A DNA stretch of 64,000 nt. It comes from Gymnodinialimonas sp. 57CJ19 (GTDB lineage: Bacteria; Pseudomonadota; Alphaproteobacteria; Rhodobacterales; Rhodobacteraceae). The stretch lies in assembly GCF_038396845.1 (NCBI RefSeq), contig NZ_CP151587.1:3136001-3200000 (forward strand). The letters run 5' to 3'. Positions within the stretch are counted from its first letter, which is position 1. Each line of letters starts with the position of its first letter. A program made the translations under genes and the position numbers. Below are positions 1 to 64,000 of this stretch, in pieces. Under the pieces are notes generated by a model, which was not told where the DNA came from, did not search any database, and worked only from the letters and a program-made list of their open reading frames with translations.

Positions 1-584
1 TCATGGGTAACGAAAACGACAGTGCGCTGATCTTGCTGCCAAATGCGTAGCAGCTCTTCCTGCATGTATCGCCGTGTTTGATGGTCCAAAGCGCCAAAGG
101 GTTCATCCATCAGCATGATCGGTGTCGAGATCACCAGCGCGCGGGCAAGGCCGACCCGTTGCTGCATGCCACCCGATAGCTCTTTTGGGTATTTGTTTTC
201 AAATCCCTTCAGGCCGACCAATTCGATCCCGGCCATGGCCTTTTCCATTCGTCCCGCCTTCTCAACGCCGCGCATTTCCAATCCGAATGCCACGTTCTGC
301 AAGACAGTGGCCCAAGGCATCAGGGCAAAGCTTTGGAATACGATCGCACAATCTTGGTTGGGGCCGGACACCGCACGCCCATTGACGGTGATTTTCCCCT
401 GAGATGGTGTCACCAGCCCGCCAATCGCGCGCATTAGAGTGGTCTTGCCGCAGCCCGATGGGCCAAGAAGGGTCACGAATTCATTCTTCTCGACCTCCAA
501 GTTCACCTCTGACAAAGCCAAGGTCTGTTCCCGCCCCGGCGCGCCATAACGGTGCGTCACAGATGCTACGTTGATCATTCCCAT
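1..584 (-). CDS. ABC transporter ATP-binding protein (nitrate/sulfonate/taurine type), C-terminus cut by window edge
   Basis: The first about 194 residues of a cytoplasmic ATPase that powers a binding-protein-dependent importer. Visible motifs are Walker A (GPSGCGKTT), the Q-loop (VFQSFAL), the signature LSGGMQQR, Walker B (IMLMDEP) and the switch histidine at the window edge (VFVTH). The pattern matches the SsuB/TauB/NrtD family. The ATG at 584 lies 4 bases after the permease stop, so the two are translationally linked. The three genes (binding protein, permease, ATPase) form one minus-strand operon. The substrate cannot be read from sequence. The remaining roughly 50-70 residues lie to the left of the window. 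Confidence 0.93.
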   Translation of the reverse strand, partial: MGMINVASVTHRYGAPGREQTLALSEVNLEVEKNEFVTLLGPSGCGKTTLMRAIGGLVTPSQGKITVNGRAVSGPNQDCAIVFQSFALMPWATVLQNVAFGLEMRGVEKAGRMEKAMAGIELVGLKGFENKYPKELSGGMQQRVGLARALVISTPIMLMDEPFGALDHQTRRYMQEELLRIWQQDQRTVVFVTH

Positions 585-588
585 GTCG

Positions 589-1416
589 TCACTTCCACCT
601 AATCAAATGGCGTTCGAGCGCCTGCATTAAAATTGCCAAGGCCACAGCTTCGATGACCACAAGGATCGTTGTCGCGTAGAGCAGCGCCGCCTCGAAATCT
701 CCTCGGTAGTCGAGCAGGAGCGCCCCAATACCGACTGGCAGCATGATCAATTCGACAATCACCATCCCGGCAAAGGCCCGCCCCAATCCGATGCGTAGCC
801 CCGCGAAAACCGCTGGAATGGCACCGGGGATCAAGATGCGGAACCAGACCTGGCGTTCACTCGCCCCCAAACTGCGCGCCATCTCGACCAGTGACTTATC
901 GACCATGCGGGCACCCGCCCGGACGTTGGTGGTGATGAACACCCACGAAAACAGGACGATAATCACGACCTTGGGCGCGAGCCCAAAGCCGAGGGCAACC
1001 AGAACGATAGGTATCAGCGGCGAAATCGGAAGTGCCAAGGCGAGCGCTGTGATGGGGCTAAGCGCCCGATCCACGGTCTTCCATCGGGCCATCATCAGCC
1101 CCAAGGGGACGGATATGGCTATGGCAATCGCGTATCCCATTATGAGGGGGATATTGCTCACCCACAGGGCCGGCCAAATCTCTCCTGTAAGAAACATCGT
1201 CTCGTACAGGGCGGCGAGGGTTTCCGTGAATGTCGGGATCAGGATCGAGTCCGCCGCCTTTGCCGAAACTTCCCACAAAAGCGCAAAGACGATGAAAGCA
1301 ACCACTCGGCTGACAATCGTCCCCCCCAAGCCAAGCCTGCCGCGCAACTCCAGAACCGAAACTTGGCGTGGGGTTGAAGCCTGAGCTTCAACCCCAGTCG
1401 GTGCAGATATCACCAC
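589..1416 (-). CDS. ABC transporter permease (BPD_transp_1, SsuC/TauC-like)
   Basis: A 275-residue inner-membrane permease with about six hydrophobic segments. The cytoplasmic EAA loop that docks the ATPase is visible (EMARSLGASERQ followed by ILIPGAIP). Length and motif fit the nitrate/sulfonate/taurine permease family. It sits between the binding-protein gene (9-base gap) and the ATPase gene (4-base gap). The first roughly 30 residues are polar and may be a cytoplasmic tail. Confidence 0.92.
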   Translation of the reverse strand: MVISAPTGVEAQASTPRQVSVLELRGRLGLGGTIVSRVVAFIVFALLWEVSAKAADSILIPTFTETLAALYETMFLTGEIWPALWVSNIPLIMGYAIAIAISVPLGLMMARWKTVDRALSPITALALALPISPLIPIVLVALGFGLAPKVVIIVLFSWVFITTNVRAGARMVDKSLVEMARSLGASERQVWFRILIPGAIPAVFAGLRIGLGRAFAGMVIVELIMLPVGIGALLLDYRGDFEAALLYATTILVVIEAVALAILMQALERHLIRWK

Positions 1417-1425
1417 GAGGTTCTC

Positions 1426-2391
1426 CTAGTTCGACGAGAACGAGAAGTCCGCAACGTCGGCAGCAGATAGCGCTCCGGCGTCGATCCGGTCAGCATTCTC
1501 GTAGAAGGTAAGCGTATCGGTCACCTGTACCTCGCTAAAGGACATGTCGGTGGGGAACAGGTTGGCCTCTGCAAGCGCACCGAAAACCATTTCCATGCTC
1601 TCTTGGGTGGCACCGGCAAGGTGCGGCAGCGCGAGAGCGGCGTATGCCGCAGGGTCCTCGTAGGCGGCTGCGTACTGGTCTTGCAGTGTGGCAAGGTAGC
1701 CTTCCAACTGCGGGCGGTTCTCTTCAAGGGTGCTGGCAGTAACCACAATAGTTGAGGTCAGCAGCGTCGCTTGCGCCTCGGACAACATCGCCAGCACACG
1801 CACCCGTTCATCGTTGCCGCCGGTGACGGCCAGCCAGTCTTCCAAACGAACAATCGTGCCCGCAATCTGACCTTCCAAAAGCGCCGCCGCTCGGTTGGAC
1901 GAGCCTGAAATTACAACGAAATTGGGTGTCGCATCGGGACATGTGTCTTCGAGGTACTTGCGCAAATGCGCTGTGCTGGTGGATCCCGCGGAATGATAGG
2001 CAACCAATTCACCGTCCAGGTCCTCGCACGTGGCGATATCCGCCCCAGCCACCACCATCAGGTCAATCGAGTTGTTTGGCGCGATCATCCGCAAATCGGC
2101 CCCCGCAGCGTTCGCCGCAAAGACAGTGGCCGGCCCCATCAGCGCCACTTGGATATCGCCGTTCAGAAGCGCTTGCGTCTGAATATCGGGAGAATCGAAC
2201 TCAATCGTGCTCGTTTCCATTCCGTCTGCGGCAAAGCTCTCCATCGCCAGAATTGTTGGAACATCAGTCGGCCCTGCCCCACCGGGCAAACCAAGAGCAA
2301 ACTGCCCGGCACTTTGAGCATAGACGCCGGAAGCGCCCACGCTGAGCGTGACGAACGCCCCGAAAGTGATGTTGCGGATATTCCTTTTCAT
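1426..2391 (-). CDS. ABC transporter substrate-binding protein, NMT1/SsuA-like
   Basis: A 321-residue periplasmic solute-binding protein. Residues 1-25 form a Sec signal peptide (basic N-terminus, hydrophobic core, probable cleavage after VYA). The mature part follows the two-lobe NMT1/SsuA layout, for example the hinge-like segment QTQALLNGDIQVALMGP. It is the first gene of the importer operon, the usual position for the most highly expressed component. The rc sequence upstream of the ATG reads GGGAGGAGAACACT, a strong Shine-Dalgarno. Ligand unknown: family members bind sulfonates, nitrate, taurine or pyrimidine precursors. Confidence 0.88.
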   Translation of the reverse strand: MKRNIRNITFGAFVTLSVGASGVYAQSAGQFALGLPGGAGPTDVPTILAMESFAADGMETSTIEFDSPDIQTQALLNGDIQVALMGPATVFAANAAGADLRMIAPNNSIDLMVVAGADIATCEDLDGELVAYHSAGSTSTAHLRKYLEDTCPDATPNFVVISGSSNRAAALLEGQIAGTIVRLEDWLAVTGGNDERVRVLAMLSEAQATLLTSTIVVTASTLEENRPQLEGYLATLQDQYAAAYEDPAAYAALALPHLAGATQESMEMVFGALAEANLFPTDMSFSEVQVTDTLTFYENADRIDAGALSAADVADFSFSSN

Positions 2392-2454
2392 AGTGTTCTC
2401 CTCCCAAATCTGGCCATGGCCGAACCGATCGGCCCTCCCGGCCCACCATTTAAT

Positions 2455-2466
2455 TTAACATGTTAA
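2455..2466. promoter_or_regulatory. 12-bp perfect palindrome upstream of the ABC importer operon, candidate operator
   Basis: TTAACATGTTAA is a perfect palindrome 64-75 bases upstream of the binding-protein start, in an AT-rich patch that also has TTAATTAA nearby (2475-2482). Position and symmetry fit the operator of a dimeric repressor such as a GntR or TetR protein. No regulator gene is adjacent, so the cognate protein is unknown. Confidence 0.45.
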
Positions 2467-2483
2467 TCTTCATTTAATTAACC

Positions 2484-3118
2484 TGTCAACTATCGTCGCG
2501 CGCAGCCAGTACGATTTCAGATCATACTTAATATTCAAGCACTTATAAGAAACACTTCGATCGCCGCCCCCCATACGAGAGGTCGAAATCCGTAAGGCAC
2601 TTACATCCGCCCTTCCCTCCCCCAATAGGATTCTACGCGCGGCGCAAGTTCGACCGATACGGTTCTTAATGGGAGGTTGCTGAACGCTCGTCACCGGTCA
2701 CACCATCGCGCAATGAGCCAGAATCTAGTCAATCCATTGCGGCTTTTGATTTGTCGCAAAACGACCCCATGACCGTGCACGAGGCTTGACGGTTTGAACT
2801 TTCCGCACCGCTGCTACCTCGCGCAAACAGCTAAAATTATCCGCGCGGCGGTAGACGTAACAGGGAGGGACCGAATTCCCGCAATCCAAGCCCTGTGACC
2901 ATTCCGTTTCGCCCACTGTCGCGTCAGCTTACCCATGCGTTGCATGGCATCGCTCTGAAACATCCGGAAGCATCCTATCTTGCGTCTACGCGATGCCTCC
3001 CCGAAAAACGGCGACCCTTTCACGGGTTGCGGCTGGACGGCTTCGTTCAACGCTGCATTGGAAGACCCAATTTAGGGCCGCGATATCGGATGCGGCTGAC
3101 CATGTTCGGATTGGAAAG
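2484..3118. other. Intergenic stretch without a recognisable gene
   Basis: About 630 bases between the importer promoter and the island boundary. Open frames here are short, lack convincing ribosome binding sites and resemble no family I recognise. No RNA gene or long hairpin was seen. Confidence 0.5.
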
Positions 3119-3136
3119 TGGTGCCCCCACACGGAC
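3119..3136. repeat. attL: 18-bp direct repeat, fragment of tRNA-Thr 3' end
   Basis: Reads TGGTGCCCCCACACGGAC, identical to 12458-12475, where it encodes the CCA end, acceptor 3' strand and part of the T arm of tRNA-Thr. Here there is no tRNA body, so it is a left-over attachment half-site. Identity stops after 18 bases. Confidence 0.88.
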
Positions 3137-3194
3137 CCACACTCACCACTCAATGCATTGATTAAAAGTAGTTAATCTCACACCACAATAGGCA

Positions 3195-3219
3195 ATACCC
3201 CCAATCATACCCCCAAATG
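3195..3219. repeat. Two ATACCCCCAA repeats at the island left end, candidate integrase arm sites
   Basis: ATACCCCCAA at 3195-3204 and ATACCCCCAAATG at 3207-3219 are tandem copies of a motif that recurs at the right end (12325-12359). Short repeated arm sites inside both att ends are typical binding sites for the N-terminal domain of tyrosine integrases. They lie directly after the hsdR stop codon. Confidence 0.55.
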
Positions 3220-5580
3220 CTAATTTGAAGGCGTGTAGAGGTGCCTCTGAAATCCTACAAACGCGCCGATAACGGCGTCCATACCACCCAGCTCAGCGCC
3301 ACACTCTTTCAAAGTGCCGTACCTGATCCTTGCGAAATCAGACAACTTTGAGCGGTCCAAGTCTCCGACACCATGCACCACGTAGCTATCCAAGATATAG
3401 TCTAGGAAGGCCGCAATCTTCGGGTCGAACTGATCCTCGACCCGCCGACGGCCTACCTCAGCACGATGCTCTCTCGTTCTCATGTTTCGATCATATGCAA
3501 TGTGTGACAGCACGTCGAAGACATCGCAGTCTTCGGCACTCATTGCCTTTTGAACTTCGGCAAGGATCGTGGCGTCATAGCTTCGCTCGGCCAAACGTTC
3601 GAGCAATGCCTTGCGGGTGTCGGGATCACTCCACTGGGCAAGTAGATCATCCTCGTCTTTAAACAGCTCAGGCAACTCGCCAAACATACGCTCGATAAAC
3701 TGTCGTGAACTTATCGGCTTGCCGTCTGGCCCCCAAAAAGTCGTCGCGGCGATATTGACGATATGATCATCCGCTAGCTTGATCTGCACCATTTCAGGCT
3801 TGGGTGTCGTCGGGTCTTCACCTCCCGACGGTGTCAAAGGCTCTGGCCCATTTGGGTCTCCCCCGGGCATAGGGCCGTTGGGCTCGCTGGGCGGGGCGAC
3901 GATGATGCTAGCTGGGTCGCCATCCCACTGCGGGTCGTCGAACTTTTCGTGGGCCTTTACGAAGTCATAAACCGTGAAATACCACTTACCCTCAAACGTC
4001 CGCGTGCCCCGCCCAATGATCTGCTTGAACTCGATCATTGAATTCACGGGCCGCATGAGAACGATATTGCGCACGTTCTTGGCGTCCACCCCTGTTGAAA
4101 GCTTTTGCGAGGTAGTCAGGATCGTCGGAATGGTGCGGCTGTTTTGCTGGAACAACTCCAGAAACGCTTCGCCCCCTGCCCCGTCGTTTGCCGTCACACG
4201 GACGCAGTAATTGGCGTCTGGGGATTGCACCTCTTGATTGATCAGGTCGCGGATTAACGCGGCGTGGTTCTGGGTCGCACAGAAAACGATTGTTTTCTCT
4301 TTGAGGTTTATCTCGCTCAGGAACGTGCGCACGCGGTGCAACTCTCGCTCTCTGATCTCGATCTTATTGTTGAAATCCGCCTCGCTGAACTCCTCACCCT
4401 CTTCGACCTCCCCCGCCAGAACCTCATCCGCGCCATCAAACTGATACACGTCGCGGTCTGATCCGAATTGGCGTACTCGGAACGGGGTCAAATAACCGTC
4501 CTCGATCCCCTCGCGCAGAGAATAGGTGTAAACGGGGTCGCCGAAATAGGCGTAGGTGTCGGCGTTGTCTGTCCGCTTAGGCGTGGCCGTCAGCCCCAAC
4601 TGCACGGCAGGTTCGAAATGGTTCAGGATTTCCCGCCAAGAGCTTTCGGCATTCGCGCCGCCACGGTGACATTCATCGACAATCACAAAGTCGAAGAAAT
4701 CGCGGTCGTAATGTTCATACCCCAGCTTGCCGCCCTGATCCGTCGTCAACGTCTGGAAGATCGTAAAGAAGATCGATGCGTTTTGGGGCATCCCGCCGCG
4801 CTTGCTGATCTCGTCGGGGCTGACACGCACCCGCGCGCCATCTTCGAATGCGCCGAATGAATTATACGCCTGCGACGCCAGAATATTGCGATCCGCCAGA
4901 AACAGGATGCGCGGGCGGCGGCTCGGTTTGCCGCTCAGGTTCCATTTGGAATGAAACAGCTTCCAGCACAGTTGAAACGCGATGCCAGTTTTGCCCGTCC
5001 CTGTGGCGAGGGTCAGCAGGATACGATCCTCCCCCCGCGCGACGGCCTCTAATGCCGCTTGGATGGCGTTGTGCTGGTAATAGCGCGGCTGCCATTTGCC
5101 GCCGCCCGTTTCAAACGGCACATCGCCGAAACGATTGCGCCATTCAAGATCTTCGGCAAACGTGCGCGCCCAAAGGTCGTCGGGGGTGGGCGGGCCGCTG
5201 ATATCGCGCTCGGCCCCTGTTTTGGTGTCGATCTCGTACCATGTGCGCCCGTTGCTGGCGTAGGTGAAGCGCGTGCGCAGGCGGCGGGCGTATTCCTTGG
5301 CCTGTGCTACCCCTTCGGCGGTGTTGATCCCTGCGCGTTTGGCCTCGAGCGTGGCGAGCTTTTGGTCGCGGTAGGTCAGCACGTAATCACAAGACATCGG
5401 GTTTTCACGCTTGCCGCCCACGGCAATCCGCCCCGGTGCGATGTCTTCGCGGCTGATCAGGGAGTTTAGAACCACGTCCCAGCCCATATCGCGCAGGCGC
5501 GGATCAATACGCCGCGCGCGGGTGTCGGCCTCGCTTTCTGTGGCGATCAGATCGGGGTGAAGGGACGCATAATCAACCAT
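3220..5580 (-). CDS. hsdR: Type I restriction enzyme R subunit (EcoAI/EcoEI-like)
   Basis: A 786-residue restriction and translocation subunit of a type I R-M complex (R2M2S1) that cleaves unmodified DNA. The N-terminal PD-(D/E)xK nuclease shows D65, E79-A-K81 and the QxxxY motif Q93-Y97. A superfamily 2 helicase follows, with Walker A ATGTGKT (192-198) and DECH (302-305), then the conserved TATPKRTD and QIIGRGTRT segments. The C-terminal 200 residues match the EcoEI_R_C type. Length fits the type IB family (about 810) and not the longer EcoKI type. A Pro/Gly-rich linker near residues 570-600 separates motor and C-domain. It follows hsdS by 50 bases. All catalytic residues are intact. Confidence 0.95.
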   Translation of the reverse strand: MVDYASLHPDLIATESEADTRARRIDPRLRDMGWDVVLNSLISREDIAPGRIAVGGKRENPMSCDYVLTYRDQKLATLEAKRAGINTAEGVAQAKEYARRLRTRFTYASNGRTWYEIDTKTGAERDISGPPTPDDLWARTFAEDLEWRNRFGDVPFETGGGKWQPRYYQHNAIQAALEAVARGEDRILLTLATGTGKTGIAFQLCWKLFHSKWNLSGKPSRRPRILFLADRNILASQAYNSFGAFEDGARVRVSPDEISKRGGMPQNASIFFTIFQTLTTDQGGKLGYEHYDRDFFDFVIVDECHRGGANAESSWREILNHFEPAVQLGLTATPKRTDNADTYAYFGDPVYTYSLREGIEDGYLTPFRVRQFGSDRDVYQFDGADEVLAGEVEEGEEFSEADFNNKIEIRERELHRVRTFLSEINLKEKTIVFCATQNHAALIRDLINQEVQSPDANYCVRVTANDGAGGEAFLELFQQNSRTIPTILTTSQKLSTGVDAKNVRNIVLMRPVNSMIEFKQIIGRGTRTFEGKWYFTVYDFVKAHEKFDDPQWDGDPASIIVAPPSEPNGPMPGGDPNGPEPLTPSGGEDPTTPKPEMVQIKLADDHIVNIAATTFWGPDGKPISSRQFIERMFGELPELFKDEDDLLAQWSDPDTRKALLERLAERSYDATILAEVQKAMSAEDCDVFDVLSHIAYDRNMRTREHRAEVGRRRVEDQFDPKIAAFLDYILDSYVVHGVGDLDRSKLSDFARIRYGTLKECGAELGGMDAVIGAFVGFQRHLYTPSN

Positions 5581-5630
5581 TTGGCGAGTTTATGGGGTGG
5601 CAGAGCGGATGCAAGCCATGATTGCGCGGG

Positions 5631-6833
5631 TCATGTCAGCTCCCCCGCGAAGGCTTTTTGCAGGAGCGATTGGCGCAGGTCGTCTAGGTCGGCGAGTTTG
5701 GTGGTGTAGTGGGCTTGGAGTTCCCCAACGCCACTTTGAAGTTGATCCAATGCATCCGTTAGACTCTTTTGCGATTCGATTGACGGGACCTGTATCTCAA
5801 ATTTCTTCAAGTTCGCAGCCGATAAGTTTGGCTGTGCAGCACCGTTCGCAAAGCGCTTGATCATATCTGCGCAAACTCCGGATGCGAAATAAGCACAGAG
5901 GAACGCCGATGAGACCTTTTCTTTAGGTCGGACAATAACAATCGACGAGGCAATCGCTCCATCATCATCGACATCCACTAAACCAAATTTTCCTAGCGAC
6001 CCACGCAAGCAGAACAACACGTCGCCTCTCCGAACCTTTCCATTGCCAAGCCGATCAAAATGCTCCTTCGGAATGTAGTTCATCTTCGCCCAATCAACTC
6101 GCCCATCGTCGAGATGCCCCGCGTTAATAAAGGGGACGCCCCTTGGAACGAATGCTTTTCGACCAGGATAGTTTTCGCCTCTGTCACCATTCTCAAAGTT
6201 GCAAACTTCACCAAGCATTTTCGGTTCCGCATCAGAACACTTCGTCAGCAACTCCTGACTTTGACGCTCAAACAACTCCCGCGCGTTTTGGAGGTTGGTT
6301 TGGATATGGGTGCGGGCGCGGTCCAAGCCCTCAAACGCCGCATCCAAAACCGCAACAATCCGCTTTTGCTCTTCGAGGGGAGGGAGTGGCGCGACTACCT
6401 TCGAAACCAAGTCGATATTTAAATTGCGAACAGTCGACCCAGCGGCCAAGGCGTTGAATTGATCGAAGACCACCCGTGAACCTAGCGCATAGTAGAGGTA
6501 CCCTTGATCCACACGGGAATAATCTGGCTCTAAGACGAGCCATCCATCGTGTATGCAACCGTCAGTTCGAAGGATATACGGTCTGCCGAAACTCATCGAG
6601 TTTGAAAGCAAAAAAGACCCAGCTGTTACGAAACGTGAACGAGGTATGCCCTCCTTGATTATCTTCTGCTCAGTCTTATCAATATATCGACCTCCAACTT
6701 GGGTATCGCCGATCTTAATCCAATTGATGCCGTCCGGATCATCAGTGATGAACTTCTTGATCGGACGCGGTGATCCCCCTCGTGCAATCTTACAAATTTC
6801 ATCAAGCCGAACGTTTTCCCAGCCCGCCTTCAC
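5631..6833 (-). CDS. hsdS: Type I restriction-modification specificity subunit S
   Basis: A 400-residue subunit that recognises a bipartite DNA target and scaffolds the methyltransferase. Two target-recognition domains (about residues 5-150 and 205-345) are each followed by a conserved helix, PLPPLEEQKRIVAVLD in the first and a more diverged SIESQKSLTDALDQL in the second. The first TRD is AT-richer than its neighbours, as is common for horizontally shuffled TRDs. The start is GTG at 6833, overlapping the hsdM stop (GTGA), so translation is coupled. No second or truncated hsdS and no inverted repeats are near, so phase-variable shuffling is not indicated. Confidence 0.94.
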   Translation of the reverse strand: MKAGWENVRLDEICKIARGGSPRPIKKFITDDPDGINWIKIGDTQVGGRYIDKTEQKIIKEGIPRSRFVTAGSFLLSNSMSFGRPYILRTDGCIHDGWLVLEPDYSRVDQGYLYYALGSRVVFDQFNALAAGSTVRNLNIDLVSKVVAPLPPLEEQKRIVAVLDAAFEGLDRARTHIQTNLQNARELFERQSQELLTKCSDAEPKMLGEVCNFENGDRGENYPGRKAFVPRGVPFINAGHLDDGRVDWAKMNYIPKEHFDRLGNGKVRRGDVLFCLRGSLGKFGLVDVDDDGAIASSIVIVRPKEKVSSAFLCAYFASGVCADMIKRFANGAAQPNLSAANLKKFEIQVPSIESQKSLTDALDQLQSGVGELQAHYTTKLADLDDLRQSLLQKAFAGELT

Positions 6834-8278
6834 AGCATCCCCCGAATACTCTGCAGAATCTCGGCCGTCTCTGCGTCCCGCGCCAGCATATCCGCGATGA
6901 TCTCTTCCGGCTCCCGCAGTGGCGCTTCCTCTGGCGTGTTGGGGTTTTTGACTGACAGATCACAGGTGTCCTCGTCCAGATCATCGACGTTCACGATCCA
7001 AGCCTTGTCGCCTAAGCTGCGGGTCGCCTGCATGGCCACGAACTCTTCCAGGTCCTTGTCGTTCAGCGGGTTGGTCTTACCCATGTTGCGCCCGGGGTCG
7101 AGCTGGTAATACCAGATGTCCTTTGTCGGCTTGCCCCTCTCAAAGAACAGCACCACGGTTTTGACCCCTGCCCCAAGGAACGTGCCACCGGGGCAATCAA
7201 GGATCGTGTGCAGCGCGTTGTCCGCCAGCAGTTGACGGCGCAGCGCAATGGATGCGCCATCGGTGTTGCTCAGGAAGGTGTTCTTGATCACAATCGCCGC
7301 ACGCCCGCCGCCTTTGAGGCTTTCCATGAAATGCTGCATGAACAGATAGGCGCTTTCCGATGATTTCACCGGAAAGTTCAGCTGCAGTTGCTTGTTCTTG
7401 TTGGTGCCAAAGGGCGGGTTGGCAAGGATGATGTCGTAACGGTCTTTTTCCTCGATATCCGCGACCCGTTCAGCCAGCGTATCGGTGCGCAGGTAGTTGG
7501 GGGTCTCGACCCCGTGGAGGATCATGTTCATCAGCCCGATGACATAGGCCAGCGGCGCCTGTTCTTTACCATAAAACGTGCGCCGTTGCAGTAGTTGGCG
7601 CTGGTCCGGCGTGGTTGCCTTGCCCTTGAGGTATTCAAACGCCTCGCACAGGAAGCCCGCAGACCCAGCGGCCCCGTCGTAGATGGTTTCGCCCAATTGC
7701 GGCTGCACCACTTGGATCATGGCGCGGATCAGCGGGCGCGGCGTGTAGTATTGCCCGCCATTGCGCCCCGCGTTGCCCATGTTTTTGATGCGCGTTTCAT
7801 AAAGGTCGGAGAGTTCGGATTTCTGATCCTGGGTGCCGAAGTTCAGCTCGTCGATCTTGTCGAGCGCGTCGCGCAGCATGTAGCCATTGCCGAACTTGTT
7901 GCGCACCTCACCGAAGATCTGCCCGATCTTGGATTGGATCGAGTTGGGGTCAGTGGCGGATGAAAAGCCGCGCAGGTAGGCCATCAGGTCGTTGTTGACG
8001 AAATCCACAAGGTCTTGGCCGATCCGCATGTTGTCGAGGTCAGGTTTGCCGTCCGGCGTTTTAGGCGTGGCCCAAGCGGACCAGCGGTATTGCGGCTCAA
8101 ACAGGGGCACGAAGGGCGTGTTGTCCATCAGGGCTTCGGCTTCGCGTTCCTCTTCAAGGTCGTCGAGGTATTTAAGAAAGAGCATCCACGATGATTGCTC
8201 GGCGTAGTCCAGTTCGGAATTGCAGCCCGGCTCTTGGAACATGATATCGTCGAGGGTTTTGAAGGTTTGCTCAAACAT
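6830..8278 (-). CDS. hsdM: Type I restriction-modification DNA methyltransferase M subunit (N6-adenine)
   Basis: A 482-residue adenine-N6 methyltransferase. An N-terminal HsdM_N helical domain is followed by the GQYYTPR loop, SAM motif I DGAAGSAGF (201-209, a slight variant of DPAAGTGGF) and catalytic motif IV NPPF (287-290). I chose ATG at 8278, preceded by AAAGAG at 5-base spacing; an in-frame GTG at 8302 is possible but adds only eight poorly conserved residues. Length matches EcoAI-type M subunits. It modifies host DNA together with HsdS and supplies the core for HsdR. Confidence 0.94.
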   Translation of the reverse strand: MFEQTFKTLDDIMFQEPGCNSELDYAEQSSWMLFLKYLDDLEEEREAEALMDNTPFVPLFEPQYRWSAWATPKTPDGKPDLDNMRIGQDLVDFVNNDLMAYLRGFSSATDPNSIQSKIGQIFGEVRNKFGNGYMLRDALDKIDELNFGTQDQKSELSDLYETRIKNMGNAGRNGGQYYTPRPLIRAMIQVVQPQLGETIYDGAAGSAGFLCEAFEYLKGKATTPDQRQLLQRRTFYGKEQAPLAYVIGLMNMILHGVETPNYLRTDTLAERVADIEEKDRYDIILANPPFGTNKNKQLQLNFPVKSSESAYLFMQHFMESLKGGGRAAIVIKNTFLSNTDGASIALRRQLLADNALHTILDCPGGTFLGAGVKTVVLFFERGKPTKDIWYYQLDPGRNMGKTNPLNDKDLEEFVAMQATRSLGDKAWIVNVDDLDEDTCDLSVKNPNTPEEAPLREPEEIIADMLARDAETAEILQSIRGML

Positions 8279-8338
8279 GGATGCTCTTTCGTTTTTTAGC
8301 ACTCTGCCCGTGTTGTGAACGGTGTGAAAGTCGAAAAC

Positions 8339-9358
8339 TCATAGCGTGGGCTGCTTTAACAACTCCGCCTGCCGTTCCGTAGACACCGGGCAATATGCGC
8401 TGATCGTCGTGACGACACTGCTATGACCGATGTTCTGCGAAAATGCCTTGAAGCCTTCGCGGGTTGGGTAGGCGACATCGGCCCATTTTACCAAGGTTTT
8501 GCGGAATGCGTGGGGCGTGAACGGCGGCAAGTCTGCGCGGGTGAACGCATCCTTGATGACCGTGCGGATTGCATTTGCGTTCTTGTACGCCTCGCGGCGC
8601 AATCCGGTGACTTGAAACTCACCGTCGCGCGCCTCGATCTTTGGCGGGGGAAACAAAGGATCATCCGGACCGAACAGCGCATCGGTTTTCAGGTAGTTCA
8701 CCCAAGCCGTGAAGCAGGCCAAATAGTCAGGATCGACGGGCAGAAAATAGGTCGTGAACGTCTTGGCGTTCTTCGTCCTCACCTCACGGGCATCCTGATA
8801 TACGCAGCCGTCAAACATGTTGATATGCTTGATCCGCAGCGACGACACTGCCCCGTCCCGCGCGCCCGTCAACATAAAGAAAGCGAACATTGCTTTGTTG
8901 CGTCGCTCGATCCCAGTCGTTTCGGGCATGTACGAAAACGCATGGCGGGCCATCTCCATAGAGGGATAAGGCGTTTCGCGGGAAGCGCTTGCAACACGCG
9001 CACCCTTGGCGTCCATGTTGAAATAATCCGCATCACTATGACGGATGCGGCTCTTGTAACCGCTTTGATCCGCCAGCCAAAAGATAAAGTCTTTGTTGGC
9101 AGCCAAAACTGTGCGGATTGTCGATTTCGACAGAGGCTTTCCTGTGGCCTTGCTGATTTCATTGTTCAAACGGTCATGGAATTTCACCGCTTGTTCGATA
9201 CGGAACTTCTTAAAGTCGGTGAAATTCACACTCGCCTCGAACCGCAAAATTCCTTCGGCTGCCTTTTGCACCGTGCTGGCATCCTTGCGCTTCGCGGTCT
9301 TGAGGTACTGCAAGTAACGGCGCTTGATCCGCTCGTTCTCTTCGTTAATTTTGCGCAT
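8339..9358 (-). CDS. Tyrosine recombinase linked to the hsd operon
   Basis: About 339 residues with the tyrosine recombinase catalytic set: Arg in LTGARDGAVSSLR, HxxR in PHAFRKTL, His in NIGHSS and the nucleophile in TISAYCPVS. The N-terminal part is a helical SAM-like core-binding domain (KRRYLQYLKTAKRK onward). The start at 9358 is chosen for the GAGGAG Shine-Dalgarno just upstream; an open frame extends to 9463. It lies 60 bases before hsdM on the same strand, so co-transcription is likely. It is clearly distinct from the island integrase at 11105-12292. Possible roles are excision, element resolution or a defence-associated function; none is shown by sequence. Confidence 0.85.
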   Translation of the reverse strand: MRKINEENERIKRRYLQYLKTAKRKDASTVQKAAEGILRFEASVNFTDFKKFRIEQAVKFHDRLNNEISKATGKPLSKSTIRTVLAANKDFIFWLADQSGYKSRIRHSDADYFNMDAKGARVASASRETPYPSMEMARHAFSYMPETTGIERRNKAMFAFFMLTGARDGAVSSLRIKHINMFDGCVYQDAREVRTKNAKTFTTYFLPVDPDYLACFTAWVNYLKTDALFGPDDPLFPPPKIEARDGEFQVTGLRREAYKNANAIRTVIKDAFTRADLPPFTPHAFRKTLVKWADVAYPTREGFKAFSQNIGHSSVVTTISAYCPVSTERQAELLKQPTL

Positions 9359-9410
9359 GCTCGAACGCTCCTCTGTAAGTGTTATTTTAGACGGTGATCG
9401 TGGGTATCCA

Positions 9411-9836
9411 TTAAGGTTCGCTGCCCGCACCTGTTTTGAAATGGAAAGTTGCGGCGAACTCATCGAGGCGGCTGTTTGAAATTATACGGCTTGCAGCGCC
9501 ACCACATTGCTCACACGCCCCGGCAAGGCGGGATGTCTTGATGGTATTTGGGAAGCATTCAACGGACATCGCGAAAGGCTTGCGCCCTGCACCGCACCTG
9601 AAACAAGTCAACTCATCATGGTTGAGCGGCTTCTTAGCGGCTTTGCTCTTAGAACGCAGATATGCACGTATTTCCGCGCCAGAAATCAGGTAAGGTTTCT
9701 TCGTTGCCATGATCGGCAGCCCATCCCTTACCCAATTGCGGATCGTTGCTTTGCTTACACCCAGCGCAACGGCAGCTTCGGACACCTCGTAAGTAAGCGC
9801 GGATTTGACCCCCATTGGGTTTACTCGTTTACCCAT
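9411..9836 (-). CDS. HTH (MerR/excisionase-like) protein with C-terminal zinc ribbon
   Basis: A 141-residue protein. Residues about 18-60 form an excisionase/MerR-like winged HTH (YEVSEAAVALGVSKATIRNW followed by ISGAEIRAYL). The C-terminal half has paired cysteines, CFRCG and CEQCGG, 34 residues apart, the spacing of a zinc ribbon. I chose ATG at 9836 because it overlaps the upstream AlpA stop by 8 bases (ATGGGTAA) and is preceded by GAAGGG; ATG at 9815 is an alternative. Probably a DNA-binding regulator or recombination directionality factor. No named family recognised for the whole protein. Confidence 0.7.
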   Translation of the reverse strand: MGKRVNPMGVKSALTYEVSEAAVALGVSKATIRNWVRDGLPIMATKKPYLISGAEIRAYLRSKSKAAKKPLNHDELTCFRCGAGRKPFAMSVECFPNTIKTSRLAGACEQCGGAASRIISNSRLDEFAATFHFKTGAGSEP

Positions 9837-10038
9837 CGGCATGCCCTTCAAACAAGGCACGGATTTCTTCGACCTTCCAAACCGTCGTGCGAGGGCCGAG
9901 CTTTTGGGGTTGCGGAAAACGGTTCTCTTTGACGCCTTGCCACCATGTAGATTTGGAAACTGGGATCGGGCCAGCGGGAGCCAGAATTTGCGCTAGCCGC
10001 ACAAAACCTGTCGTCGGAAATTCGTTGTTGTCCACCAT
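9829..10038 (-). CDS. AlpA-like small HTH protein
   Basis: 69 residues with the AlpA/excisionase layout: an N-terminal recognition segment (FVRLAQILAPAGPIPVSKST), WWQGV, then KLGPRTTVWKVEEIRALFE. AlpA proteins regulate integrase expression or act as excisionases of prophage-like islands. It begins the minus-strand block HTH/zinc ribbon, recombinase, hsdMSR. The upstream 150 bases (10039-10191) are AT-rich and probably hold the promoter. Confidence 0.8.
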   Translation of the reverse strand: MVDNNEFPTTGFVRLAQILAPAGPIPVSKSTWWQGVKENRFPQPQKLGPRTTVWKVEEIRALFEGHADG

Positions 10039-10191
10039 TGTGTATCCTCATGTCAGTATGTGCAGCGACATGTGGCACGGTCAATTTAGAGCTAGGACGA
10101 ATAGGATCTAGGCTGCCAGAATAGAAATCCCTCGTTGATGTTAAACGAAAAAATCACGACACGCCGTTATACGATTAGTTATAATCTTGAT

Positions 10192-11055
10192 CTAGTCGGG
10201 TGGAAGGTCCGCCGAACCGATTCTTAAGTACTTCAAGACAGTTTCAGCGGACCCCTGTAGCCCCAATCGGTCCATGATTCCCAATATCTCATTCGGAATT
10301 GGGCTACGTGGACTCTTGGGGTCGTATCCGTATTCTTCAATTGCAATGGCCGTTAATATTCTTGCGACGGCACGAACGGCACGCGGGTCTTCCCGTTGCG
10401 TTTTCCTCGTTGGCACGCCTTCACAGCCATGAAACCGCTCCAAGACATTCAACGCTTGTGCGTGAACCTCAAGATCGACGGTCCTGATCCACTTAAGGAG
10501 GTCATCTGCTGGGATCTTTTGATTATGCCGTGAAACGTGAAATTGGCGAGAAAATTGTTCGGCTCGCCTTTTGGCAAAAATCATCGGTTTGCCCAAATAG
10601 AGCAGGGTTTCATCATCTTCATTCAATAGATTCTTAAAATGTTTTGGCTCGACACCAAGTGTCAAACAAACGGCCTCATCCAGCAGCAGACTTGGCATCC
10701 GCCCCCAGTACTCGAAGTCTGCGACGTAATCGGGATGTCCGAAACCACCTTCTGCCCAGAACGGACGGTGCTTTCGCAGTAGCGAAATTTCTCTTGCAAA
10801 GAGTTCACGCCACTGCTTGCGCGCGCCCGTTTGCTCATTCCGATCATCGGCAATAATTGCATCCAGCTCAACATCCGTCGCATCGGTTAGGACTTGAAAC
10901 GCTACATCCAAGAGCTGATCAATTTTCGCGGCGTATTCAGAGAACAGATCAGGCTCATATGGCCCCACAGTTTGAACCAGATCAGGAATTTCCCAATCAT
11001 AAAGCTCAACGAATTTCCGGCGCATGATCACATCAAACGCCCCTGTCACCTGCAT
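10192..11055 (-). CDS. Island protein of unknown function
   Basis: About 287 residues, clearly lower in GC than the chromosomal flanks. It contains the segment YWGRMPSLLLDEAVCLTLGV, a W-x-EA-x-L-GxxP-type motif seen in various uncharacterised mobile-element proteins, followed by a charged helical C-terminal half. No catalytic motif, signal or membrane segment is visible. The frame is open to 11214, but that part overlaps the integrase gene; ATG 11055 or ATG 11025 is more likely, and the Shine-Dalgarno is weak, so the start is uncertain. It lies between integrase and AlpA genes on the same strand. Confidence 0.6.
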   Translation of the reverse strand: MQVTGAFDVIMRRKFVELYDWEIPDLVQTVGPYEPDLFSEYAAKIDQLLDVAFQVLTDATDVELDAIIADDRNEQTGARKQWRELFAREISLLRKHRPFWAEGGFGHPDYVADFEYWGRMPSLLLDEAVCLTLGVEPKHFKNLLNEDDETLLYLGKPMIFAKRRAEQFSRQFHVSRHNQKIPADDLLKWIRTVDLEVHAQALNVLERFHGCEGVPTRKTQREDPRAVRAVARILTAIAIEEYGYDPKSPRSPIPNEILGIMDRLGLQGSAETVLKYLRIGSADLPPD

Positions 11056-11104
11056 TTTGTCAAATCGTATCGTGGTCAAACTCGGCCCTTTTTCAAAACC
11101 ACGA

Positions 11105-12292
11105 CTACCCTGCCCGCACCTCATCCAAGAATCCAGCCCACCAGACTGCCAACCTAACGCGCTCCTCCCAATGCTCTCCCCTCGCATAAGCGCGGCGCAC
11201 TTCGTTTTTCTCAACGTGCGCTAAGGCCCGCTCGATAGCGTCGGGGTTCCAAAGGCCGCTTTCGTTGGCAAGCGTGGAGAATGATGCGCGAAAACCGTGG
11301 GCCGTCATTTCGTCGCCGGAATACCCCATACGGCGCAAAGCCGCGTTGAGGGTGTTTTCTGACATCGGGCGGGTCCAAGTGCGCAGTGACGGGAACAGAT
11401 AGTCGCCTTTGTTATTCATAGCCCGCAAATGTTCCAACAACTTCAAAGCTTGTTTGGGCAACGGCACGTTATGATCGCGGCGCATTTTCATCTTGGCGGC
11501 GGGAATTGACCAAACCGCTTCCGCTAAATCAATCTCATCCCATTTAGCATTGCGCACCTCCCCAGGCCTCTGTGCAAGGATGGCGAGTAATTTCAAGGCA
11601 ATGCGTGTCGTCGCCTGCCCGTCAAAGCCGTCGATCTCGACCATTAGCCTGCCCAGCGCCTTAGGATCAACAATCGCAGCACGGTGAACGCGGGTTGGGC
11701 GGATCAACGCGTCGCGCAATGCATACGTTGGGTCCGTTTCCGCGATGCCACTCGCGACTGCGTAACGGAAGATAGATCCAATGCGGGCACGTAAGCGGTG
11801 GGCGGTCTCGTAGTTGCCTTTGGCTTCGACCTTGCGCAGGGTTTTCAGGATCATCGGCGCAGTGATTTCGGAGACAGGCTTACGGCCAAAATCGCGATTG
11901 GCCAACTTGATGTGATATTCGGTCTTCGAAAGCGTAGCCGCCGATTTCCCCTCTTTGCGCTGCTTGGCGAGGAATGCAGCACCGATCTTCTCAAACGTTT
12001 GCCCCTTGGCCTCTAGCCTCAATCGCTTTTCTTCTTGCTTGGCCTCGCTGGGATCAACCCCATCAGCCAACTGCGCCTTAGCAACATCACGGGCTTGCCG
12101 TGCCTTGGCGAGCGACACAGCGGGATAGTCGCCTATCACTAACAGCCGCTCCTTGCCGTCGATCCTATACTTGAAACGCCACGACTTCGCGCCACTGACT
12201 TTTACCAGAATGAACAAACCCTCAAAGTCGCTGACTTTATAGGCTCTATCGCCGGATTTGAGGTTTCGAATCTTAATGTCGTTGAGGGGCAT
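11105..12292 (-). CDS. P4-type tyrosine integrase of the tRNA-Thr island
   Basis: A 395-residue integrase with an N-terminal DUF4102-type arm-binding domain (IKIRNLKSGDRAYKVSDFEG, GKERLLVIGDYPAVSLAKAR), a core-binding domain (about 95-195) and a catalytic domain. Catalytic residues visible: Arg in AQRPGEVRNAKW, Lys in AKMKMRRDH, HxxR in AHGFRASF, His in ERALAH and Tyr in EVRRAYARG. It lies 166 bases from tRNA-Thr and is read away from it, as expected for an island integrase using the tRNA 3' end as attB. Appears intact, so the island may still excise. Confidence 0.95.
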   Translation of the reverse strand: MPLNDIKIRNLKSGDRAYKVSDFEGLFILVKVSGAKSWRFKYRIDGKERLLVIGDYPAVSLAKARQARDVAKAQLADGVDPSEAKQEEKRLRLEAKGQTFEKIGAAFLAKQRKEGKSAATLSKTEYHIKLANRDFGRKPVSEITAPMILKTLRKVEAKGNYETAHRLRARIGSIFRYAVASGIAETDPTYALRDALIRPTRVHRAAIVDPKALGRLMVEIDGFDGQATTRIALKLLAILAQRPGEVRNAKWDEIDLAEAVWSIPAAKMKMRRDHNVPLPKQALKLLEHLRAMNNKGDYLFPSLRTWTRPMSENTLNAALRRMGYSGDEMTAHGFRASFSTLANESGLWNPDAIERALAHVEKNEVRRAYARGEHWEERVRLAVWWAGFLDEVRAG

Positions 12293-12293
12293 A

Positions 12294-12359
12294 GTGGGGG
12301 TACGCAGTTATTCCAGTGTTCACCGTACCCCCAGAAATACCCCCCAAATGGGGGTACGC
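12294..12359. repeat. GGGGGTAC/GTACCCCC repeat cluster at the island right end, candidate integrase arm sites
   Basis: Contains GTGGGGGTAC (12294-12303), GTACCCCCAG (12325-12334), ATACCCCCCAAATG (12337-12350) and GGGGGTACGC (12350-12359). The unit TACCCCC(C)AAATG also occurs at the left end (3207-3219). The inverted arrangement overlaps the integrase promoter, so it could also mediate autoregulation. Confidence 0.55.
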
Positions 12360-12457
12360 TGCTGGACGCCACCGAACAACGCTGGACGAACGATCTCGTT
12401 AATAGCCTTATATACAAGGCTCTTTCGCATGTCATTGGATAAATCTGGACGGATAAA

Positions 12458-12475
12458 TGGTGCCCCCACACGGAC
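12458..12475. repeat. attR: 18-bp direct repeat within tRNA-Thr
   Basis: Identical to 3119-3136. It covers the encoded CCA, discriminator, acceptor 3' strand and the start of the T stem. Integration here keeps the tRNA intact because the island side supplies the same bases. Confidence 0.88.
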
Positions 12476-12533
12476 TCGAACCGCGGACCTACTGATTACA
12501 AATCAGTTGCTCTACCAGCTGAGCTATAGGGGC
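12458..12533 (-). tRNA. tRNA-Thr (anticodon TGT)
   Basis: A 76-nt cloverleaf on the minus strand. Acceptor GCCCCTA pairs with TGGGGGC (one G-T pair), the D stem is GCTC/GAGC, the anticodon stem is ACTGA/TCAGT with loop TTTGTAA (anticodon TGT), and the T arm has loop TTCGAGT. The 3' end has discriminator A and encoded CCA. It reads ACA threonine codons and serves as the island attachment site. Confidence 0.97.
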
Positions 12534-12753
12534 ACATGCAGCGCATTGGCTACGGGACGCGCTATAGCAAGGTTTTGCGGCGGCGGGCAACGGGGAAAAC
12601 GCCTCTGGGTCGACAGAATTTGCTCAAATCTTCCGATCACAGCGGTACACGGCCCCGGATCTCCAACAACGGAGGGCTGCGAACGGCAATTGCACCCTGT
12701 TGCCGGTTGGGGTTACACTCCTTCAAAACTCTGATCAGGGCAGAAATCAGACC

Positions 12754-13629
12754 ATGCAGGTTGTCTATCATCTCGGCGCACCCTGCACCGATGCAGACCA
12801 GCTAATGATGTCGTTATTGAAGAACCGTCTGCGATTGGCGCAGGCGGGGATCTCTGTGCCGCCGCCGGGGCGCTACCGCTCGGTCATCCGCGATACGGCG
12901 CGGGCGCTCAAGGGGCGGCCCGCGGGCGAGGATGTGCAGGACGCGCTGCTGGATGCCATCGTCGATGATGCCGAGGTCGACCGCCTGATCCTGTCGGACC
13001 CACGCTTTGTCTGCATCAACCGTCTTGTGGTCCAAGGCGCGCAAATCTGGCCCATGGTGGAGCGTGCCGCGACGGGGTTACGCGCCCTATTCCCTCAGGC
13101 GCAGATCGAATTCTTTATCGGTATGCGCGATCCCGCCACGTTGATCCCTGCCCTGTTCAAGGCCTCTCGTTTCTCGGATTTTCAAGAGTTTACCGAGAAC
13201 ATGCAGCCCCACGCCGTCGCGTGGTCTGAAACCTTGCGCCGCCTGCAAATGGCCCATCCCGATTGCCGCATCACCACATGGTGCAACGAGGATACGCCGC
13301 TTCTGTGGGGCGAGATCCTGCGCGAAATGGCTGGTGTCGGCCCCGGCGCGGAACTTGACGGGATCGATGATCTCGCCGCCTCGATCATGGAGGAGGAAGG
13401 CTACCGCCGGATGCGCGGCTGGCTGGATCAGAACCCGCCCGAGACCGAGACCCAGCGCCGCCGTGTCTTGGCCGCGTTCCTGGAGCGCTATGCAAAGGAC
13501 GCCGAGATTGAGGAAACGCTCAACCTGCCCGGCTGGACGGAAGAGCTGATGGACGAGATGTCCCAAAGCTATGATGAGGATATGGATGTCATCGCCCGCA
13601 TCCCCGGTGTAAACCTTCTGACCCCATGA
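12754..13629 (+). CDS. Conserved hypothetical protein, sulfotransferase-like N-terminus
   Basis: About 291 residues. The opening VYHLGAPCTDADQLMMSLLK resembles the first strand and loop of bacterial sulfotransferase-like P-loop proteins, but the expected G-x-G-K/T-S/T is absent. The rest is a soluble helical protein without a motif I recognise. The start is chosen at the ATG before QVVYHLGA; an upstream in-frame ATG (12700) lacks a good context. The stop overlaps the next ATG (ATGA), so the two genes are coupled. Function unknown. Confidence 0.7.
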   Translation: MQVVYHLGAPCTDADQLMMSLLKNRLRLAQAGISVPPPGRYRSVIRDTARALKGRPAGEDVQDALLDAIVDDAEVDRLILSDPRFVCINRLVVQGAQIWPMVERAATGLRALFPQAQIEFFIGMRDPATLIPALFKASRFSDFQEFTENMQPHAVAWSETLRRLQMAHPDCRITTWCNEDTPLLWGEILREMAGVGPGAELDGIDDLAASIMEEEGYRRMRGWLDQNPPETETQRRRVLAAFLERYAKDAEIEETLNLPGWTEELMDEMSQSYDEDMDVIARIPGVNLLTP

Positions 13630-14573
13630 GGACCCACCCTGCCCTCGCGCCGGAAACGTTCAAAGCTGGCAGCTTGACGGCACGGCGCATCACGGCAGAG
13701 GATCTGGCGTTCGTCCAAAGCTTGATGGCCGCCCCGCAAATGCACAGCCACAAGCCGGACCCGACCCTCCCGACGCAGGCGGCCATTGCGGCGGCCCATG
13801 GCGAGACCTTCAGCCATTGGGAACGCCACGGTCTGGGGCGCTATGTGGTGATGGCCGGCGACACCAAGGTCGGCCTTTGCGGCTTGTCAGTTCGACGGGG
13901 ATTTCCGGGCCTGAACCTTTCCTATCACCTGCGCCCGCAGGACTGGGGTAAAGGATGGGCAAGCCTCCTGACTAACGGCTTGGTCACCTTGGCGGATGCC
14001 TCCCTGAAGGTGCCGTATCTCCACGGCTTGGCACGGCCCGCCAACCCCGCTTCCAGCCGCGTGTTGCAGAAAACAGGGTTCAGGAACGCCGGAGAGGTGC
14101 AGCTAGGAGGCGCGCCAAGCCAGCTTTGGGTGCGCGCACTGGGTAAGGCCGACCCCATTGTATTCTATGGTGGGGCCTGGCAGCCGCTGGTGGTCGAAAC
14201 CGCATCCGGCCTTGTCCTGGAGGTGCCCGTTGATATGGGCCATTCTGATCGCCGCTATTGTCTCAGGATCGCGCCCGGGGATCTTGCCGCGCTGCACGCC
14301 ATGCCAGATCGTGCCGCTATCGCCTTCGCGACATTGCACGCTCTCGGCCAGACCGCCCCAGCTTCATCCGTTCCGCGGGGGACGCCTTCCATGAACCTTG
14401 CACTCACAAAGGTTCTCCACGCCCCAGGAAACGCACTCTCTCCTTGGCTGACAGCCCAGGACCGCAGCCATAACGGCGCCATCTCCAACCTTCTGCGCCT
14501 CAACACGCAGGCCGATATGGCAGCCTTGCGGGCGGGGCAATGGCTGCCCCTGCCCATAGCGCGGGACGCTTAG
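13626..14573 (+). CDS. GNAT family N-acetyltransferase with C-terminal extension
   Basis: 315 residues. Residues about 15-175 form a RimJ/RimL-type GNAT fold: LTARRITAEDLAFV at the N-terminus, an acetyl-CoA loop degenerate as QDWGKGWASLL, and ANPASSRVLQKTGF of motif B. The C-terminal about 140 residues (after LGKADPIVFYGG) belong to no family I know. It overlaps the preceding gene by ATGA and ends convergently with gapR, the stop codons overlapping by 3 bases. Confidence 0.75.
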   Translation: MRTHPALAPETFKAGSLTARRITAEDLAFVQSLMAAPQMHSHKPDPTLPTQAAIAAAHGETFSHWERHGLGRYVVMAGDTKVGLCGLSVRRGFPGLNLSYHLRPQDWGKGWASLLTNGLVTLADASLKVPYLHGLARPANPASSRVLQKTGFRNAGEVQLGGAPSQLWVRALGKADPIVFYGGAWQPLVVETASGLVLEVPVDMGHSDRRYCLRIAPGDLAALHAMPDRAAIAFATLHALGQTAPASSVPRGTPSMNLALTKVLHAPGNALSPWLTAQDRSHNGAISNLLRLNTQADMAALRAGQWLPLPIARDA

Positions 14574-14842
14574 CTCATGCCAAGCGCTTCTTTGTACATC
14601 TCCAGAACCGCCTCTTCCTCGGCGATATCGTCGGGCTCCCGCTTGCGCAGCGCCACGACCTTGCGGATCACCTTGGTGTCGTAACCCCGAGACTTTGCCT
14701 CGGCCATCACTTCCTTCTGTTGCTCCGCGATGTCCTTCTTCTCCGCCTCTAGGCGCTCGATCCGCTCGATAAACTGGCGCAGCTCATCGGCCGTTACGCG
14801 GTAGCTGTCGGGGCGGGCGTCGGTTTCTTGCATGTCTTCCAT
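14570..14842 (-). CDS. gapR: GapR-like nucleoid-associated protein (DUF2312/UPF0335)
   Basis: 90 residues matching the DUF2312 family closely: ADELRQFIERIERLEAEKKD, then AEAKSRGYDTKVIRKVVALR and the C-terminal LEMYKEALGM. In Caulobacter GapR binds overtwisted AT-rich DNA ahead of replication and helps topoisomerases. The long basic coiled coil is visible at residues 18-70. Shine-Dalgarno AAGGAT precedes ATG 14842; ATG 14833 is an alternative. Orthology to GapR is inferred from family membership. Confidence 0.88.
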   Translation of the reverse strand: MEDMQETDARPDSYRVTADELRQFIERIERLEAEKKDIAEQQKEVMAEAKSRGYDTKVIRKVVALRKREPDDIAEEEAVLEMYKEALGMS

Positions 14843-14971
14843 AGGGCCTGATCCTTGTTAATTCACCGGACTTCTCGATATCTCTTCCGTAGCCGCGCCG
14901 CACCGCGCCTGCAAGACTTGCAGCCTGCGCCAACTTCACTAGTGTCTCCCAAAACGACGAGAGGGTTCATC

Positions 14972-15187
14972 ATGGGTTGGTTGGTACTAGTGGGCAGCGG
15001 TCTCGCCGTGATCGGCCTGTGCTTGCTCGGCTATTGCATATTTCAAGCGATCTCTGCCAAACGCTCCGGGCTTGACGACGCCGCCATGCGCCAACGGTTG
15101 CAAAAGATTGTGGCCATCAACATGGGCGCGCTCCTGCTCTCTGTGCTTGGCCTGATGTGCGTCGTTCTGGGCGTTTTCCTCAGCTAA
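14972..15187 (+). CDS. Small two-TM membrane protein, unknown
   Basis: 71 residues with two hydrophobic segments (about 3-27 and 47-70) joined by a basic loop (SAKRSGLDDAAMRQRLQ). ATG 14972 has GAGAGG about 8 bases upstream; an upstream in-frame start would add a non-conserved-looking tail. No family recognised. Confidence 0.65.
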   Translation: MGWLVLVGSGLAVIGLCLLGYCIFQAISAKRSGLDDAAMRQRLQKIVAINMGALLLSVLGLMCVVLGVFLS

Positions 15188-15223
15188 CCTCCGCTCCCCC
15201 ATTCACCTTGGCCTTACACCTCC

Positions 15224-15263
15224 GGGGGTGGCGCATCTTCGATGCGTCGGGGGCAGCGCCCCC
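15224..15263 (-). repeat. Dispersed palindromic repeat, copy 1
   Basis: On the minus strand it reads GGGGGCGCTGCCCCC, then GACGCATCGAAGATGCGCC, then a C5 tract. These are two stem-loops back to back. The same architecture recurs at 50213-50278 in the opposite orientation. It lies 36 bases after the small membrane protein stop. REP-like in form. Confidence 0.7.
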
Positions 15264-15393
15264 ACCTACCTCCGATCCGGACGCCCCTTCTCGATGCCAT
15301 GCATCTGCTGCCCATTGGCGCAGGCACAGCTCTGGCCCTTCGCGCCGGTTTAAGGCAGGTTGCGCCCAACCAAATTTAGCCCGGACATTTCCC

Positions 15394-15828
15394 ATGGACC
15401 TTCGCAAGATCACCGAGACCTATTCCGTCACCCCCCAGATCGAGCCCTCTGACGTGGCCACCTTGGCGGGCATGGGGGTCAAGACCCTTATCTGTAACCG
15501 CCCCGATGCTGAAAACCCTGCGCCCCTTCAGGCCGCAGCGATGCAGGCCGAGGCCGAGGCCCACGGGATCGACTTCATCTTCAACCCGTTCCAGGGCCAC
15601 ACCATGACCCAGGATCATGTGGACGAGCAGCGCGACGCGCTGGCCGATGCGGAAGGCCCCGTTGTGGGATACTGCGCCTCCGGCAATCGCTGCACGGTGG
15701 TATGGGCCTTCGGCGCCGCCGGTCATGTTCCGGTTGATGAGATCATCGCGCTCGCCACGTCCTACGGCTACCCGTTCGAGCAATTGCGCCCGGCGCTGGA
15801 GGCTGCCGCCACGCGGAACCTCGGGTGA
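15394..15828 (+). CDS. TIGR01244/DUF442 family phosphatase-like protein
   Basis: 144 residues. The DUF442 (Blh N-terminal) dual-specificity-phosphatase-like fold is marked by ICNRPDAE and the active-site loop YCASGNRCTVVWA (CxSGxR). Members act on sulfide metabolites or as atypical phosphatases; the substrate here is unknown. ATG 15394 is chosen because the family starts with a short MDLRKI-type segment; the frame is open upstream but covers the palindromic repeat. The stop overlaps the next gene start (GTGA). Confidence 0.85.
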   Translation: MDLRKITETYSVTPQIEPSDVATLAGMGVKTLICNRPDAENPAPLQAAAMQAEAEAHGIDFIFNPFQGHTMTQDHVDEQRDALADAEGPVVGYCASGNRCTVVWAFGAAGHVPVDEIIALATSYGYPFEQLRPALEAAATRNLG

Positions 15829-16697
15829 GCGAACGTTCTCCCACGACCCATGGCATCTTGTTGATGCTCGCCGCCATCTTCCTGTTCTCTACCATGGACG
15901 CCATGGCCAAGATGCTGATGGGGCGCTTTGACGTCCTGCAAGTGGTTTGGGCGCGGTATGCCGGGCAGATGGTGATCGTCGCCGTCCTCTTGCTGCCGCG
16001 TCTGCCGGCCTTGATCCGCACAAAGCACCTTGGCCTGCAACTCCTGCGCTCAGCGTTTCTGTTCGCGGCGACCTATTGCTTCTTCACATCGCTCTCCTTC
16101 ATGGAGATCGCCTCGGCCACGGCCGTCATGAATATCCACCCCGTTCTCCTGACCCTCGGGGCTGCGCTGATCCTGCGCGAACGCCTTGGCCCACGGCGGA
16201 TCATCGGCATCGCCCTTGCCCTGACCGGGGCGCTCATCATCATTCGCCCCGGCTCGGACGTGATGACGTGGTCCTCGCTTCTGCCCTTGGCGGCGGGGGG
16301 CTGCTATGCCTCATACGCCCTGACGACCCGTTTTCTGGGGCGTGATGAGCCGATCCTGACCTCCTTCCTTTACACCGCCCTGATCGGCACCTTGGCCGCC
16401 ACATGCCTTGTGGTGCCGCAATGGCAGCCCGTGGCGCCTGCGGATTGGGGTATCTTTCTGGTGTTCGCGGCCATCGGCGCGGCGGGGCAGTTTCTGCTGA
16501 TCCGCTCACTGACTATCGCCGAGGCGGGCGCAGTGGCCCCCTTTGGCTATTCGGGCGTCGTCTTCTCCAGCATCTGGGGCCTGACCCTGTTTTCCGAGGT
16601 CCCCGACACGGCGACCGTTGTGGGTGCGCTTGTGATCGTTGGGGCGGGTGTCTATGTCTGGCACCGCGAAATGCGCGCCACAGCCACCGGAGCCTGA
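15825..16697 (+). CDS. DMT superfamily (EamA) transporter
   Basis: 290 residues with ten predicted membrane spans in two EamA repeats. The first repeat includes LMLAAIFLFSTMDAMAK and the second ends near ALVIVGAGVYVWHRE. It is probably an exporter of small metabolites. GTG start at 15825 overlaps the upstream stop. The next gene begins 4 bases after its stop. Confidence 0.88.
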   Translation: MSERSPTTHGILLMLAAIFLFSTMDAMAKMLMGRFDVLQVVWARYAGQMVIVAVLLLPRLPALIRTKHLGLQLLRSAFLFAATYCFFTSLSFMEIASATAVMNIHPVLLTLGAALILRERLGPRRIIGIALALTGALIIIRPGSDVMTWSSLLPLAAGGCYASYALTTRFLGRDEPILTSFLYTALIGTLAATCLVVPQWQPVAPADWGIFLVFAAIGAAGQFLLIRSLTIAEAGAVAPFGYSGVVFSSIWGLTLFSEVPDTATVVGALVIVGAGVYVWHREMRATATGA

Positions 16698-16701
16698 CCC
16701 C

Positions 16702-17619
16702 ATGTCCACCGCCGCCCCCGGACCCGGGCGCACAAAGTTTGACTGGATCGTAGACCGCCTCTGGCGCGGGCTGATCTGGATCGCGCTGCGCCTGCCCCAT
16801 CGGGCACGGGTGGCGGCAATGGGGTGGCTGTTTCGCAGTATCTTGGGACCGCTCTCGGGCCGGTCGCGGCAAGCGGATCAGAACCTTGCGATGATCTATC
16901 CCGATATGCCCGAGCGCGAACGTCGCCGCATCACCCGCGCCGTCTTGGACAACGTAGGCCGCGTGGTCATGGAGAATTACGCCACCGCCGATCAAATGAC
17001 CCGTGCCCTGACATGGCAACCTACCGGGCCCGGCTGGAGCGCCTGTGAAATGGCCCGTGCTGACGGCAGGCCGATCCTGTTTGTCTCGGGCCACTACGGC
17101 AACTACCAAGCGGGTCGCGCAGCGCTGAACGCGCGGGGGTATCAGATGGGGGGGCTCTACCGTCCGCTCAATAACGACTACCTGAACGCCCATTATGTCG
17201 CCACCATTGACGACGTCGGCGGCGGCGCTTTCACCCGCGACAGGCGCGGCCTTGCGGGGTTCGTGAAGCATCTGCGATCCGGGGCGCAGGGGGCGATCCT
17301 GATCGACCAATACCTTTACGGCGGGACGATCCTTGATTTCATGGGCGTCCCGGCACCCACCTCCCTTGCGGCGGCGGAAATGGCGTTGAAATACAACGCA
17401 TTGCTTGTGCCGATCTATTCTACGCGCTTGGAAAATGGCCTCGATTTCTCGGTCGAGCTGGAAGCTCCGGTTCCCCATTCCGATGCCAAGACCATGACCC
17501 GCACCCTGAACGACAGCCTTTCCGCACGGGTTCATGGTGCGCCGGAGCAATGGTTTTGGGTTCATAACCGGTGGAAGCCAGAACGCGCGGAGAAGGCGGC
17601 TCTAAAAGCCGCGCGTTAG
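16702..17619 (+). CDS. LpxL/HtrB-like lysophospholipid acyltransferase, atypical active site
   Basis: 305 residues of the lipid A biosynthesis acyltransferase family (inner membrane, cytoplasmic face). The family HX4(D/E) motif is here SGHYGNYQ (H131, Q136), so the acidic partner of the catalytic histidine is replaced by Gln. The substrate-side segments DQYLYGGTILDFMGVPAPTS and LVPIYSTR are conserved. Two hydrophobic N-terminal segments anchor it. It may be inactive or have altered chemistry. Start ATG 16702 is 4 bases after the transporter stop. Confidence 0.82.
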   Translation: MSTAAPGPGRTKFDWIVDRLWRGLIWIALRLPHRARVAAMGWLFRSILGPLSGRSRQADQNLAMIYPDMPERERRRITRAVLDNVGRVVMENYATADQMTRALTWQPTGPGWSACEMARADGRPILFVSGHYGNYQAGRAALNARGYQMGGLYRPLNNDYLNAHYVATIDDVGGGAFTRDRRGLAGFVKHLRSGAQGAILIDQYLYGGTILDFMGVPAPTSLAAAEMALKYNALLVPIYSTRLENGLDFSVELEAPVPHSDAKTMTRTLNDSLSARVHGAPEQWFWVHNRWKPERAEKAALKAAR

Positions 17620-18335
17620 TTCAGACGCTCGGCCCCCAAAATCGGGCCATTGGCGGCGGCTTGCACGATGACCACGTGGGGAATGTCGCTGGATGGCAAG
17701 ACCTCTGCCTCGAAATCAGCTGCACCGGACCATTCCGCCACGACCTGCCAAGACCGCACGATGTTATGGTATTCCACCGACAGACCGGCGTTTTCGCCCC
17801 GGCTGATCGCCACCTCTTCGGCGGGGGTATAGGTCACGACTTGCACCACCATGGCGGGGGCTTGTCCCTGCCCTACCCACGTCGCATGAACGCGCCAGCC
17901 GGTCGCGGTCTGCGTCGCCTCGACCGAAACGGGGTCTGGCGCACTGCGATGGGCGGCAATTGTGTCGGCCACTTCCATGGCATGGATGCCGATCACATGA
18001 TCCACGCCACCGATCACCATCTGCGGCGTATAGACGACAGTGGAGCGTGCGGCGCGCCCATAGGCGTGTTGGCGCTCCGTGAAGGCCGATTGCGCGAAGG
18101 TATCCTGCCAGCCGATGTAATCCCAGTAATCCACATGCAACGCCAAGGCGATCACGTCGTCGCGCTCGGCCAATTCAGCCAAAATAGCATCGGCGGGCGG
18201 ACAGGAAACACACCCCTGGGATGTAAAAAGCTCCACCACCACCGGTTCATCTGCCGATGCGGTCGTGCCAAACGACAGCACCGAAAGTGCTGCTGCGGTG
18301 AGAAACCCGAAACGATGTGTCATATGGTTGGTCAT
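17616..18335 (-). CDS. DUF1223 family secreted thioredoxin-like protein
   Basis: 239 residues with a signal peptide (about 1-27, cleavage near ASA). The mature start is the DUF1223 signature VVVELFTSQGCVSCPPAD with a CxxC-type pair in a thioredoxin fold, followed by VDYWDYIGWQDTF. Periplasmic; function not established. ATG 18335 is preceded by AGGAC at 9 bases; ATG 18323 is also possible. It converges with the acyltransferase gene, overlapping by 4 bases. Confidence 0.87.
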   Translation of the reverse strand: MTNHMTHRFGFLTAAALSVLSFGTTASADEPVVVELFTSQGCVSCPPADAILAELAERDDVIALALHVDYWDYIGWQDTFAQSAFTERQHAYGRAARSTVVYTPQMVIGGVDHVIGIHAMEVADTIAAHRSAPDPVSVEATQTATGWRVHATWVGQGQAPAMVVQVVTYTPAEEVAISRGENAGLSVEYHNIVRSWQVVAEWSGAADFEAEVLPSSDIPHVVIVQAAANGPILGAERLN

Positions 18336-18495
18336 CCGTTGAATGTCCTGTCCCCCAACAGCTATGTCATCCCTGTCGCGAAGGCCAATCAAGCGTTCGC
18401 GAGATCATGTGACATAGATGTTTTCGCACCACACCGGCCCCGCTGCTTGCGGGATCACTGGACCACATTAGCCTGCCCATGATACCGCCGGGTCC

Positions 18496-19092
18496 ATGAC
18501 GCAAACGCCCCCCTCCCGTTCCACCCTTTCGACGTGGTTCCAATACTGGCTGAAAGATCACGGGCTTCTTCGGGGGTTCTGGCGCAACTTCCATAAGCTC
18601 GACGACGATGTGTGGCGCCACAACCACCCCAGTGCCGCCCGCCTTGCGCGCCTGAAAGAGATGGGGGCGGCGTCCGTTCTTAGCCTGCGTGGGAAAGACT
18701 CGACCCACAGCGCCCGTGAGGCCGAGATTTGCGCCGCGTTGGGGCTGGAGTTCCACGCCATCGCCCTGCGCGCCGTGCAACTGCCCCAAAAGGCGGCGCT
18801 GCTGGAACTGATCGACGCGCTGCGCGATGGTCCCAAACCAATGGTAATCCACTGCAAATCCGGCGCGGATCGCACGGGCTTCGCAGCCATTGTGTACCTT
18901 CATGTCTTCAAGGGCGTGCCTCTTGCACAAGCGCGGGAACAGTTGGCGTTGAAATACATGCATAACCCTTTCGGGCGCGCGGGCGTGGTTAATCTGCTTC
19001 TCGACAGCTACGCCGAAGCCCATGCCGCCACCCGTATCGGGTTTGAGGCCTGGGTGCGCGACGTCTACGACCCGGAAAGCCTTTCCGCTTAA
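18496..19092 (+). CDS. Tyrosine phosphatase family protein
   Basis: 198 residues. The phosphatase P-loop is VIHCKSGADRTG (HCX5R), preceded by VLSLRGKDSTHS, the usual first strand of atypical dual-specificity phosphatases. Residues 1-30 are rich in aromatic and basic residues and may associate with the membrane. Targets unknown. The gene is followed by a hexamer repeat and a terminator shared with acnA. Confidence 0.85.
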   Translation: MTQTPPSRSTLSTWFQYWLKDHGLLRGFWRNFHKLDDDVWRHNHPSAARLARLKEMGAASVLSLRGKDSTHSAREAEICAALGLEFHAIALRAVQLPQKAALLELIDALRDGPKPMVIHCKSGADRTGFAAIVYLHVFKGVPLAQAREQLALKYMHNPFGRAGVVNLLLDSYAEAHAATRIGFEAWVRDVYDPESLSA

Positions 19093-19118
19093 ACTTGAAC
19101 TTGAACTTAAACTTGAAC
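19089..19118. repeat. Degenerate hexamer tandem repeat (TTGAAC/TTAAAC)
   Basis: Five consecutive six-base units of the type TTAAAC, TTGAAC, TTGAAC, TTAAAC, TTGAAC start at the stop codon of the phosphatase gene. The tract could vary in length by slippage and would change only the 3' untranslated region. Confidence 0.6.
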
Positions 19119-19124
19119 GCAAAC

Positions 19125-19144
19125 GGGGCCCCCGAAGGAGCCCC
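19125..19144. terminator. Hairpin between convergent genes, probable bidirectional terminator
   Basis: GGGGC-C-CC / GG-A-GCCCC with a CGAA loop and one mismatch. On the minus strand it is followed by GTTTGCGTT, so it most likely terminates acnA and may also serve the phosphatase gene. Confidence 0.6.
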
Positions 19145-19167
19145 GCCTGTAACGCAATGCTTGGCGC

Positions 19168-21948
19168 TTATTCCGCCGCGACTGACTCGCGTGCAAGGTT
19201 GCGCAGCACATAGTGCAGCACGCCGCCGTTCTCGATGTACTCGATCTCGACACCGGTATCGATCCGGCACTTCAGCGTGATCTCTTTCGTGCCGCCGTCG
19301 CCCATGGTGATCGTCGCAGGCACTTCCGCCAGCGGGGTCACGCTGTCGAGGCCGTGGATCGACACCGTCTCGTCGCCCTTCAGGCCCAGGGTCTTGCGCG
19401 TGTCACCGCCGGTGAACTCGAACGGGATCACGCCCATGCCCACAAGGTTGCTGCGGTGAATACGCTCGAACGACTCCGCGATGACCGCCTTGACGCCCAA
19501 CAGGTTGGTGCCCTTGGCCGCCCAGTCGCGCGAGGACCCCGCGCCGTACTGCTCACCGCCGAAGATCACCAGCGGGGTGCCCTGCTCCTGATAGGCCATC
19601 GCCGCATCGAAGATCGAGGTCTGCTCGCCGTCCGGCCCAAGGGTATAGCCGCCCTCCACGCCGTCCAGCATCTCGTTCTTGATCCGGATGTTGGCGAACG
19701 TGCCGCGCATCATCACCTCGTGGTTGCCACGACGGCTGCCGTATGAGTTGAACTCCCGCACCGGCACCTGACGCTCCACCAGGTACTGGCCTGCGGGGTG
19801 CGATTCTTTGAACGAACCGGCCGGGCTGATGTGGTCGGTGGTGATGAAATCACCCAACACCGCCAACACCTTGGCGCCCTCGATGTTCTCGATCTTCTTG
19901 GTGTCCATCGTCATGCCCTGGAAATAGGGCGGGTTCTGGATGTAGGTCGATTGTGCCGGCCAGTCGTAGGTCTCCTGCTGCGGCACGTCCACGGCCTGCC
20001 ATTTCTCGTCGCCCTCGAAGACCGATGCGTACTTCTCCTGGAAGGCTTCCCGCGTCACCGTCTTCTCCACCAGTTCCGCGACTTCCTGCGTCGTGGGCCA
20101 GATGTCTTTCAGGTAAACGTCGTTGCCGTCCTTGTCCTTGCCCAGCGAGTCCTTGGTCAGATCGACATTCATGTCACCAACCAACGCGTAGGCCACGACC
20201 AGCGGCGGCGACGCCAGGTAGTTGGCGCGCACGTCCGGGCTGATCCGACCCTCGAAGTTGCGGTTGCCCGACAGGACAGAGGTCGCAATGATGTCGCCCT
20301 CGTTTACCGCTTCCGACAGTTCCTTCTGGATCGGGCCAGAGTTGCCGATGCAGGTCGTGCAGCCATAGCCGACAAGGTTGAAGCCGATGGCGTCCAGATC
20401 GTCCTGCAGATCGGCCGCTTCCAGATAGGCCGACACCACCTGAGAGCCGGGCGCGAGCGATGTCTTCACCCAGGGCTTCCGCGTCAGGCCCAAGGCCCGC
20501 GCCTTGCGCGCCACAAGGCCCGCGCCGATCATCACATAGGGGTTGGACGTGTTGGTGCACGAGGTGATCGAAGCGATCACGATTGTTCCGTCGTGGATCG
20601 TGTAATCCTCGCCCTTGACCTTGGCACGCTTGTGCTTGCCCTTGTCGCCGGGGATGTCGCGCGGGGCCAGCGCGCCGCCCTCGTCCGCCCATTCTTCCTT
20701 GTCCTCGTCGTCGGCCTTCCAGCCGGGACGCTCGCCGGTGACATATTCACCAAAGACCTCGGCAGCTTCCGTCAGGGCCACATAGTCCTGAGGCCGCTTG
20801 GGGCCCGAGATGGCAGGCACGATGGTGCCCATGTCCAGGTGCAGCGTATCGGTGTAGATCGGCGCGTAATCGTCGCCGCGCCAGAAGCCGTTTTCCTTGG
20901 CGTAGGCTTCGACCAACGCGATGCGGTCCTCGTCGCGGCCCGTGGTGCGCAGGTAGCGCAGGGTTTCGCCGTCGATCGGGAAGAAGCCGCAGGTGGCGCC
21001 ATATTCCGGTGCCATGTTGGCGATGGTGGCGCGGTCGGCCAGCGGCAGGTTGTCGAGGCCCTTGCCGTAGAATTCCACGAACTTGCCCACCACGCCGCGC
21101 GCACGCAGCATTTCCACGACCTTCAGGACGAGGTCAGTACCGGTGGTGCCTTCCATCATCGCGCCGGTCAGCTCGAAGCCCACGACTTCGGGGATCAGCA
21201 TGGAGATCGGCTGGCCCAGCATCGCGGCCTCGGCCTCGATCCCGCCAACGCCCCAGCCCAGAACCGCCGCGCCGTTGACCATGGTGGTGTGGCTGTCGGT
21301 GCCGACCAGCGTGTCGGGGTAGGCCACGGTTTCGCCGTTCTGGTCGGTGTCGGTCCAGACGGTCTGCGCCAGGTACTCAAGGTTCACCTGGTGGCAGATG
21401 CCGGTGCCGGGGGGCACGACGCGGAAGTTGTTGAACGCGGTCTGGCCCCACTTGAGGAAAGTGTAACGCTCCATGTTGCGCTCGTACTCGCGGTCCACGT
21501 TCATCTGGAACGCGCGCGGGTTGCCGAACTCGTCGATCATGACCGAGTGGTCGATGACCAGATCAACGGGGTTGAGCGGGTTGATCTTCTGCGGATCGCC
21601 ACCGAGGTTCTTGATGCCGTCGCGCATGGCGGCAAGGTCGACCACGGCGGGCACGCCGGTGAAGTCCTGCATCAGCACGCGCGCGGGACGGTATGCGATT
21701 TCACGGGGGTTTTTGCCACCTTTGGTGGCCCATTCGCTGAACGCCTTGATGTCGTCCACGGAAACGGTGTTGCCGTCCTCAAACCGCAGCATGTTCTCCA
21801 GCACCACCTTCAGGGCGGCGGGCAGTTTGGAGAAGTCGCCAAGGCCCGCGGCCTCTGCGGCGGCGATCGAGTAATAGGCGACCGACTGGTCCCCTACGGT
21901 CAATGTCTTACGGGTCTTGGATTGATCGTGGCCAACGGTGATGGGCAT
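19168..21948 (-). CDS. acnA: Aconitate hydratase A
   Basis: 926 residues of the monomeric [4Fe-4S] aconitase (TCA cycle: citrate to isocitrate via cis-aconitate). Cluster cysteines lie in [11 protein letters not shown] and [12 protein letters not shown]; substrate-loop segments such as DSHTTMVNG and the C-terminal swivel-domain motif [10 protein letters not shown] are intact. It contains an acidic insertion ([14 protein letters not shown]) typical of alphaproteobacterial AcnA. ATG 21948 has AGGAG upstream; the open frame extends to 22113 but without a binding site. Divergent from ccmA, with a palindromic operator candidate between them. Confidence 0.97.
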
Positions 21949-22052
21949 AAAGCGGCTCCTGTCCGGTGTGTGCTGCGAAGGTCTTGTCACGGGTGCATGT
22001 GCCACCTCTGCCGCATGTAAACAAGCGGTCAAAAGGTCCCTGCGACAATTTT

Positions 22053-22070
22053 TGTATGCAATTGCATACA
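22053..22070. promoter_or_regulatory. 18-bp perfect palindrome between acnA and ccmA, candidate operator
   Basis: TGTATGCAATTGCATACA is self-complementary over 18 bases and sits in an AT-rich island, 105 bases upstream of the acnA ATG and 117 upstream of the ccmA ATG. TGTATnCA half-sites are common for FCD-type GntR repressors. No such regulator is encoded in the window. Confidence 0.55.
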
Positions 22071-22186
22071 TTTCAGCACCCCATAAGGTCCCCAAGCAAT
22101 CCGTCAGGGCCACTAGAGCGCAGGGCGGGTCACAAGCCCGGCCGCACCCCCTTCCCCGCTCGCGCCAAACCCGTTACCGAAAGAGA

Positions 22187-22822
22187 ATGGTTCTGACCGT
22201 TACCAATCTTGCCTGCGCCCGTGGGCCTGCCCAAGTCCTTGCGGGCGTGTCCTTTTCCCTTACGGAGGGAGAAGCGTTAATTCTGCGTGGCCCCAACGGC
22301 GCGGGCAAAACGACGCTTTTGCGCACCCTGGCGGGGCTGACCCCGCCCCTTGCGGGCACGATCGACCACGCAGACGAGGCCATCGCCTATGCCGGCCATG
22401 CCGATGGGTTGAAATCACAGCTCTCCGTGCAGGAAAACCTGCTGTTCTGGGCCGGGATCTTTGGGCGCTCGGATATCGCGCCCGCCCTTGCGGCCTTTGC
22501 CCTGCTCCCCCTTGCCGATCGCGCCGCCGGAGAGCTTTCTGCCGGGCAGAAGCGCCGCCTGTCCCTGGCCCGCCTTCTGGTCACAGGGCGCACCGTTTGG
22601 GCGCTGGATGAGCCGACGGTGTCCCTTGATACCGAGAATACCGCCCGTTTTGTCTCGGCGGTCGAGGCGCATTTGCGCGATGGGGGCGCGGCCATCATCG
22701 CCACCCATATCGACCTTGGCTTGCCCACGGCCCGCACGTTGGACATCACGCCCTTTATCGCCAAGGGCTTTCCCGCCAGCGATCCCTTCGCCGATGATCC
22801 GTTTTTGGGAGAGGCGCTGTGA
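22187..22822 (+). CDS. ccmA: Heme exporter ATP-binding protein CcmA
   Basis: 211 residues, the ATPase of the CcmABCD complex that releases holo-CcmE in system I cytochrome c maturation. Walker [10 protein letters not shown], signature [14 protein letters not shown] and Walker B VWALDEP are present. ATG 22187 follows AAAGAGA. It overlaps ccmB by 4 bases (GTGA) and starts the plus-strand ccmABCDG operon. Confidence 0.95.
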
Positions 22823-23475
22823 TTGCCCTGCTGAAACGCGACCTCACCCTCGCCTTCCGCGCGGGCGGTGGCTTTGGTCTGAGCCTTGCGTTTTTCCTTG
22901 TCTTTACCGCCCTCGTTCCCTTGGGGATTGGGCCGGAGACCGCGCGTCTGTCCGAGATCGCCGCCGGCCTGCTATGGCTTGGGGCCTTGTTGGCGTGCCT
23001 CCTGTCGCTGGACCGCATCTTTCAACTGGATTGGGAGGACGGGACGCTTGACCTGATCGCCACCTCCCCGCTTCCGCTAGAGGCCGCCGCCGCCTTGAAG
23101 GCGCTGGCCCATTGGCTGACGACCGGCTTGCCGCTGGTGGCTCTGGCCCCGGTTTTGGCCCTTTTGCTGAACCTGCCCGGCGCGGCTTATCCTTGGTTAA
23201 TCGCCTCTTTGGCGGTGGGCACCCCCGCCCTGTCGGCCATCGGCACCTTTGGGGCCGCGCTTACCGTGGGGATCAAGCGCGGCGGGCTCCTCCTGTCGTT
23301 GCTGGTCCTGCCGCTTTACGTGCCGACGCTGATCTTTGGTGCCTTGACGGTGACGCGTGGGGCGCAGGGGCTGGACGCCGCCGCGCCCCTGTTTTTATTG
23401 GCCGGGATCACCCTTGGGGCCGGTGCGATTTTGCCCTTTGCGGCGGCCAGCGCCCTCCGCGTCAATCTGCGCTAG
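22819..23475 (+). CDS. ccmB: Heme exporter permease CcmB
   Basis: 218 residues with six membrane spans. The N-terminus [20 protein letters not shown] and the later [13 protein letters not shown] are typical CcmB segments. GTG start at 22819 overlaps the ccmA stop. It works with CcmA and CcmC in the CcmE release step. Confidence 0.94.
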
Positions 23476-23530
23476 CTTTGCGTCCGAACGCCCCATTGTG
23501 ACCCGCTGATACCCCGCCTATGTTCCGCCC

Positions 23531-24262
23531 ATGTCCTCGATCTGGGAATACGCGAACCCGCGACGGTTCATGGCAACCTCTGGGGCGCTTCTGCCCTGGA
23601 TTTCTGCATTGGCCGCACTGTTTGTAGTGGGGGGGCTGATCTGGGGTTTCTTCTTTACTCCCAACGACTTCCGCCAAGGATCGACGGTCAAGATCATCTA
23701 CATCCATGTGCCCGCCGCGATCATGGCAACCTCGGCTTGGTTCATGATGCTCGTCGCCTCGATCATCTGGGTTGTACGCCGCCATCACGTCAGCGCCCTG
23801 GCTGCCAAGGCGGCCGCGCCCGTGGGCATGGTTTTCGCGCTGATCGGCCTTCTGACTGGGGCGGTTTGGGGCCAACCCATGTGGGGCACGTGGTGGGAAT
23901 GGGACCCGCGCTTGACCGCGTTCTTGATCCTGTTCCTTTTTTATCTGGGCTACATCGCCCTGTGGGAGGCTGTCGAAAACCCCGACGCGGCGGCGGATCT
24001 GACCTCGGTCCTGTGTCTTGTGGGAACGGTTTTTGCTGTCATCTCGCGCTATGCGATCCTGTTCTGGAACCAGAGCCTGCATCAGGGCGCGTCGCTGAGC
24101 ATGGATGCAGAAGAGAACGTCGCCGATGTCTTCGCCTATCCGCTGTGGACCTGTATCGGCGGGTTTTTCCTTCTGTTCGTGGCGCTCGTCCTGTTCCGCA
24201 CCCGAACTGAAATCCGCGCTCGACGCCTGAAGGCTCTGATCGCACAGGAGCAAATGGCTTGA
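23531..24262 (+). CDS. ccmC: Heme exporter / heme-handling protein CcmC
   Basis: 243 residues, six membrane spans. The periplasmic tryptophan-rich WWD motif is WGTWWEWDPRLT, and the heme-ligand histidines are in the flanking loops (KIIYIHVPAA and NQSLHQGASL). CcmC presents heme to CcmE. Its stop overlaps the ccmD start by 1 base (TGATG). Confidence 0.95.
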   Translation: MSSIWEYANPRRFMATSGALLPWISALAALFVVGGLIWGFFFTPNDFRQGSTVKIIYIHVPAAIMATSAWFMMLVASIIWVVRRHHVSALAAKAAAPVGMVFALIGLLTGAVWGQPMWGTWWEWDPRLTAFLILFLFYLGYIALWEAVENPDAAADLTSVLCLVGTVFAVISRYAILFWNQSLHQGASLSMDAEENVADVFAYPLWTCIGGFFLLFVALVLFRTRTEIRARRLKALIAQEQMA

Positions 24263-24423
24263 TGGTTGATCTTGGACAATATGCCGTGCCGGTTCTGGCA
24301 GCTTACGGTGGGACGATATTGTGCCTTTGTGCGCTGATCGCCTTCTCTGTGGCCCGCTCGCGCCGCGTGGCGCGACGTTTGGCCGAGGTTGAAGCCCGCA
24401 AAGCATCGGGACGTCCGTCGTGA
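24262..24423 (+). CDS. ccmD: Heme exporter protein CcmD (small)
   Basis: 53 residues in the correct operon position between ccmC and ccmG. One membrane span (about 9-30) is followed by a strongly basic cytoplasmic tail (ARSRRVARRLAEVEARK), exactly the CcmD layout. The start overlaps ccmC by 1 base and its stop overlaps the ccmG GTG by 4 bases. CcmD is needed to release holo-CcmE from CcmABC. Confidence 0.9.
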   Translation: MVDLGQYAVPVLAAYGGTILCLCALIAFSVARSRRVARRLAEVEARKASGRPS

Positions 24424-25019
24424 AACTCAATTGGTTAATGATCCTTCCGCTGGCGCTGACCGCCAGCTTTTTCGGAATTGCCGGCTGGCAGTTGATGAAC
24501 AATCAAGACGCCCAAACCGCGGGCATTGACCCCCAAGCCCTGCCGTCGCCGCAGCAAGGTCACCCTGCCCCGCCCCTTGATCTGGAACTGGTGCCCGGAA
24601 CCCCGCTTCTGACACGTGATGCGTTGGAGGGGGAAGATCTGGTCATCCTGAATTTCTTCGCGTCTTGGTGCCCCCCTTGCCGAGCCGAACATCCGACCCT
24701 GACCGCCTTGGCCGAGGCCGGGGTGCCGCTTTACGGTGTCAACTATCGCGACCGAGAGGTTCAGGCCCTGTCGTTCCTTGAGGAACTGGGCAACCCCTAC
24801 GATCTGATCGGTGCCGACCCCGCCGCCCGCAATGGCCGCGATTGGGGTGTTGTGGCGATGCCCGAGACCTTCTTCATCAATGCCGACGGCGTTATCGTCC
24901 TGCACTTTCGCGGCCCCATCGTGCGCCGATCGCTCGACAACCAGGTCCGCCCTGCCTTGGCAGAGGCCGGATACACGCTGCCCGATCTTCCGCCGCTCGC
25001 TCCGATTGAGTCAAACTGA
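24420..25019 (+). CDS. ccmG: Thiol:disulfide interchange protein CcmG/DsbE
   Basis: 199 residues: an N-terminal anchor (5-25) and a periplasmic thioredoxin fold with FFASWCPPCRAEHP and the cis-proline region VVAMPETFFINADG. It reduces apocytochrome c CXXCH cysteines before heme attachment. GTG start overlaps ccmD. ccmE, ccmF and ccmH are not in the window and must lie elsewhere. Confidence 0.95.
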   Translation: MKLNWLMILPLALTASFFGIAGWQLMNNQDAQTAGIDPQALPSPQQGHPAPPLDLELVPGTPLLTRDALEGEDLVILNFFASWCPPCRAEHPTLTALAEAGVPLYGVNYRDREVQALSFLEELGNPYDLIGADPAARNGRDWGVVAMPETFFINADGVIVLHFRGPIVRRSLDNQVRPALAEAGYTLPDLPPLAPIESN

Positions 25020-25042
25020 GCGCGCAGCATCGGGACGCGACC

Positions 25043-25540
25043 CTAGTAGATGTAGCGAATTTGGTCGGACCAGAACCGTTCGATCCGCTTAAGGGAATGG
25101 TTCAGCCGATCCACACCATCGGCGTTTAGCACACCTTGCTTTTCCAACCCTTCTGAATGGCGCTCAAACAGGCCATCGACGGTGTCGCGTACATGGCGGC
25201 CCTTTTCCGTCAGGCGCACCCGGACAGAGCGGCGGTCAATCTCGCATTTTTGGTGGTGCATATAGCCCATATCGACCAGCTTCTTGAGGTTATAGCTGAC
25301 GTTGGACCCCTGATAGTAACCGCGCGATTTCAGCTCGCCTGCGGTGACTTCATTGTCGCCAATATTGAACAACAACAGCGCCTGGACGGCGTTGATATCA
25401 AGCACCCCCAAGCGTTCGAATTCATCTTTTATCACGTCGAGGAGCAGTCGATGCAATCGCTCCACCATCGCGAGGGATTCTAGATAGCCTGCCAAGAAAC
25501 CCGCTTGGGTCGGCGAGGCGAGGGGCGCATGCATACTCAT
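25043..25540 (-). CDS. MarR-type winged-helix regulator, LdtR-like
   Basis: 165 residues. The central segments VERLHRLLLDVIKDEFERLG, SRGYYQGSNVSYNLKKLVD and DRRSVRVRLTEKG match the alphaproteobacterial LdtR-like MarR group, known in Liberibacter and Sinorhizobium to control an L,D-transpeptidase and osmotic tolerance. The start at 25540 is chosen for the upstream CGGAG; the frame is open to 25597. Target genes are not identifiable here. It ends close to ccmG, convergently. Confidence 0.82.
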   Translation of the reverse strand: MSMHAPLASPTQAGFLAGYLESLAMVERLHRLLLDVIKDEFERLGVLDINAVQALLLFNIGDNEVTAGELKSRGYYQGSNVSYNLKKLVDMGYMHHQKCEIDRRSVRVRLTEKGRHVRDTVDGLFERHSEGLEKQGVLNADGVDRLNHSLKRIERFWSDQIRYIY

Positions 25541-25644
25541 AATTTTTGGCTCCGCAATCACTGCTTTCTCCGTAGATTCGGGGAAAAACACGAACATTCC
25601 GTTAAACCAGAAAAATTATTTAGTTTGAGCGCCTTACAAGAGGG

Positions 25645-25920
25645 TTACGCCCCGCGCCCCAAGGTTGGCCGCATATCGGCACCGATGCGGGTGACCATTT
25701 CCGCCAACTCCGCGGGCGCCTCCGCCTGTCCCGATACCCACTGATACAGGTCGTGGTCGGACTCTGCCATCACCGCTTCAAACGCATCGAGGGTGGCATC
25801 GTCGGCCTGGGCCAGATTGCGGTCAGCCCAACCGCCCAGGATCAGGTCCATCTCCTTGATGCCCCGGTGCCATGCCCGCAGACGCAGGCGCTTCAGGCGG
25901 GTTTCGCGCGGCTCGCTCAT
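25645..25920 (-). CDS. sdhE: Succinate dehydrogenase assembly factor SdhE (DUF339/SDH5)
   Basis: 91 residues with the signature LKRLRLRAWHRGIKEMDLIL and the essential RGxxE motif (RGIKE). SdhE promotes covalent FAD attachment to SdhA/FrdA. Its start overlaps the stop of the upstream XRE gene (ATGA), so the two are coupled. Confidence 0.93.
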   Translation of the reverse strand: MSEPRETRLKRLRLRAWHRGIKEMDLILGGWADRNLAQADDATLDAFEAVMAESDHDLYQWVSGQAEAPAELAEMVTRIGADMRPTLGRGA

Positions 25921-26318
25921 GGGTTGCCAAGGGCGGCGCGCAGGCGTTTTTCGATCCGTCCCATCCGCTCGGCCAGATTGATCTGTTCCTGCCGCATCTG
26001 CCGCAGATCAATCAGGATTTTCTCTACGTCCGCGTCAACGGGCTGGGTTAGTTCCGGGCTGTCCAGTCCCTCTCCATGCCCCGCCAGCAACCACATCATC
26101 GACACGCCCAGAACCCCCGACAAGGTGCCCAGCTTGTTGGCCCGAGGCTCGGATTGGTCGTTCTCCCATCCGCGCACCGTCTTTACCTTTACGCCCAACC
26201 GCTTGGCCAATTCGGGCTGCGTCAGCCCTGCGGCCTCGCGCGCGCCGGTGACGCGATCTCCGAAGGTCGTGGTCTCCGCATCGAACCATGTGGTTCCGTC
26301 GTTTGACTGGTCGTCCAT
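25917..26318 (-). CDS. XRE-family transcriptional regulator
   Basis: 133 residues. A Cro/C1-type HTH lies at about 20-75 (FGDRVTGAREAAGLTQPELA, KTVRGWENDQSEPRANKLG), followed by a hydrophobic helix (MMWLLAGHGEG) and a C-terminal coiled coil (LIDLRQMRQEQINLAERMGR). Coupled to sdhE. The family recurs beside sdhE in related genomes, but its targets are unknown to me. Confidence 0.85.
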   Translation of the reverse strand: MDDQSNDGTTWFDAETTTFGDRVTGAREAAGLTQPELAKRLGVKVKTVRGWENDQSEPRANKLGTLSGVLGVSMMWLLAGHGEGLDSPELTQPVDADVEKILIDLRQMRQEQINLAERMGRIEKRLRAALGNP

Positions 26319-26354
26319 GGGAATGTCTCTCCTAGAGGTTGATCGCGCCGATAG

Positions 26355-27629
<1,275 letters not shown>

Positions 27630-27637
27630 TGGCGTAG

Positions 27638-27655
27638 GGCGGGCCCCGGCCCGCC
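27638..27655 (+). terminator. GC-rich hairpin after the aminotransferase gene
   Basis: GGCGGGCC pairs perfectly with GGCCCGCC 8 bases after the stop codon. There is no U-tract, so it may end transcription inefficiently or stabilise the 3' end. Confidence 0.5.
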
Positions 27656-27698
27656 TTCGCACCCCCCAACGACCAGACCTCTGCCATTACGCGCAACC

Positions 27699-27800
27699 GC
27701 GCCCGAACCGAGGGGAGGGCGTGAAGCGCCCGCGTCACGCCATAGGCGTGCCTTCGGCACGACGGGGGCGGTTCGGGCGCTGCCAAATCAAAGATTTGGC
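27699..27800. repeat. Nested palindromic element, cloverleaf-like, plus trailing hairpin
   Basis: GCGCCCGAACCG (27699-27710) and CGGTTCGGGCGC (27769-27780) form a 12-bp closing stem. Inside it are stem-loops at 27717-27731 (GGGCG/CGCCC), 27736-27750 (CACGCC/GGCGTG) and an overlapping alternative at 27748-27760 (GTGCC/GGCAC). Directly outside is GCCAAATC-AAA-GATTTGGC (27782-27800). It lies in a 365-base stretch without a confident gene. On the minus strand a hydrophobic frame (27735-27965, TTG start) runs through it, which I do not count as a gene. Confidence 0.65.
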
Positions 27801-27994
27801 GAGGGAGCATACGTTAACGGCTCCGGCGACGGTAACGCCGGCTAGGATAGGCTCAGCGACAGCAGTGACCGCTCCCAACCCCAAAAAGAAGATCAAGATC
27901 AGCTCTTGAAATTTCCGGACTTTTGTCAAACCACGGCGAACATGTTGATGTTTGGGACTCCACAACCGAAACCGTGTGTGAAATTAGTGCCTAT

Positions 27995-28780
27995 ATGTCA
28001 GCGCTCAGAACCATTGGTCTTATATTTTTTCTCGGGCCACTCGCGGCAATGCTAGTGGAGCCGTTTTTCGAAGCTCTTTTCGATATTCTTGGATGGGATA
28101 CTGAGAATTTCGCCTTGCCGTTTGTGGATGTGCTAACGAACAACATGCCACTTCTCACGTTAGTCATGGGTATTGGGATCGGTATGTGGGTACATTTTTT
28201 TGCCCAGAAGCGCCTAGTAACAGCCTCGGCATCTATTCCTATAGCAGCGAAGTCAAATGAGCGTATCGACGCAAGAAAAATCAATGCACCCGAGTTTTCA
28301 CCGTCCCAAGGCTCTCCGAACGCGGACGGGCATCATTTGGTCCCGAGTCCTGATGAGTTCTTTCGACTGTCATGCAAAAGGACCGTTGACAGCCATGAGC
28401 TTGTGGCGCGATTCTTTACGCGTAACCGCTCAAAGGAACCGCTTTGGATCGAAATTTCCGAACCCCGCCAATTCAAACTCTCTAATGAGATTGTCGGTAC
28501 GGGAGGTGGCGGTGGTCGCAATCCTTACGCCCCCACATCGAACCAAGCAACCATCGCTGGCCGCGCGACCTGTTACAACGACGTTCAGGGGCTTTCCGGT
28601 ACGGCGGTGGCGTCAATCGCTTTCGGAGTGGCTCCGAATTCGCTTGCAACAAAGTTGATCATGGAAGTGGATTTTGTAATAAAGTCCCAAATTGACAAGC
28701 CGGGAGGCGAAGGAGATTTAGCATTTTTGATTACCGCAGATCGCACGCGGTACGCCGCTATAGAAGATAAATCTGATTAG
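27995..28780 (+). CDS. ORFan membrane-anchored protein
   Basis: 261 residues with two membrane spans near the N-terminus (about 7-30 and 53-72) and a large soluble domain that contains a glycine run (GTGGGGGRNPYAP) and ends in a beta-rich section. Base composition is clearly lower in GC than the neighbours, and codon use includes rare-looking TTT, ATA and AGA codons, suggesting recent acquisition. ATG 27995 is chosen; the frame is open to 27923. No family recognised. Confidence 0.65.
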   Translation: MSALRTIGLIFFLGPLAAMLVEPFFEALFDILGWDTENFALPFVDVLTNNMPLLTLVMGIGIGMWVHFFAQKRLVTASASIPIAAKSNERIDARKINAPEFSPSQGSPNADGHHLVPSPDEFFRLSCKRTVDSHELVARFFTRNRSKEPLWIEISEPRQFKLSNEIVGTGGGGGRNPYAPTSNQATIAGRATCYNDVQGLSGTAVASIAFGVAPNSLATKLIMEVDFVIKSQIDKPGGEGDLAFLITADRTRYAAIEDKSD

Positions 28781-29014
28781 AACCAATAGCCGCGCGAGAG
28801 TGGGGAAAAACGCCGGACTGAGCTTCGCACGCGTTATTTCGGTGCATATATTTGTCTCCTTGTCTCCGGTTATCTCTGAAAGCTGCGTTTAGGTCATACA
28901 GTGGCGCTTCCTCTCGGTCTTGAGAGATTTTGAGGCATTTTTTCTGCGATACTGGAGCTTTGTGCTGCATGCGGAAAATCGGTTAAGACCCGCCTACCGC
29001 TCACCCTTCTCGCC

Positions 29015-29386
29015 TCACCCCCCATCCCAAAACCCCGCAATCCCCCCAAAGAGCACCCACTGAGGCATCGGCCACACCGTCCCCAGCGCCACCACGCCGC
29101 CCCCCAAGAACAACCCCACAAACGCCACAGACACCGCCAGCACCGTCCACACCAGCGCCGCGCTCGGCCTCCGCGCGGTCCACAGAAGCGCCACGCCAAA
29201 CACCACGAAGATCGCCGTCAGCGCGTGCCACACAACCGCTGACACGGCCCGCACCAGCGGGTCCAACCCGCTCGCCTGCACCGGCGCGTTGACCTCTGGC
29301 CCGCCCATGAACGCGTGGATCGCCGCCGTTGCCAGATACAGCCCCCCGGCCACTACAATCGGAACATTCAAAGCGCGCACAGTCAT
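29015..29386 (-). CDS. Small four-TM membrane protein, divergent from a TetR gene
   Basis: 123 residues with four hydrophobic spans and few charged residues. It starts with MTVRALNVPIVVAGGLYLAT and includes a conserved-looking VSAVVWHALTAIF. It shares its promoter region with the divergent tetR gene, which carries two palindromic operators, so it is probably the regulated target. Function unknown. Confidence 0.75.
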   Translation of the reverse strand: MTVRALNVPIVVAGGLYLATAAIHAFMGGPEVNAPVQASGLDPLVRAVSAVVWHALTAIFVVFGVALLWTARRPSAALVWTVLAVSVAFVGLFLGGGVVALGTVWPMPQWVLFGGIAGFWDGG

Positions 29387-29408
29387 CAGCCTACCCTTTC
29401 ACAAACAA

Positions 29409-29426
29409 CCATACGCCACCGTATGG
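29409..29426. promoter_or_regulatory. Operator 1 of the TetR pair
   Basis: CCATACG-CCAC-CGTATGG, a perfect 7-bp inverted repeat with a 4-base spacer, between the divergent starts (29386 and 29470). It starts 36 bases before an almost identical site. Confidence 0.75.
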
Positions 29427-29444
29427 TCAAAGTGTTGCGCTGCA

Positions 29445-29462
29445 CAATACGCATCCGTATGG
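29445..29462. promoter_or_regulatory. Operator 2 of the TetR pair
   Basis: CAATACG-CATC-CGTATGG, matching operator 1 except for one base in the left arm and the spacer. It ends 7 bases before the tetR start codon, so bound repressor would block its own initiation. Confidence 0.72.
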
Positions 29463-29469
29463 TCCGCTC

Positions 29470-30009
29470 ATGACAAATCGCCTCACCCCTGATGATTGGA
29501 TCGCCGCTGGCTTCCGCGCCCTTGCCGAAGGTGGCCCCGAGGCCGTGAAGGCCGAGCCGTTGGCTCGCAGGCTCAAGACCTCCAAGGGCAGTTTCTATCA
29601 TCATTTCAAAGATGTGCCCGCCTTCCACGCCGCCATGTTGGCGCTCTGGCAGGACAAGGCTTTCACCGGGATCGTCGCCGCGCTGGAGGCCCTTCCGACG
29701 CCCGAGACCAAGCTGCGCCACCTCGCACAAATCGCCAACGACGGCGCGCCGGATCGCTTTGGCGGCCTGTTGATCGAGCCGGCCATCCGCGCCTGGTCGC
29801 TCCGCGATGCCCGCGCGGCAGAGGCCGTCGCCGCAATCGACACGGCGCGGATAGACTACGTGGCCGACCTTCTGGAACCGCTCGGCCACCCCCGCTCTGC
29901 CGCGACGCTGTTCTACGGCGCCTTCGTCGGCCTCGACGACCTGCAAGCCCGCGGCATGTCTGAGACAGCCGGAGCCCTGACGCTGCTGGTAGATCGCCTG
30001 CTCGACTAA
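29470..30009 (+). CDS. TetR-family transcriptional regulator
   Basis: 179 residues. N-terminal HTH: LTPDDWIAAGFRALAEGG followed by LARRLKTSKGSFYHHFKD, the canonical TetR recognition helix. The C-terminal ligand domain is helical with no visible ligand motif. ATG 29470 is directly after operator 2. Likely represses itself and the divergent membrane protein. Confidence 0.9.
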   Translation: MTNRLTPDDWIAAGFRALAEGGPEAVKAEPLARRLKTSKGSFYHHFKDVPAFHAAMLALWQDKAFTGIVAALEALPTPETKLRHLAQIANDGAPDRFGGLLIEPAIRAWSLRDARAAEAVAAIDTARIDYVADLLEPLGHPRSAATLFYGAFVGLDDLQARGMSETAGALTLLVDRLLD

Positions 30010-30157
30010 GTGGTCAAGTCTAAACCCTTAACAAACCGTTAAGCTCAAACGGAATACTGAGTATCAACAATAGCTTACGAAGATGCTCAAGCTTGAGCAC
30101 CCCACCACACGGGCCTCGCCCCTTGCCCGCACGCCCCGCGCCCGCTAGGCCTTTCCC

Positions 30158-30916
30158 ATGCCCCGCGCCCGCCTCATCGACCACGCGATCCTGATCCTCG
30201 GCTGCGTCGTCATGCTGGGGCCGCCCGCCCTCCTGCTGGTCAACGGATTTCCGCTGGCCTCCCTCTCGGCCCTCACCGATCCAGTCGCGCCACGCCCCGA
30301 TCTCTGGCAGCTCCTGACCACCTCATTCATCATCGCGGCGGGCGTGGCCCTGATCAAAACGGCGACCTCCCTGCTCGCCGCCTTCGCCCTCGTCTTCTTT
30401 CGTGTCCCCGGCACGGGCTTCATCTTTCCCCTGATCCTGCTGCCTCTGTTCCTGCCCATCGAGTCGCGGATCATGCCGACGATACTTGTGACCGACGCCC
30501 TTGGGCTGTTGAACACCTACACCGGGTTGATCCTGCCGATCACCGCCACGGGCCTTGGCACCTTGATCCTGCGGCAACAGTTGATGCAGCTCCCGCCGGA
30601 AGTGATCGAGGCCGCGCGCCTTGATGGGGCCGGGCCTGTGCGTGTTTTCTGCGATATTATCGTGCCGCTTAGCCTGCCAATCATAGCCGCTCTTCTGGCG
30701 TTCTTCTTCGTGTTGGGGTGGAATCAATACCTCTGGCCGATGATCGCTTCCCCCTCAGCGCCGGACCGGGCCACGGTGGTCAGCGGCATCGCGTTGCTGC
30801 GCGCGGGCTCTCCGGCATCGCTGACGCTGGCGGTGATTGCCATGGTGCCGCCGCTGATCGTGTTCATTTTCGCACAACGGTGGATCGCCAAGGGGCTTGC
30901 GCCGATCCGGGCCTGA
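30158..30916 (+). CDS. Orphan ABC sugar-type permease (MalG/UgpE-like)
   Basis: 252 residues with six membrane spans and the EAA loop EAARLDGAGPVRVFCDIIVP typical of carbohydrate/glycerol-3-phosphate permeases. The partner permease, binding protein and ATPase are absent on both sides, which is unusual. The gene may serve a transporter encoded elsewhere or be a remnant. ATG 30158 has no strong Shine-Dalgarno. Confidence 0.83.
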   Translation: MPRARLIDHAILILGCVVMLGPPALLLVNGFPLASLSALTDPVAPRPDLWQLLTTSFIIAAGVALIKTATSLLAAFALVFFRVPGTGFIFPLILLPLFLPIESRIMPTILVTDALGLLNTYTGLILPITATGLGTLILRQQLMQLPPEVIEAARLDGAGPVRVFCDIIVPLSLPIIAALLAFFFVLGWNQYLWPMIASPSAPDRATVVSGIALLRAGSPASLTLAVIAMVPPLIVFIFAQRWIAKGLAPIRA

Positions 30917-30984
30917 ACCGGAGGGATTTCCCCGTGTTGTTCAGGGGACGAGCCCCGTAAGCTGATTGGCAAAGGAGCCTCACC

Positions 30985-31608
30985 ATGACCTCTGCCGCCA
31001 CCTTCTGGGACAAGGCCGCGCCCAGATACGCCGCCAGCAAGATTTCGGACCCCGAGGGGTATCGCGCCACGCTGGAGCGGACAATCGCGCATCTGTCGCC
31101 CACCGATCACGTGTTGGAAATCGGCTGCGGCACCAGTTCCACCGCGCTGGAGCTGGCGGGGCACGTGGCCCATATCACCGCGACCGATATTTCCCCCGCA
31201 ATGATCGAAATCGGGCGCGAAAAAGCGGCTGAGGTGGGCGTGGAGAACATCACCCTCATCGCGGGTGAAGCCGATGACCCGACCGTGTTTGCCAACGGCC
31301 CCTTTGATGGCGTTCTTGCCCTTAACGTTCTGCATCTGCTGGAAAATCAGGCCGGCGTCCTCGCGCAACTTCATGCGAACATGAAACCGGGCGGGCTGCT
31401 CATCTCCAAGACCGCCTGTCTGGGGGAGAAGTGGTTTTTCAAACCCCTGGTCAGCATCATGGCCCTGTTTGGCAAAGCGCCTTTCGTGCGTCACCAGCGG
31501 ATTTCGCAGCTGCAAAAGGCCATCCTGGACGCCGGGTTTGAGGTGGTGGAAGAGTCCATTCAACCGGGAACCCCGCCGCGTCTTTACATGATCGCGCGGC
31601 GTGTTTAG
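30985..31608 (+). CDS. Class I SAM-dependent methyltransferase
   Basis: 207 residues. SAM motif I is HVLEIGCGTSSTALELA, motif II ITATDISPAMIEIG, and the post-motif segment GVLALNVLHLLEN. Typical of small-molecule or quinone-type methyltransferases; the substrate is unknown. GGAG of the leader precedes the ATG by about 9 bases. Confidence 0.88.
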   Translation: MTSAATFWDKAAPRYAASKISDPEGYRATLERTIAHLSPTDHVLEIGCGTSSTALELAGHVAHITATDISPAMIEIGREKAAEVGVENITLIAGEADDPTVFANGPFDGVLALNVLHLLENQAGVLAQLHANMKPGGLLISKTACLGEKWFFKPLVSIMALFGKAPFVRHQRISQLQKAILDAGFEVVEESIQPGTPPRLYMIARRV

Positions 31609-31680
31609 CCCTGCGCCTTGACGTCCGAACCTATTGTCCGGACAGTCGCCGCAACGAAACAATGCCGGAACAGGCCCACG

Positions 31681-32097
31681 ATGACCGATCTTCCCGAATA
31701 CTACTTCCGCATCCGCGAAAACGGCGCCGCGGTGTTTCGGGTCTCGACCGAGAACCGCCAGCGCCGAATTGAGATGGACGAAATTGCCGTCGTCAACATC
31801 CGTAACGGCAATGTCAAACCCCACGGCGATCACGTCTTGGACGCGGAAGAGACCGCCGTTATCGCGGAATGGATGGAGGAACGTCGCGCGGTCCTGAAAG
31901 ACCGCGATATCGACGATATCCACCGGGCCGTTGATTATCTGAACCTCACCACCCATTGGGCCAACAGCCGGGCCGAGGATGATGATCTGGAGGACGTGAC
32001 AGACCGCCTTTTGCTGGCCATGCACGACCTGCGCAGCGTTCTGGTGCGCAAGAAAGCAGATCGCATCATGGCGGCGGCCAAGGCTGAAGAGGGCTAA
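31681..32097 (+). CDS. Conserved hypothetical cytosolic protein
   Basis: 138 residues, acidic and mostly helical, beginning TDLPEYYFRIRENGAAVFRV and containing RRIEMDEIAVVNIRNG. I associate this form with an uncharacterised Rhodobacterales family. No catalytic motif visible. ATG 31681 is chosen over an upstream in-frame start at 31618. Confidence 0.72.
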   Translation: MTDLPEYYFRIRENGAAVFRVSTENRQRRIEMDEIAVVNIRNGNVKPHGDHVLDAEETAVIAEWMEERRAVLKDRDIDDIHRAVDYLNLTTHWANSRAEDDDLEDVTDRLLLAMHDLRSVLVRKKADRIMAAAKAEEG

Positions 32098-32142
32098 GGC
32101 CCTGCCCTGGCCCCGGCCCTCCCCCATCAGGGTTTGAAGAGC

Positions 32143-33018
32143 CTACTGAACCGTAAGCGTATAGCCGATTTGTCCGGCTACGGGCTGGATCATCTCACGG
32201 CAATTGCCGGGGCCGTCGGTCGCCATCCAGACATGGCCGGGATCTGTGTTGAAGGAGATTTGCTCACCGGGGTTCATCGCGCCCATGTCGACGGGCACAC
32301 CGTTGGTATCAACCCACAACAACGCCCGAAACAGGCCACTTTCGTTGGTAAAGGTCAGCACGTTGCTTTGCCCCGTATTGCGCGAGGCAACCCGACCAAG
32401 GTTATCGCAAGACAAAAACCCATCCTGCGCCCCAATGGGGGCCGAGGGGCGCAGCCCGCTTTCCGGTGTCAGCGTGTCGATCTGATCGCAATCGGCCAGA
32501 AACGGCCCGAGGGTGTTGGGTCCGTTGCCCGTAAGGGTAAAGCCCCCGCGCCCGCCGACCCTCTCAAATTGCACCGTGTTGCTGCCTGCGATCACCAGCC
32601 ACGCGGGGTCAGACATTTCTAACACCAATTCGATCCCCGAAACGCCGAATTCCGCATTCGTGCCGACCACGCTGCCGTCCACGTCAACGACGCGCCCGTC
32701 ATCGGCACGCACCCTCAGCGTCGCGACCGAATCCTCGGCCAGCCCCTCGATATCGGCGCCCACCTGGAGCGCGACCAACGGTCCCTGAGCGCCAATAAAG
32801 CACTGCCCCATGATGGCGACATCATCGGTTTCCGGCACGCCGTAGCTCACGCCAAGGACCGTATCAAACACGTTGTCGCTGATTTGCGTGAACCGCGACC
32901 ACACGTGGCCCGTGATGTTGGGCCCAAGATCAGGCGTAAGGCCTCCACCCTGCTGCGCCGTGGCGGTCAGCGGCAAGTTGAGGGCGGCAAGAACAGCAGT
33001 CGCGAGGAGGAGGCGCAT
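32143..33018 (-). CDS. Secreted protein with a C-terminal VHL-beta-like domain
   Basis: 291 residues with a signal peptide (1-21, cleavage near ATA-QQ). The middle section is beta-rich with repeated Gly/Asp turns. The last about 65 residues (TFTNESGLFRALLWVDTNG, MGAMNPGEQISF, HVWMATDGPGNC) resemble the bacterial VHL beta domain pattern of N-x-T/S, W-x-D-x-x-G, L-x-P-G-x-x and H-x-W. Probably periplasmic; function unknown. Confidence 0.68.
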   Translation of the reverse strand: MRLLLATAVLAALNLPLTATAQQGGGLTPDLGPNITGHVWSRFTQISDNVFDTVLGVSYGVPETDDVAIMGQCFIGAQGPLVALQVGADIEGLAEDSVATLRVRADDGRVVDVDGSVVGTNAEFGVSGIELVLEMSDPAWLVIAGSNTVQFERVGGRGGFTLTGNGPNTLGPFLADCDQIDTLTPESGLRPSAPIGAQDGFLSCDNLGRVASRNTGQSNVLTFTNESGLFRALLWVDTNGVPVDMGAMNPGEQISFNTDPGHVWMATDGPGNCREMIQPVAGQIGYTLTVQ

Positions 33019-33120
33019 GAAGAAACTCCGGGAAAAAGGTAAAGGATCAATGGAGACACCGTCACCGAGGCCCGTTTTATTTGCAAGCGGCGGCTTTCCT
33101 GCCGTCGCAGGCGCGAAAGA

Positions 33121-33528
33121 TCAAATGCGGGTGAACGTGGTGTCCAGAAGCATGTCTTTGCGCGGGCCGGTGACGCGCCAAAGGGTCGAGAATTGGTCCT
33201 TGTCTGCAAAGGTATAGCGCACGCGGTAGGTGTCAGGCGGGCAGTCGTGCAAGGCTTCCTCGGCCGCTTTCGGGACGGTGTGGAACGGACGGCCATCGTC
33301 AAAAAACACCGCAAGGTCAGCACCTTCAGATCGCCACAGGTAGCGCCGCGTCGCTTGCATCGGCGCCGCCGCGCCATAGCGCAACGTGCCTTCCTCAACC
33401 TGCTCAAGCCCATCATCGAAAGGCCGCCACATGGCCTCCCCCTCAAAGCGCCCGGTCATATCTGCACGGTAATCGGTGATAACGCGCGACAGGCGCCAAC
33501 GCCCCTTCAGCGCGTCCAACCCTATCAT
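33121..33528 (-). CDS. DUF6314 family protein
   Basis: 135 residues of a lipocalin-like beta barrel family: LKGRWRLSRVITDYRADMTG, RRYLWRSEGADLAVFFDDGR, FHTV and CPPDTYRVRYTF. ATG 33528 gives the family length; a long open frame continues upstream only because purB lies on the other strand. Function unknown. Confidence 0.8.
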   Translation of the reverse strand: MIGLDALKGRWRLSRVITDYRADMTGRFEGEAMWRPFDDGLEQVEEGTLRYGAAAPMQATRRYLWRSEGADLAVFFDDGRPFHTVPKAAEEALHDCPPDTYRVRYTFADKDQFSTLWRVTGPRKDMLLDTTFTRI

Positions 33529-33624
33529 CTGTCCGCGCCCCCTGCTGCCAATCGCCCCACCCGGTTGCTCCCTTTGCTTCAGCCTCGTATCAGACAGCCG
33601 AAATCTCTCGTGAAAGGCAAGCCC

Positions 33625-34929
33625 ATGATCCCCCGCTATTCCCGCCCCGAAATGGTCGCCATCTGGGAGCCCGCCACGAAGTTCCGCATCTGGTACGAAA
33701 TCGAGGCCCACGCCTGCGACGCCCAGGCCGATCTGGGCGTGATCCCGCGCGAAAATGCCGACGCTGTGTGGAAGGCCAAAGACGTAGACTTCGACGTCGC
33801 CCGCATTGATGAGATCGAGGCCGTGACCAAGCACGATGTGATCGCCTTTCTGACCCATCTGGCAGAGCATGTGGGCAGCGAAGAAGCACGTTTTGTGCAT
33901 CAGGGCATGACCTCTTCCGACGTGCTCGACACCTGTTTGAACGTACAACTGGTGCGCGCCGCTGACATCCTTCTGACCGATATGGATGCGCTTCTGGCGG
34001 CCCTGAAAAAACGCGCGATGGAGCATAAGATGACGGTCCGCGTGGGCCGGTCCCACGGCATCCACGCCGAGCCCACCACCATGGGTTTGACGTTTGCCCG
34101 TTTCTACGCCGAGATGGATCGCAACCGCACCCGTCTGGTGCAGGCCCGCGAAGAGATCGCCACCGGTGCGATTTCCGGCGCAGTTGGCACCTTCGCCAAC
34201 ATCGACCCCGCTGTTGAGGCCCACGTCTGCGAGAAATTGGGCCTGATCGCAGAGCCGATTTCCACCCAGGTGATCCCGCGCGACCGCCACGCGATGTTCT
34301 TCGCGACCCTGGGCGTGATCGCCAGCAGCATCGAAAACGTGGCAACAGAAATCCGCCACATGCAGCGCACGGAAGTCCTTGAAGGGGCAGAGTTTTTCTC
34401 GGTCGGGCAGAAGGGCTCTTCCGCGATGCCGCACAAGAAAAACCCGGTCCTGACCGAGAACCTGACCGGCCTTGCGCGGCTGGTGCGTATGGCCGTGGTG
34501 CCCGCGATGGAGAACGTGGCGCTGTGGCATGAACGCGATATTTCGCATTCCTCCGTGGAACGTGCCATCGGGCCTGATACGACAGTGACCCTTGATTTCG
34601 CCCTGCATCGTTTGACCGGTGTCATCGACAAGATGCTGATCTTCCCCGAAAACATGATGGACAATATGAACAAGTACCCCGGTCTTGTGATGTCCCAACG
34701 GGTGCTTTTGGCGCTGACGCAGGCGGGTGTTTCCCGCGAAGACGCCTATGCCATGGTACAGCGCAACGCCCTGAAAGTATGGGAGGAACGCACTGACTTC
34801 CGGGAGGAATTGCTGGCGGATGAGGCCGTTGTGGCTGCCCTTGGCGTGGACGGGATCGAGGAAAAGTTCGACCTAGGCTATCACACCAAGCACGTCGACA
34901 CGATTTTCGCCCGCGTGTTTGGCGAATAA
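33625..34929 (+). CDS. purB: Adenylosuccinate lyase
   Basis: 434 residues of the fumarase/aspartase superfamily; acts twice in purine synthesis, releasing fumarate from SAICAR and adenylosuccinate. The catalytic signature is SSAMPHKKNP, the base-bearing region is THDV-like (TKHDVIAFL), and the substrate loop is GMTSSDVLDT. ATG 33625 follows GTGAAAGG. No defects seen. Confidence 0.97.
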   Translation: MIPRYSRPEMVAIWEPATKFRIWYEIEAHACDAQADLGVIPRENADAVWKAKDVDFDVARIDEIEAVTKHDVIAFLTHLAEHVGSEEARFVHQGMTSSDVLDTCLNVQLVRAADILLTDMDALLAALKKRAMEHKMTVRVGRSHGIHAEPTTMGLTFARFYAEMDRNRTRLVQAREEIATGAISGAVGTFANIDPAVEAHVCEKLGLIAEPISTQVIPRDRHAMFFATLGVIASSIENVATEIRHMQRTEVLEGAEFFSVGQKGSSAMPHKKNPVLTENLTGLARLVRMAVVPAMENVALWHERDISHSSVERAIGPDTTVTLDFALHRLTGVIDKMLIFPENMMDNMNKYPGLVMSQRVLLALTQAGVSREDAYAMVQRNALKVWEERTDFREELLADEAVVAALGVDGIEEKFDLGYHTKHVDTIFARVFGE

Positions 34930-35018
34930 CGCTATTTCCTGAAAGCGAGCGTCGCGCACTAACCGAACCTTAATGCTTTGGCTCTACTGATCCTATTTGG
35001 TGATGAGAAAGGGCCAAT

Positions 35019-36104
35019 ATGGAAGTGCTGCGCGACGTTCACGGCAATTCGTCTTCACTATCGCTGGATGGCGTGGCCAATGGCGGTGCGGGGATGATTG
35101 ATGTCACCCCCAAACGCATGGGACAGCAGCAAAAGGCGGCCGTGATTGTGCGGCTTTTGCTGGGGCAAGGCGTGTCACCGGGCGTACAAAAATTGGCGCC
35201 GCACCATCAGACGCGGCTGGCTCATATCATCTCGGAACTTGGAAATATTGATCGCCAGACCTTGGCGGCTGTGGTGCGTGAATTTACGGATCGGATCGAC
35301 AATCTGGCCCTGAGCTTCCCCGATGGTCTTGGCGAGACAATTGATCTTCTGGAACCGCACCTTGGCGAGGACGCGCTCAGCGCGCTGCGCTCGGCCGCCG
35401 CCAACAGCGAAGGCAACGATCCGTGGGCACGGATCGCCAAGCAACCGGTGGATCGGCTCTCTCCGTTGATGGAAAGCGAAAGCGCGGAAGTTTGCGCTGT
35501 GCTTTTGTCGAAGCTGACCGTGGCAAAGGCGGCGGCGCTGTTGGCGGAAGTGCCGGAAGACAGGGCTCAAATCCTTGCCCATACCGTTGCGCTGACCGAA
35601 ACGATCTCGCCCGATCTGGTGACGCGTATCGGCGCCGATGTCGCCGCGATATTGGAGGCGGTGCCACCGCAGGCCTTCTCCAAGACCGCCGCTGAACGGG
35701 TGGGCGCGATCCTGAACTCCACCCCGCAGGCAGCCCGCGACAAGATGCTAGAGGGGCTCAACGACAAGGACGCGCCTTTCGCCAAGGAAGTGCGCAAGTC
35801 CATCTTCTCGTTCAACCACATCCCGGAACGGGTCGAACCAGGCGATGTGCCCATCATTGTTCGAAAGGCGGACGCGCAGTCGATCATCGTGGCATTCGCG
35901 GCAGGGCTTTCCGCCGCGCCGCTCTCGGTCGAATTTCTGTTGGAGAATATGTCAAAACGCTTGGCCGAACAGATGCGCGATGAGGCAGAGGGGCTTGGCG
36001 CCCCGAAACCCGAGGAAGGCGAAGCCGCAATGTCTGATTTGGTCTCCACCATTCGCGACCTGGCGGATCAGGGGGAAATCACGCTGTTGCCCCCGCCGGA
36101 ATAA
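35019..36104 (+). CDS. fliG: Divergent flagellar motor switch protein FliG
   Basis: 361 residues. The N-terminal segment QQQKAAVIVRLLLGQGVS, the middle domain and the C-terminal motor domain (SFNHIPERVEPGDVPIIVRK, LENMSKRLAEQM, IRDLADQGEITL) follow the FliG pattern. The EHPQ motif that contacts FliM is replaced by ESAE. A Gly/Ser-rich N-terminal extension is present. No other flagellar gene is adjacent, so it is separated from the usual cluster. Shine-Dalgarno GAGAAAGGG precedes ATG. Confidence 0.82.
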   Translation: MEVLRDVHGNSSSLSLDGVANGGAGMIDVTPKRMGQQQKAAVIVRLLLGQGVSPGVQKLAPHHQTRLAHIISELGNIDRQTLAAVVREFTDRIDNLALSFPDGLGETIDLLEPHLGEDALSALRSAAANSEGNDPWARIAKQPVDRLSPLMESESAEVCAVLLSKLTVAKAAALLAEVPEDRAQILAHTVALTETISPDLVTRIGADVAAILEAVPPQAFSKTAAERVGAILNSTPQAARDKMLEGLNDKDAPFAKEVRKSIFSFNHIPERVEPGDVPIIVRKADAQSIIVAFAAGLSAAPLSVEFLLENMSKRLAEQMRDEAEGLGAPKPEEGEAAMSDLVSTIRDLADQGEITLLPPPE

Positions 36105-36157
36105 GCGCGTCTTTCGCCGGTTCTGTCACGCGACGTCGCGACAGGGGGATTGTGGAA

Positions 36158-37096
36158 ATGGCCCCGGACAGCAAAGATCAGGCCAACCGGAACACGGCAA
36201 AGGGCCTGATCGCGATGCAACTGACACTGACAGACCGCTTCTGGCGGGCCATGGCGCGCTACGTTGACCGGACCGCTTTGCGGCTCATCCCTTCGCAACC
36301 CATTCTTCGCAAGCTATTTTCCATGACCGCGCCGTTGGGGGCTGCGCTGCCCAAAGGCGCGAGTGTGACCAAACAGGCCGACGGCAGCTTGCACATTCTT
36401 CCCGCCGGTGTCGCCCCGGATGCCCCGGTCCTGCTGTACTTGCACGGCGGCGGCTTCACCATCGGCAGCCCCCAAACCCACGCCGCGTTGGTCGCCCATC
36501 TGGCCGCCGCATGTGGGCTTCGCGCTGTCGTCCCGAAGTACCGCCTTGCGCCGGAGCACCCCTTCCCCGCCGCCAAGCAAGACGCCATCGCCGCGTTTGA
36601 CGCTTTGGTTCAGGCCGGAACGCCGCCGGTCGCCATTTGCGGCGACAGCGCCGGCGGTTGCTTGGCTTTGCAGGTGGCTTGCCATGCCCGCGACAGGAAT
36701 GCGCCGACTCCCAAGGCCCTCGGATTGCTGGCCCCGATCGCCGATTTGTCTGGCGAGGTGGAAGCGCGTTTCGCGGAGGCTGAGGATGAGATCCTGATCC
36801 CGCCATCGTGGCCCGAGCGCATAAAAGACGTCTACTTACCGGGGATGGACCGCGACAGTGCAGCGATCTCGCCCCTGTCTGGCGACCTCAGCAACCTGCC
36901 CCCAACCCTGATCCAGGCCGCCACCGGAGAGGCCTTGGCCCAAGACGCGAAACGGTTGCTCGACGCGATGGATGACGCCACGCTCGACCTGTGGCCCGGC
37001 TTGCCCCATGTCTGGCAGCTACACGCCGGACGGACCCCCGCAGCAGATGCGGCCATTGCGAAAATGGGTGCATTTCTGGCAGCCAAAGTGGCGTGA
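36158..37096 (+). CDS. Alpha/beta hydrolase, HSL-type esterase
   Basis: 312 residues. The oxyanion-hole motif HGGGF (LYLHGGGFTIG) and nucleophile GDSAGG identify the hormone-sensitive lipase family; the late Asp and His are in the expected C-terminal region (GLPHVWQLH). It is probably a carboxylesterase on small esters. ATG 36158 has AGGGGG at 9 bases; GTG 36152 is possible. Confidence 0.88.
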   Translation: MAPDSKDQANRNTAKGLIAMQLTLTDRFWRAMARYVDRTALRLIPSQPILRKLFSMTAPLGAALPKGASVTKQADGSLHILPAGVAPDAPVLLYLHGGGFTIGSPQTHAALVAHLAAACGLRAVVPKYRLAPEHPFPAAKQDAIAAFDALVQAGTPPVAICGDSAGGCLALQVACHARDRNAPTPKALGLLAPIADLSGEVEARFAEAEDEILIPPSWPERIKDVYLPGMDRDSAAISPLSGDLSNLPPTLIQAATGEALAQDAKRLLDAMDDATLDLWPGLPHVWQLHAGRTPAADAAIAKMGAFLAAKVA

Positions 37097-37157
37097 CTGC
37101 CACCGCAGCGCTTGCCCCTAACCATGGGACCGGGGCAAGCCTTAGTGCCTTGATTTT

Positions 37158-37838
37158 CTAGTGGAAAGAATAGCTCCGCGACCATTCCCCGTAATCCGAG
37201 GACACAACGCCGTTGCGCTCGGAGCCGCCATAGTTGGGCTGCGAACCCAGAATGCGTACCGTCACGATGCCGCCCGTTGCAGGGACGATGTGTCCGCGAT
37301 GGGCCGCTGCCGCACAAATCGCACTGTCGGAGGTGTAAACATCCGTGCCCCAGACCGAGCCGCCACCAAGGCTATCGGCAGGACACGCAAGCGAAATGAC
37401 CTCTCCCACCGCGCTGGCGACGCCGAGTGAATCCGCGCTATCGCCCCACGCGATCTGCCGCACACCGCCGCCAATTGGCGTCGCGCCCGTGATCTGGAAG
37501 CTTGCACTCCAAGCACCGTAGTCCGATGAGGTGACACCATTTTGTGCCGATCCGGCGTAGGAATCCAGCCCCGGCACCTGGCGGAAATCGACCATCCCGC
37601 CTTGGTCGTGGGCGATCCAGCCATAGTGAACCGCAGCGGTGCAGACGGAGCTGTCGGACGTATAGGTGCCCGTGCCCCAGACCGATCCGAACGACCCATT
37701 GGGCGCGCATTCCACCTGCCCCGTCGCCCCCGCGCCCGTTGCCCCGAGAGAGATTAAATTGGCGCTCCAATCAGCCCATGCGGGGCTGGAAAGAAGCACG
37801 GTCGCGGCGATGCTGGTCTTCAGCAAATTAGAGATCAT
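37158..37838 (-). CDS. Secreted protein with two LCCL domains
   Basis: 226 residues with a signal peptide (about 1-23, cleavage after AWA). Two tandem LCCL modules follow. Each has a cysteine start, GSVWGTxxYTSDSxxCxAAxH, a GG(I/M)V strand and a SxRNGVxSSDYG-type ending (NGVTSSDYGAWSASF and NGVVSSDYGEWSRSY). LCCL domains bind lipids or carbohydrates in extracellular proteins. I chose ATG 37838, preceded by AAAGG; the frame is open to a TTG at 37853. Confidence 0.85.
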   Translation of the reverse strand: MISNLLKTSIAATVLLSSPAWADWSANLISLGATGAGATGQVECAPNGSFGSVWGTGTYTSDSSVCTAAVHYGWIAHDQGGMVDFRQVPGLDSYAGSAQNGVTSSDYGAWSASFQITGATPIGGGVRQIAWGDSADSLGVASAVGEVISLACPADSLGGGSVWGTDVYTSDSAICAAAAHRGHIVPATGGIVTVRILGSQPNYGGSERNGVVSSDYGEWSRSYSFH

Positions 37839-38018
37839 CAGGAAACCTTTCAAATTTTTCCACGTAAATGCAACGAACTACACCCATAGGGGCGCGTGAT
37901 CGGCGGGGTTTGTGAAAGCAAACCCTTTGCGCTGACCACAGCCGTTCATGGCCGCAACTTTGCCCGAACGCCGCGCGATCAGGCAACAAAAATATGGAAG
38001 CCGATGAGGCGCCGAGCG

Positions 38019-38798
38019 CTAGGCCACGTCACTCACGGTAACGGGCATTCTGCCGGCGGCCCAAGCAGCGGCCGCTTCACCGAAGGCAGAAAACAGCGGC
38101 CGAGACACCGGATCATCGGCAGCGCGGTATTCCGGATGCCATTGAACCGAAAGGGTAAATCCGGGGGCGTCGGCGATATAAATCGCCTCGGGCGTGCCGT
38201 CGGGGGCATGGCCATCAATCACCACACGGGGGCCCGCTTGCTTGATCCCTTGGCCGTGCAGCGTGTTTGTCATCACCTCTCGGGCGCCCATCAAGCGGTG
38301 GAACGGCCCGCCTTCCGTGAAGGTCACCGTGTGGCGCAACTCGAACTTTTCCTCAATCGTGCCGTCTGGGGGCATCCGGTGGTTCATCCGGCCCGGTAGA
38401 TCACGTATCTCAGGATAGAGGGACCCGCCCATGGCGACGTTAACCTCTTGAAATCCACGGCAAAGTCCAAGGATCGGCTGGCCCCGCTCCACGCAGGCGC
38501 GGATCAAAGGCAAGGTCAGCGCGTCCCGATCCCGATCCATGGTGCCATGGGCTTCGGTATAGTCTTCACCGTATTCTTCGGGGTGCACATTGGGCCGCCC
38601 GCCAGTGAAAACAAAGCCCGCACAGGTCGCCAGAAGCGATTCAAAATCTACGAATCCGGGGTTGGAAGGCACAATCAACGGCAAGCCGCCCGAGACTTCC
38701 GCCACAGCTTCCGAGTTCATTATACCACCCGCATGGGTCGCATATTGATCGTTGATAAGATGGTGATTGCCGATAATGCCAATGACGGGGCGGGTCAT
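38019..38798 (-). CDS. Gamma-glutamyl-gamma-aminobutyrate hydrolase family protein (peptidase C26)
   Basis: 259 residues of the PuuD-like class I glutamine amidotransferase family. The nucleophile is in PILGLCRGFQEVN, and the His-Glu pair is in QWHPEY. Hydrolyses gamma-glutamyl amides in polyamine catabolism in characterised members; no other puu gene is nearby. Confidence 0.9.
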   Translation of the reverse strand: MTRPVIGIIGNHHLINDQYATHAGGIMNSEAVAEVSGGLPLIVPSNPGFVDFESLLATCAGFVFTGGRPNVHPEEYGEDYTEAHGTMDRDRDALTLPLIRACVERGQPILGLCRGFQEVNVAMGGSLYPEIRDLPGRMNHRMPPDGTIEEKFELRHTVTFTEGGPFHRLMGAREVMTNTLHGQGIKQAGPRVVIDGHAPDGTPEAIYIADAPGFTLSVQWHPEYRAADDPVSRPLFSAFGEAAAAWAAGRMPVTVSDVA

Positions 38799-38903
38799 GT
38801 TGCTTCCAGAATTGTGATATACTGCCTATTTAACGCGGTGTTGGCGCAAGGAAAAGGCGCTTGCCCGCGCATGCACCGTTTCAAGGGCGCACAGACCAGC
38901 GAA

Positions 38904-39083
38904 ATGAGCGGCGCGATGATCTTTAAGCTGAATGATCCGGCGTTCCTGTCTGATCCGACCAAACAATTGGCACAGTTGCGATCCGAGCGGCCGTTGGTTC
39001 GGGTAATAACCCCGCTGCTTGGCACGATTTGTAAGACAACCACCGATGAAGCCGCCCGCAGGCGGCCCGATTGGCAGCATTAA
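38904..39083 (+). pseudogene. Cytochrome P450 N-terminal remnant
   Basis: 59 residues starting MSGAMIFKLNDPAFLSDP, then QLAQLRSERPLVRV and TTTDEAARR, which match the first about 55 residues of bacterial P450s. The frame stops soon after, and no I-helix, ExxR or heme-Cys loop follows before the cytochrome b561 gene. It is therefore a truncated relic, or much less likely a small protein. Confidence 0.55.
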
Positions 39084-39156
39084 CTCCTGCCCGTGCCGGC
39101 TACCCTTTCCAATCGAGAAAATCGCGCTATCTCTTGAGGCCCGAAAGAGCATCCCG

Positions 39157-39708
39157 ATGTCCCTGTTCCCCTTCCGCCTTCCCAACCGCCGCACTCGCCT
39201 GAAGCTGCTACACTGGGGAATCATCCCGTTTTTTATCTGGTTCATTTTCGCCGATCCCGATGCCCTGCGCCGGTTGGGCCCGGGATGGTTTCAATTGCAT
39301 TCGATCAATGGGCTGATTTTCGTGACCCTTGCCCTCTTGTGGACAGTCTCGCACCTCTGCCGGGGGCTGGCCTCGCGCCCCGGTCCCAAGCTGCCGCCCC
39401 GCGCCCGGGCTCTGCATCCGATGTTGCATAAGAGCTTGATATGGGGGCTGTTTTGCGTGGCCCTGACAGGCTTTGGATTGGGGCTGACCTCGGCCGTGAT
39501 GCTGCGAGCGGGGGGTTTTTTGCCCATCGCGCCGCCGTTGGATCTGCCGGAGGCCCACCGCGTCGTGTCGTGGGTCCATGTCTATCAATTCTACGTGCTG
39601 GCTTTGATCGCATTGCTGCACGCGGGCTTCCATATCTGGCGCCACATCCACCTGCGCGACAATGCTCTACGGATCATGGCCCCCAAGGCGCTGCATCGGT
39701 TCTTGTGA
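39157..39708 (+). CDS. Cytochrome b561 family membrane protein
   Basis: 183 residues with four membrane spans. Candidate heme ligands lie in LKLLHWGIIP, WFQLHSING, LHPMLHKSLIW and HAGFHIWRH. The family moves electrons between quinones or other carriers across the inner membrane. ATG 39157 is chosen, preceded by GAAAGAG. Confidence 0.82.
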   Translation: MSLFPFRLPNRRTRLKLLHWGIIPFFIWFIFADPDALRRLGPGWFQLHSINGLIFVTLALLWTVSHLCRGLASRPGPKLPPRARALHPMLHKSLIWGLFCVALTGFGLGLTSAVMLRAGGFLPIAPPLDLPEAHRVVSWVHVYQFYVLALIALLHAGFHIWRHIHLRDNALRIMAPKALHRFL

Positions 39709-39816
39709 CGGCGACGTCAGCGCGGCTGTGCCAAGCGGCGGATTTCCCTGCTTGAATCTGGCCGCAACTCGCAAGACACTGGGTTCATCACGCATTCCAC
39801 CGGAAGACCTTTTCCC

Positions 39817-40959
39817 ATGTCCGATACCTTTGATAGCACGCCCGAGCCCGCCCGCCCCGAGGATGAACATCGTTTTCCTTGCTCCAACTGCGGCTCTGAC
39901 ATGCGCTACGCCCCGACCGAGGGGAAGATGATCTGTGATCACTGTGGCAACGAGGAACCGATCGAAGTCGAAGATGGCCCCTGGAACGGTGAAACCGCTG
40001 GCGAAAGCTCGGCCCTTGTAGAGAACGATTTCGAGGCGGCCTTGCGCGGCGAAGTTGCTGCCGCCGAGATGGAAGAAACCCGGGTCTCCGCCTGCCCCTC
40101 TTGTGGGGCGCAGGTGCAGTTTGACGGGGCCGATCACAGCCAGGAATGCCCTTTCTGCGCGACGCCTGTGGTGGCGGATACGGGCACCCATCGCCACATC
40201 AAGCCCAAGGGGCTGGTGCCGTTCCAATTGACCGAGCGCGAGGCGAAAAAGGCCATGAACGACTGGCTTGGCGGGCTTTGGTTCGCCCCCGGCGGGCTAA
40301 AGGAATATGCCCGGAAGGAGAGCAGCCTCGACGGGATTTATGTGCCTTATTGGACCTACGATGCCGACACAAACACCAGCTATCGCGGCCAAAAGGGCAC
40401 GGCCTATTACGTGACGGTGAAAGGCCCCGATGGAAAGCCCCGGCAAGAACGTCGCATCCGCTGGACCCGCGCATCGGGACGGGTCAGCCGGTTCTTTGAC
40501 GATATCCTCGTGCTCGCCTCCAAATCGCTGCCCAAACGCTATACCGATGCGCTGGCGCCCTGGGATCTGAGTGCGCTGGCGGAATATCGGCCCGAGTTCC
40601 TGTCGGGCTTTCGCGCCGAAGGCTACACGGTGGAGTTGGACGAGGGCATGGTCGAGGCAAGGGCGATCATGAACGCCCAGATTGAACGCGACATTCGCCG
40701 AGATATCGGCGGGGACGCCCAGAAAATCGACGCGATGAACACCCATGTGGATGACGTGACCTTCAAGCATATTCTGCTGCCCGTCTGGATCGCCGCCTAC
40801 AAGTACCACGACAAAAGTTATCGTTTCGTGGTCAACGCTCAAAACGGCAAGGTACAGGGCGAGCGTCCTTATAGCTGGGGCAAGATTGCACTGGCCGTTC
40901 TTGGGGCCATCGTGATCGCTGGTGCCGTATTTTATGGTCTGGAGCTGATGGATCGCTGA
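39817..40959 (+). CDS. Membrane-anchored double zinc-ribbon protein
   Basis: 380 residues. Two zinc ribbons are visible: C22/C25/C40/C43 and C93/C96/C111/C114. A soluble domain follows (LVPFQLTEREAKKAMNDWL, GIYVPYWTYDADT), then one membrane span near the C-terminus (IALAVLGAIVIAGAVFYG). Similar proteins are often labelled as TFIIB-type zinc-ribbon or primosomal-like; no enzymatic motif is seen. Function unknown. Confidence 0.8.
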   Translation: MSDTFDSTPEPARPEDEHRFPCSNCGSDMRYAPTEGKMICDHCGNEEPIEVEDGPWNGETAGESSALVENDFEAALRGEVAAAEMEETRVSACPSCGAQVQFDGADHSQECPFCATPVVADTGTHRHIKPKGLVPFQLTEREAKKAMNDWLGGLWFAPGGLKEYARKESSLDGIYVPYWTYDADTNTSYRGQKGTAYYVTVKGPDGKPRQERRIRWTRASGRVSRFFDDILVLASKSLPKRYTDALAPWDLSALAEYRPEFLSGFRAEGYTVELDEGMVEARAIMNAQIERDIRRDIGGDAQKIDAMNTHVDDVTFKHILLPVWIAAYKYHDKSYRFVVNAQNGKVQGERPYSWGKIALAVLGAIVIAGAVFYGLELMDR

Positions 40960-40976
40960 TCTCTTTTCGTAAGGCG

Positions 40977-41046
40977 AACGGCTCATCCGCAGGGCGTCTT
41001 CGCCGTCATCATCCACGCGGCGAAGACGCTGCGCGGATGAGCCGTT
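40977..41046. repeat. 70-nt near-perfect hairpin
   Basis: Outer arms AACGGCTCATCCGC and GCGGATGAGCCGTT pair over 14 bp. A 3/3 internal loop follows, then GCGTCTTCGCCG pairs with CGGCGAAGACGC over 12 bp around a 12-nt loop. It starts 17 bases after the zinc-ribbon gene stop. There is no U-run after the 3' arm, so a simple terminator is not the only explanation; an extragenic palindrome or structured RNA is possible. Confidence 0.75.
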
Positions 41047-41137
41047 TGGTCATTGTTATGCGATTGAGGTAACAACAGGCTTCCCCCATGGGCCTGTTAC
41101 CGCTAACACTCACCCGCAACCAAGATGGAGAGACCCC

Positions 41138-42067
41138 ATGATCCTGTGCGCCGGCGAAGCCCTGATCGACATGCTGCCCCGTCAAACCGAGGCCCACGAG
41201 GCTGCCTTTGCGCCCTACCCCGGCGGCTCGGTGTTCAACACGGCCATTGCTCTCTCTCGTTTGGGAACGCAGACCGAGTTCTTTTCGGGCCTCTCCACCG
41301 ACCTTTTTGGCGAACGCCTCGATGGGGTGTTGATGGCCAATGGTGTCGGCAGCGCGCTGGCCCACCGCAACGACCGCCCCACAACGCTGGCCTTTGTGAC
41401 CCTTACCGATGGTCAGGCCAGCTACGCGTTTTACGACGAAAACACCGCTGGAAGAATGCTGACAGAGGCCGACCTGCCCACGATCCCGGATGCTGCCAAA
41501 GCCTGTTTCTTCGGCGGCATCTCCCTTGCCGTTGAACCCTGCGCCGAGGCCTACGCCGCGTTGATCCAACAAGCCCATACGCAAAACCGTGTCGTAATGA
41601 TCGACCCCAACATTCGCCCCGGCTTCATCGCCGACGAGGCCCGCTTCCGCGCCCGGCTCGATCAAATTCTGGCCCATTCCGATATTATCAAAGCCTCGGA
41701 CGAGGATCTGCGGTGGCTGCTTGGGGACCATTCCCTGCCGGTTCTGGCCGAGCGACTGCGCGCCAAAGGCCCCGCCATCGTGCTCATCACCCAGGGCTCC
41801 GACGGTGTCACCGCCTTCCATGCCGGCGGCGACATTCACGTCGATGCCAACAAGGTGCAGGTGGTGGACACGGTGGGCGCTGGCGACACTTTCAACGCGG
41901 GCGTTCTGGCCGGGCTTGATGATGCCGGTGCGTTGGACAAAGACAAGATCGTCAATGGCTTGGACGAAGATACCCTGCGATCGGCCCTGACCCTTGGGGT
42001 GCGGGCGTCGGCTGTCACCGTGACCCGTGCGGGCGCCAATCCGCCGCGCCGGGATGAGCTCTTGTGA
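41138..42067 (+). CDS. PfkB-family sugar kinase (fructokinase-like)
   Basis: 309 residues of the ribokinase/PfkB fold. N-terminal [15 protein letters not shown] and the catalytic C-terminal signature [16 protein letters not shown] are intact. Substrate not certain; closest in form to fructokinases. Overlaps dtd by 4 bases (GTGA). Confidence 0.9.
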
Positions 42068-42507
42068 GAGCGCTTCTTCAGCGCGTCCATGAAGCGCGGG
42101 TCGAGGTTGACGGCGCAGTGGTCGGCCAAACCGGTCCCGGCCTGCTGATCCTGCTCTGCGCCATGGAAGGCGACACGCAGGACGCGGCCGAAAAGCTGGT
42201 CACCAAGATTTCCAAAGTGCGAATTTTCAAAGATGACGCGGGCAAAATGAACCGCTCTCTCGTTGATGAGGGCGGCGGGGTGCTTGTTGTGAGCCAGTTC
42301 ACCTTGGCCGCCGATACGTCCCGTGGCAACCGCCCCGGATTTTCCGCCGCTGCTGCCCCGCAGATCGGAGAGGCGCTGTATCTGCACGCCGCCGAGTGTT
42401 TTCGCCGGCTCGGGGTTGCCACGGAAACCGGCACATTTGGCGCCGATATGGACGTTCACCTGATCAACGATGGGCCGGTCACGATCTGGCTGGATACCGC
42501 CACCTGA
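42064..42507 (+). CDS. dtd: D-aminoacyl-tRNA deacylase
   Basis: 147 residues with both active-site motifs, [20 protein letters not shown] and the Gly-Pro motif [10 protein letters not shown]. It removes D-amino acids and glycine mischarged to tRNA. GTG start at 42064 overlaps the kinase stop. Confidence 0.95.
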
Positions 42508-42508
42508 C

Positions 42509-43660
42509 CTACCGCGTCACGTCGTGATGATAGAGCCAGTTGAAGCGATTGGTCACCGCGTGCGGGGCAAAACGCGCCGCCGCACGAAGGGCGGTATGGG
42601 CCGCAAACCGGTACGGACCGGGGCGCAGGTGGTAGTTGGTGGCGTTGTCGTTGGCCGCCTCCACGATCCTGGCGCACCGGGATTTGCGCGCCGACTGATA
42701 ACTGTGCAGCGCAAGCCCCACATCGTCGATCCCCGCAAGGCTTTCGGCCAGGACCCAAGCGTCTTCCAGCGCCATATTCGCCCCTTGCGCCAGAAACGGC
42801 AGGGTCGGATGCGCGGCGTCACCAAGCAGTACCAAGGGGCCATTGCACCATTGGCTCGCCACCGGGTGGCGAAACAGGCCCCAAAGGTTCGGCGCTTCAA
42901 CGTCTGCCAATAGGTCCCTGATTTCAGGGCAGAAATCCGTAAACGCCGCGCGTAGGTTGCGCGGCGTGTCGGTCAAATCCCAATCCTCTGCCGCCCAGGC
43001 GTCGCGTTCTTCCACGGCGACGATATTGGTTAACGCGCCGCCACGCAGAGGGTAGCGCACCAGATGCCGGCCCGGTCCCATGAAGACATGGGCCTCTGGC
43101 GGTAGCGCCTCTGTCGGGACCAGCGCACGCCAGGCCACTTGCCCGGTGAAAAACGGCTTTGAGCGCGGGTTGAGGTGCGCGCGTCCCGCCGAGTGCAGGC
43201 CATCAGCAGAGATGGTCAGCCCGTGCACTTCTGTCGTACCATCGGCAAGGGTCAGATGAACCTCATGCTCCTCGGCCACAACTTGCGCCACCTGAACACC
43301 AAGACGGACCTGCACGCCCGCATCAATCGCAGCGTTTTGCAGGGCGTCAATCAGATCGGCGCGGTGGACGAAATGAAACGGATCACGTAGGGGCATCCGA
43401 AATACCTCTGCCCCGTGGCGGAAGTCCCGCAGGCAAACCGCCATGCCTTTCGTTGCGGTGGCGGCCAGCTCATCGGCCAGCCCCAACGCCTTCAACACGA
43501 CCCAACCGTTGGGCGATATCTGCAACCCTGCGCCGACCTCGGCAATCGTTTCGGCCCGTTCCAGTATCGTGACCGACGCCCCGTGGCGCGCGCAGGCCAA
43601 AGCCGTCGCAAAGCCGCCGATGCCCCCGCCAATCACTGTAATCTGCTTGCCAACCAACAT
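42509..43660 (-). CDS. FAD-dependent monooxygenase (salicylate hydroxylase-like)
   Basis: 383 residues of group A flavoprotein hydroxylases. FAD motifs: TVIGGGIGGFATALAC at the N-terminus, a DG-type ISADGLHSAGR and the GD motif LLGDAAHPTLPFLAQGANM. ATG 43660 follows GGGAGAGGTAAG. It converges with dtd. Likely acts on an aromatic substrate, identity unknown. Confidence 0.88.
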   Translation of the reverse strand: MLVGKQITVIGGGIGGFATALACARHGASVTILERAETIAEVGAGLQISPNGWVVLKALGLADELAATATKGMAVCLRDFRHGAEVFRMPLRDPFHFVHRADLIDALQNAAIDAGVQVRLGVQVAQVVAEEHEVHLTLADGTTEVHGLTISADGLHSAGRAHLNPRSKPFFTGQVAWRALVPTEALPPEAHVFMGPGRHLVRYPLRGGALTNIVAVEERDAWAAEDWDLTDTPRNLRAAFTDFCPEIRDLLADVEAPNLWGLFRHPVASQWCNGPLVLLGDAAHPTLPFLAQGANMALEDAWVLAESLAGIDDVGLALHSYQSARKSRCARIVEAANDNATNYHLRPGPYRFAAHTALRAAARFAPHAVTNRFNWLYHHDVTR

Positions 43661-43680
43661 CTTACCTCTCCCAACGAAAA

Positions 43681-43701
43681 GGGCACCCGCGATGGGTGCC
43701 C
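43681..43701 (-). terminator. Rho-independent terminator of dksA
   Basis: GGGCACCC/GGGTGCCC, an 8-bp stem with a 5-base loop, followed on the minus strand by TTTTC. It lies 44 bases after the dksA stop codon. Confidence 0.8.
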
Positions 43702-43744
43702 CTTCAATTTCCAAAACGCCAAGCGGCCCGCTGTCGCGGCCGTC

Positions 43745-44167
43745 TCAGTCGTCGCGGTGCACCTTTTCACGGCGCTCGTGCCGTTCTTGTGCTTCAAGGC
43801 TCATCGTGGCAATGGGGCGTGCATCCAACCGCTTGAGCGAGATCGGATCACCGGTCACTTCACAATACCCGAATTCGCCTTCTTCCACACGCCTGAGCGC
43901 CTGGTCGATCTTGGCGATCAGTTTACGTTGGCGATCGCGTGTGCGCAGTTCCAGCGCCCGATCCGTTTCTTCAGACGCGCGGTCAGCCACATCAGGAATG
44001 TTGCGTGTTCCGTCTTGTAGCGTCGTCACCGTCGAGCGGCTTTCGTCAAGCAGATCGTCGCGCCAGTTCAATAGCTTCCGGCGGAAATACTCCACCTGGC
44101 GTTCATTCATGAATGGCTCGTCTTCGGCAGGACGGTAGTCATCCGGTAAAAAAACTTCTGCTTTCAT
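43745..44167 (-). CDS. dksA: RNA polymerase-binding transcription factor DksA (zinc-poor type)
   Basis: 140 residues. A long coiled coil carries the secondary-channel tip motif DVADRA (DxxDxA). The C-terminal finger has a single cysteine (GYCEVTGDPISLKRLDARP) in place of the four-cysteine zinc site of E. coli DksA, so it probably folds without zinc. It modulates the stringent response with ppGpp. ATG 44167 has GAGGGGAGCGAC upstream; the open frame continues to 44269. Confidence 0.92.
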   Translation of the reverse strand: MKAEVFLPDDYRPAEDEPFMNERQVEYFRRKLLNWRDDLLDESRSTVTTLQDGTRNIPDVADRASEETDRALELRTRDRQRKLIAKIDQALRRVEEGEFGYCEVTGDPISLKRLDARPIATMSLEAQERHERREKVHRDD

Positions 44168-44330
44168 GTCGCTCCCCTCAATGGGGTTCTTTTCAACCAT
44201 GGTGTCTAACCTCCGCCAGTCCATGTATCCCCGTGGCGGTCGATTACACCCGCAAAGGTGGCTTGTCACCTAGATAGTGTGTGAGGTAGCCAATTTATAA
44301 ACCACCCCTGCCCGGTTGAGAGGAAACACC

Positions 44331-45173
44331 TTGTTAAGATTTGACGGCACCGCCGACTATGTTGCGACCCAAGACCTGACCGTGGCGGTGAACGCCGCCG
44401 TAACCCTGGAGCGGCCACTTTTGGTCAAGGGCGAACCGGGTACAGGCAAGACGGAACTGGCCCGCCAAGTGGCCAGCGCCTTGGACCTTCCGATCATCGA
44501 ATGGCACATCAAATCCACCACTCGGGCGCAGCAGGGTCTTTATGAATATGACGCTGTCTCTCGTCTACGCGACAGCCAATTGGGCGAAGAACGTGTCCAC
44601 GATGTTGCCAATTACATTCGGAAGGGGAAGCTCTGGCAAGCCTTTGAACGCACTGACAAATGCGTGCTTTTGATTGACGAGATCGACAAGGCGGACATCG
44701 AGTTTCCGAACGATCTTCTGCAAGAACTCGACAAGATGGAATTCTTCGTCTACGAGACCGGCGAAACCGTGAAAGCCCGTGTTCGGCCCATCGTCATCAT
44801 CACCTCCAACAATGAAAAAGAACTGCCCGATGCGTTCTTGCGCCGGTGCTTTTTCCATTACATCCGCTTCCCCGAAATGGAGGTGATGAAGAAGATCGTA
44901 GAGGTCCACCACCCCGGCATTAAACCCGCCCTTCTGACCACCGCTTTGACACAATTCTACGAGATCCGCGATCAGCAAGGTTTGAAGAAAAAGCCCTCGA
45001 CTTCGGAAGTGCTTGATTGGCTGAAATTACTGCTGGCCGAGGATTTGCAGCCCGAAGATTTGCGCCGCGATGGGGCCTCGGCCTTGCCGAAGCTGCATGG
45101 GGCATTGCTGAAAAATGAGCAGGATGTCGCGCTGTTTGAAAGGTTGGCATTTATGGCGCGTGGGCAACGGTAG
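44331..45173 (+). CDS. MoxR-family AAA+ ATPase
   Basis: 280 residues. Walker A GEPGTGKTE, Walker B LLIDEIDKAD and sensor 1 IITSNNEKELPDAFLRRC are intact. MoxR ATPases act as chaperones with VWA proteins. I chose the rare start TTG at 44331: GAGAGGA lies 6 bases upstream and the N-terminus LRFDGTADYVATQDL then matches the family start. The VWA partner gene is at 47318, with three genes between. Confidence 0.9.
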   Translation: MLRFDGTADYVATQDLTVAVNAAVTLERPLLVKGEPGTGKTELARQVASALDLPIIEWHIKSTTRAQQGLYEYDAVSRLRDSQLGEERVHDVANYIRKGKLWQAFERTDKCVLLIDEIDKADIEFPNDLLQELDKMEFFVYETGETVKARVRPIVIITSNNEKELPDAFLRRCFFHYIRFPEMEVMKKIVEVHHPGIKPALLTTALTQFYEIRDQQGLKKKPSTSEVLDWLKLLLAEDLQPEDLRRDGASALPKLHGALLKNEQDVALFERLAFMARGQR

Positions 45174-45245
45174 GCGGTCATTCGCCGGTATTGTTTCGCG
45201 AACGTTTTTCAGGCTGCCTGATTCCTGCCATAATCACGAGGCAAT

Positions 45246-45737
45246 TTGCGCGTAAGGCACCACCCCAAGGTTAAGGCAGACCTCCATTTGACCGCTTCAT
45301 TCGACATTCGCCCCTTACGGGCAGCGGACAGAGCGTCTTGGGGCGCCTTGTGGCGTGGGTACCTTGAGTTCTATGGGGCGGACGTCGCCGACGACCATGA
45401 TGATCTGCTGTTTTCGCGCCTGATCGACGGGGAACGGGATGATCTGCAAGGTTGGGTCGCAGAGCAAGACGGCAAGCTGGTGGGATTCGCTCATATCGTC
45501 GTTCACAGCCATTCGTGGCGGGCTGAGCAGGTGACCTATCTGCAAGATCTCTTTGCCGCCCCGCAATCGCGTGGCACCGGCCTGGGACGGGCGCTGATTG
45601 AAACGGTCTACGCCGATGCCGACGCCAAGGGGCGCGGCACCGTCTACTGGCTGACCCAGACGACTAACACCACCGCGCGCACGCTTTACGATCGTATCGC
45701 GCAACCGACTGATTTCATGAAATACTCTAGAAATTGA
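45246..45737 (+). CDS. GNAT family N-acetyltransferase
   Basis: 163 residues or slightly fewer. The GNAT core is visible: FDIRPLRAADRASWGALWRG, YLQDLFAAPQSRGTGLGRAL (acetyl-CoA loop RGTGLG) and TLYDRIA. No ATG fits; TTG 45246 or TTG 45288 are candidates. The stop overlaps the next start (TTGA). Confidence 0.82.
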   Translation: MRVRHHPKVKADLHLTASFDIRPLRAADRASWGALWRGYLEFYGADVADDHDDLLFSRLIDGERDDLQGWVAEQDGKLVGFAHIVVHSHSWRAEQVTYLQDLFAAPQSRGTGLGRALIETVYADADAKGRGTVYWLTQTTNTTARTLYDRIAQPTDFMKYSRN

Positions 45738-47116
45738 AAGCTACGTATTTGTTCCGTTTTCTGACCCTATCGGCCCCCCTCTTCGCCCTCGCCCTTTCGG
45801 CCTGTGCGCCCACCGCTGCAACGGATGTTCCGGCTCGTGGGGCGGCGGCCACGCCAGCGAACCTTCCCGCGATGAACACCTTTGGCAGCCCCCGCGTGGC
45901 GTCACCTTCGCGGTCCAATACCTCTATCGCGGCGGATTTTCTTGATCTGACGTTTCAGATGGAATCGGGCCGCGTCATTGACCGGATGAGCCGTTTTGAA
46001 GGCCCCATTACTGTCGCCGTGACCTCTGGCGCGCCTGCCTCGCTGAACGCGGACCTCGATCAGTTGCTCAGCAGGCTTCGGACTGAAGCCGGGATCGACA
46101 TTTCCCGCAGCTCCAGCGCCACGGCCTCCATCACGATCGAGACCATGCCCCGTGCCCGGATGCAGCGTGTGGTGCCGCAGGCCGCGTGTTTCGTGGTGCC
46201 GCGCGTCAGTTCCTGGTCCGAGTTCCGCCGCGCCCGGTCGGGTCGGACGCTGGATTGGACAACCTTGGATACCCGCGAACGGGTCGCCGTTTTCATCCCC
46301 TCCGACGTGTCCCCGCAAGAGGTACGCGATTGCCTGCACGAGGAGATCGCCCAAGCCCTCGGGCCGCTAAACGACCTCTACCGGCTGTCGGATTCCGTGT
46401 TCAACGATGACAACTTCAACGCCGTGCTGACGGGCTTCGATATGCTGGTCCTGCGCACGTATTATGACGGGGCGCTTCGCTCTGGCATGACGCGCGGCCA
46501 GGTTTCCGCCGCCCTGCCCGGCATCCTTGCCCGTCACAATCCGCGCGGCGGATCGGTTGCGGGGGGCCAAGGCTCGGAGACGCCGCGGGCGTGGATCACC
46601 GCGATTGAAGCAGCCCTTGGGCCGGGTTCGTCGGACGAGGCACGGATCACGGCGGCGGAACGTGCCCTGCGCATGGCGCAGCAACGCCAATGGACCGACA
46701 CGCGCCTTGCCTTCAGCTACTTCGCCTTGGGCCGATTGACCCTGTCGCGCGATGTGGAAACCTCGATCCAAGCGTTCCAATCGGCCTCGACCATCTTTGA
46801 AAGGGTCGCCCCCCGCGGCATCCAATCGGCCCATGTGGACATGCAACTGGCCGCCTTCGCGTTGTCCGCTGGCCGCACGACCGAGGCGTTGCGCCTGACC
46901 GAACGCGCCATGCCCGCCGCCACTCAGGCGCAAAACGCCTCGCTTCTGTCGACGCTACTGATGATCCGCGCCGAGGCGCTGGACGACACGGGCCGCGCTT
47001 CCGAGGCCCGAAGCGTTCGGCTTGATAGCCTCGCTTGGGGCCGCTATGGCTTCGGCTCGAACGCAGCCGTCAGCGCACGGCTGACCGAGGTCGCGGCATT
47101 GTCGCCCGGCAGGTAA
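45734..47116 (+). CDS. DUF2927 family lipoprotein
   Basis: 460 residues with a lipoprotein signal (lipobox ALSAC, C24). A DUF2927 domain is followed by DCLHEEIAQALGPLND (HE pair typical of this family) and a C-terminal TPR-like helical region with Ala-rich pairs from about residue 310. TTG start at 45734 overlaps the GNAT stop by 4 bases. Probably attached to a periplasmic membrane face; function unknown. Confidence 0.82.
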   Translation: MKATYLFRFLTLSAPLFALALSACAPTAATDVPARGAAATPANLPAMNTFGSPRVASPSRSNTSIAADFLDLTFQMESGRVIDRMSRFEGPITVAVTSGAPASLNADLDQLLSRLRTEAGIDISRSSSATASITIETMPRARMQRVVPQAACFVVPRVSSWSEFRRARSGRTLDWTTLDTRERVAVFIPSDVSPQEVRDCLHEEIAQALGPLNDLYRLSDSVFNDDNFNAVLTGFDMLVLRTYYDGALRSGMTRGQVSAALPGILARHNPRGGSVAGGQGSETPRAWITAIEAALGPGSSDEARITAAERALRMAQQRQWTDTRLAFSYFALGRLTLSRDVETSIQAFQSASTIFERVAPRGIQSAHVDMQLAAFALSAGRTTEALRLTERAMPAATQAQNASLLSTLLMIRAEALDDTGRASEARSVRLDSLAWGRYGFGSNAAVSARLTEVAALSPGR

Positions 47117-47139
47117 ACAGGCCAAAGGCAGGACATCCC

Positions 47140-47304
47140 ATGCTGAACTTCATTGGCGCCGCTCTGGGCGCTGTCATCGGCGTATTTCTGGCCCGTCGCA
47201 AAGGCGGCAACGCGGCCGACATGGCGCAATATGGGGCGGTGATTGCGATCATCGGCTTTCTGATCGGCACCCTTCTTATGCTTGTGATCCCGGCCCCTCA
47301 GTAG
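47140..47304 (+). CDS. Small two-TM protein
   Basis: 54 residues with two hydrophobic segments separated by a basic turn (ARRKGGNAADMAQYG), ending in PAPQ. ATG 47140 has CAGGACA upstream. It lies between the DUF2927 lipoprotein gene and the VWA gene. The long open frame upstream is not used. Confidence 0.6.
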   Translation: MLNFIGAALGAVIGVFLARRKGGNAADMAQYGAVIAIIGFLIGTLLMLVIPAPQ

Positions 47305-47317
47305 CTAGGCTACGCCC

Positions 47318-48502
47318 ATGTTTTTGCCCTTCTTCCAAACCCTACGCTCCGCCCGCATCCCGGTTTCCCTGCGCGAATACCTCGCGTTTCTGGAAGGCGT
47401 TTCTGTGGGGCTGGTAACCTACGACATCGACGGGTTCTACTACCTCGCCCGCGCGGCGATGGTGAAGGATGAACGCCATCTGGACCGCTTCGACCAGGCC
47501 TTTGCCCACGCCTTTGGCGGGCTGGAGGCGATCAGTGCAGAAGATGTGCTGGAAGCTACGGAAATCCCGCAGGAGTGGTTGGAAAAGCTGGCCGAGAAGC
47601 ACCTGTCCGAGGAAGAACGCGCCGAGATTGAAGCGTTAGGCGGCTTCGACAAGCTGATGGAGACCCTGCGCGAGCGCTTGAAGGAACAAGAAAAACGCCA
47701 CCAAGGCGGCTCCAAGTGGATCGGCACGGCGGGCACGTCCCCTTTCGGCGCCTATGGCTACAACCCGGAAGGCGTGCGCATTGGGCAGCACGAAAGCCGC
47801 CACCGCAAGGCCGTGAAGGTCTGGGACAAGCGCGATTTCAGGAACCTGGACGGCGATGTGGAACTGGGCACGCGCAACATCAAGGTCGCGCTCAAACGGC
47901 TGCGGCAATGGGCGCGTAACGGCGCGGCGGAGGAGCTGGACCTCGACGGGACCATCCGCGCCACGGCTGAAAACGGCTATCTGGATGTGAAGACCCGGCC
48001 CGAGCGGCGCAATGCGGTGAAGGTGATCCTGTTCTTGGATGTGGGCGGGTCGATGGATGACCATGTGAAAGTGGTGGAGGAATTGTTCAGCGCCGCCAAG
48101 GCCGAGTTCAAGCACCTCGAATACTACTATTTCCACAATTGCCTGTATGAAAGCGTCTGGCGCGACAACCGCAGACGCTGGACAGAGACGATCCCGACCT
48201 TCGAGGTGATGAACACCTACGGATCTGATTATAAATGCATTTTCGTGGGCGACGCGGCGATGTCCCCCTACGAGATCGCCTTTGCGGGCGGCGCCAATGA
48301 GCATTGGAACGAGGAACCGGGCAGCACATGGTTGCAACGGGCCCGCACCCAGTGGCCGGATCATATGTGGATCAACCCAACGCCCGAACGGCACTGGCGC
48401 TACACGCAATCGACCCAGATGATTGATGAGATATTCGAGGGCCGTATGGTCCCCATGACCCTTGAGGGCATCGACCGGGGCATGCGGGAGTTGGGCCGCT
48501 GA
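47318..48502 (+). CDS. VWA domain protein, CoxE-like partner of MoxR ATPase
   Basis: 394 residues. An N-terminal CoxE-type region (PVSLREYLAFLEGVSVGLV) leads to a VWA domain with MIDAS motif FLDVGGSMDDH (DxGxS). The segment FVGDAAMSPYEI supplies a later MIDAS loop. It works with the MoxR ATPase at 44331 in a chaperone or metal-insertion complex in characterised families; here the substrate is unknown. Confidence 0.9.
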   Translation: MFLPFFQTLRSARIPVSLREYLAFLEGVSVGLVTYDIDGFYYLARAAMVKDERHLDRFDQAFAHAFGGLEAISAEDVLEATEIPQEWLEKLAEKHLSEEERAEIEALGGFDKLMETLRERLKEQEKRHQGGSKWIGTAGTSPFGAYGYNPEGVRIGQHESRHRKAVKVWDKRDFRNLDGDVELGTRNIKVALKRLRQWARNGAAEELDLDGTIRATAENGYLDVKTRPERRNAVKVILFLDVGGSMDDHVKVVEELFSAAKAEFKHLEYYYFHNCLYESVWRDNRRRWTETIPTFEVMNTYGSDYKCIFVGDAAMSPYEIAFAGGANEHWNEEPGSTWLQRARTQWPDHMWINPTPERHWRYTQSTQMIDEIFEGRMVPMTLEGIDRGMRELGR

Positions 48503-48543
48503 TCGCGCGCCTTCGGGCCGCTTGGGCCAAGGCACCGTGGTTG

Positions 48544-48849
48544 ATGACCGCCTTCACCTTGGCGCTGCTCTCGACGCTGTTCTTTGGGGTGAATGCCGCA
48601 CGAAAGGCGATCTACTGGGCTGACCCGCGCCATGTGGAGCAGCCTATCGCTGGCTGGATGACGCCCGGCTACGTCGGCATGTCTTGGAGCGTTCCAAGGG
48701 AAATCATGCGCGACGCCCTGAACCTGACCGATGCCGACCGGGGACCGATCCGGCTGCAAGACCTCGCCGATCAACGCAGCGTGCCTTTGTCGGACATCAT
48801 TGCCCAGATCAATACAGCGATCGCAGCCCATCGGGCGTCTGGTCAATGA
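48544..48849 (+). CDS. Small membrane-anchored hypothetical protein
   Basis: About 101 residues with one N-terminal span (LALLSTLFFGVNAARKAI) and a soluble tail containing VPREIMRDALNLTDADRG. The frame is open further upstream into the VWA stop region, so a start there (CTG or other) is possible. It overlaps the dedA-like gene by ATGA. Confidence 0.65.
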   Translation: MTAFTLALLSTLFFGVNAARKAIYWADPRHVEQPIAGWMTPGYVGMSWSVPREIMRDALNLTDADRGPIRLQDLADQRSVPLSDIIAQINTAIAAHRASGQ

Positions 48850-49439
48850 CCGAAACCGCCCTTGCCCTTGTGGCCACTTACGGGGCGATCATCGTGGCCC
48901 TTTGCGCCTTCTTTTCTTGCCTTCTGGTTCCGATCCCGACCTCGATCGTGATGCTGTCGGCGGGCGCCTTTGTGGCGGCAGGCGATCTGGAGGCGGCGCA
49001 GCTATGGCTTGCGGCGTGGACTGCGGCAGTGTTGGGCGACAACACTGGCTATCTTTTGGGGCGCACCAGCGGGGCCGCGCTTTTGGCGCGTTGGGGCCGA
49101 AGCCCTTCCCGAGGGAAGGTGATTGCCAAAGCGCAGAAAACCTTGCGCCAGAAGGCCGGACTTGGGGTCTTCTTCTCGACCTGGTTGTTCGCGCCCTTGG
49201 GGCCGTACGTCAATATCGTGGCAGGTTCGGTTCGAATGCGTTGGCCCCGCTTCTTGCTGTGGGACGCGGCGGGGGAGGCAATTTGGGTCAGCTTCTATCT
49301 GGGGCTCGGCTACCTGTTCGGTGACCGAGTGCAAGACCTTGCGACCTTGCTTGGCAACACCTCGGGCTTTCTGGTGGCGGGTTTGGTGACGGTGGGTTTG
49401 GGCGTGGCCCTTATGCGCCGGGTCAGAGCCACGTCCTGA
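48846..49439 (+). CDS. DedA/VTT-family membrane protein
   Basis: 197 residues with about five hydrophobic segments. The DedA-type core is VLGDNTGYLLGRTSG, with the conserved FFSTWLFAPLGPYVNIVAGS following. DedA proteins are flippase-type half-transporters for undecaprenyl phosphate or lipids. ATG 48846 overlaps the upstream stop. Confidence 0.85.
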   Translation: MTETALALVATYGAIIVALCAFFSCLLVPIPTSIVMLSAGAFVAAGDLEAAQLWLAAWTAAVLGDNTGYLLGRTSGAALLARWGRSPSRGKVIAKAQKTLRQKAGLGVFFSTWLFAPLGPYVNIVAGSVRMRWPRFLLWDAAGEAIWVSFYLGLGYLFGDRVQDLATLLGNTSGFLVAGLVTVGLGVALMRRVRATS

Positions 49440-49491
49440 GCTGTTGGCATTTGCCATTGCCGCACCGAGCCGCGCGCCCCATATCTGAGGT

Positions 49492-50190
49492 ATGTTGAAG
49501 CTGACCCCGATCCTTCTTGCCGTGGGCTACGGCCTTGTGAGCTATATGTTCTCGGCCTGGCGCACCAATCGCGACCTTGATGCACGCTCCACTGAGTTGG
49601 CCGACGCCCGGTTGCGCGAGATTACCGAAAAATTTGCGAAGGTTCTGGGTGTCGATAACATCCGTGTGAACGTCTACGAGGTTGATGCCGTAAACGGGCT
49701 GGCTGCCCCCGATGGGCGGATTTTTTTGACACGCGGGTTCTACAATCGCTACCTTGCGGGCGAAGTTACGGCCGAGGAGTTGGCCAGCGTGATAGCCCAT
49801 GAGTTGGGCCATGTTGCCTTGGGGCACACAAGGCGGCGGATGATTGATTTCTCCGGCCAAAACGCGGTGCGAGCGGTGTTGGCGGGTGTTTTGGGGCGGT
49901 TCATTCCCGGTATCGGTCCGATGATCGGCAACGCTGTGGGGGCGTTGCTGGCGGCGCGGTTGAGCCGACAGGACGAATATGAAGCCGACGCTTATGCCAC
50001 GTCCTTGATGGTTTCGGCGGGGCTTGGGGCTGCGCCACAGAAGTCGATGTTCGAGAAGCTGGAGCATTTGGCGGGTTTGAAGGGCGGTGGCGCGCCGGCA
50101 TGGTTGATGAGCCACCCCAAGACAGCAGAACGGATCGCGGCGATTGAGGCGATGGAAGCTCGGTGGCGGTCTGAATTGCCATCGGAGTGA
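49492..50190 (+). CDS. M48-family zinc metalloprotease
   Basis: 232 residues. The zinc site HELGH lies in LASVIAHELGHVALGH, and the third ligand is the Glu of DEYEADAYA. An N-terminal hydrophobic segment (1-20) anchors it. Related to HtpX/BepA-like proteases that degrade misfolded envelope proteins. C-terminal SHPKTAERI is a family hallmark. Confidence 0.93.
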   Translation: MLKLTPILLAVGYGLVSYMFSAWRTNRDLDARSTELADARLREITEKFAKVLGVDNIRVNVYEVDAVNGLAAPDGRIFLTRGFYNRYLAGEVTAEELASVIAHELGHVALGHTRRRMIDFSGQNAVRAVLAGVLGRFIPGIGPMIGNAVGALLAARLSRQDEYEADAYATSLMVSAGLGAAPQKSMFEKLEHLAGLKGGGAPAWLMSHPKTAERIAAIEAMEARWRSELPSE

Positions 50191-50212
50191 CGGGTTTTAT
50201 GGTTGGAAATTA

Positions 50213-50278
50213 GGGGGCCAGCCCCCTTGGCGCATCTGAAGATGCGCCTACCCCCGCGATATTTTTAAAAAGATGAAG
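50213..50278 (+). repeat. Dispersed palindromic repeat, copy 2
   Basis: GGGGGCCAGCCCCC, then GGCGCATC-TGAA-GATGCGCC, TACCCCCG and an AT-rich tail ATATTTTTAAAAAGATGAAG. It shares the two-hairpin architecture and near-identical arms with 15224-15263 in opposite orientation. It fills the gap between the M48 and PIN genes, whose stops both face it. Confidence 0.7.
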
Positions 50279-50839
50279 CTAGGCCGACAGTGCTTTGCCG
50301 AGGCGGGGGAGCCTGACCCGTTTGAGCAGCGCACGCAGTGGGAGGGTTTGGCCTGAGAGGCGCTCGGCCTCGGCATGGGTGGTGGCGACGGCCTGGGCGA
50401 CGGCTTTGGGATGGGTGAGCCAGAGGTCCATCAGAAAGGGATCGGGCGCGGTGGCTTTGACGCCGTAGCCCGAGAGTTCGCGGGCCGGGAAATCCTTGAG
50501 ATTTTGGGTCAGGATCGTGGACGCGCCGCCTTGGACCGCGGTGGCGAGCACGTGGATGTCGGCGGGATCGGGCAGCCAGAGGGGTGCTTCGTCGCCGGGG
50601 GGCGTGAGCGCCTTGGGGAACCGCAAGTTGGCGCTTGAGGCCTCGGATTTGGCCAGTTGTTCATCCAGCGCGCCGCCATTGCGGGCCGCGGCGCGGGTCC
50701 ATTCCTCCAGCAGACGCTCGGACCAGATCGGCGTGAAAAGGCTCTCTTCTGCGCAGCTGAAGACGATTTGGCGCAGCACCGTAGGGTAGAGCACACAGGC
50801 GTCGATGACGACGACCGGCAACGGGGAGCCCGCGTTCAT
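50279..50839 (-). CDS. PIN-domain protein without an antitoxin gene
   Basis: 186 residues. PIN acidic residues are visible: D in VVIDACVLYP, E in WSERLLEEWT, D in PDPADIHVLATAV, and TQNLKDFP near the end. These ribonuclease-fold proteins often are VapC-type toxins, but no small antitoxin gene is next to it. Instead its start overlaps the rlmI stop by 4 bases (ATGA), coupling it to rRNA methylation. Confidence 0.83.
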   Translation of the reverse strand: MNAGSPLPVVVIDACVLYPTVLRQIVFSCAEESLFTPIWSERLLEEWTRAAARNGGALDEQLAKSEASSANLRFPKALTPPGDEAPLWLPDPADIHVLATAVQGGASTILTQNLKDFPARELSGYGVKATAPDPFLMDLWLTHPKAVAQAVATTHAEAERLSGQTLPLRALLKRVRLPRLGKALSA

Positions 50840-52032
50840 AGGGTAAACGCGAGCGCCTTGAGGTAGCCCGTATCACTGAGGCTTGGGTGGACCGGGTGAT
50901 CGGGGCCGGCAAATCCGGTGTAGATGATCCGGGGATCGCGGCCTGCGCGACCGATGCCACGGATGCAGGAGGCGCGGAACTTCGTCAGATCGGCCGCGTG
51001 AGAGCAAGAGCAGAGCATCAGCGTGCCGCCTTCCGCCACCAGCGAGGCAGCGATACGCGCGACGCGTTCATAGGCGCGCAGGCCCTTGTCGAGCGCCGGT
51101 TTCGATGGCGCGAAAGCGGGGGGATCGGCAATTACGACGTCGAATTTCGCGCCCTCTGCGGCCAGAGCCTCCATCACGGTGAAGGCGTCTCCCTGGCGGG
51201 TTGAGAACCGGTCGGCGCAGCCCATGGCGGCGGCCCCCTGCCCGGCCAGCGACAGCGCGGGCTCGGAGGCATCGACGGCCAGCGCGCTTTTTGCGCCTGC
51301 CGCGAGCGAGGCAAGGGCGAAGCCGCCTACGTGGGTGAACACGTCTAGAACGCGCGCGTCCTTGGAGAGATTCGCCATGAATGCGTGGTTCGGGCGTTGG
51401 TCGTAGAACAGGCCGGTTTTCTGGCCGCCCATGACATCGGCCATGTAGATGGCACCGTTCATCGGCACTTCGATCGGGCCTTTGGGAGCGGTGCCGGCCA
51501 GGGTGAGCATTTCTTCGGGCAGTTCCTCCAATGCGCGGGCGCGGGAGGTGCCGTTTTTGATCAAAGTGGTGGCGCCGGTGGCCTCCAGCAGCAGTGCTGT
51601 CAGATCATCGAGCCGCTCTTCAAGCCAGATCGCATTGGGTTGCATCACCAAGGTGTCGCCGAAACGGTCCACGATCAGGCCGGGAAGACCATCGCCCTCG
51701 GCATGGATCAGGCGGTAGAACGGCGCGTCATAGAGCGCTGTACGGAGGGCCACGGCGCGGGTGATCTTGGCGCGCAGCCAGTCGGTGTCGATCACGGCAC
51801 CGGGAGCACGATCCAGAACCCGCAGGCCGATGCGCGCGTTGACGGTGGCCACGCCAATGCCCATGGGCTGCCGTTCGGCATCCTCCAGAAGGGCCAAAGC
51901 GCCCGCAGGCACGGCTTTGGAGCGGCGATCAAGGACGAGGTCATCGGCCCAGGCCCAGGGGTGGCCATGGCGGATACGGCGGGCGTCGGCCTTGGGTTTA
52001 AGGCGGAGAACGGGAAAAGAGGGCGCTGTCAT
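50836..52032 (-). CDS. rlmI: 23S rRNA (cytosine-C5) methyltransferase RlmI-like
   Basis: 398 residues. An N-terminal PUA-like domain (GHPWAWADDLVL) is followed by a Rossmann methyltransferase with FYRLIHAEGDGLPGLIVDRF, GQKTGLFYDQR, the SAM strand VLDVFTHVGGFALASLA and catalytic ADPPAFAPSK. RlmI makes m5C1962 in 23S rRNA. Symbol assigned on family grounds. It is coupled to the PIN gene. Confidence 0.87.
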   Translation of the reverse strand: MTAPSFPVLRLKPKADARRIRHGHPWAWADDLVLDRRSKAVPAGALALLEDAERQPMGIGVATVNARIGLRVLDRAPGAVIDTDWLRAKITRAVALRTALYDAPFYRLIHAEGDGLPGLIVDRFGDTLVMQPNAIWLEERLDDLTALLLEATGATTLIKNGTSRARALEELPEEMLTLAGTAPKGPIEVPMNGAIYMADVMGGQKTGLFYDQRPNHAFMANLSKDARVLDVFTHVGGFALASLAAGAKSALAVDASEPALSLAGQGAAAMGCADRFSTRQGDAFTVMEALAAEGAKFDVVIADPPAFAPSKPALDKGLRAYERVARIAASLVAEGGTLMLCSCSHAADLTKFRASCIRGIGRAGRDPRIIYTGFAGPDHPVHPSLSDTGYLKALAFTL

Positions 52033-52089
52033 AGCGCCCCCTCTAGCGGGTTATTGGCCCGTTCGTAAGATGGAAAGTGCTGTTAAGGC

Positions 52090-52716
52090 TTAGTTCGAGG
52101 CCACCAGAAGCGATGCGTTCGCGGGGCCGATGAATTCTTCCGAGACCCAAGCCTGCAAACGCTGGCTGATGCGCAGGCGCTGGGTCACCCCTTCGGCGTC
52201 GGCGATGACGGCGTCATTTCCGCCCAGTGCCGGGAAGGTCAGATCCACGTCGGTGGGGCCGGAGAGTATCTCTCCGGTGGTGGCGTGGCGGATCGTCATC
52301 ACGAACTCAATCTCTTGCTCGGAGGGGATGTTGGAATACCGCACTCGTTGGGTTTGAGCGTGGAAGCGGGTCACGTCGAGCGACACGATCACCGGCACGG
52401 CCCCCGATACGTTGGCGAAAGCAGGTTCAAGCGCGGCGCTCATCAGAGCGGCAACCTGGGCGTGACGGTCGCCAATGGGGTCTTCGCGCCATACGATATC
52501 CGCGCGGGGCTTGATGGTGTTGGCTTCCGAAGCGGTCAGCGTTTGCGGCACGTTAACCACAACTTCTGCAACGTCCCAATCCTGCACCACGATGTTTTCG
52601 ATCACGGGAATGCTGTCGGGGCCGATGTCGCGCGACACGTCAGTGCTGCTGACGCAGCCGGAAACCGCGAGGGCGGCGCCAAGAATAACGGCGGGGATGA
52701 AACGGGACTTCATCAT
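52090..52716 (-). CDS. DUF6778-like lipoprotein
   Basis: 208 residues with a lipobox (AALAVSGC, cysteine at about 21) and a soluble domain beginning VIENIVVQDWDVAEVVVNVP. It also contains IRHATTGEILSGP, a pattern seen in Rhodobacterales lipoproteins. AGGAGAAG precedes the start; ATG at 52713 is an alternative start codon. Confidence 0.75.
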   Translation of the reverse strand: MMKSRFIPAVILGAALAVSGCVSSTDVSRDIGPDSIPVIENIVVQDWDVAEVVVNVPQTLTASEANTIKPRADIVWREDPIGDRHAQVAALMSAALEPAFANVSGAVPVIVSLDVTRFHAQTQRVRYSNIPSEQEIEFVMTIRHATTGEILSGPTDVDLTFPALGGNDAVIADAEGVTQRLRISQRLQAWVSEEFIGPANASLLVASN

Positions 52717-53130
52717 GGGACTTCTCCTGCGTGAGGGGCCCTCAGAGCCCGACTTGCCAAACTGTCTGCGCTTGCTGCGCGTCCCACTTATTCGCCGGTG
52801 AGACAGGTGGTTTATGTCGGGAAAGCACGGCGAAAAGAGGCACAGGGCGCGCCCTTTCCAAGGTCATAAGCGGGAGATTTCTGGCCCAGATTGAGGCAGA
52901 TTAGAGGCAAATTATCCGTGGGTCGCGTCAGACGATCTCTCGGATGGTCGCAAACTGGGCCTTGGCGATGCTGAGTATCCAAGCGTGCTCGGAGGCGATG
53001 AACACAAATACAGGGGGGCGAAGGGCGGCGATCGGCGTGGTTCACGCCGGGGCGATGTCAGCATTCAGGGGGACGCTGACAGAGAGGGCAACGGATTGCA
53101 AGAAAGATAGCTGCGCGCAATTTCTGCCCC
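52717..53130. other. Intergenic stretch without a recognised gene
   Basis: About 410 bases between the lipoprotein start and the end of fliM. Small open frames exist on both strands, but none has a convincing start or family. A GGGCGCGCCC palindrome lies near 52846. The lipoprotein promoter is probably at its left end. Confidence 0.5.
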
Positions 53131-54321
53131 CTACACCACAGCGGTGCTTGGGTTCGCCTTGCTTATAGCAGCGGCGGGATCAGCCCCGTCGGGGCCGGAT
53201 GGCAAGGTGCCGGTTCCTGTTGCCATGTTCAGCCCGCCGGGCGCCATGGCAGGGCTAACCGCAATATCGGGCACCGCTGCCATCGGCATCTCATCCAAAG
53301 GCATGCCCACGCCTGCGCCCGGTTGCGCCATCGGAAAGCCCGCCAATCCATCGGCGGGCAGCGGCGCAGGTTTTGCCGCATCGGTTTCTGCAGCCGCTCC
53401 GGTTGCCGGGTCGGGCCCTGCGCCGGACGATTTCGCGCCCCCAAGGCGGACCGCGCGGCGCCCCGACAATTGCCCAAGCCCGCCCGTGGCCACCACATGG
53501 CCGCTCTCGTTTTCAAGCGTCACAGATGTCAGGTCGCTGTACTCGAACGGGATCAAGTCACCCTCTTTCAACGCCTCAACCTTCCCGAGGGGCATGGTCA
53601 CGCGCATCAACACCGCGTCCAGCGCCATGGGGGCGGTGCTGAGGGCGCCTAACATCTTTGCGCCCCACTGTTCGGGCGCGTCGCCTTGCGGTGCGGCAAG
53701 CGCGTTGCGCCGGGCAATGGCTGGATCATTGGGCATAAGAACGACCAACTCACCCGTCTTATGGCCGCCCATCGTGACCGACACTTTCAACAGGTGGTAT
53801 CCGCGTTCGGGCATCAGCAGGTTCAATTGCCCCCGTTCGGTGATGCTGCTGCCGTAACTCATTCGGTCCGGCCAATCACGATCGGGCAGAGCGACAGTTT
53901 CCAACGCAAAGGCCCCCAGGACCAGATCCACGAAGTCGCGGCAGAGGGCTTCGTCAATGCGGGTGATCGTGCGCGGCGGTTGCAGGACCTCTTCCACATG
54001 GCCGGTTGCCTGTACCTCGATCAGGGAATCGACAAGGGGGTGATCCAGCGCGAACAACCCGCGCCGCCCGCTGTCGTCTTCGATCGCGGCAAGCAGCCCA
54101 TGTTCCGGCAATCCGGCCACGGATTCCGATAGGGTGGCGTCGCGTGTGACGCTGACCTCAGCCACTTCCGGAGCCAAGGTGCCGTAGGGCATGGCCGAAC
54201 GGCGGATCGCGCGGGTCAGCCCCGTTTGCAAACCGGGCACAATATCGCCGTTCTCGGCCCCAGAGCCGAGATGAGCCGCGATCATGCGGGAGAGTACGGA
54301 TTGCGTGTCGGTAGCGGACAT
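53131..54321 (-). CDS. fliM: Flagellar motor switch protein FliM (divergent)
   Basis: 396 residues. The central domain contains TRAIRRSAMPYGTLAPEVAE, and the C-terminal SpoA domain includes LDAVLMRVTMPLGKVEALKE, LIPFEYSDLTSVTLENESG and LSGRRAVRLGG. A long Pro/Ala/Gly/Met-rich tail (about 95 residues) follows. The FliM N-terminal CheY-P-binding motif (LSQxEIDALL) is not evident. No flagellar neighbours; like fliG at 35019 it stands alone. Confidence 0.8.
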   Translation of the reverse strand: MSATDTQSVLSRMIAAHLGSGAENGDIVPGLQTGLTRAIRRSAMPYGTLAPEVAEVSVTRDATLSESVAGLPEHGLLAAIEDDSGRRGLFALDHPLVDSLIEVQATGHVEEVLQPPRTITRIDEALCRDFVDLVLGAFALETVALPDRDWPDRMSYGSSITERGQLNLLMPERGYHLLKVSVTMGGHKTGELVVLMPNDPAIARRNALAAPQGDAPEQWGAKMLGALSTAPMALDAVLMRVTMPLGKVEALKEGDLIPFEYSDLTSVTLENESGHVVATGGLGQLSGRRAVRLGGAKSSGAGPDPATGAAAETDAAKPAPLPADGLAGFPMAQPGAGVGMPLDEMPMAAVPDIAVSPAMAPGGLNMATGTGTLPSGPDGADPAAAISKANPSTAVV

Positions 54322-54388
54322 CTTTGTGCGGGGCCTTCTGGCAGGTCACATAAGATAGGGCATCGCACAAAACCCGTTAACAAACCCC

Positions 54389-57070
54389 TTACGCCGCCTC
54401 TAAAGCTGCTAAAGGAAGCTGCACCCGAAACCACGCTCCTCCGGGGCTGGCAAGAAAGCTCAGACGCCCATCCAGACGGCTCATGACTTCGCGACTGATT
54501 GCCAATCCAAGCCCCGCCCCCGGCGCCCCCCGGGCCGTATCGAGACGAGAAAATTTCTCAAAGATCAGAGACTCTTGCCGTGAAGGTATCCCCGATCCGT
54601 TGTCGCGGAAATCCACCGCAACCCCTTGGTCCGAGCGCACGACGGAAATCGTCAGTTCCGGCACCGACGCGTCGCAATACTTCTGCGCATTGGAAATTAG
54701 ATTAATGAACACCTGCGACAGACGGTCCGCATCGGTCCAGAGGCTCACGTTTTCCGCATCCCGGTCGCGCTTGATAATCATGTGGGTTTGCGATTCCGCC
54801 CCCGCCGCCGAAATTGCCCGGTCCATCACGTCGCACAGCCTCACACTGCCCATATTCAGCGTCACGCGGCCATTTTCCAACACGCTCAGGTCCAACAGAT
54901 CGTCGAGCAATCGGGTCAGGCGCATGGACTCGTCGTGGATGATCCGGCTGAAGCGCGCACGGGCGGCATCGTCGAGCGGGTCAGACTGCATCAGAATTTC
55001 CGAGAACGCCCGGATCGAGGTCATGGGCGTGCGCAATTCGTGACTGATCTGCGACAGGAAGGCATCCTTTTGCACCGACAGCTCCGTCAGCTTGGCGTTG
55101 GCTTCGCGCAGGCTGCGGGCGGCCTGGGCCAGTTCCTCGGACTTGGCCTCGAGCTGGCTGGAATACTCCATGATTTGCGCCGTTTCGTCGGCGACGGCCA
55201 GCAGGTCGCGCACGGAAACACTGGCCGCCCCCGCGATCTGGGCCACCATCGCATGGGCCGTTGCCGCGCCGACCGAACCTGCCAACTCGCGCTCTAGCCG
55301 TTGGAGGAAATCGGGCGTGGGCTCAGGCACGTCGCCTTCGTGGCCTTGAGCGGCGGCAACCTCGGCAAAGAGCCGGCCCGCGCGGCCCGACCCAAGAATA
55401 CGTTGCGCCATGATCAACAAATCGTCGGCCGTGCCGGCTGCGCCTCTCCATCCCTTCAACGCGCGGGAATGGTCGAAAACATTGACGAACTGTGCCCCTT
55501 GCAAGCGTTCCAAGGGGGTGGGGAACGTCAGGAGTGACCCCATGATGAACAGCGACGCATTCACCCCGAGCGACAGGACCATGGCGGTTAGGAGCGGATC
55601 CGTGGCCTTTAACCCCAATGGCGTTGCGGGCGATAGCCAGCCGATGCCGAAGGGCCCCTCGGACAGGATCGGGGCGATCATGCCGCCGGTTTCCACCACA
55701 TTGGGCAGCAGCAGGAACCAGCCCCAAATCGCGAAGCCGAAGCCGATCCCCAGGGCCGCACCGGGCCGTGTGGCGCCGCGCCAAAGGATGCCGCCCACCA
55801 GGGCCGGCAGCACCTGTGCCAACCCCAGAAACGAGATCAACCCGATGGAGGCCAGCGCCGCGTTGCCCCCCGATTGCCGATAGTACAGCAGCCCCAACAA
55901 CAGCACCCCCGCGATCGAGAAGCGCCGCGCCATCAACGCCATGCTCCGCATGTCGCCACCGCGGGCATCGCGTCGCGGGATGATCTGCAACCACAAGGGC
56001 ACGATGATGTGGTTGGAAACCATCGTCGAAAGCGCCAGCGCGGCCACGATCACCATAGAGGTCGCCGCCGAAAATCCGCCCAGAAACACCAGTAGCGCCA
56101 ATAGGTCTTGGTCCAACGACAAGGGCACTGTCAGCACGTAAAGGTCGGGGTTTGTGCCGGTGCCGGGCAAGCTCATCCCCGCCACCGCGATGGGCACCAC
56201 GAATAGCGAAATAAGCAGCAGATATAGTGGGAAGGCCCACCCTGCGACGGCCAGGTGGCGCTCGTCCGAGTTCTCGACCACCAGCACTTGGAACATCCTT
56301 GGCAGGCACAGGATCGCCGCCCCCGCCAGCACCGTCAGCCCCAGCCAACGGGACCCGTTCAGGGGCTCACTCGCGATGGGAGAGGCTTCAATCCGCGCCA
56401 GCATATCCCCCGGCCCGTCCGCCACGCCCCAAACCACGAAGACGCCCACGCTCAGGATCGCGGCCAGCTTCACGATGGCCTCGAACGCGATGGCGCTGAC
56501 AAGGCCGGGGTGACGCTCGTTCAGGTCCAGGGATCGGGTGCCGAAGATGATGGTGAAGACCGTAAGCCCCCCCGCCAACCAGACCGCCGTGGCCCCTGAT
56601 CCGGCGGAGCCAAACGCACCGGGTTGCGCGAAGACCGAGAACGACAGCGTCACCGATTGCAGTTGCAGGGCGATGTAGGGGGTGGTGCCGATCACCGCCA
56701 AAACCGTGACCAGCGCCGCCAAGCCGCCGGACTTTCCGTAGCGGCTGGAGATCATGTCGGCGATAGAGGTGATCCGCTGCGCCCGCCCGATCCGCACTAC
56801 CTTGCGGAGCAGCCAGTACCAGCCCACAAAAACCAACGTCGGCCCCAGGTAGATGGTCAGGAACTCCAACCCAGACCGCGCCGCAGAACCTACCGCGCCG
56901 TAGAATGTCCAGGCGGTGGCATAGATTGACAGGCTTAGCGTGTAGGTGATCGGGGAATTCAGCCACCTCGCCCCGCCCCTCCGGGCGCTTTTTTCGGCCC
57001 AGAACGCAATGGCAAACAGGCCCAGAACATAGAGCACACAGACCGCGATCAACCCGTCGAGACTGCGCAT
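54389..57070 (-). CDS. Sodium/solute symporter-type sensor histidine kinase
   Basis: 893 residues. Residues about 10-480 form an SSS-family transporter domain with about 13 spans (CbrA-like architecture), then a coiled-coil linker, the dimerisation box FLSQISHELRTPMTS (H677) and an ATPase domain with INLISNAQKYC, DNGSGIP and GAGLGLAIS. The arrangement suggests that solute transport is sensed directly. ATG 57070 begins 1 base after the preceding small gene; the cognate response regulator is just upstream. Confidence 0.92.
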   Translation of the reverse strand: MRSLDGLIAVCVLYVLGLFAIAFWAEKSARRGGARWLNSPITYTLSLSIYATAWTFYGAVGSAARSGLEFLTIYLGPTLVFVGWYWLLRKVVRIGRAQRITSIADMISSRYGKSGGLAALVTVLAVIGTTPYIALQLQSVTLSFSVFAQPGAFGSAGSGATAVWLAGGLTVFTIIFGTRSLDLNERHPGLVSAIAFEAIVKLAAILSVGVFVVWGVADGPGDMLARIEASPIASEPLNGSRWLGLTVLAGAAILCLPRMFQVLVVENSDERHLAVAGWAFPLYLLLISLFVVPIAVAGMSLPGTGTNPDLYVLTVPLSLDQDLLALLVFLGGFSAATSMVIVAALALSTMVSNHIIVPLWLQIIPRRDARGGDMRSMALMARRFSIAGVLLLGLLYYRQSGGNAALASIGLISFLGLAQVLPALVGGILWRGATRPGAALGIGFGFAIWGWFLLLPNVVETGGMIAPILSEGPFGIGWLSPATPLGLKATDPLLTAMVLSLGVNASLFIMGSLLTFPTPLERLQGAQFVNVFDHSRALKGWRGAAGTADDLLIMAQRILGSGRAGRLFAEVAAAQGHEGDVPEPTPDFLQRLERELAGSVGAATAHAMVAQIAGAASVSVRDLLAVADETAQIMEYSSQLEAKSEELAQAARSLREANAKLTELSVQKDAFLSQISHELRTPMTSIRAFSEILMQSDPLDDAARARFSRIIHDESMRLTRLLDDLLDLSVLENGRVTLNMGSVRLCDVMDRAISAAGAESQTHMIIKRDRDAENVSLWTDADRLSQVFINLISNAQKYCDASVPELTISVVRSDQGVAVDFRDNGSGIPSRQESLIFEKFSRLDTARGAPGAGLGLAISREVMSRLDGRLSFLASPGGAWFRVQLPLAALEAA

Positions 57071-57071
57071 G

Positions 57072-57368
57072 TCAGTCGCGCTCTGACGGGTCGGCCAACA
57101 GGCTTGCTGGCGCGATCGGAGGCTCTGCCTCGGCCGGGACACTGCCGACAAGGGCGCGGCTGACAAGAGCGGTCAGGACGATCATCCCAAGCCAGATGGC
57201 GAAGTAATAGACCAATTCTCCGGCCAGGGTTGCGTCCTCTCCCGCACCGTCGCGGATGAATACGGGGCCGAAAATGAGGATCGCGCAGAGGAACGGCAAA
57301 AGCCGCGCCGCGTCTTGCAGTCGGTATTGCCGATAAGTGCGGCGTTCCAGAAAAAGGCGGCGGGCCAC
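57072..57368 (-). CDS. Small membrane protein accompanying the symporter kinase
   Basis: 98 residues with two hydrophobic spans (about 20-40 and 53-75) and a Pro/Glu-rich C-terminus (VPAEAEPPIAPASLLADP). GTG start at 57368 follows AGAGGGGTAG and lies 4 bases after the response-regulator stop. It is analogous in position to the small subunits found with SSS-type transporters, a role that is only inferred. Confidence 0.72.
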   Translation of the reverse strand: MARRLFLERRTYRQYRLQDAARLLPFLCAILIFGPVFIRDGAGEDATLAGELVYYFAIWLGMIVLTALVSRALVGSVPAEAEPPIAPASLLADPSERD

Positions 57369-57372
57369 GGGT

Positions 57373-57897
57373 CTACCCCTCTGAGTGTACGACGCTTTTG
57401 CGCATCCCGGTAATAACGTCGAGCAGTTCTGTGTTGGCAAAGGGTTTGGTCAGAAAGCCGTTGGCCCCCAGTGCCATCGCTTGATCTCGGTCCTTGGCCT
57501 GCCCCTTCGCAGTCAGCATCAGCACCGGTAGATCCCGGGTTTCAGGGCGCGCCCGCAGGTCGGCCAGGATCTCGAACCCTGAACGCCCCGGCAACATCAC
57601 GTCCAGCACCAGCATATCCGGCGACAGGCGGGCGATTTCTTCCAGCGCGTCCCCGCCCTTGCCATGGCCGCGCACATCCCATCCGGCACGGCCAAGAATG
57701 AAGCTGATTGCCTCCAGGATATTGGATTCATCTTCCACGATCAGGATGCGCCCGACGGTGGCGTTTATCCCGTCAGGTTTAGCGCCTTGCCCCGCGCGGT
57801 CTATCGTATCGAGCCCGATATCGGGCCCGGCATCATGTGCAGTCATTTCCGCCGCCGAGCTGCCAATAGCAGCCGCGCCTTTTTGTTCTCCGGTCAT
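57373..57897 (-). CDS. Single-domain response regulator
   Basis: 174 residues. A receiver domain at about 50-170 has the acidic pair E55/D56, phospho-acceptor D99 (MLVLDVMLPG) and K151 (FLTKPFAN). No DNA-binding domain. A 48-residue polar N-terminal extension precedes it; ATG 57846 is a later start candidate. It heads the response regulator, small membrane protein, kinase operon and probably acts through protein partners. Confidence 0.9.
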   Translation of the reverse strand: MTGEQKGAAAIGSSAAEMTAHDAGPDIGLDTIDRAGQGAKPDGINATVGRILIVEDESNILEAISFILGRAGWDVRGHGKGGDALEEIARLSPDMLVLDVMLPGRSGFEILADLRARPETRDLPVLMLTAKGQAKDRDQAMALGANGFLTKPFANTELLDVITGMRKSVVHSEG

Positions 57898-58016
57898 CAG
57901 CCCTCCTCTTCAGGGTGCACGAACCCTCCCGTTCGCCTGCGCCCCAAGCCTGATTGTGCGAGTGTGCATAGACTTGCGCCGCCGCGCAATGACTTCCTGT
58001 CAGAATGGCCCCTGCC

Positions 58017-59324
58017 CTAACGCCGGGCCGTGCAGCCCTCTCGCGGGCAGGTGCCGCAACCGGGGCCGGCGGCGATCACCTCCAATGGCTCCGAGGCTGC
58101 GGTAAGCGGCATGAGCAGCATCGTCGCCTCCACCCTTGCGGGCGCGCCGAAACGGGGGCTTGCTGTGCCCTCCTCTGACACGGGCTGAGCTATGGTCCAT
58201 GCCTTGAACCTTGTGCCCCTTGGGGTCTCGATAATGGCCGTATCGGGCTGGCCCACCCGCGCAAATGCCCGGTAGAGCGGCCATAGGGGACAGCCGGCCG
58301 CCACGCGCGGCAGCACAAAACCCTGCAACTTGCGGCGGTGCAACATCGCACCCGATGCGTCGCAAATCGCCAACCCCATCAGCGGCACACCCGCGCCGGA
58401 TGGCAGGCTCGCAATGCGCCGCAGCATCTGGGCAACGTCGCCCCCAAGCGCGTCCAGAATGCGGGCCGGATCATAGGCCATGTGTTGGGCCAAGGGCGCT
58501 AAATCGGCCATGGGCAGGCGCTGCGCATCGCGGGCATAAGCGCGCAAACGCGCCACGGCCTTGACGCGGGCGGGTCCGTCGATCATGCCCGCGTGACGTG
58601 CCAAAACGGCGGCAATGGCATCATCAAGGGTTGTGCTATCGGCGGCCTCGATCTCGGCGAAGTAATGGTCTTCGGCCTCAAACATCGCCTCCACGGTTTC
58701 TTCCGGCGCCGAGACTTCCGCCCCTGCCCCCGGCGCCTCGAACTGCGCCAAAAGCCCCGTGGCACGTGACGACAGCCGCTCCGCATCCTCATGCAGGTTG
58801 CGGTGAAACCTGCCCCGCCAAGCCGGGTCCAAATCAGCCTCTTTCACCAGAATATCCGCCGTGGTGCGGATCGCAGCGACCGAGGAGAGCACTTCGTGCA
58901 TCGCTTCGGCCAAAGCCGGATCGTGGGCCAATCGGTCCCTCAGGGCATCAATCTGGCCCTCAAGCGCGCGGGCGCGGGCCTCTTGCGCGGCGATCAGCGC
59001 GGTCCAGCCGGGGAAGCGGGCGACCAATTCGTCGATACGCGCGGTTTCCGCGGGGACACCGCCCAAGGCCCTCGCGGCCGCGTCCAGCAACTCGCTGATG
59101 CCCGCGTCCACCCCTTCAGTCAGGGCCGAGACGTCTACCTCCAGGGCATGGGCCAATTGCAGCAGCAACTTGCCCCCGATCTTTCGGTGATTATGCTCGA
59201 TCAGGTTCAGGTATGAGGGCGACACGCCCACCTCTGCCGCCAATGCCCCTTGCTTGATCCCCAATGCCAAGCGCCGTTCGCGTATGCGACTGCCGGTGAG
59301 ATGGTCGGGTTTGTGCTGCGCCAT
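58017..59324 (-). CDS. ScfR-like short-chain acyl-responsive XRE/DUF2083 regulator
   Basis: 435 residues. N-terminal HTH at about 10-65 (IRERRLALGIKQGALAAEVG, SYLNLIEHNHRKIGGKLL). The DUF2083-type domain follows, and the C-terminus carries the GPGCGTCPREGCTAR cysteine motif of this family. Relatives control acetate/propionate and glyoxylate genes, responding to acyl-CoA pools. It is possibly autoregulated: TTTACA repeats at 59336 and 59356 lie just upstream. Confidence 0.87.
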   Translation of the reverse strand: MAQHKPDHLTGSRIRERRLALGIKQGALAAEVGVSPSYLNLIEHNHRKIGGKLLLQLAHALEVDVSALTEGVDAGISELLDAAARALGGVPAETARIDELVARFPGWTALIAAQEARARALEGQIDALRDRLAHDPALAEAMHEVLSSVAAIRTTADILVKEADLDPAWRGRFHRNLHEDAERLSSRATGLLAQFEAPGAGAEVSAPEETVEAMFEAEDHYFAEIEAADSTTLDDAIAAVLARHAGMIDGPARVKAVARLRAYARDAQRLPMADLAPLAQHMAYDPARILDALGGDVAQMLRRIASLPSGAGVPLMGLAICDASGAMLHRRKLQGFVLPRVAAGCPLWPLYRAFARVGQPDTAIIETPRGTRFKAWTIAQPVSEEGTASPRFGAPARVEATMLLMPLTAASEPLEVIAAGPGCGTCPREGCTARR

Positions 59325-59335
59325 GGGGGCTCTTC

Positions 59336-59361
59336 TTTACAGAATTTTCAAGCAATTTACA
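59336..59361. promoter_or_regulatory. TTTACA direct repeats upstream of the ScfR-like gene
   Basis: TTTACA at 59336-59341 and 59356-59361, spaced by 14 bases on an AT-rich background, start 12 bases above the regulator ATG (59324). Two half-sites near the start fit an autoregulatory operator. Confidence 0.35.
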
Positions 59362-59532
59362 CAACCGGGGGCGCAGGGCAATGGGTACAGCCGACGGCTC
59401 CTCGCTACGCTCCTCGCCGCATTTTCCTCAAGTTTTCCGCATTGAGAATGCGGCGTTAACGGGTCGGAAACGTCTTTGGAGGCATCTTGGTCGCGGGTGT
59501 CTCTGTACGATTTTTCGTGTGAGGAGTGAGAA

Positions 59533-59907
59533 ATGGAATACTCAAGTTTTTCGCCAAGGGCGGATGCCGCGGGTCTTGCCGCAACAACACAACTATCCCA
59601 TGGGCAGAATGCACTAAGCACATCTGCTGAAACCCAGCGACCTGTCCTGGCGCCAGCCGGAACTGATCCGACACGGGCCAAAACCGAAGGGGAATTTCAG
59701 CCTCTGGATACATTTGAGGTGGGCGACAACGATCACGTCCCGGTCCCCCCCGAACCGCCACGCGAGGCGACGGTGCTTGCCGTCATCGCCGATGCGCCAG
59801 AAATTGAAGAGCCCGCCGAACCGGTAGAGATGGAAGATCCCATGACCGCCACACTGCGCGATATCGATGGGGAAGCGGAAAACCCGACCGTGGATATCCG
59901 TCGCTAG
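59533..59907 (+). CDS. Acidic Pro/Glu-rich hypothetical protein
   Basis: 124 residues, low complexity in the second half (VPVPPEPPREA, EEPAEPVEMEDP), probably disordered. The AGGAGTGAG Shine-Dalgarno 5-6 bases before ATG is strong, which supports expression despite no homologue I recognise. Confidence 0.6.
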   Translation: MEYSSFSPRADAAGLAATTQLSHGQNALSTSAETQRPVLAPAGTDPTRAKTEGEFQPLDTFEVGDNDHVPVPPEPPREATVLAVIADAPEIEEPAEPVEMEDPMTATLRDIDGEAENPTVDIRR

Positions 59908-59989
59908 CGGATACGTCGCGACACCCTGCCCAAGGAGCGCGATGGGACGTCCTCAGACAGGTCGGGACCGATGGGCTTAAACACGAAAA

Positions 59990-60018
59990 GGCCCCGCACG
60001 CAGATAGCGCGCGGGGCC
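59990..60018 (-). terminator. Terminator of the second ABC importer operon
   Basis: GGCCCCGC pairs with GCGGGGCC around a 13-base loop, followed on the minus strand by TTTTCG. It lies 35 bases after the binding-protein gene stop. Confidence 0.8.
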
Positions 60019-60052
60019 AATTCTCGATCCAATCAGACAAGTGGCTCTGAGT

Positions 60053-61048
60053 TTATTCGGCCAAAGCGGCGTCTGTCACAACGTGGGTGAAAGCCCCTTC
60101 GGGAGCGGCCGAGATCACCGGATCGGAGCCACCCGCCAACAGCGTGTCGACGGTGCGTTGATACGCGGCCTCGTCCAAACGGCCATCGCCGCCTTCAACC
60201 AGCAAGGCAACCTCGCCCATCATGCGCAGCTGATGCTCTTCAGTCTGGGCACCGGTCTCATCGTAGTCGAGCACGATCATCGCGGCATCATCGGGGTTTT
60301 CAGCCGCCCAGGCCCAACCGCGCATGGAGGCGCGTACGAAACGGGCCAAACGGTCAACAAACTCGGGGTCTTCAAGGTTTTCTTCCAACGCCCAGATACC
60401 ATCTTCCAGCGTGGAAACGCCGTAATCCTCATAGCGAAATGTCACCAGCTCATCGGGCGTGACGCCCGCATCGATGACCTGCCAATATTCGTTGTAGGTC
60501 ATCGTGGACATGCAGTCCGCTTGGCGCTGCAACAGCGGATCGACGTTGAAGCCGGCCTGCAACAGCGTCACGCCGTCATCGCCGCCCTCCACTCCGATAC
60601 CCAGTTGGGACATCCACGACAGAAACGGATACTCGTTACCAAAGAACCAATGCGCGACGGTATGCCCGGCCAGATCGGCAGGCTCGGTGATCCCGCTATC
60701 GGCCCAACAGGTCAGCATCAGGCCCGAGCGGACGAACGGCTGCGCGATGTTCACGACCGGAAGGCCGTTCTCCCGGGCCGCCAAAGCCGAAGGCATCCAG
60801 TTCAGCATCACATCCGCGCCGCCACCGGCCAGCACCTGCGGAGGCGCAATGTCCGGGCCGCCAGGAATAATGTTCACCGTAAGCGCTTCTTCGTCGTAGT
60901 AGCCGTTCTCCAGCGCCACATAATAGCCCGCAAATTGCGACTGCGTGACCCACTGAAGCTGCAAGTTTACCTCGGCCGCATGGCCATCCGCGAGCGCCAT
61001 GCCGCCGCTCGCCAAAAGCGCCGCAGCGCCAAGTGTCAGATGTTTCAT
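60053..61048 (-). CDS. ABC transporter substrate-binding protein, NMT1/THI5-like
   Basis: 331 residues with a signal peptide (1-20, cleavage near ALA-DG). Mature motifs NLQLQWVTQSQFAGYYVALE and NIIPGGPDIAPPQVLAGG are close to pyrimidine-precursor (hydroxymethylpyrimidine) binding proteins of the NMT1/THI5 family. It ends the minus-strand operon ATPase, permease, permease, binding protein. Substrate likely a pyrimidine or related heterocycle; inferred. Confidence 0.88.
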   Translation of the reverse strand: MKHLTLGAAALLASGGMALADGHAAEVNLQLQWVTQSQFAGYYVALENGYYDEEALTVNIIPGGPDIAPPQVLAGGGADVMLNWMPSALAARENGLPVVNIAQPFVRSGLMLTCWADSGITEPADLAGHTVAHWFFGNEYPFLSWMSQLGIGVEGGDDGVTLLQAGFNVDPLLQRQADCMSTMTYNEYWQVIDAGVTPDELVTFRYEDYGVSTLEDGIWALEENLEDPEFVDRLARFVRASMRGWAWAAENPDDAAMIVLDYDETGAQTEEHQLRMMGEVALLVEGGDGRLDEAAYQRTVDTLLAGGSDPVISAAPEGAFTHVVTDAALAE

Positions 61049-61213
61049 AATATTCCCTCCAAGTTGCGTAGTTATTGTTGTCGTTAACTTCGTCTTTTCA
61101 CCCTCAGCAGCACTCTCCGGTGCACTTGTGCCTCAGGCAATCACGTCGGCGACCGCTATCTCAATCGCGCTCAGCTTCGCATCTTCCTATCAGCGCACAC
61201 TTCGGTGCAGCCT
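61049..61213. other. Intergenic gap with hairpin-like short repeats
   Basis: 165 bases between the permease and binding-protein genes. GCGCACACTTCGGTGC occurs at 61193-61208 and again at 61220-61235, the second within the permease 3' end. A related GCACTCTCCGGTGC lies near 61105. These form small hairpins and may set different mRNA stabilities. Confidence 0.45.
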
Positions 61214-62146
61214 TCATTTGCGCACACTTCGGTGCGACGGATGCCAAAACGTCAACTGACGCTCCATCAATGCCATCAACCCATACAGGCCCGAGCCGGC
61301 AAGTGCCGCGACAGCAATCTCTGCCCAAACCATATCCATGGCCAGACGTCCGACCTCGATCTTAATCCGAAAGCCCATGCCCACCGTGGGCGAGCCGAAA
61401 AATTCAGCCACAATTGCCCCGATCAGCGCAAGGGTTGAGCAGATTTTCAACCCGTTGAACAAAAACGGCATCGCTGTGGGCAGACGCAACTTCAGCAATG
61501 TTTGCCAATAATTGGCCGCGTAAGTGTGCATCAAATCGCGCTGAATGGCGTCGCTTTCCTTCATCCCCTGCACCGCGTTGACCAGCATGGGAAAAAACAC
61601 CATCGCCACCACAACGGCCACCTTGGAGGACGGGCCAAATCCGTACCACATCACAAGAATCGGCGCGGTGCCCACGATTGGCAGTGCCGCGATGAAATTG
61701 CCCACCGGCAACAAGCCCTTCTGCAAAAACGCAGACCGATCAATCGCCAGTGCTGCCAGAAACGCTATGCCGCAGCCCAATACGTATCCCACCAAGGCAC
61801 CGCGCAAGATCGTCTGGACGAAATCCACCCAAAGCGTCGGAATATTCGCCGCGAACGCCAGCGCAATGGCGCTTGGCGCGGGTAAGATGACCGGGCTCAC
61901 CTCGTAAAGCCGCACCGCCAGTTCCCAAAGCGTTAACAGCGTTAACCCAAACACCACCGGCACCAAAATGCGCGCGCCCGCCACACACTCCCGCGCCATC
62001 CAGGCGTTCAATGCCCAAGCGCCAAGCCAAACCGCCATCAACAAGGCCGCGCGCCAATCCAGAATTCCCACGATGACAATAGCAAGAACCGCACCGCCCA
62101 TCCAAACCATGGGCCCGACAGCTTGGCGTGCCTGAACTTCACTCAC
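61214..62146 (-). CDS. ABC transporter permease (second of two)
   Basis: 310 residues, six spans plus an N-terminal pair. Conserved segments include VGYVLGCGIAFLAALAIDRS and the EAA-like loop DLMHTYAANYWQTLLKLRLP followed by MPFLFNGLKI. It pairs with a divergent permease gene just upstream, so the pore may be a heterodimer. Confidence 0.9.
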   Translation of the reverse strand: MSEVQARQAVGPMVWMGGAVLAIVIVGILDWRAALLMAVWLGAWALNAWMARECVAGARILVPVVFGLTLLTLWELAVRLYEVSPVILPAPSAIALAFAANIPTLWVDFVQTILRGALVGYVLGCGIAFLAALAIDRSAFLQKGLLPVGNFIAALPIVGTAPILVMWYGFGPSSKVAVVVAMVFFPMLVNAVQGMKESDAIQRDLMHTYAANYWQTLLKLRLPTAMPFLFNGLKICSTLALIGAIVAEFFGSPTVGMGFRIKIEVGRLAMDMVWAEIAVAALAGSGLYGLMALMERQLTFWHPSHRSVRK

Positions 62147-62204
62147 CGCGTCGCTCCTTCATCTTGGCAAATACAACTCACTCCAACACCCGCCCCATGC
62201 GCCT

Positions 62205-63152
62205 TCATCGATCCAGGCCCATCCGCCGCAACGTTGTCCGTTCCACGACCCCTAAAATGCTCACCAACACCGCTGCGCAGAGCGCCGCCATGAACAATGC
62301 GCTCCAAATCTGGATCGTTTGGCCGTAGTAACTTCCTGTAAGCAACCGGGCCCCCAATCCGAACCGAGCCCCCGTTGGCAACTCAGCCACGATCGTGCCC
62401 ACCAGTGCCGCCGCGATGCCCACCTTCAAAGAGGCGAACAAAAACGGGACCGAGGCCGGCAACCGCAATTTCCAGAATGTCTCGCCCCGGCTGGCCGAAT
62501 AGGTCCGCAACAGGTCCAGATCCATTGCGCCGGGGCTTCGTAGCCCCTTCACCATGCCGACCACGACCGGGAAAAACGACAGATAGGCCGAGATCAGAGA
62601 CTTCGGCACCAATCCCACCAAACCAATGGCATTCAAAACCACGATCACGATGGGCGCGATCGCCAGGATCGGGATGGTCTGCGAGGCAATCGCCCAAGGC
62701 ATCACACTCATATCCATCGCCCGGTTATGAACAATCGCCACCGCCAACAACATGCCCGACAGCGTGCCGATCACAAAGCCCAACAGCGTCGGCGCGAGGG
62801 TTTGGAAGGCATGGAACCACAGGCTTCTGGGGTTTGGGCGCAGCTCGCCGCGGCGCTCACGAAACATCGCCTCTCCGGCGGTGGTGTTCCACAGTTCAAT
62901 CGCCACCTGATGCGGCGCGGGCAGCCGCGGCCGCTCTTGCCACATGGTGTCGGTAAACAGCTCTCCGGCGCTGACCTCCAGCCCCCGCCGCTCTGCCTGA
63001 TCCAAGGTCCACGCGCGGTTCATATTGTAGGCCGCCGCGTACCAGATCGCGACGATCACGCCGACCACGACCAGTACCGGCAACACCGCCCCGGTGATCC
63101 GGCGCATGGTCACGCAAAACGCGCAGGGTGCCGGGGCCGCGATATCACTCAT
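62205..63152 (-). CDS. ABC transporter permease (first of two)
   Basis: 315 residues with a large periplasmic insertion after the first span (about residues 50-105). Permease core: TLAPTLLGFVIGTLSGMLLA, and loop DLLRTYSASRGETFWKLRLP. ATG 63152 overlaps the ATPase stop by 8 bases with GAGGGG upstream; ATG 63158 is also possible. Confidence 0.9.
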   Translation of the reverse strand: MSDIAAPAPCAFCVTMRRITGAVLPVLVVVGVIVAIWYAAAYNMNRAWTLDQAERRGLEVSAGELFTDTMWQERPRLPAPHQVAIELWNTTAGEAMFRERRGELRPNPRSLWFHAFQTLAPTLLGFVIGTLSGMLLAVAIVHNRAMDMSVMPWAIASQTIPILAIAPIVIVVLNAIGLVGLVPKSLISAYLSFFPVVVGMVKGLRSPGAMDLDLLRTYSASRGETFWKLRLPASVPFLFASLKVGIAAALVGTIVAELPTGARFGLGARLLTGSYYGQTIQIWSALFMAALCAAVLVSILGVVERTTLRRMGLDR

Positions 63153-63972
63153 AGGCATGCCCCTCGCGCAGCCCTTCCCGGACCCGGTGGGCCAGCGCCA
63201 GAAACTCCGGCGTGTCGCGGATTTCCAAGGGACGCTCCCGGGGTAAATCGCTCTCGATCACATCGGTAATCCGCCCGGGGCGGGGCGACATGACCACGAT
63301 CTTGGTGCTCAGGTAGACCGCCTCAGGGATCGAGTGGGTCACGAACCCAATCGTCTTTTCCGTGCGTGCCCACAGCTTCAACAGCTCTTCGTTCAGACGG
63401 TCGCGCACGATCTCATCCAACGCGCCGAATGGCTCATCCATCAGCAGAATATCGGCATCAAAGGCCAACGCCCGCGCGATGGAGGCCCGCTGCTGCATCC
63501 CACCGGACAGCTGCCACGGGAACTTCTTCCCGAACCCTTCCAGATCGACAAGCTGCAAGACATGATCCACCCGCGCCTGTTGGTCGCTTTTGGAATACCC
63601 CATAATTTCCAGCGGAAGCTTGATGTTCTTCTCAATCGTCCGCCACGGGTAAAGGCCAGCCGCCTGAAAAACATAGCCGTAAGCCCGCTGCCGCCGCGCC
63701 TCGTCCGGTGACATGCCGTTGACGGTGACACTGCCGCCTGTGGGCTGTTCCAGCGCCGCGATCGTGCGTAAAAACGTGGTTTTCCCGCAGCCGGAAGGGC
63801 CAATGAAGGAAACGAAATCGCCCTTGTTGATATCCAACGAGACATCAGAAAGCGCCTGCACCGGCCCGTCGTTGGTCTGGAACGTGAGGTCAAGGGATTT
63901 GGCTTGGATAACGGGAGATCCCGCATCTGTCGCACCGGATGTATGAAGCTGATCGGTCAATACATTGCTCAT
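63145..63972 (-). CDS. ABC transporter ATP-binding protein of the NMT1-type importer
   Basis: 275 residues. Walker A GPSGCGKTTFLR, Q-loop VFQAAGLYPWR, signature LSGGMQQRASIA, Walker B ILLMDEP and switch VTHSIPEAV are intact. It is the first gene of this operon within the window. The leader beyond 63973 continues off the window. Confidence 0.95.
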   Translation of the reverse strand: MSNVLTDQLHTSGATDAGSPVIQAKSLDLTFQTNDGPVQALSDVSLDINKGDFVSFIGPSGCGKTTFLRTIAALEQPTGGSVTVNGMSPDEARRQRAYGYVFQAAGLYPWRTIEKNIKLPLEIMGYSKSDQQARVDHVLQLVDLEGFGKKFPWQLSGGMQQRASIARALAFDADILLMDEPFGALDEIVRDRLNEELLKLWARTEKTIGFVTHSIPEAVYLSTKIVVMSPRPGRITDVIESDLPRERPLEIRDTPEFLALAHRVREGLREGHAYE

Positions 63973-64000
63973 CGGGCGGACCCCGGCCGCGGGTGGGGGA

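Follow-up and report, generated by a model that had tools for sequence, protein, structure and literature searches.

In Gymnodinialimonas sp. 57CJ19, a block of genes that includes a type I restriction-modification (R-M) system lies against a tRNA-Thr(TGT) gene, within the 64,000-nucleotide stretch of contig NZ_CP151587.1 that was analysed here (the window). The locus raises the question of what kind of element this block is, how its limits are set, and why it encodes a second tyrosine recombinase besides its integrase. We give a probability of about 0.82 to its being a site-specific integrative island, in which an integrase with its attachment arms and AlpA is joined to a core module of a helix-turn-helix (HTH)-zinc protein and the recombinase Rec2, and in which an EcoAI-family R-M system fills a cargo slot.

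Limits of the island and use of the site in congeners

A sequence-only reading of the window had proposed that an exact 18-bp direct repeat brackets a 9.36-kb block, with an intact tRNA-Thr(TGT) gene whose 3' end is the right copy. Both points held. The 18-mer, TGGTGCCCCCACACGGAC, is exact at the two ends, the segment 3119-12475 measures 9,357 bp, and the start-to-start distance of the core copies, which is the island length, is 9,339 bp. The right copy coincides with the 3' end of the tRNA called by ARAGORN. The possibility that the 18-mer is common elsewhere was removed by a search of the whole genome (one contig, 3,861,607 bp), which gave two exact matches, both at the island ends, and none for the reversed control pattern. 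The bases just outside the 18-mer are AAGTGG at the left copy and AAATGG at the right. Since the left outer base is that of the uninterrupted site (AAGTGG) while the tRNA copy has AAATGG, the crossover is placed within the 18 bp. The GC content of the island is 54.5%, compared with 61.7% (SD 1.0) in 9-kb windows to the right; that of the left flank (3.1 kb) is 57.0%.

The contiguous site that had been expected in close relatives was found in the sister species G002, in which the joined flanks align at 93% (1459/1565 positions, 9 small gaps) and meet in one copy of the 18-mer. Three features by which tRNA islands are recognised were found: the tRNA 3' end is repeated directly at each limit, an integrase lies beside the tRNA, and a relative has the uninterrupted site. 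When 12 congeners were surveyed at tRNA-Thr(TGT), the island was found at this tRNA in none. No island gene was seen beside the tRNA within ~14 kb in G003, G004, G005, G006, G007, G009, G010 and G011, except for a remote integrase match (23%) 10.6 kb from the tRNA in G010; the G009 tRNA gene has diverged further (89%), and G005 has a related island at a different tRNA, tRNA-Thr(CGT). G012 contains a truncated relative of the island integrase (52% over 174 aa) directly after the tRNA. Other elements with extra copies of the tRNA 3' end are present in G001 and G008. In G008, this tRNA is accompanied by homologues of hsdM, hsdS and hsdR (63, 28 and 54%), which run the opposite way and have other integrases as neighbours. 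Because these hsd homologues sit in another element, the tRNA is a reused site. Hsd genes at this place without a repeat were not seen in the survey.

Genes and putative attachment arms

The features of the island are listed in Table 1. All eight assigned genes are on the minus strand, as had been claimed, and their frames contain no internal stops.

Table 1. Features of the tRNA-Thr(TGT) island, in window coordinates
Feature	Coordinates	Strand	Basis or remark
Attachment core, far copy, 18 bp, outer island end	3119..3136		exact repeat; uninterrupted site in G002
Right arm, TACCCCC at 3196 and 3208	3196..3214		putative Int binding
hsdR, EcoAI family	3220..5580	-	NF046051, 775.3 bits (cut-off 550)
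hsdS, two specificity stretches	5631..6833	-	PF01420
hsdM, ATG start	6830..8278	-	PF02384; the reading frame opens at a GTG (8302)
rec2, second tyrosine recombinase, 374 aa, no arm domain found	8339..9463	-	PF00589, catalytic residues
HTH protein, two CxxC pairs, probable zinc ribbon	9411..9860	-	PF12728
alpA-like regulator, probable excision factor	9829..10038	-	PF05930
unk, hypervariable protein, 287 aa	10192..11055	-	no database match; start codon chosen by us
int, arm-type tyrosine integrase, 395 aa	11105..12292	-	PF13356, PF22022, PF00589
Left arm, TACCCCC at 12326 and 12338, inverted copies at 12296 and 12350	12296..12356		probable integrase arm sites, putative Int binding
Attachment core, copy at tRNA, 18 bp	12458..12475		exact repeat, equal to the tRNA 3' end
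tRNA-Thr(TGT), integration target, intact	12458..12533	-	ARAGORN

The integrase has arm-type, central and catalytic domains. Its position next to the tRNA agrees with the sequence-only reading, which had called it P4-type; that label is loosely supported, the closest NCBIfam model (NF007246) scoring 258.9 bits against a cut-off of 434. The cargo described there as a type I R-M system with recombinase and HTH genes was identified as hsdM, hsdS and hsdR, Rec2 and the HTH-zinc protein, and the AlpA-like and 287-aa proteins, which it had left unnamed, complete the inventory. With NPPF in HsdM and GTGKT and DECH in HsdR, the set of type I R-M components is complete, and this EcoAI-family system is predicted to have methylation and restriction activity. 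In the HTH protein, the cysteines C86, C89, C116 and C119 are invariant across 10 sequences. Through the HTH, this protein matched one PHROG weakly, a terminase small subunit, and its profile gave only weak matches among solved structures, including MerR-like proteins and, again via the HTH, terminase-like proteins and RppC. The Rec2 profile matched structures that include XerD and XerA.

No relaxase or conjugation gene, the hallmark of an ICE or IME, was recognised among the eight island proteins with Pfam and NCBIfam, and no phage-structural gene or capsid- or packaging-redirecting gene, the hallmark of a satellite, was recognised with Pfam, NCBIfam and PADLOC on all eight and PHROGs on five. 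Nor did PADLOC on all eight or PHROGs on five give a conjugation gene. These results agree with the earlier statement that phage and conjugation genes are missing from the cargo. Because no transfer genes were recognised, passage between cells would probably depend on a helper.

Heptamer pairs in a 12-bp register lie in the gap between the tRNA and int and just before the outer repeat. The window contains nine copies of TACCCCC, six of them at the two island ends. In other islands, the heptamer sequence differs, yet the left and right ends agree. This was evaluated in 13 related islands with repeat-defined right ends, taken from the 16 with a second repeat copy after L102, L148 and L152, which had 14-bp matches off the tRNA end, were excluded beforehand. 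The matched heptamer sum reached 170, whereas permuted sums averaged 146.9 (SD 5.3), and none of 20,000 permutations, in which relatedness among the islands remains, was as high. The left and right pairs agree at 13 or more of 14 positions in 12 of the 13 islands (seven in L139). A search of 42 islands, some of them on short contigs, yielded exact right-end copies of the heptamer in 20. At tRNA-Ser(GGA), the genome harbours a second island, each end of which bears a GTGGTA-type pair. In view of the arm-type domain of the integrase and the position of the heptamers, the TACCCCC pairs are probably arm sites of Int.

An island family with a variable cargo slot

To this extent the interpretation as a tRNA-Thr island was supported; it was incomplete in that the island had not been recognised as part of a wider family, whose members have a second recombinase and a slot for cargo. 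The family was collected by a pattern-based scan with a Rec2 alignment against 84,980 species genomes, which yielded 526 confirmed stretches. The best 80 of these and the window make up a set of 81 loci, which are closest relatives and a non-random sample. Where the contig suffices, the loci usually follow the order tRNA, Int, Unk or another protein, AlpA, the HTH-zinc protein, Rec2, cargo and right arm. AlpA was not detected in every locus, and in some loci with other integrases the tRNA is at the far end (e.g. L107, L111, L117). The tRNA targets include Thr, Leu, Ser, Phe and Gly, and the same compact core recurs across many genera. Rec2 is rare outside chromosomes, being found in 4 of 72,556 plasmid records and in none of 50,697 phage records; in viral contigs, a pattern-based search turned up four loci.

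An R-M/Cas homologue was found near rec2 in 56 of the 81 loci. In 51 of them it was counted from protein clusters as starting ≤3.5 kb after rec2, and five were added by inspection (L124, L137, L148, L141 on the other strand, and L118, with a PbeA homologue slightly further out). In the other 25 loci, the contig is short, different genes are present or nothing was recognised. PADLOC labelled the cluster representatives, from which the other members inherit their labels, as type IIG, type III, CRISPR I-C (Cas3, Cas8c), Cas9 and type I/II methylases.

We also compared loci with and without Rec2. Of 198 family genomes, 30 contained Rec2 and 104 a relative of Int at E ≤1e-20. Immediately downstream, R-M genes were present in 8 of 20 Rec2 loci (L163, L164, L165, L168, L169, L173, L174, L181) versus 1 of 20 integrase-only loci, L184 (Fisher p 0.02). 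L166, with Cas9 between Int and Rec2, and L171, with a methylase further away, were excluded from the eight, and the 12 loci with no R-M directly downstream include the distant 535-545-aa forms L179, L180 and L182. The 20 Rec2 loci were newly collected family places judged usable, at least six of them from genomes already in the first set, and the 20 controls were high-scoring Int loci with no Rec2 nearby. PADLOC was run on both sets because local models built from Rec2 loci favour the Rec2 set. Among the first 25 of 189 families matched by 72 Rec2-locus proteins, there were at least four matches to type I methylase models, at least two to type III methylase models and at least two to type III nuclease models, and the 116 control proteins (15 families) gave no MTase-named model, one REase_I match and one to two matches to each of three MADS models. 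Since genomes are shared, the controls were hand-picked and non-random, and four of them are short contig pieces, this comparison is supporting evidence and no independent replicate.

The cargo slot was defined as the segment from the rec2 stop to the right arm and was mapped in 24 islands, 20 by the heptamer and four from the repeat with an arm beside it. The median slot length is 5.6 kb (range 2.7-8.5). An R-M/Cas homologue was present in 21 of the 24 arm-mapped slots, including a lone methylase in L137 and L147 assigned from clusters, and no R-M/Cas gene was recognised in those of L122, L127 and L156. L139, whose end is known by the repeat alone, is outside this count and would make it 22 of 25. 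The median distance from rec2 to the first cargo gene is 64 bp, as is that from the end of the last cargo gene to the arm (24 islands); the first slot gap of L086 is an artefact, its hsdM frame having been called too long. In the window, the hsdM frame begins 37 bp past rec2 and hsdR stops 5 bp short of the arm.

On a quick tree of 78 Rec2 sequences, of which 47 were labelled with one of five system types and orphan or mixed cases were left unlabelled, the system type changes at least 17 times against a shuffled mean of 21.0 (SD 1.3; 4 of 500 as low), and thus cargo follows the core weakly. L117 and L121 have cores that are 93% identical and different cargo. In L117, the start of an older type III methylase gene and the end of the nuclease gene flank the newer cargo, and L089 and L127 retain start pieces of hsdM. 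With type III scars on both of its sides, the L117 cargo is better explained by replacement within a resident cargo than by exchange at a fixed site. Inspection by eye showed no motif common to the sequences that follow rec2.

Judged from its sequence, the window island behaves as an integrative tRNA island with a defence hotspot, and it is a member of a widespread family with a fixed core and, often, one R-M or CRISPR system in the slot.

Role of the second recombinase and relation to known islands

Among the catalytic residues of Rec2 (R, K, H-x-x-R, H and Y), five positions are conserved in all 78 sequences and the second R in 77, with one C. The genome also has a 5.7-kb island almost devoid of cargo in which both Rec2 and the HTH protein are present, and Rec2 is found beside different integrase types. 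For these reasons, Rec2 looks like a core mobility function of the element and not cargo. No recombination site of Rec2 was found. The HTH-zinc protein and Rec2 probably act together as a second recombination module of the core; our best guess is that this module would process the circular form, for example by resolving multimers. In the proposed mechanism, Int would recombine the 18-bp core at the 3' end of tRNA-Thr(TGT), leaving the tRNA gene intact, with the help of the heptamer arm sites near both ends. AlpA, to go by its family, probably shifts the reaction to excision. The single EcoAI-family system in the slot would guard the host against phages and may help to keep the island, and a helper would carry the island to other cells.

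One alternative is that the HTH-zinc protein and Rec2 are a dedicated loader, which inserts or exchanges whole defence operons in the fixed slot, at sites beside rec2 and near the right arm. The tight fit of the cargo between rec2 and the arm, the repeated changes of system type on the Rec2 tree and the divergent cargo of L117 and L121 are in keeping with it. If it were true, the islands would be plug-in vehicles, comparable to an operon-scale integron, spreading complete R-M and CRISPR systems mainly through Alphaproteobacteria. We nevertheless regard it as rather unlikely, since the type III remnants on both sides of the L117 cargo and the hsdM pieces in L089 and L127 place replacement inside old cargo and disfavour a fixed Rec2 site, no common motif was seen by eye after rec2, and Rec2 is kept in the nearly cargo-free island. 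Recombinases beside hsdS are known to invert or shuffle hsd genes in other bacteria, and a 13-bp inverted repeat surrounds the hsdM start in the window (8176-8188 and 8278-8290). An invertase that toggles the hsd operon or shuffles hsdS is nonetheless very improbable: among the 18 hsd islands checked, this repeat was found in the window alone, the longest inverted repeat at that place in the other 17 being ≤10 bp, and Rec2 is found with type IIG, type III and CRISPR cargo as well.

The island could instead be a decayed prophage, or a phage satellite that has lost its packaging genes. Its integrase is phage-like, matching 459 of the 50,697 phage records, and AlpA is found in prophages. All of these integrase matches are <60% identical, however, neither Rec2 nor Unk matched any phage record, the hits of Rec2 in viral contigs were few, no capsid or packaging gene was recognised, and the recurrence of one compact core in many genera is unlike random decay. 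A phage origin was thus judged improbable. Type I R-M loci are often chromosomal, and the hsd homologues at the same tRNA in G008 would suit an old chromosomal hsd locus beside a coincidental repeat. To this reading we attach next to no weight, because the 18-mer pair is unique to the ends, the site in G002 is cleanly uninterrupted, none of the 12 congeners has the island at this tRNA, the GC content differs, the arm pairs match, and the G008 genes belong to another element.

The preferred reading, an integrative tRNA island with a core recombinase module and a defence slot, was also compared with known systems. Gamma-Mobile-Trio islands resemble it in having a conserved core with a tyrosine recombinase and a defence-rich cargo; they are described as having a different gene trio. 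The nearest described kinds that we found are the antiviral hotspots in P4-like satellites and P2-like phages (Rousset et al. 2022, PMC9122126) and the I55-type islands, one of which was moved by a jumbo phage and protects via type II R-M (Zhao et al. 2025, PMC12595487). As described in PMC9122126, the elements with P4/P2 hotspots are likewise small and mobile, and their conserved genes adjoin a rapidly changing antiviral slot, of ~1-5 kb there. They sit in phages and satellites near cos, whereas no packaging gene was recognised in the tRNA island, the slot of which is bordered by a second recombinase and an HTH-zinc protein and the recognised cargo of which is mostly R-M with some CRISPR-Cas. 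The I55-type islands, as described in PMC12595487, share a tyrosine integrase with alpA, direct repeats at an RNA gene, defence genes and the lack of autonomous transfer genes. They differ by description in the tmRNA target, a common region of ~18 kb and a core with RadC, YqaJ and Gp2-like proteins, and the passages that describe them mention no second recombinase. The dusA islands, according to PMC4482086, are integrase islands able to carry type I R-M (one such); they differ in the dusA target, a size of 41-54 kb (three tabulated), very diverse cargo and another integrase family. In the open-licence literature, with subscription papers beyond scope, no description of the core gene order of this family was found.

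The family may be regarded as a small vehicle, in which a core of ~4 kb often carries one complete system and both ends are readable from sequence. Set beside Oliveira et al. 2014 (PMC4176335), it may help to account for the movement of R-M and CRISPR systems between bacteria. Since rec2 and the arm heptamers define its two sides, the slot can be scanned for unrecognised defence systems, and the slots of L122 and L156 are places to seek them.

A second fast-changing place is suggested by Unk. This protein had no match in Pfam, NCBIfam, PHROG or PADLOC and no convincing relative among solved structures (best E 0.22). In 25 Thr-type islands, the median pairwise identity was 72% for Int, 79% for AlpA, 64% for Rec2 and 45% for the HTH protein, and was 26% for Unk (24 islands). 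The rank correlation of Unk identity was 0.22 with Int and 0.06 with Rec2, compared with 0.80 between HTH and Rec2, which indicates that Unk follows neither recombinase. Unk is perhaps, as a guess, a recognition or immunity determinant. As a separate observation, a CTAATCG-type palindrome lies between unk and alpA in many of the 24 islands aligned.

A second island and another element at tRNA-Thr(TGT)

The source genome was found to carry a second island of the family (L078) at tRNA-Ser(GGA), which is bounded by 64-bp repeats of 92% identity. It encodes the arm-type integrase, the HTH-zinc-ribbon protein and Rec2, and its cargo slot of ~1.5 kb is nearly empty. In the congener G008, a different element (L210) adjoins tRNA-Thr(TGT) and contains homologues of hsdM, hsdS and hsdR in reversed orientation. 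The sequence of the tRNA 3' end occurs at three places at this locus, with the hsd homologues among them.

Positions of the second island and of repeats in the window island
Feature	Position	Remark
L078 island	G000:C1:3029000-3047000, locus 6679-12452	5.7 kb between repeats
13-bp inverted repeat flanking the hsdM start	window 8176-8188 and 8278-8290	
CTAATCG-type palindrome, unk-alpA intergenic	window 10160-10180	

Cargo slots and island starts

In two island loci, L122 (11069-16419) and L156, no R-M or Cas gene was recognised in the arm-mapped slots, and a 612-aa protein of L122 had no match in Pfam. These slots are candidate sites for unknown systems. In the core and right end of L117, a newer type IIG gene lies between leftover pieces of a type III R-M system that predates it. 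Three further islands (L100, L138 and L203) start with two back-to-back integrase genes, as if two elements had been inserted at one place.

Repeats inside the window island

The inverted repeat at the hsdM start is probably due to chance, because it is not conserved across 17 other hsd islands. The palindrome between unk and alpA, which is imperfect in the window and perfect in some relatives such as L104, is a possible operator.
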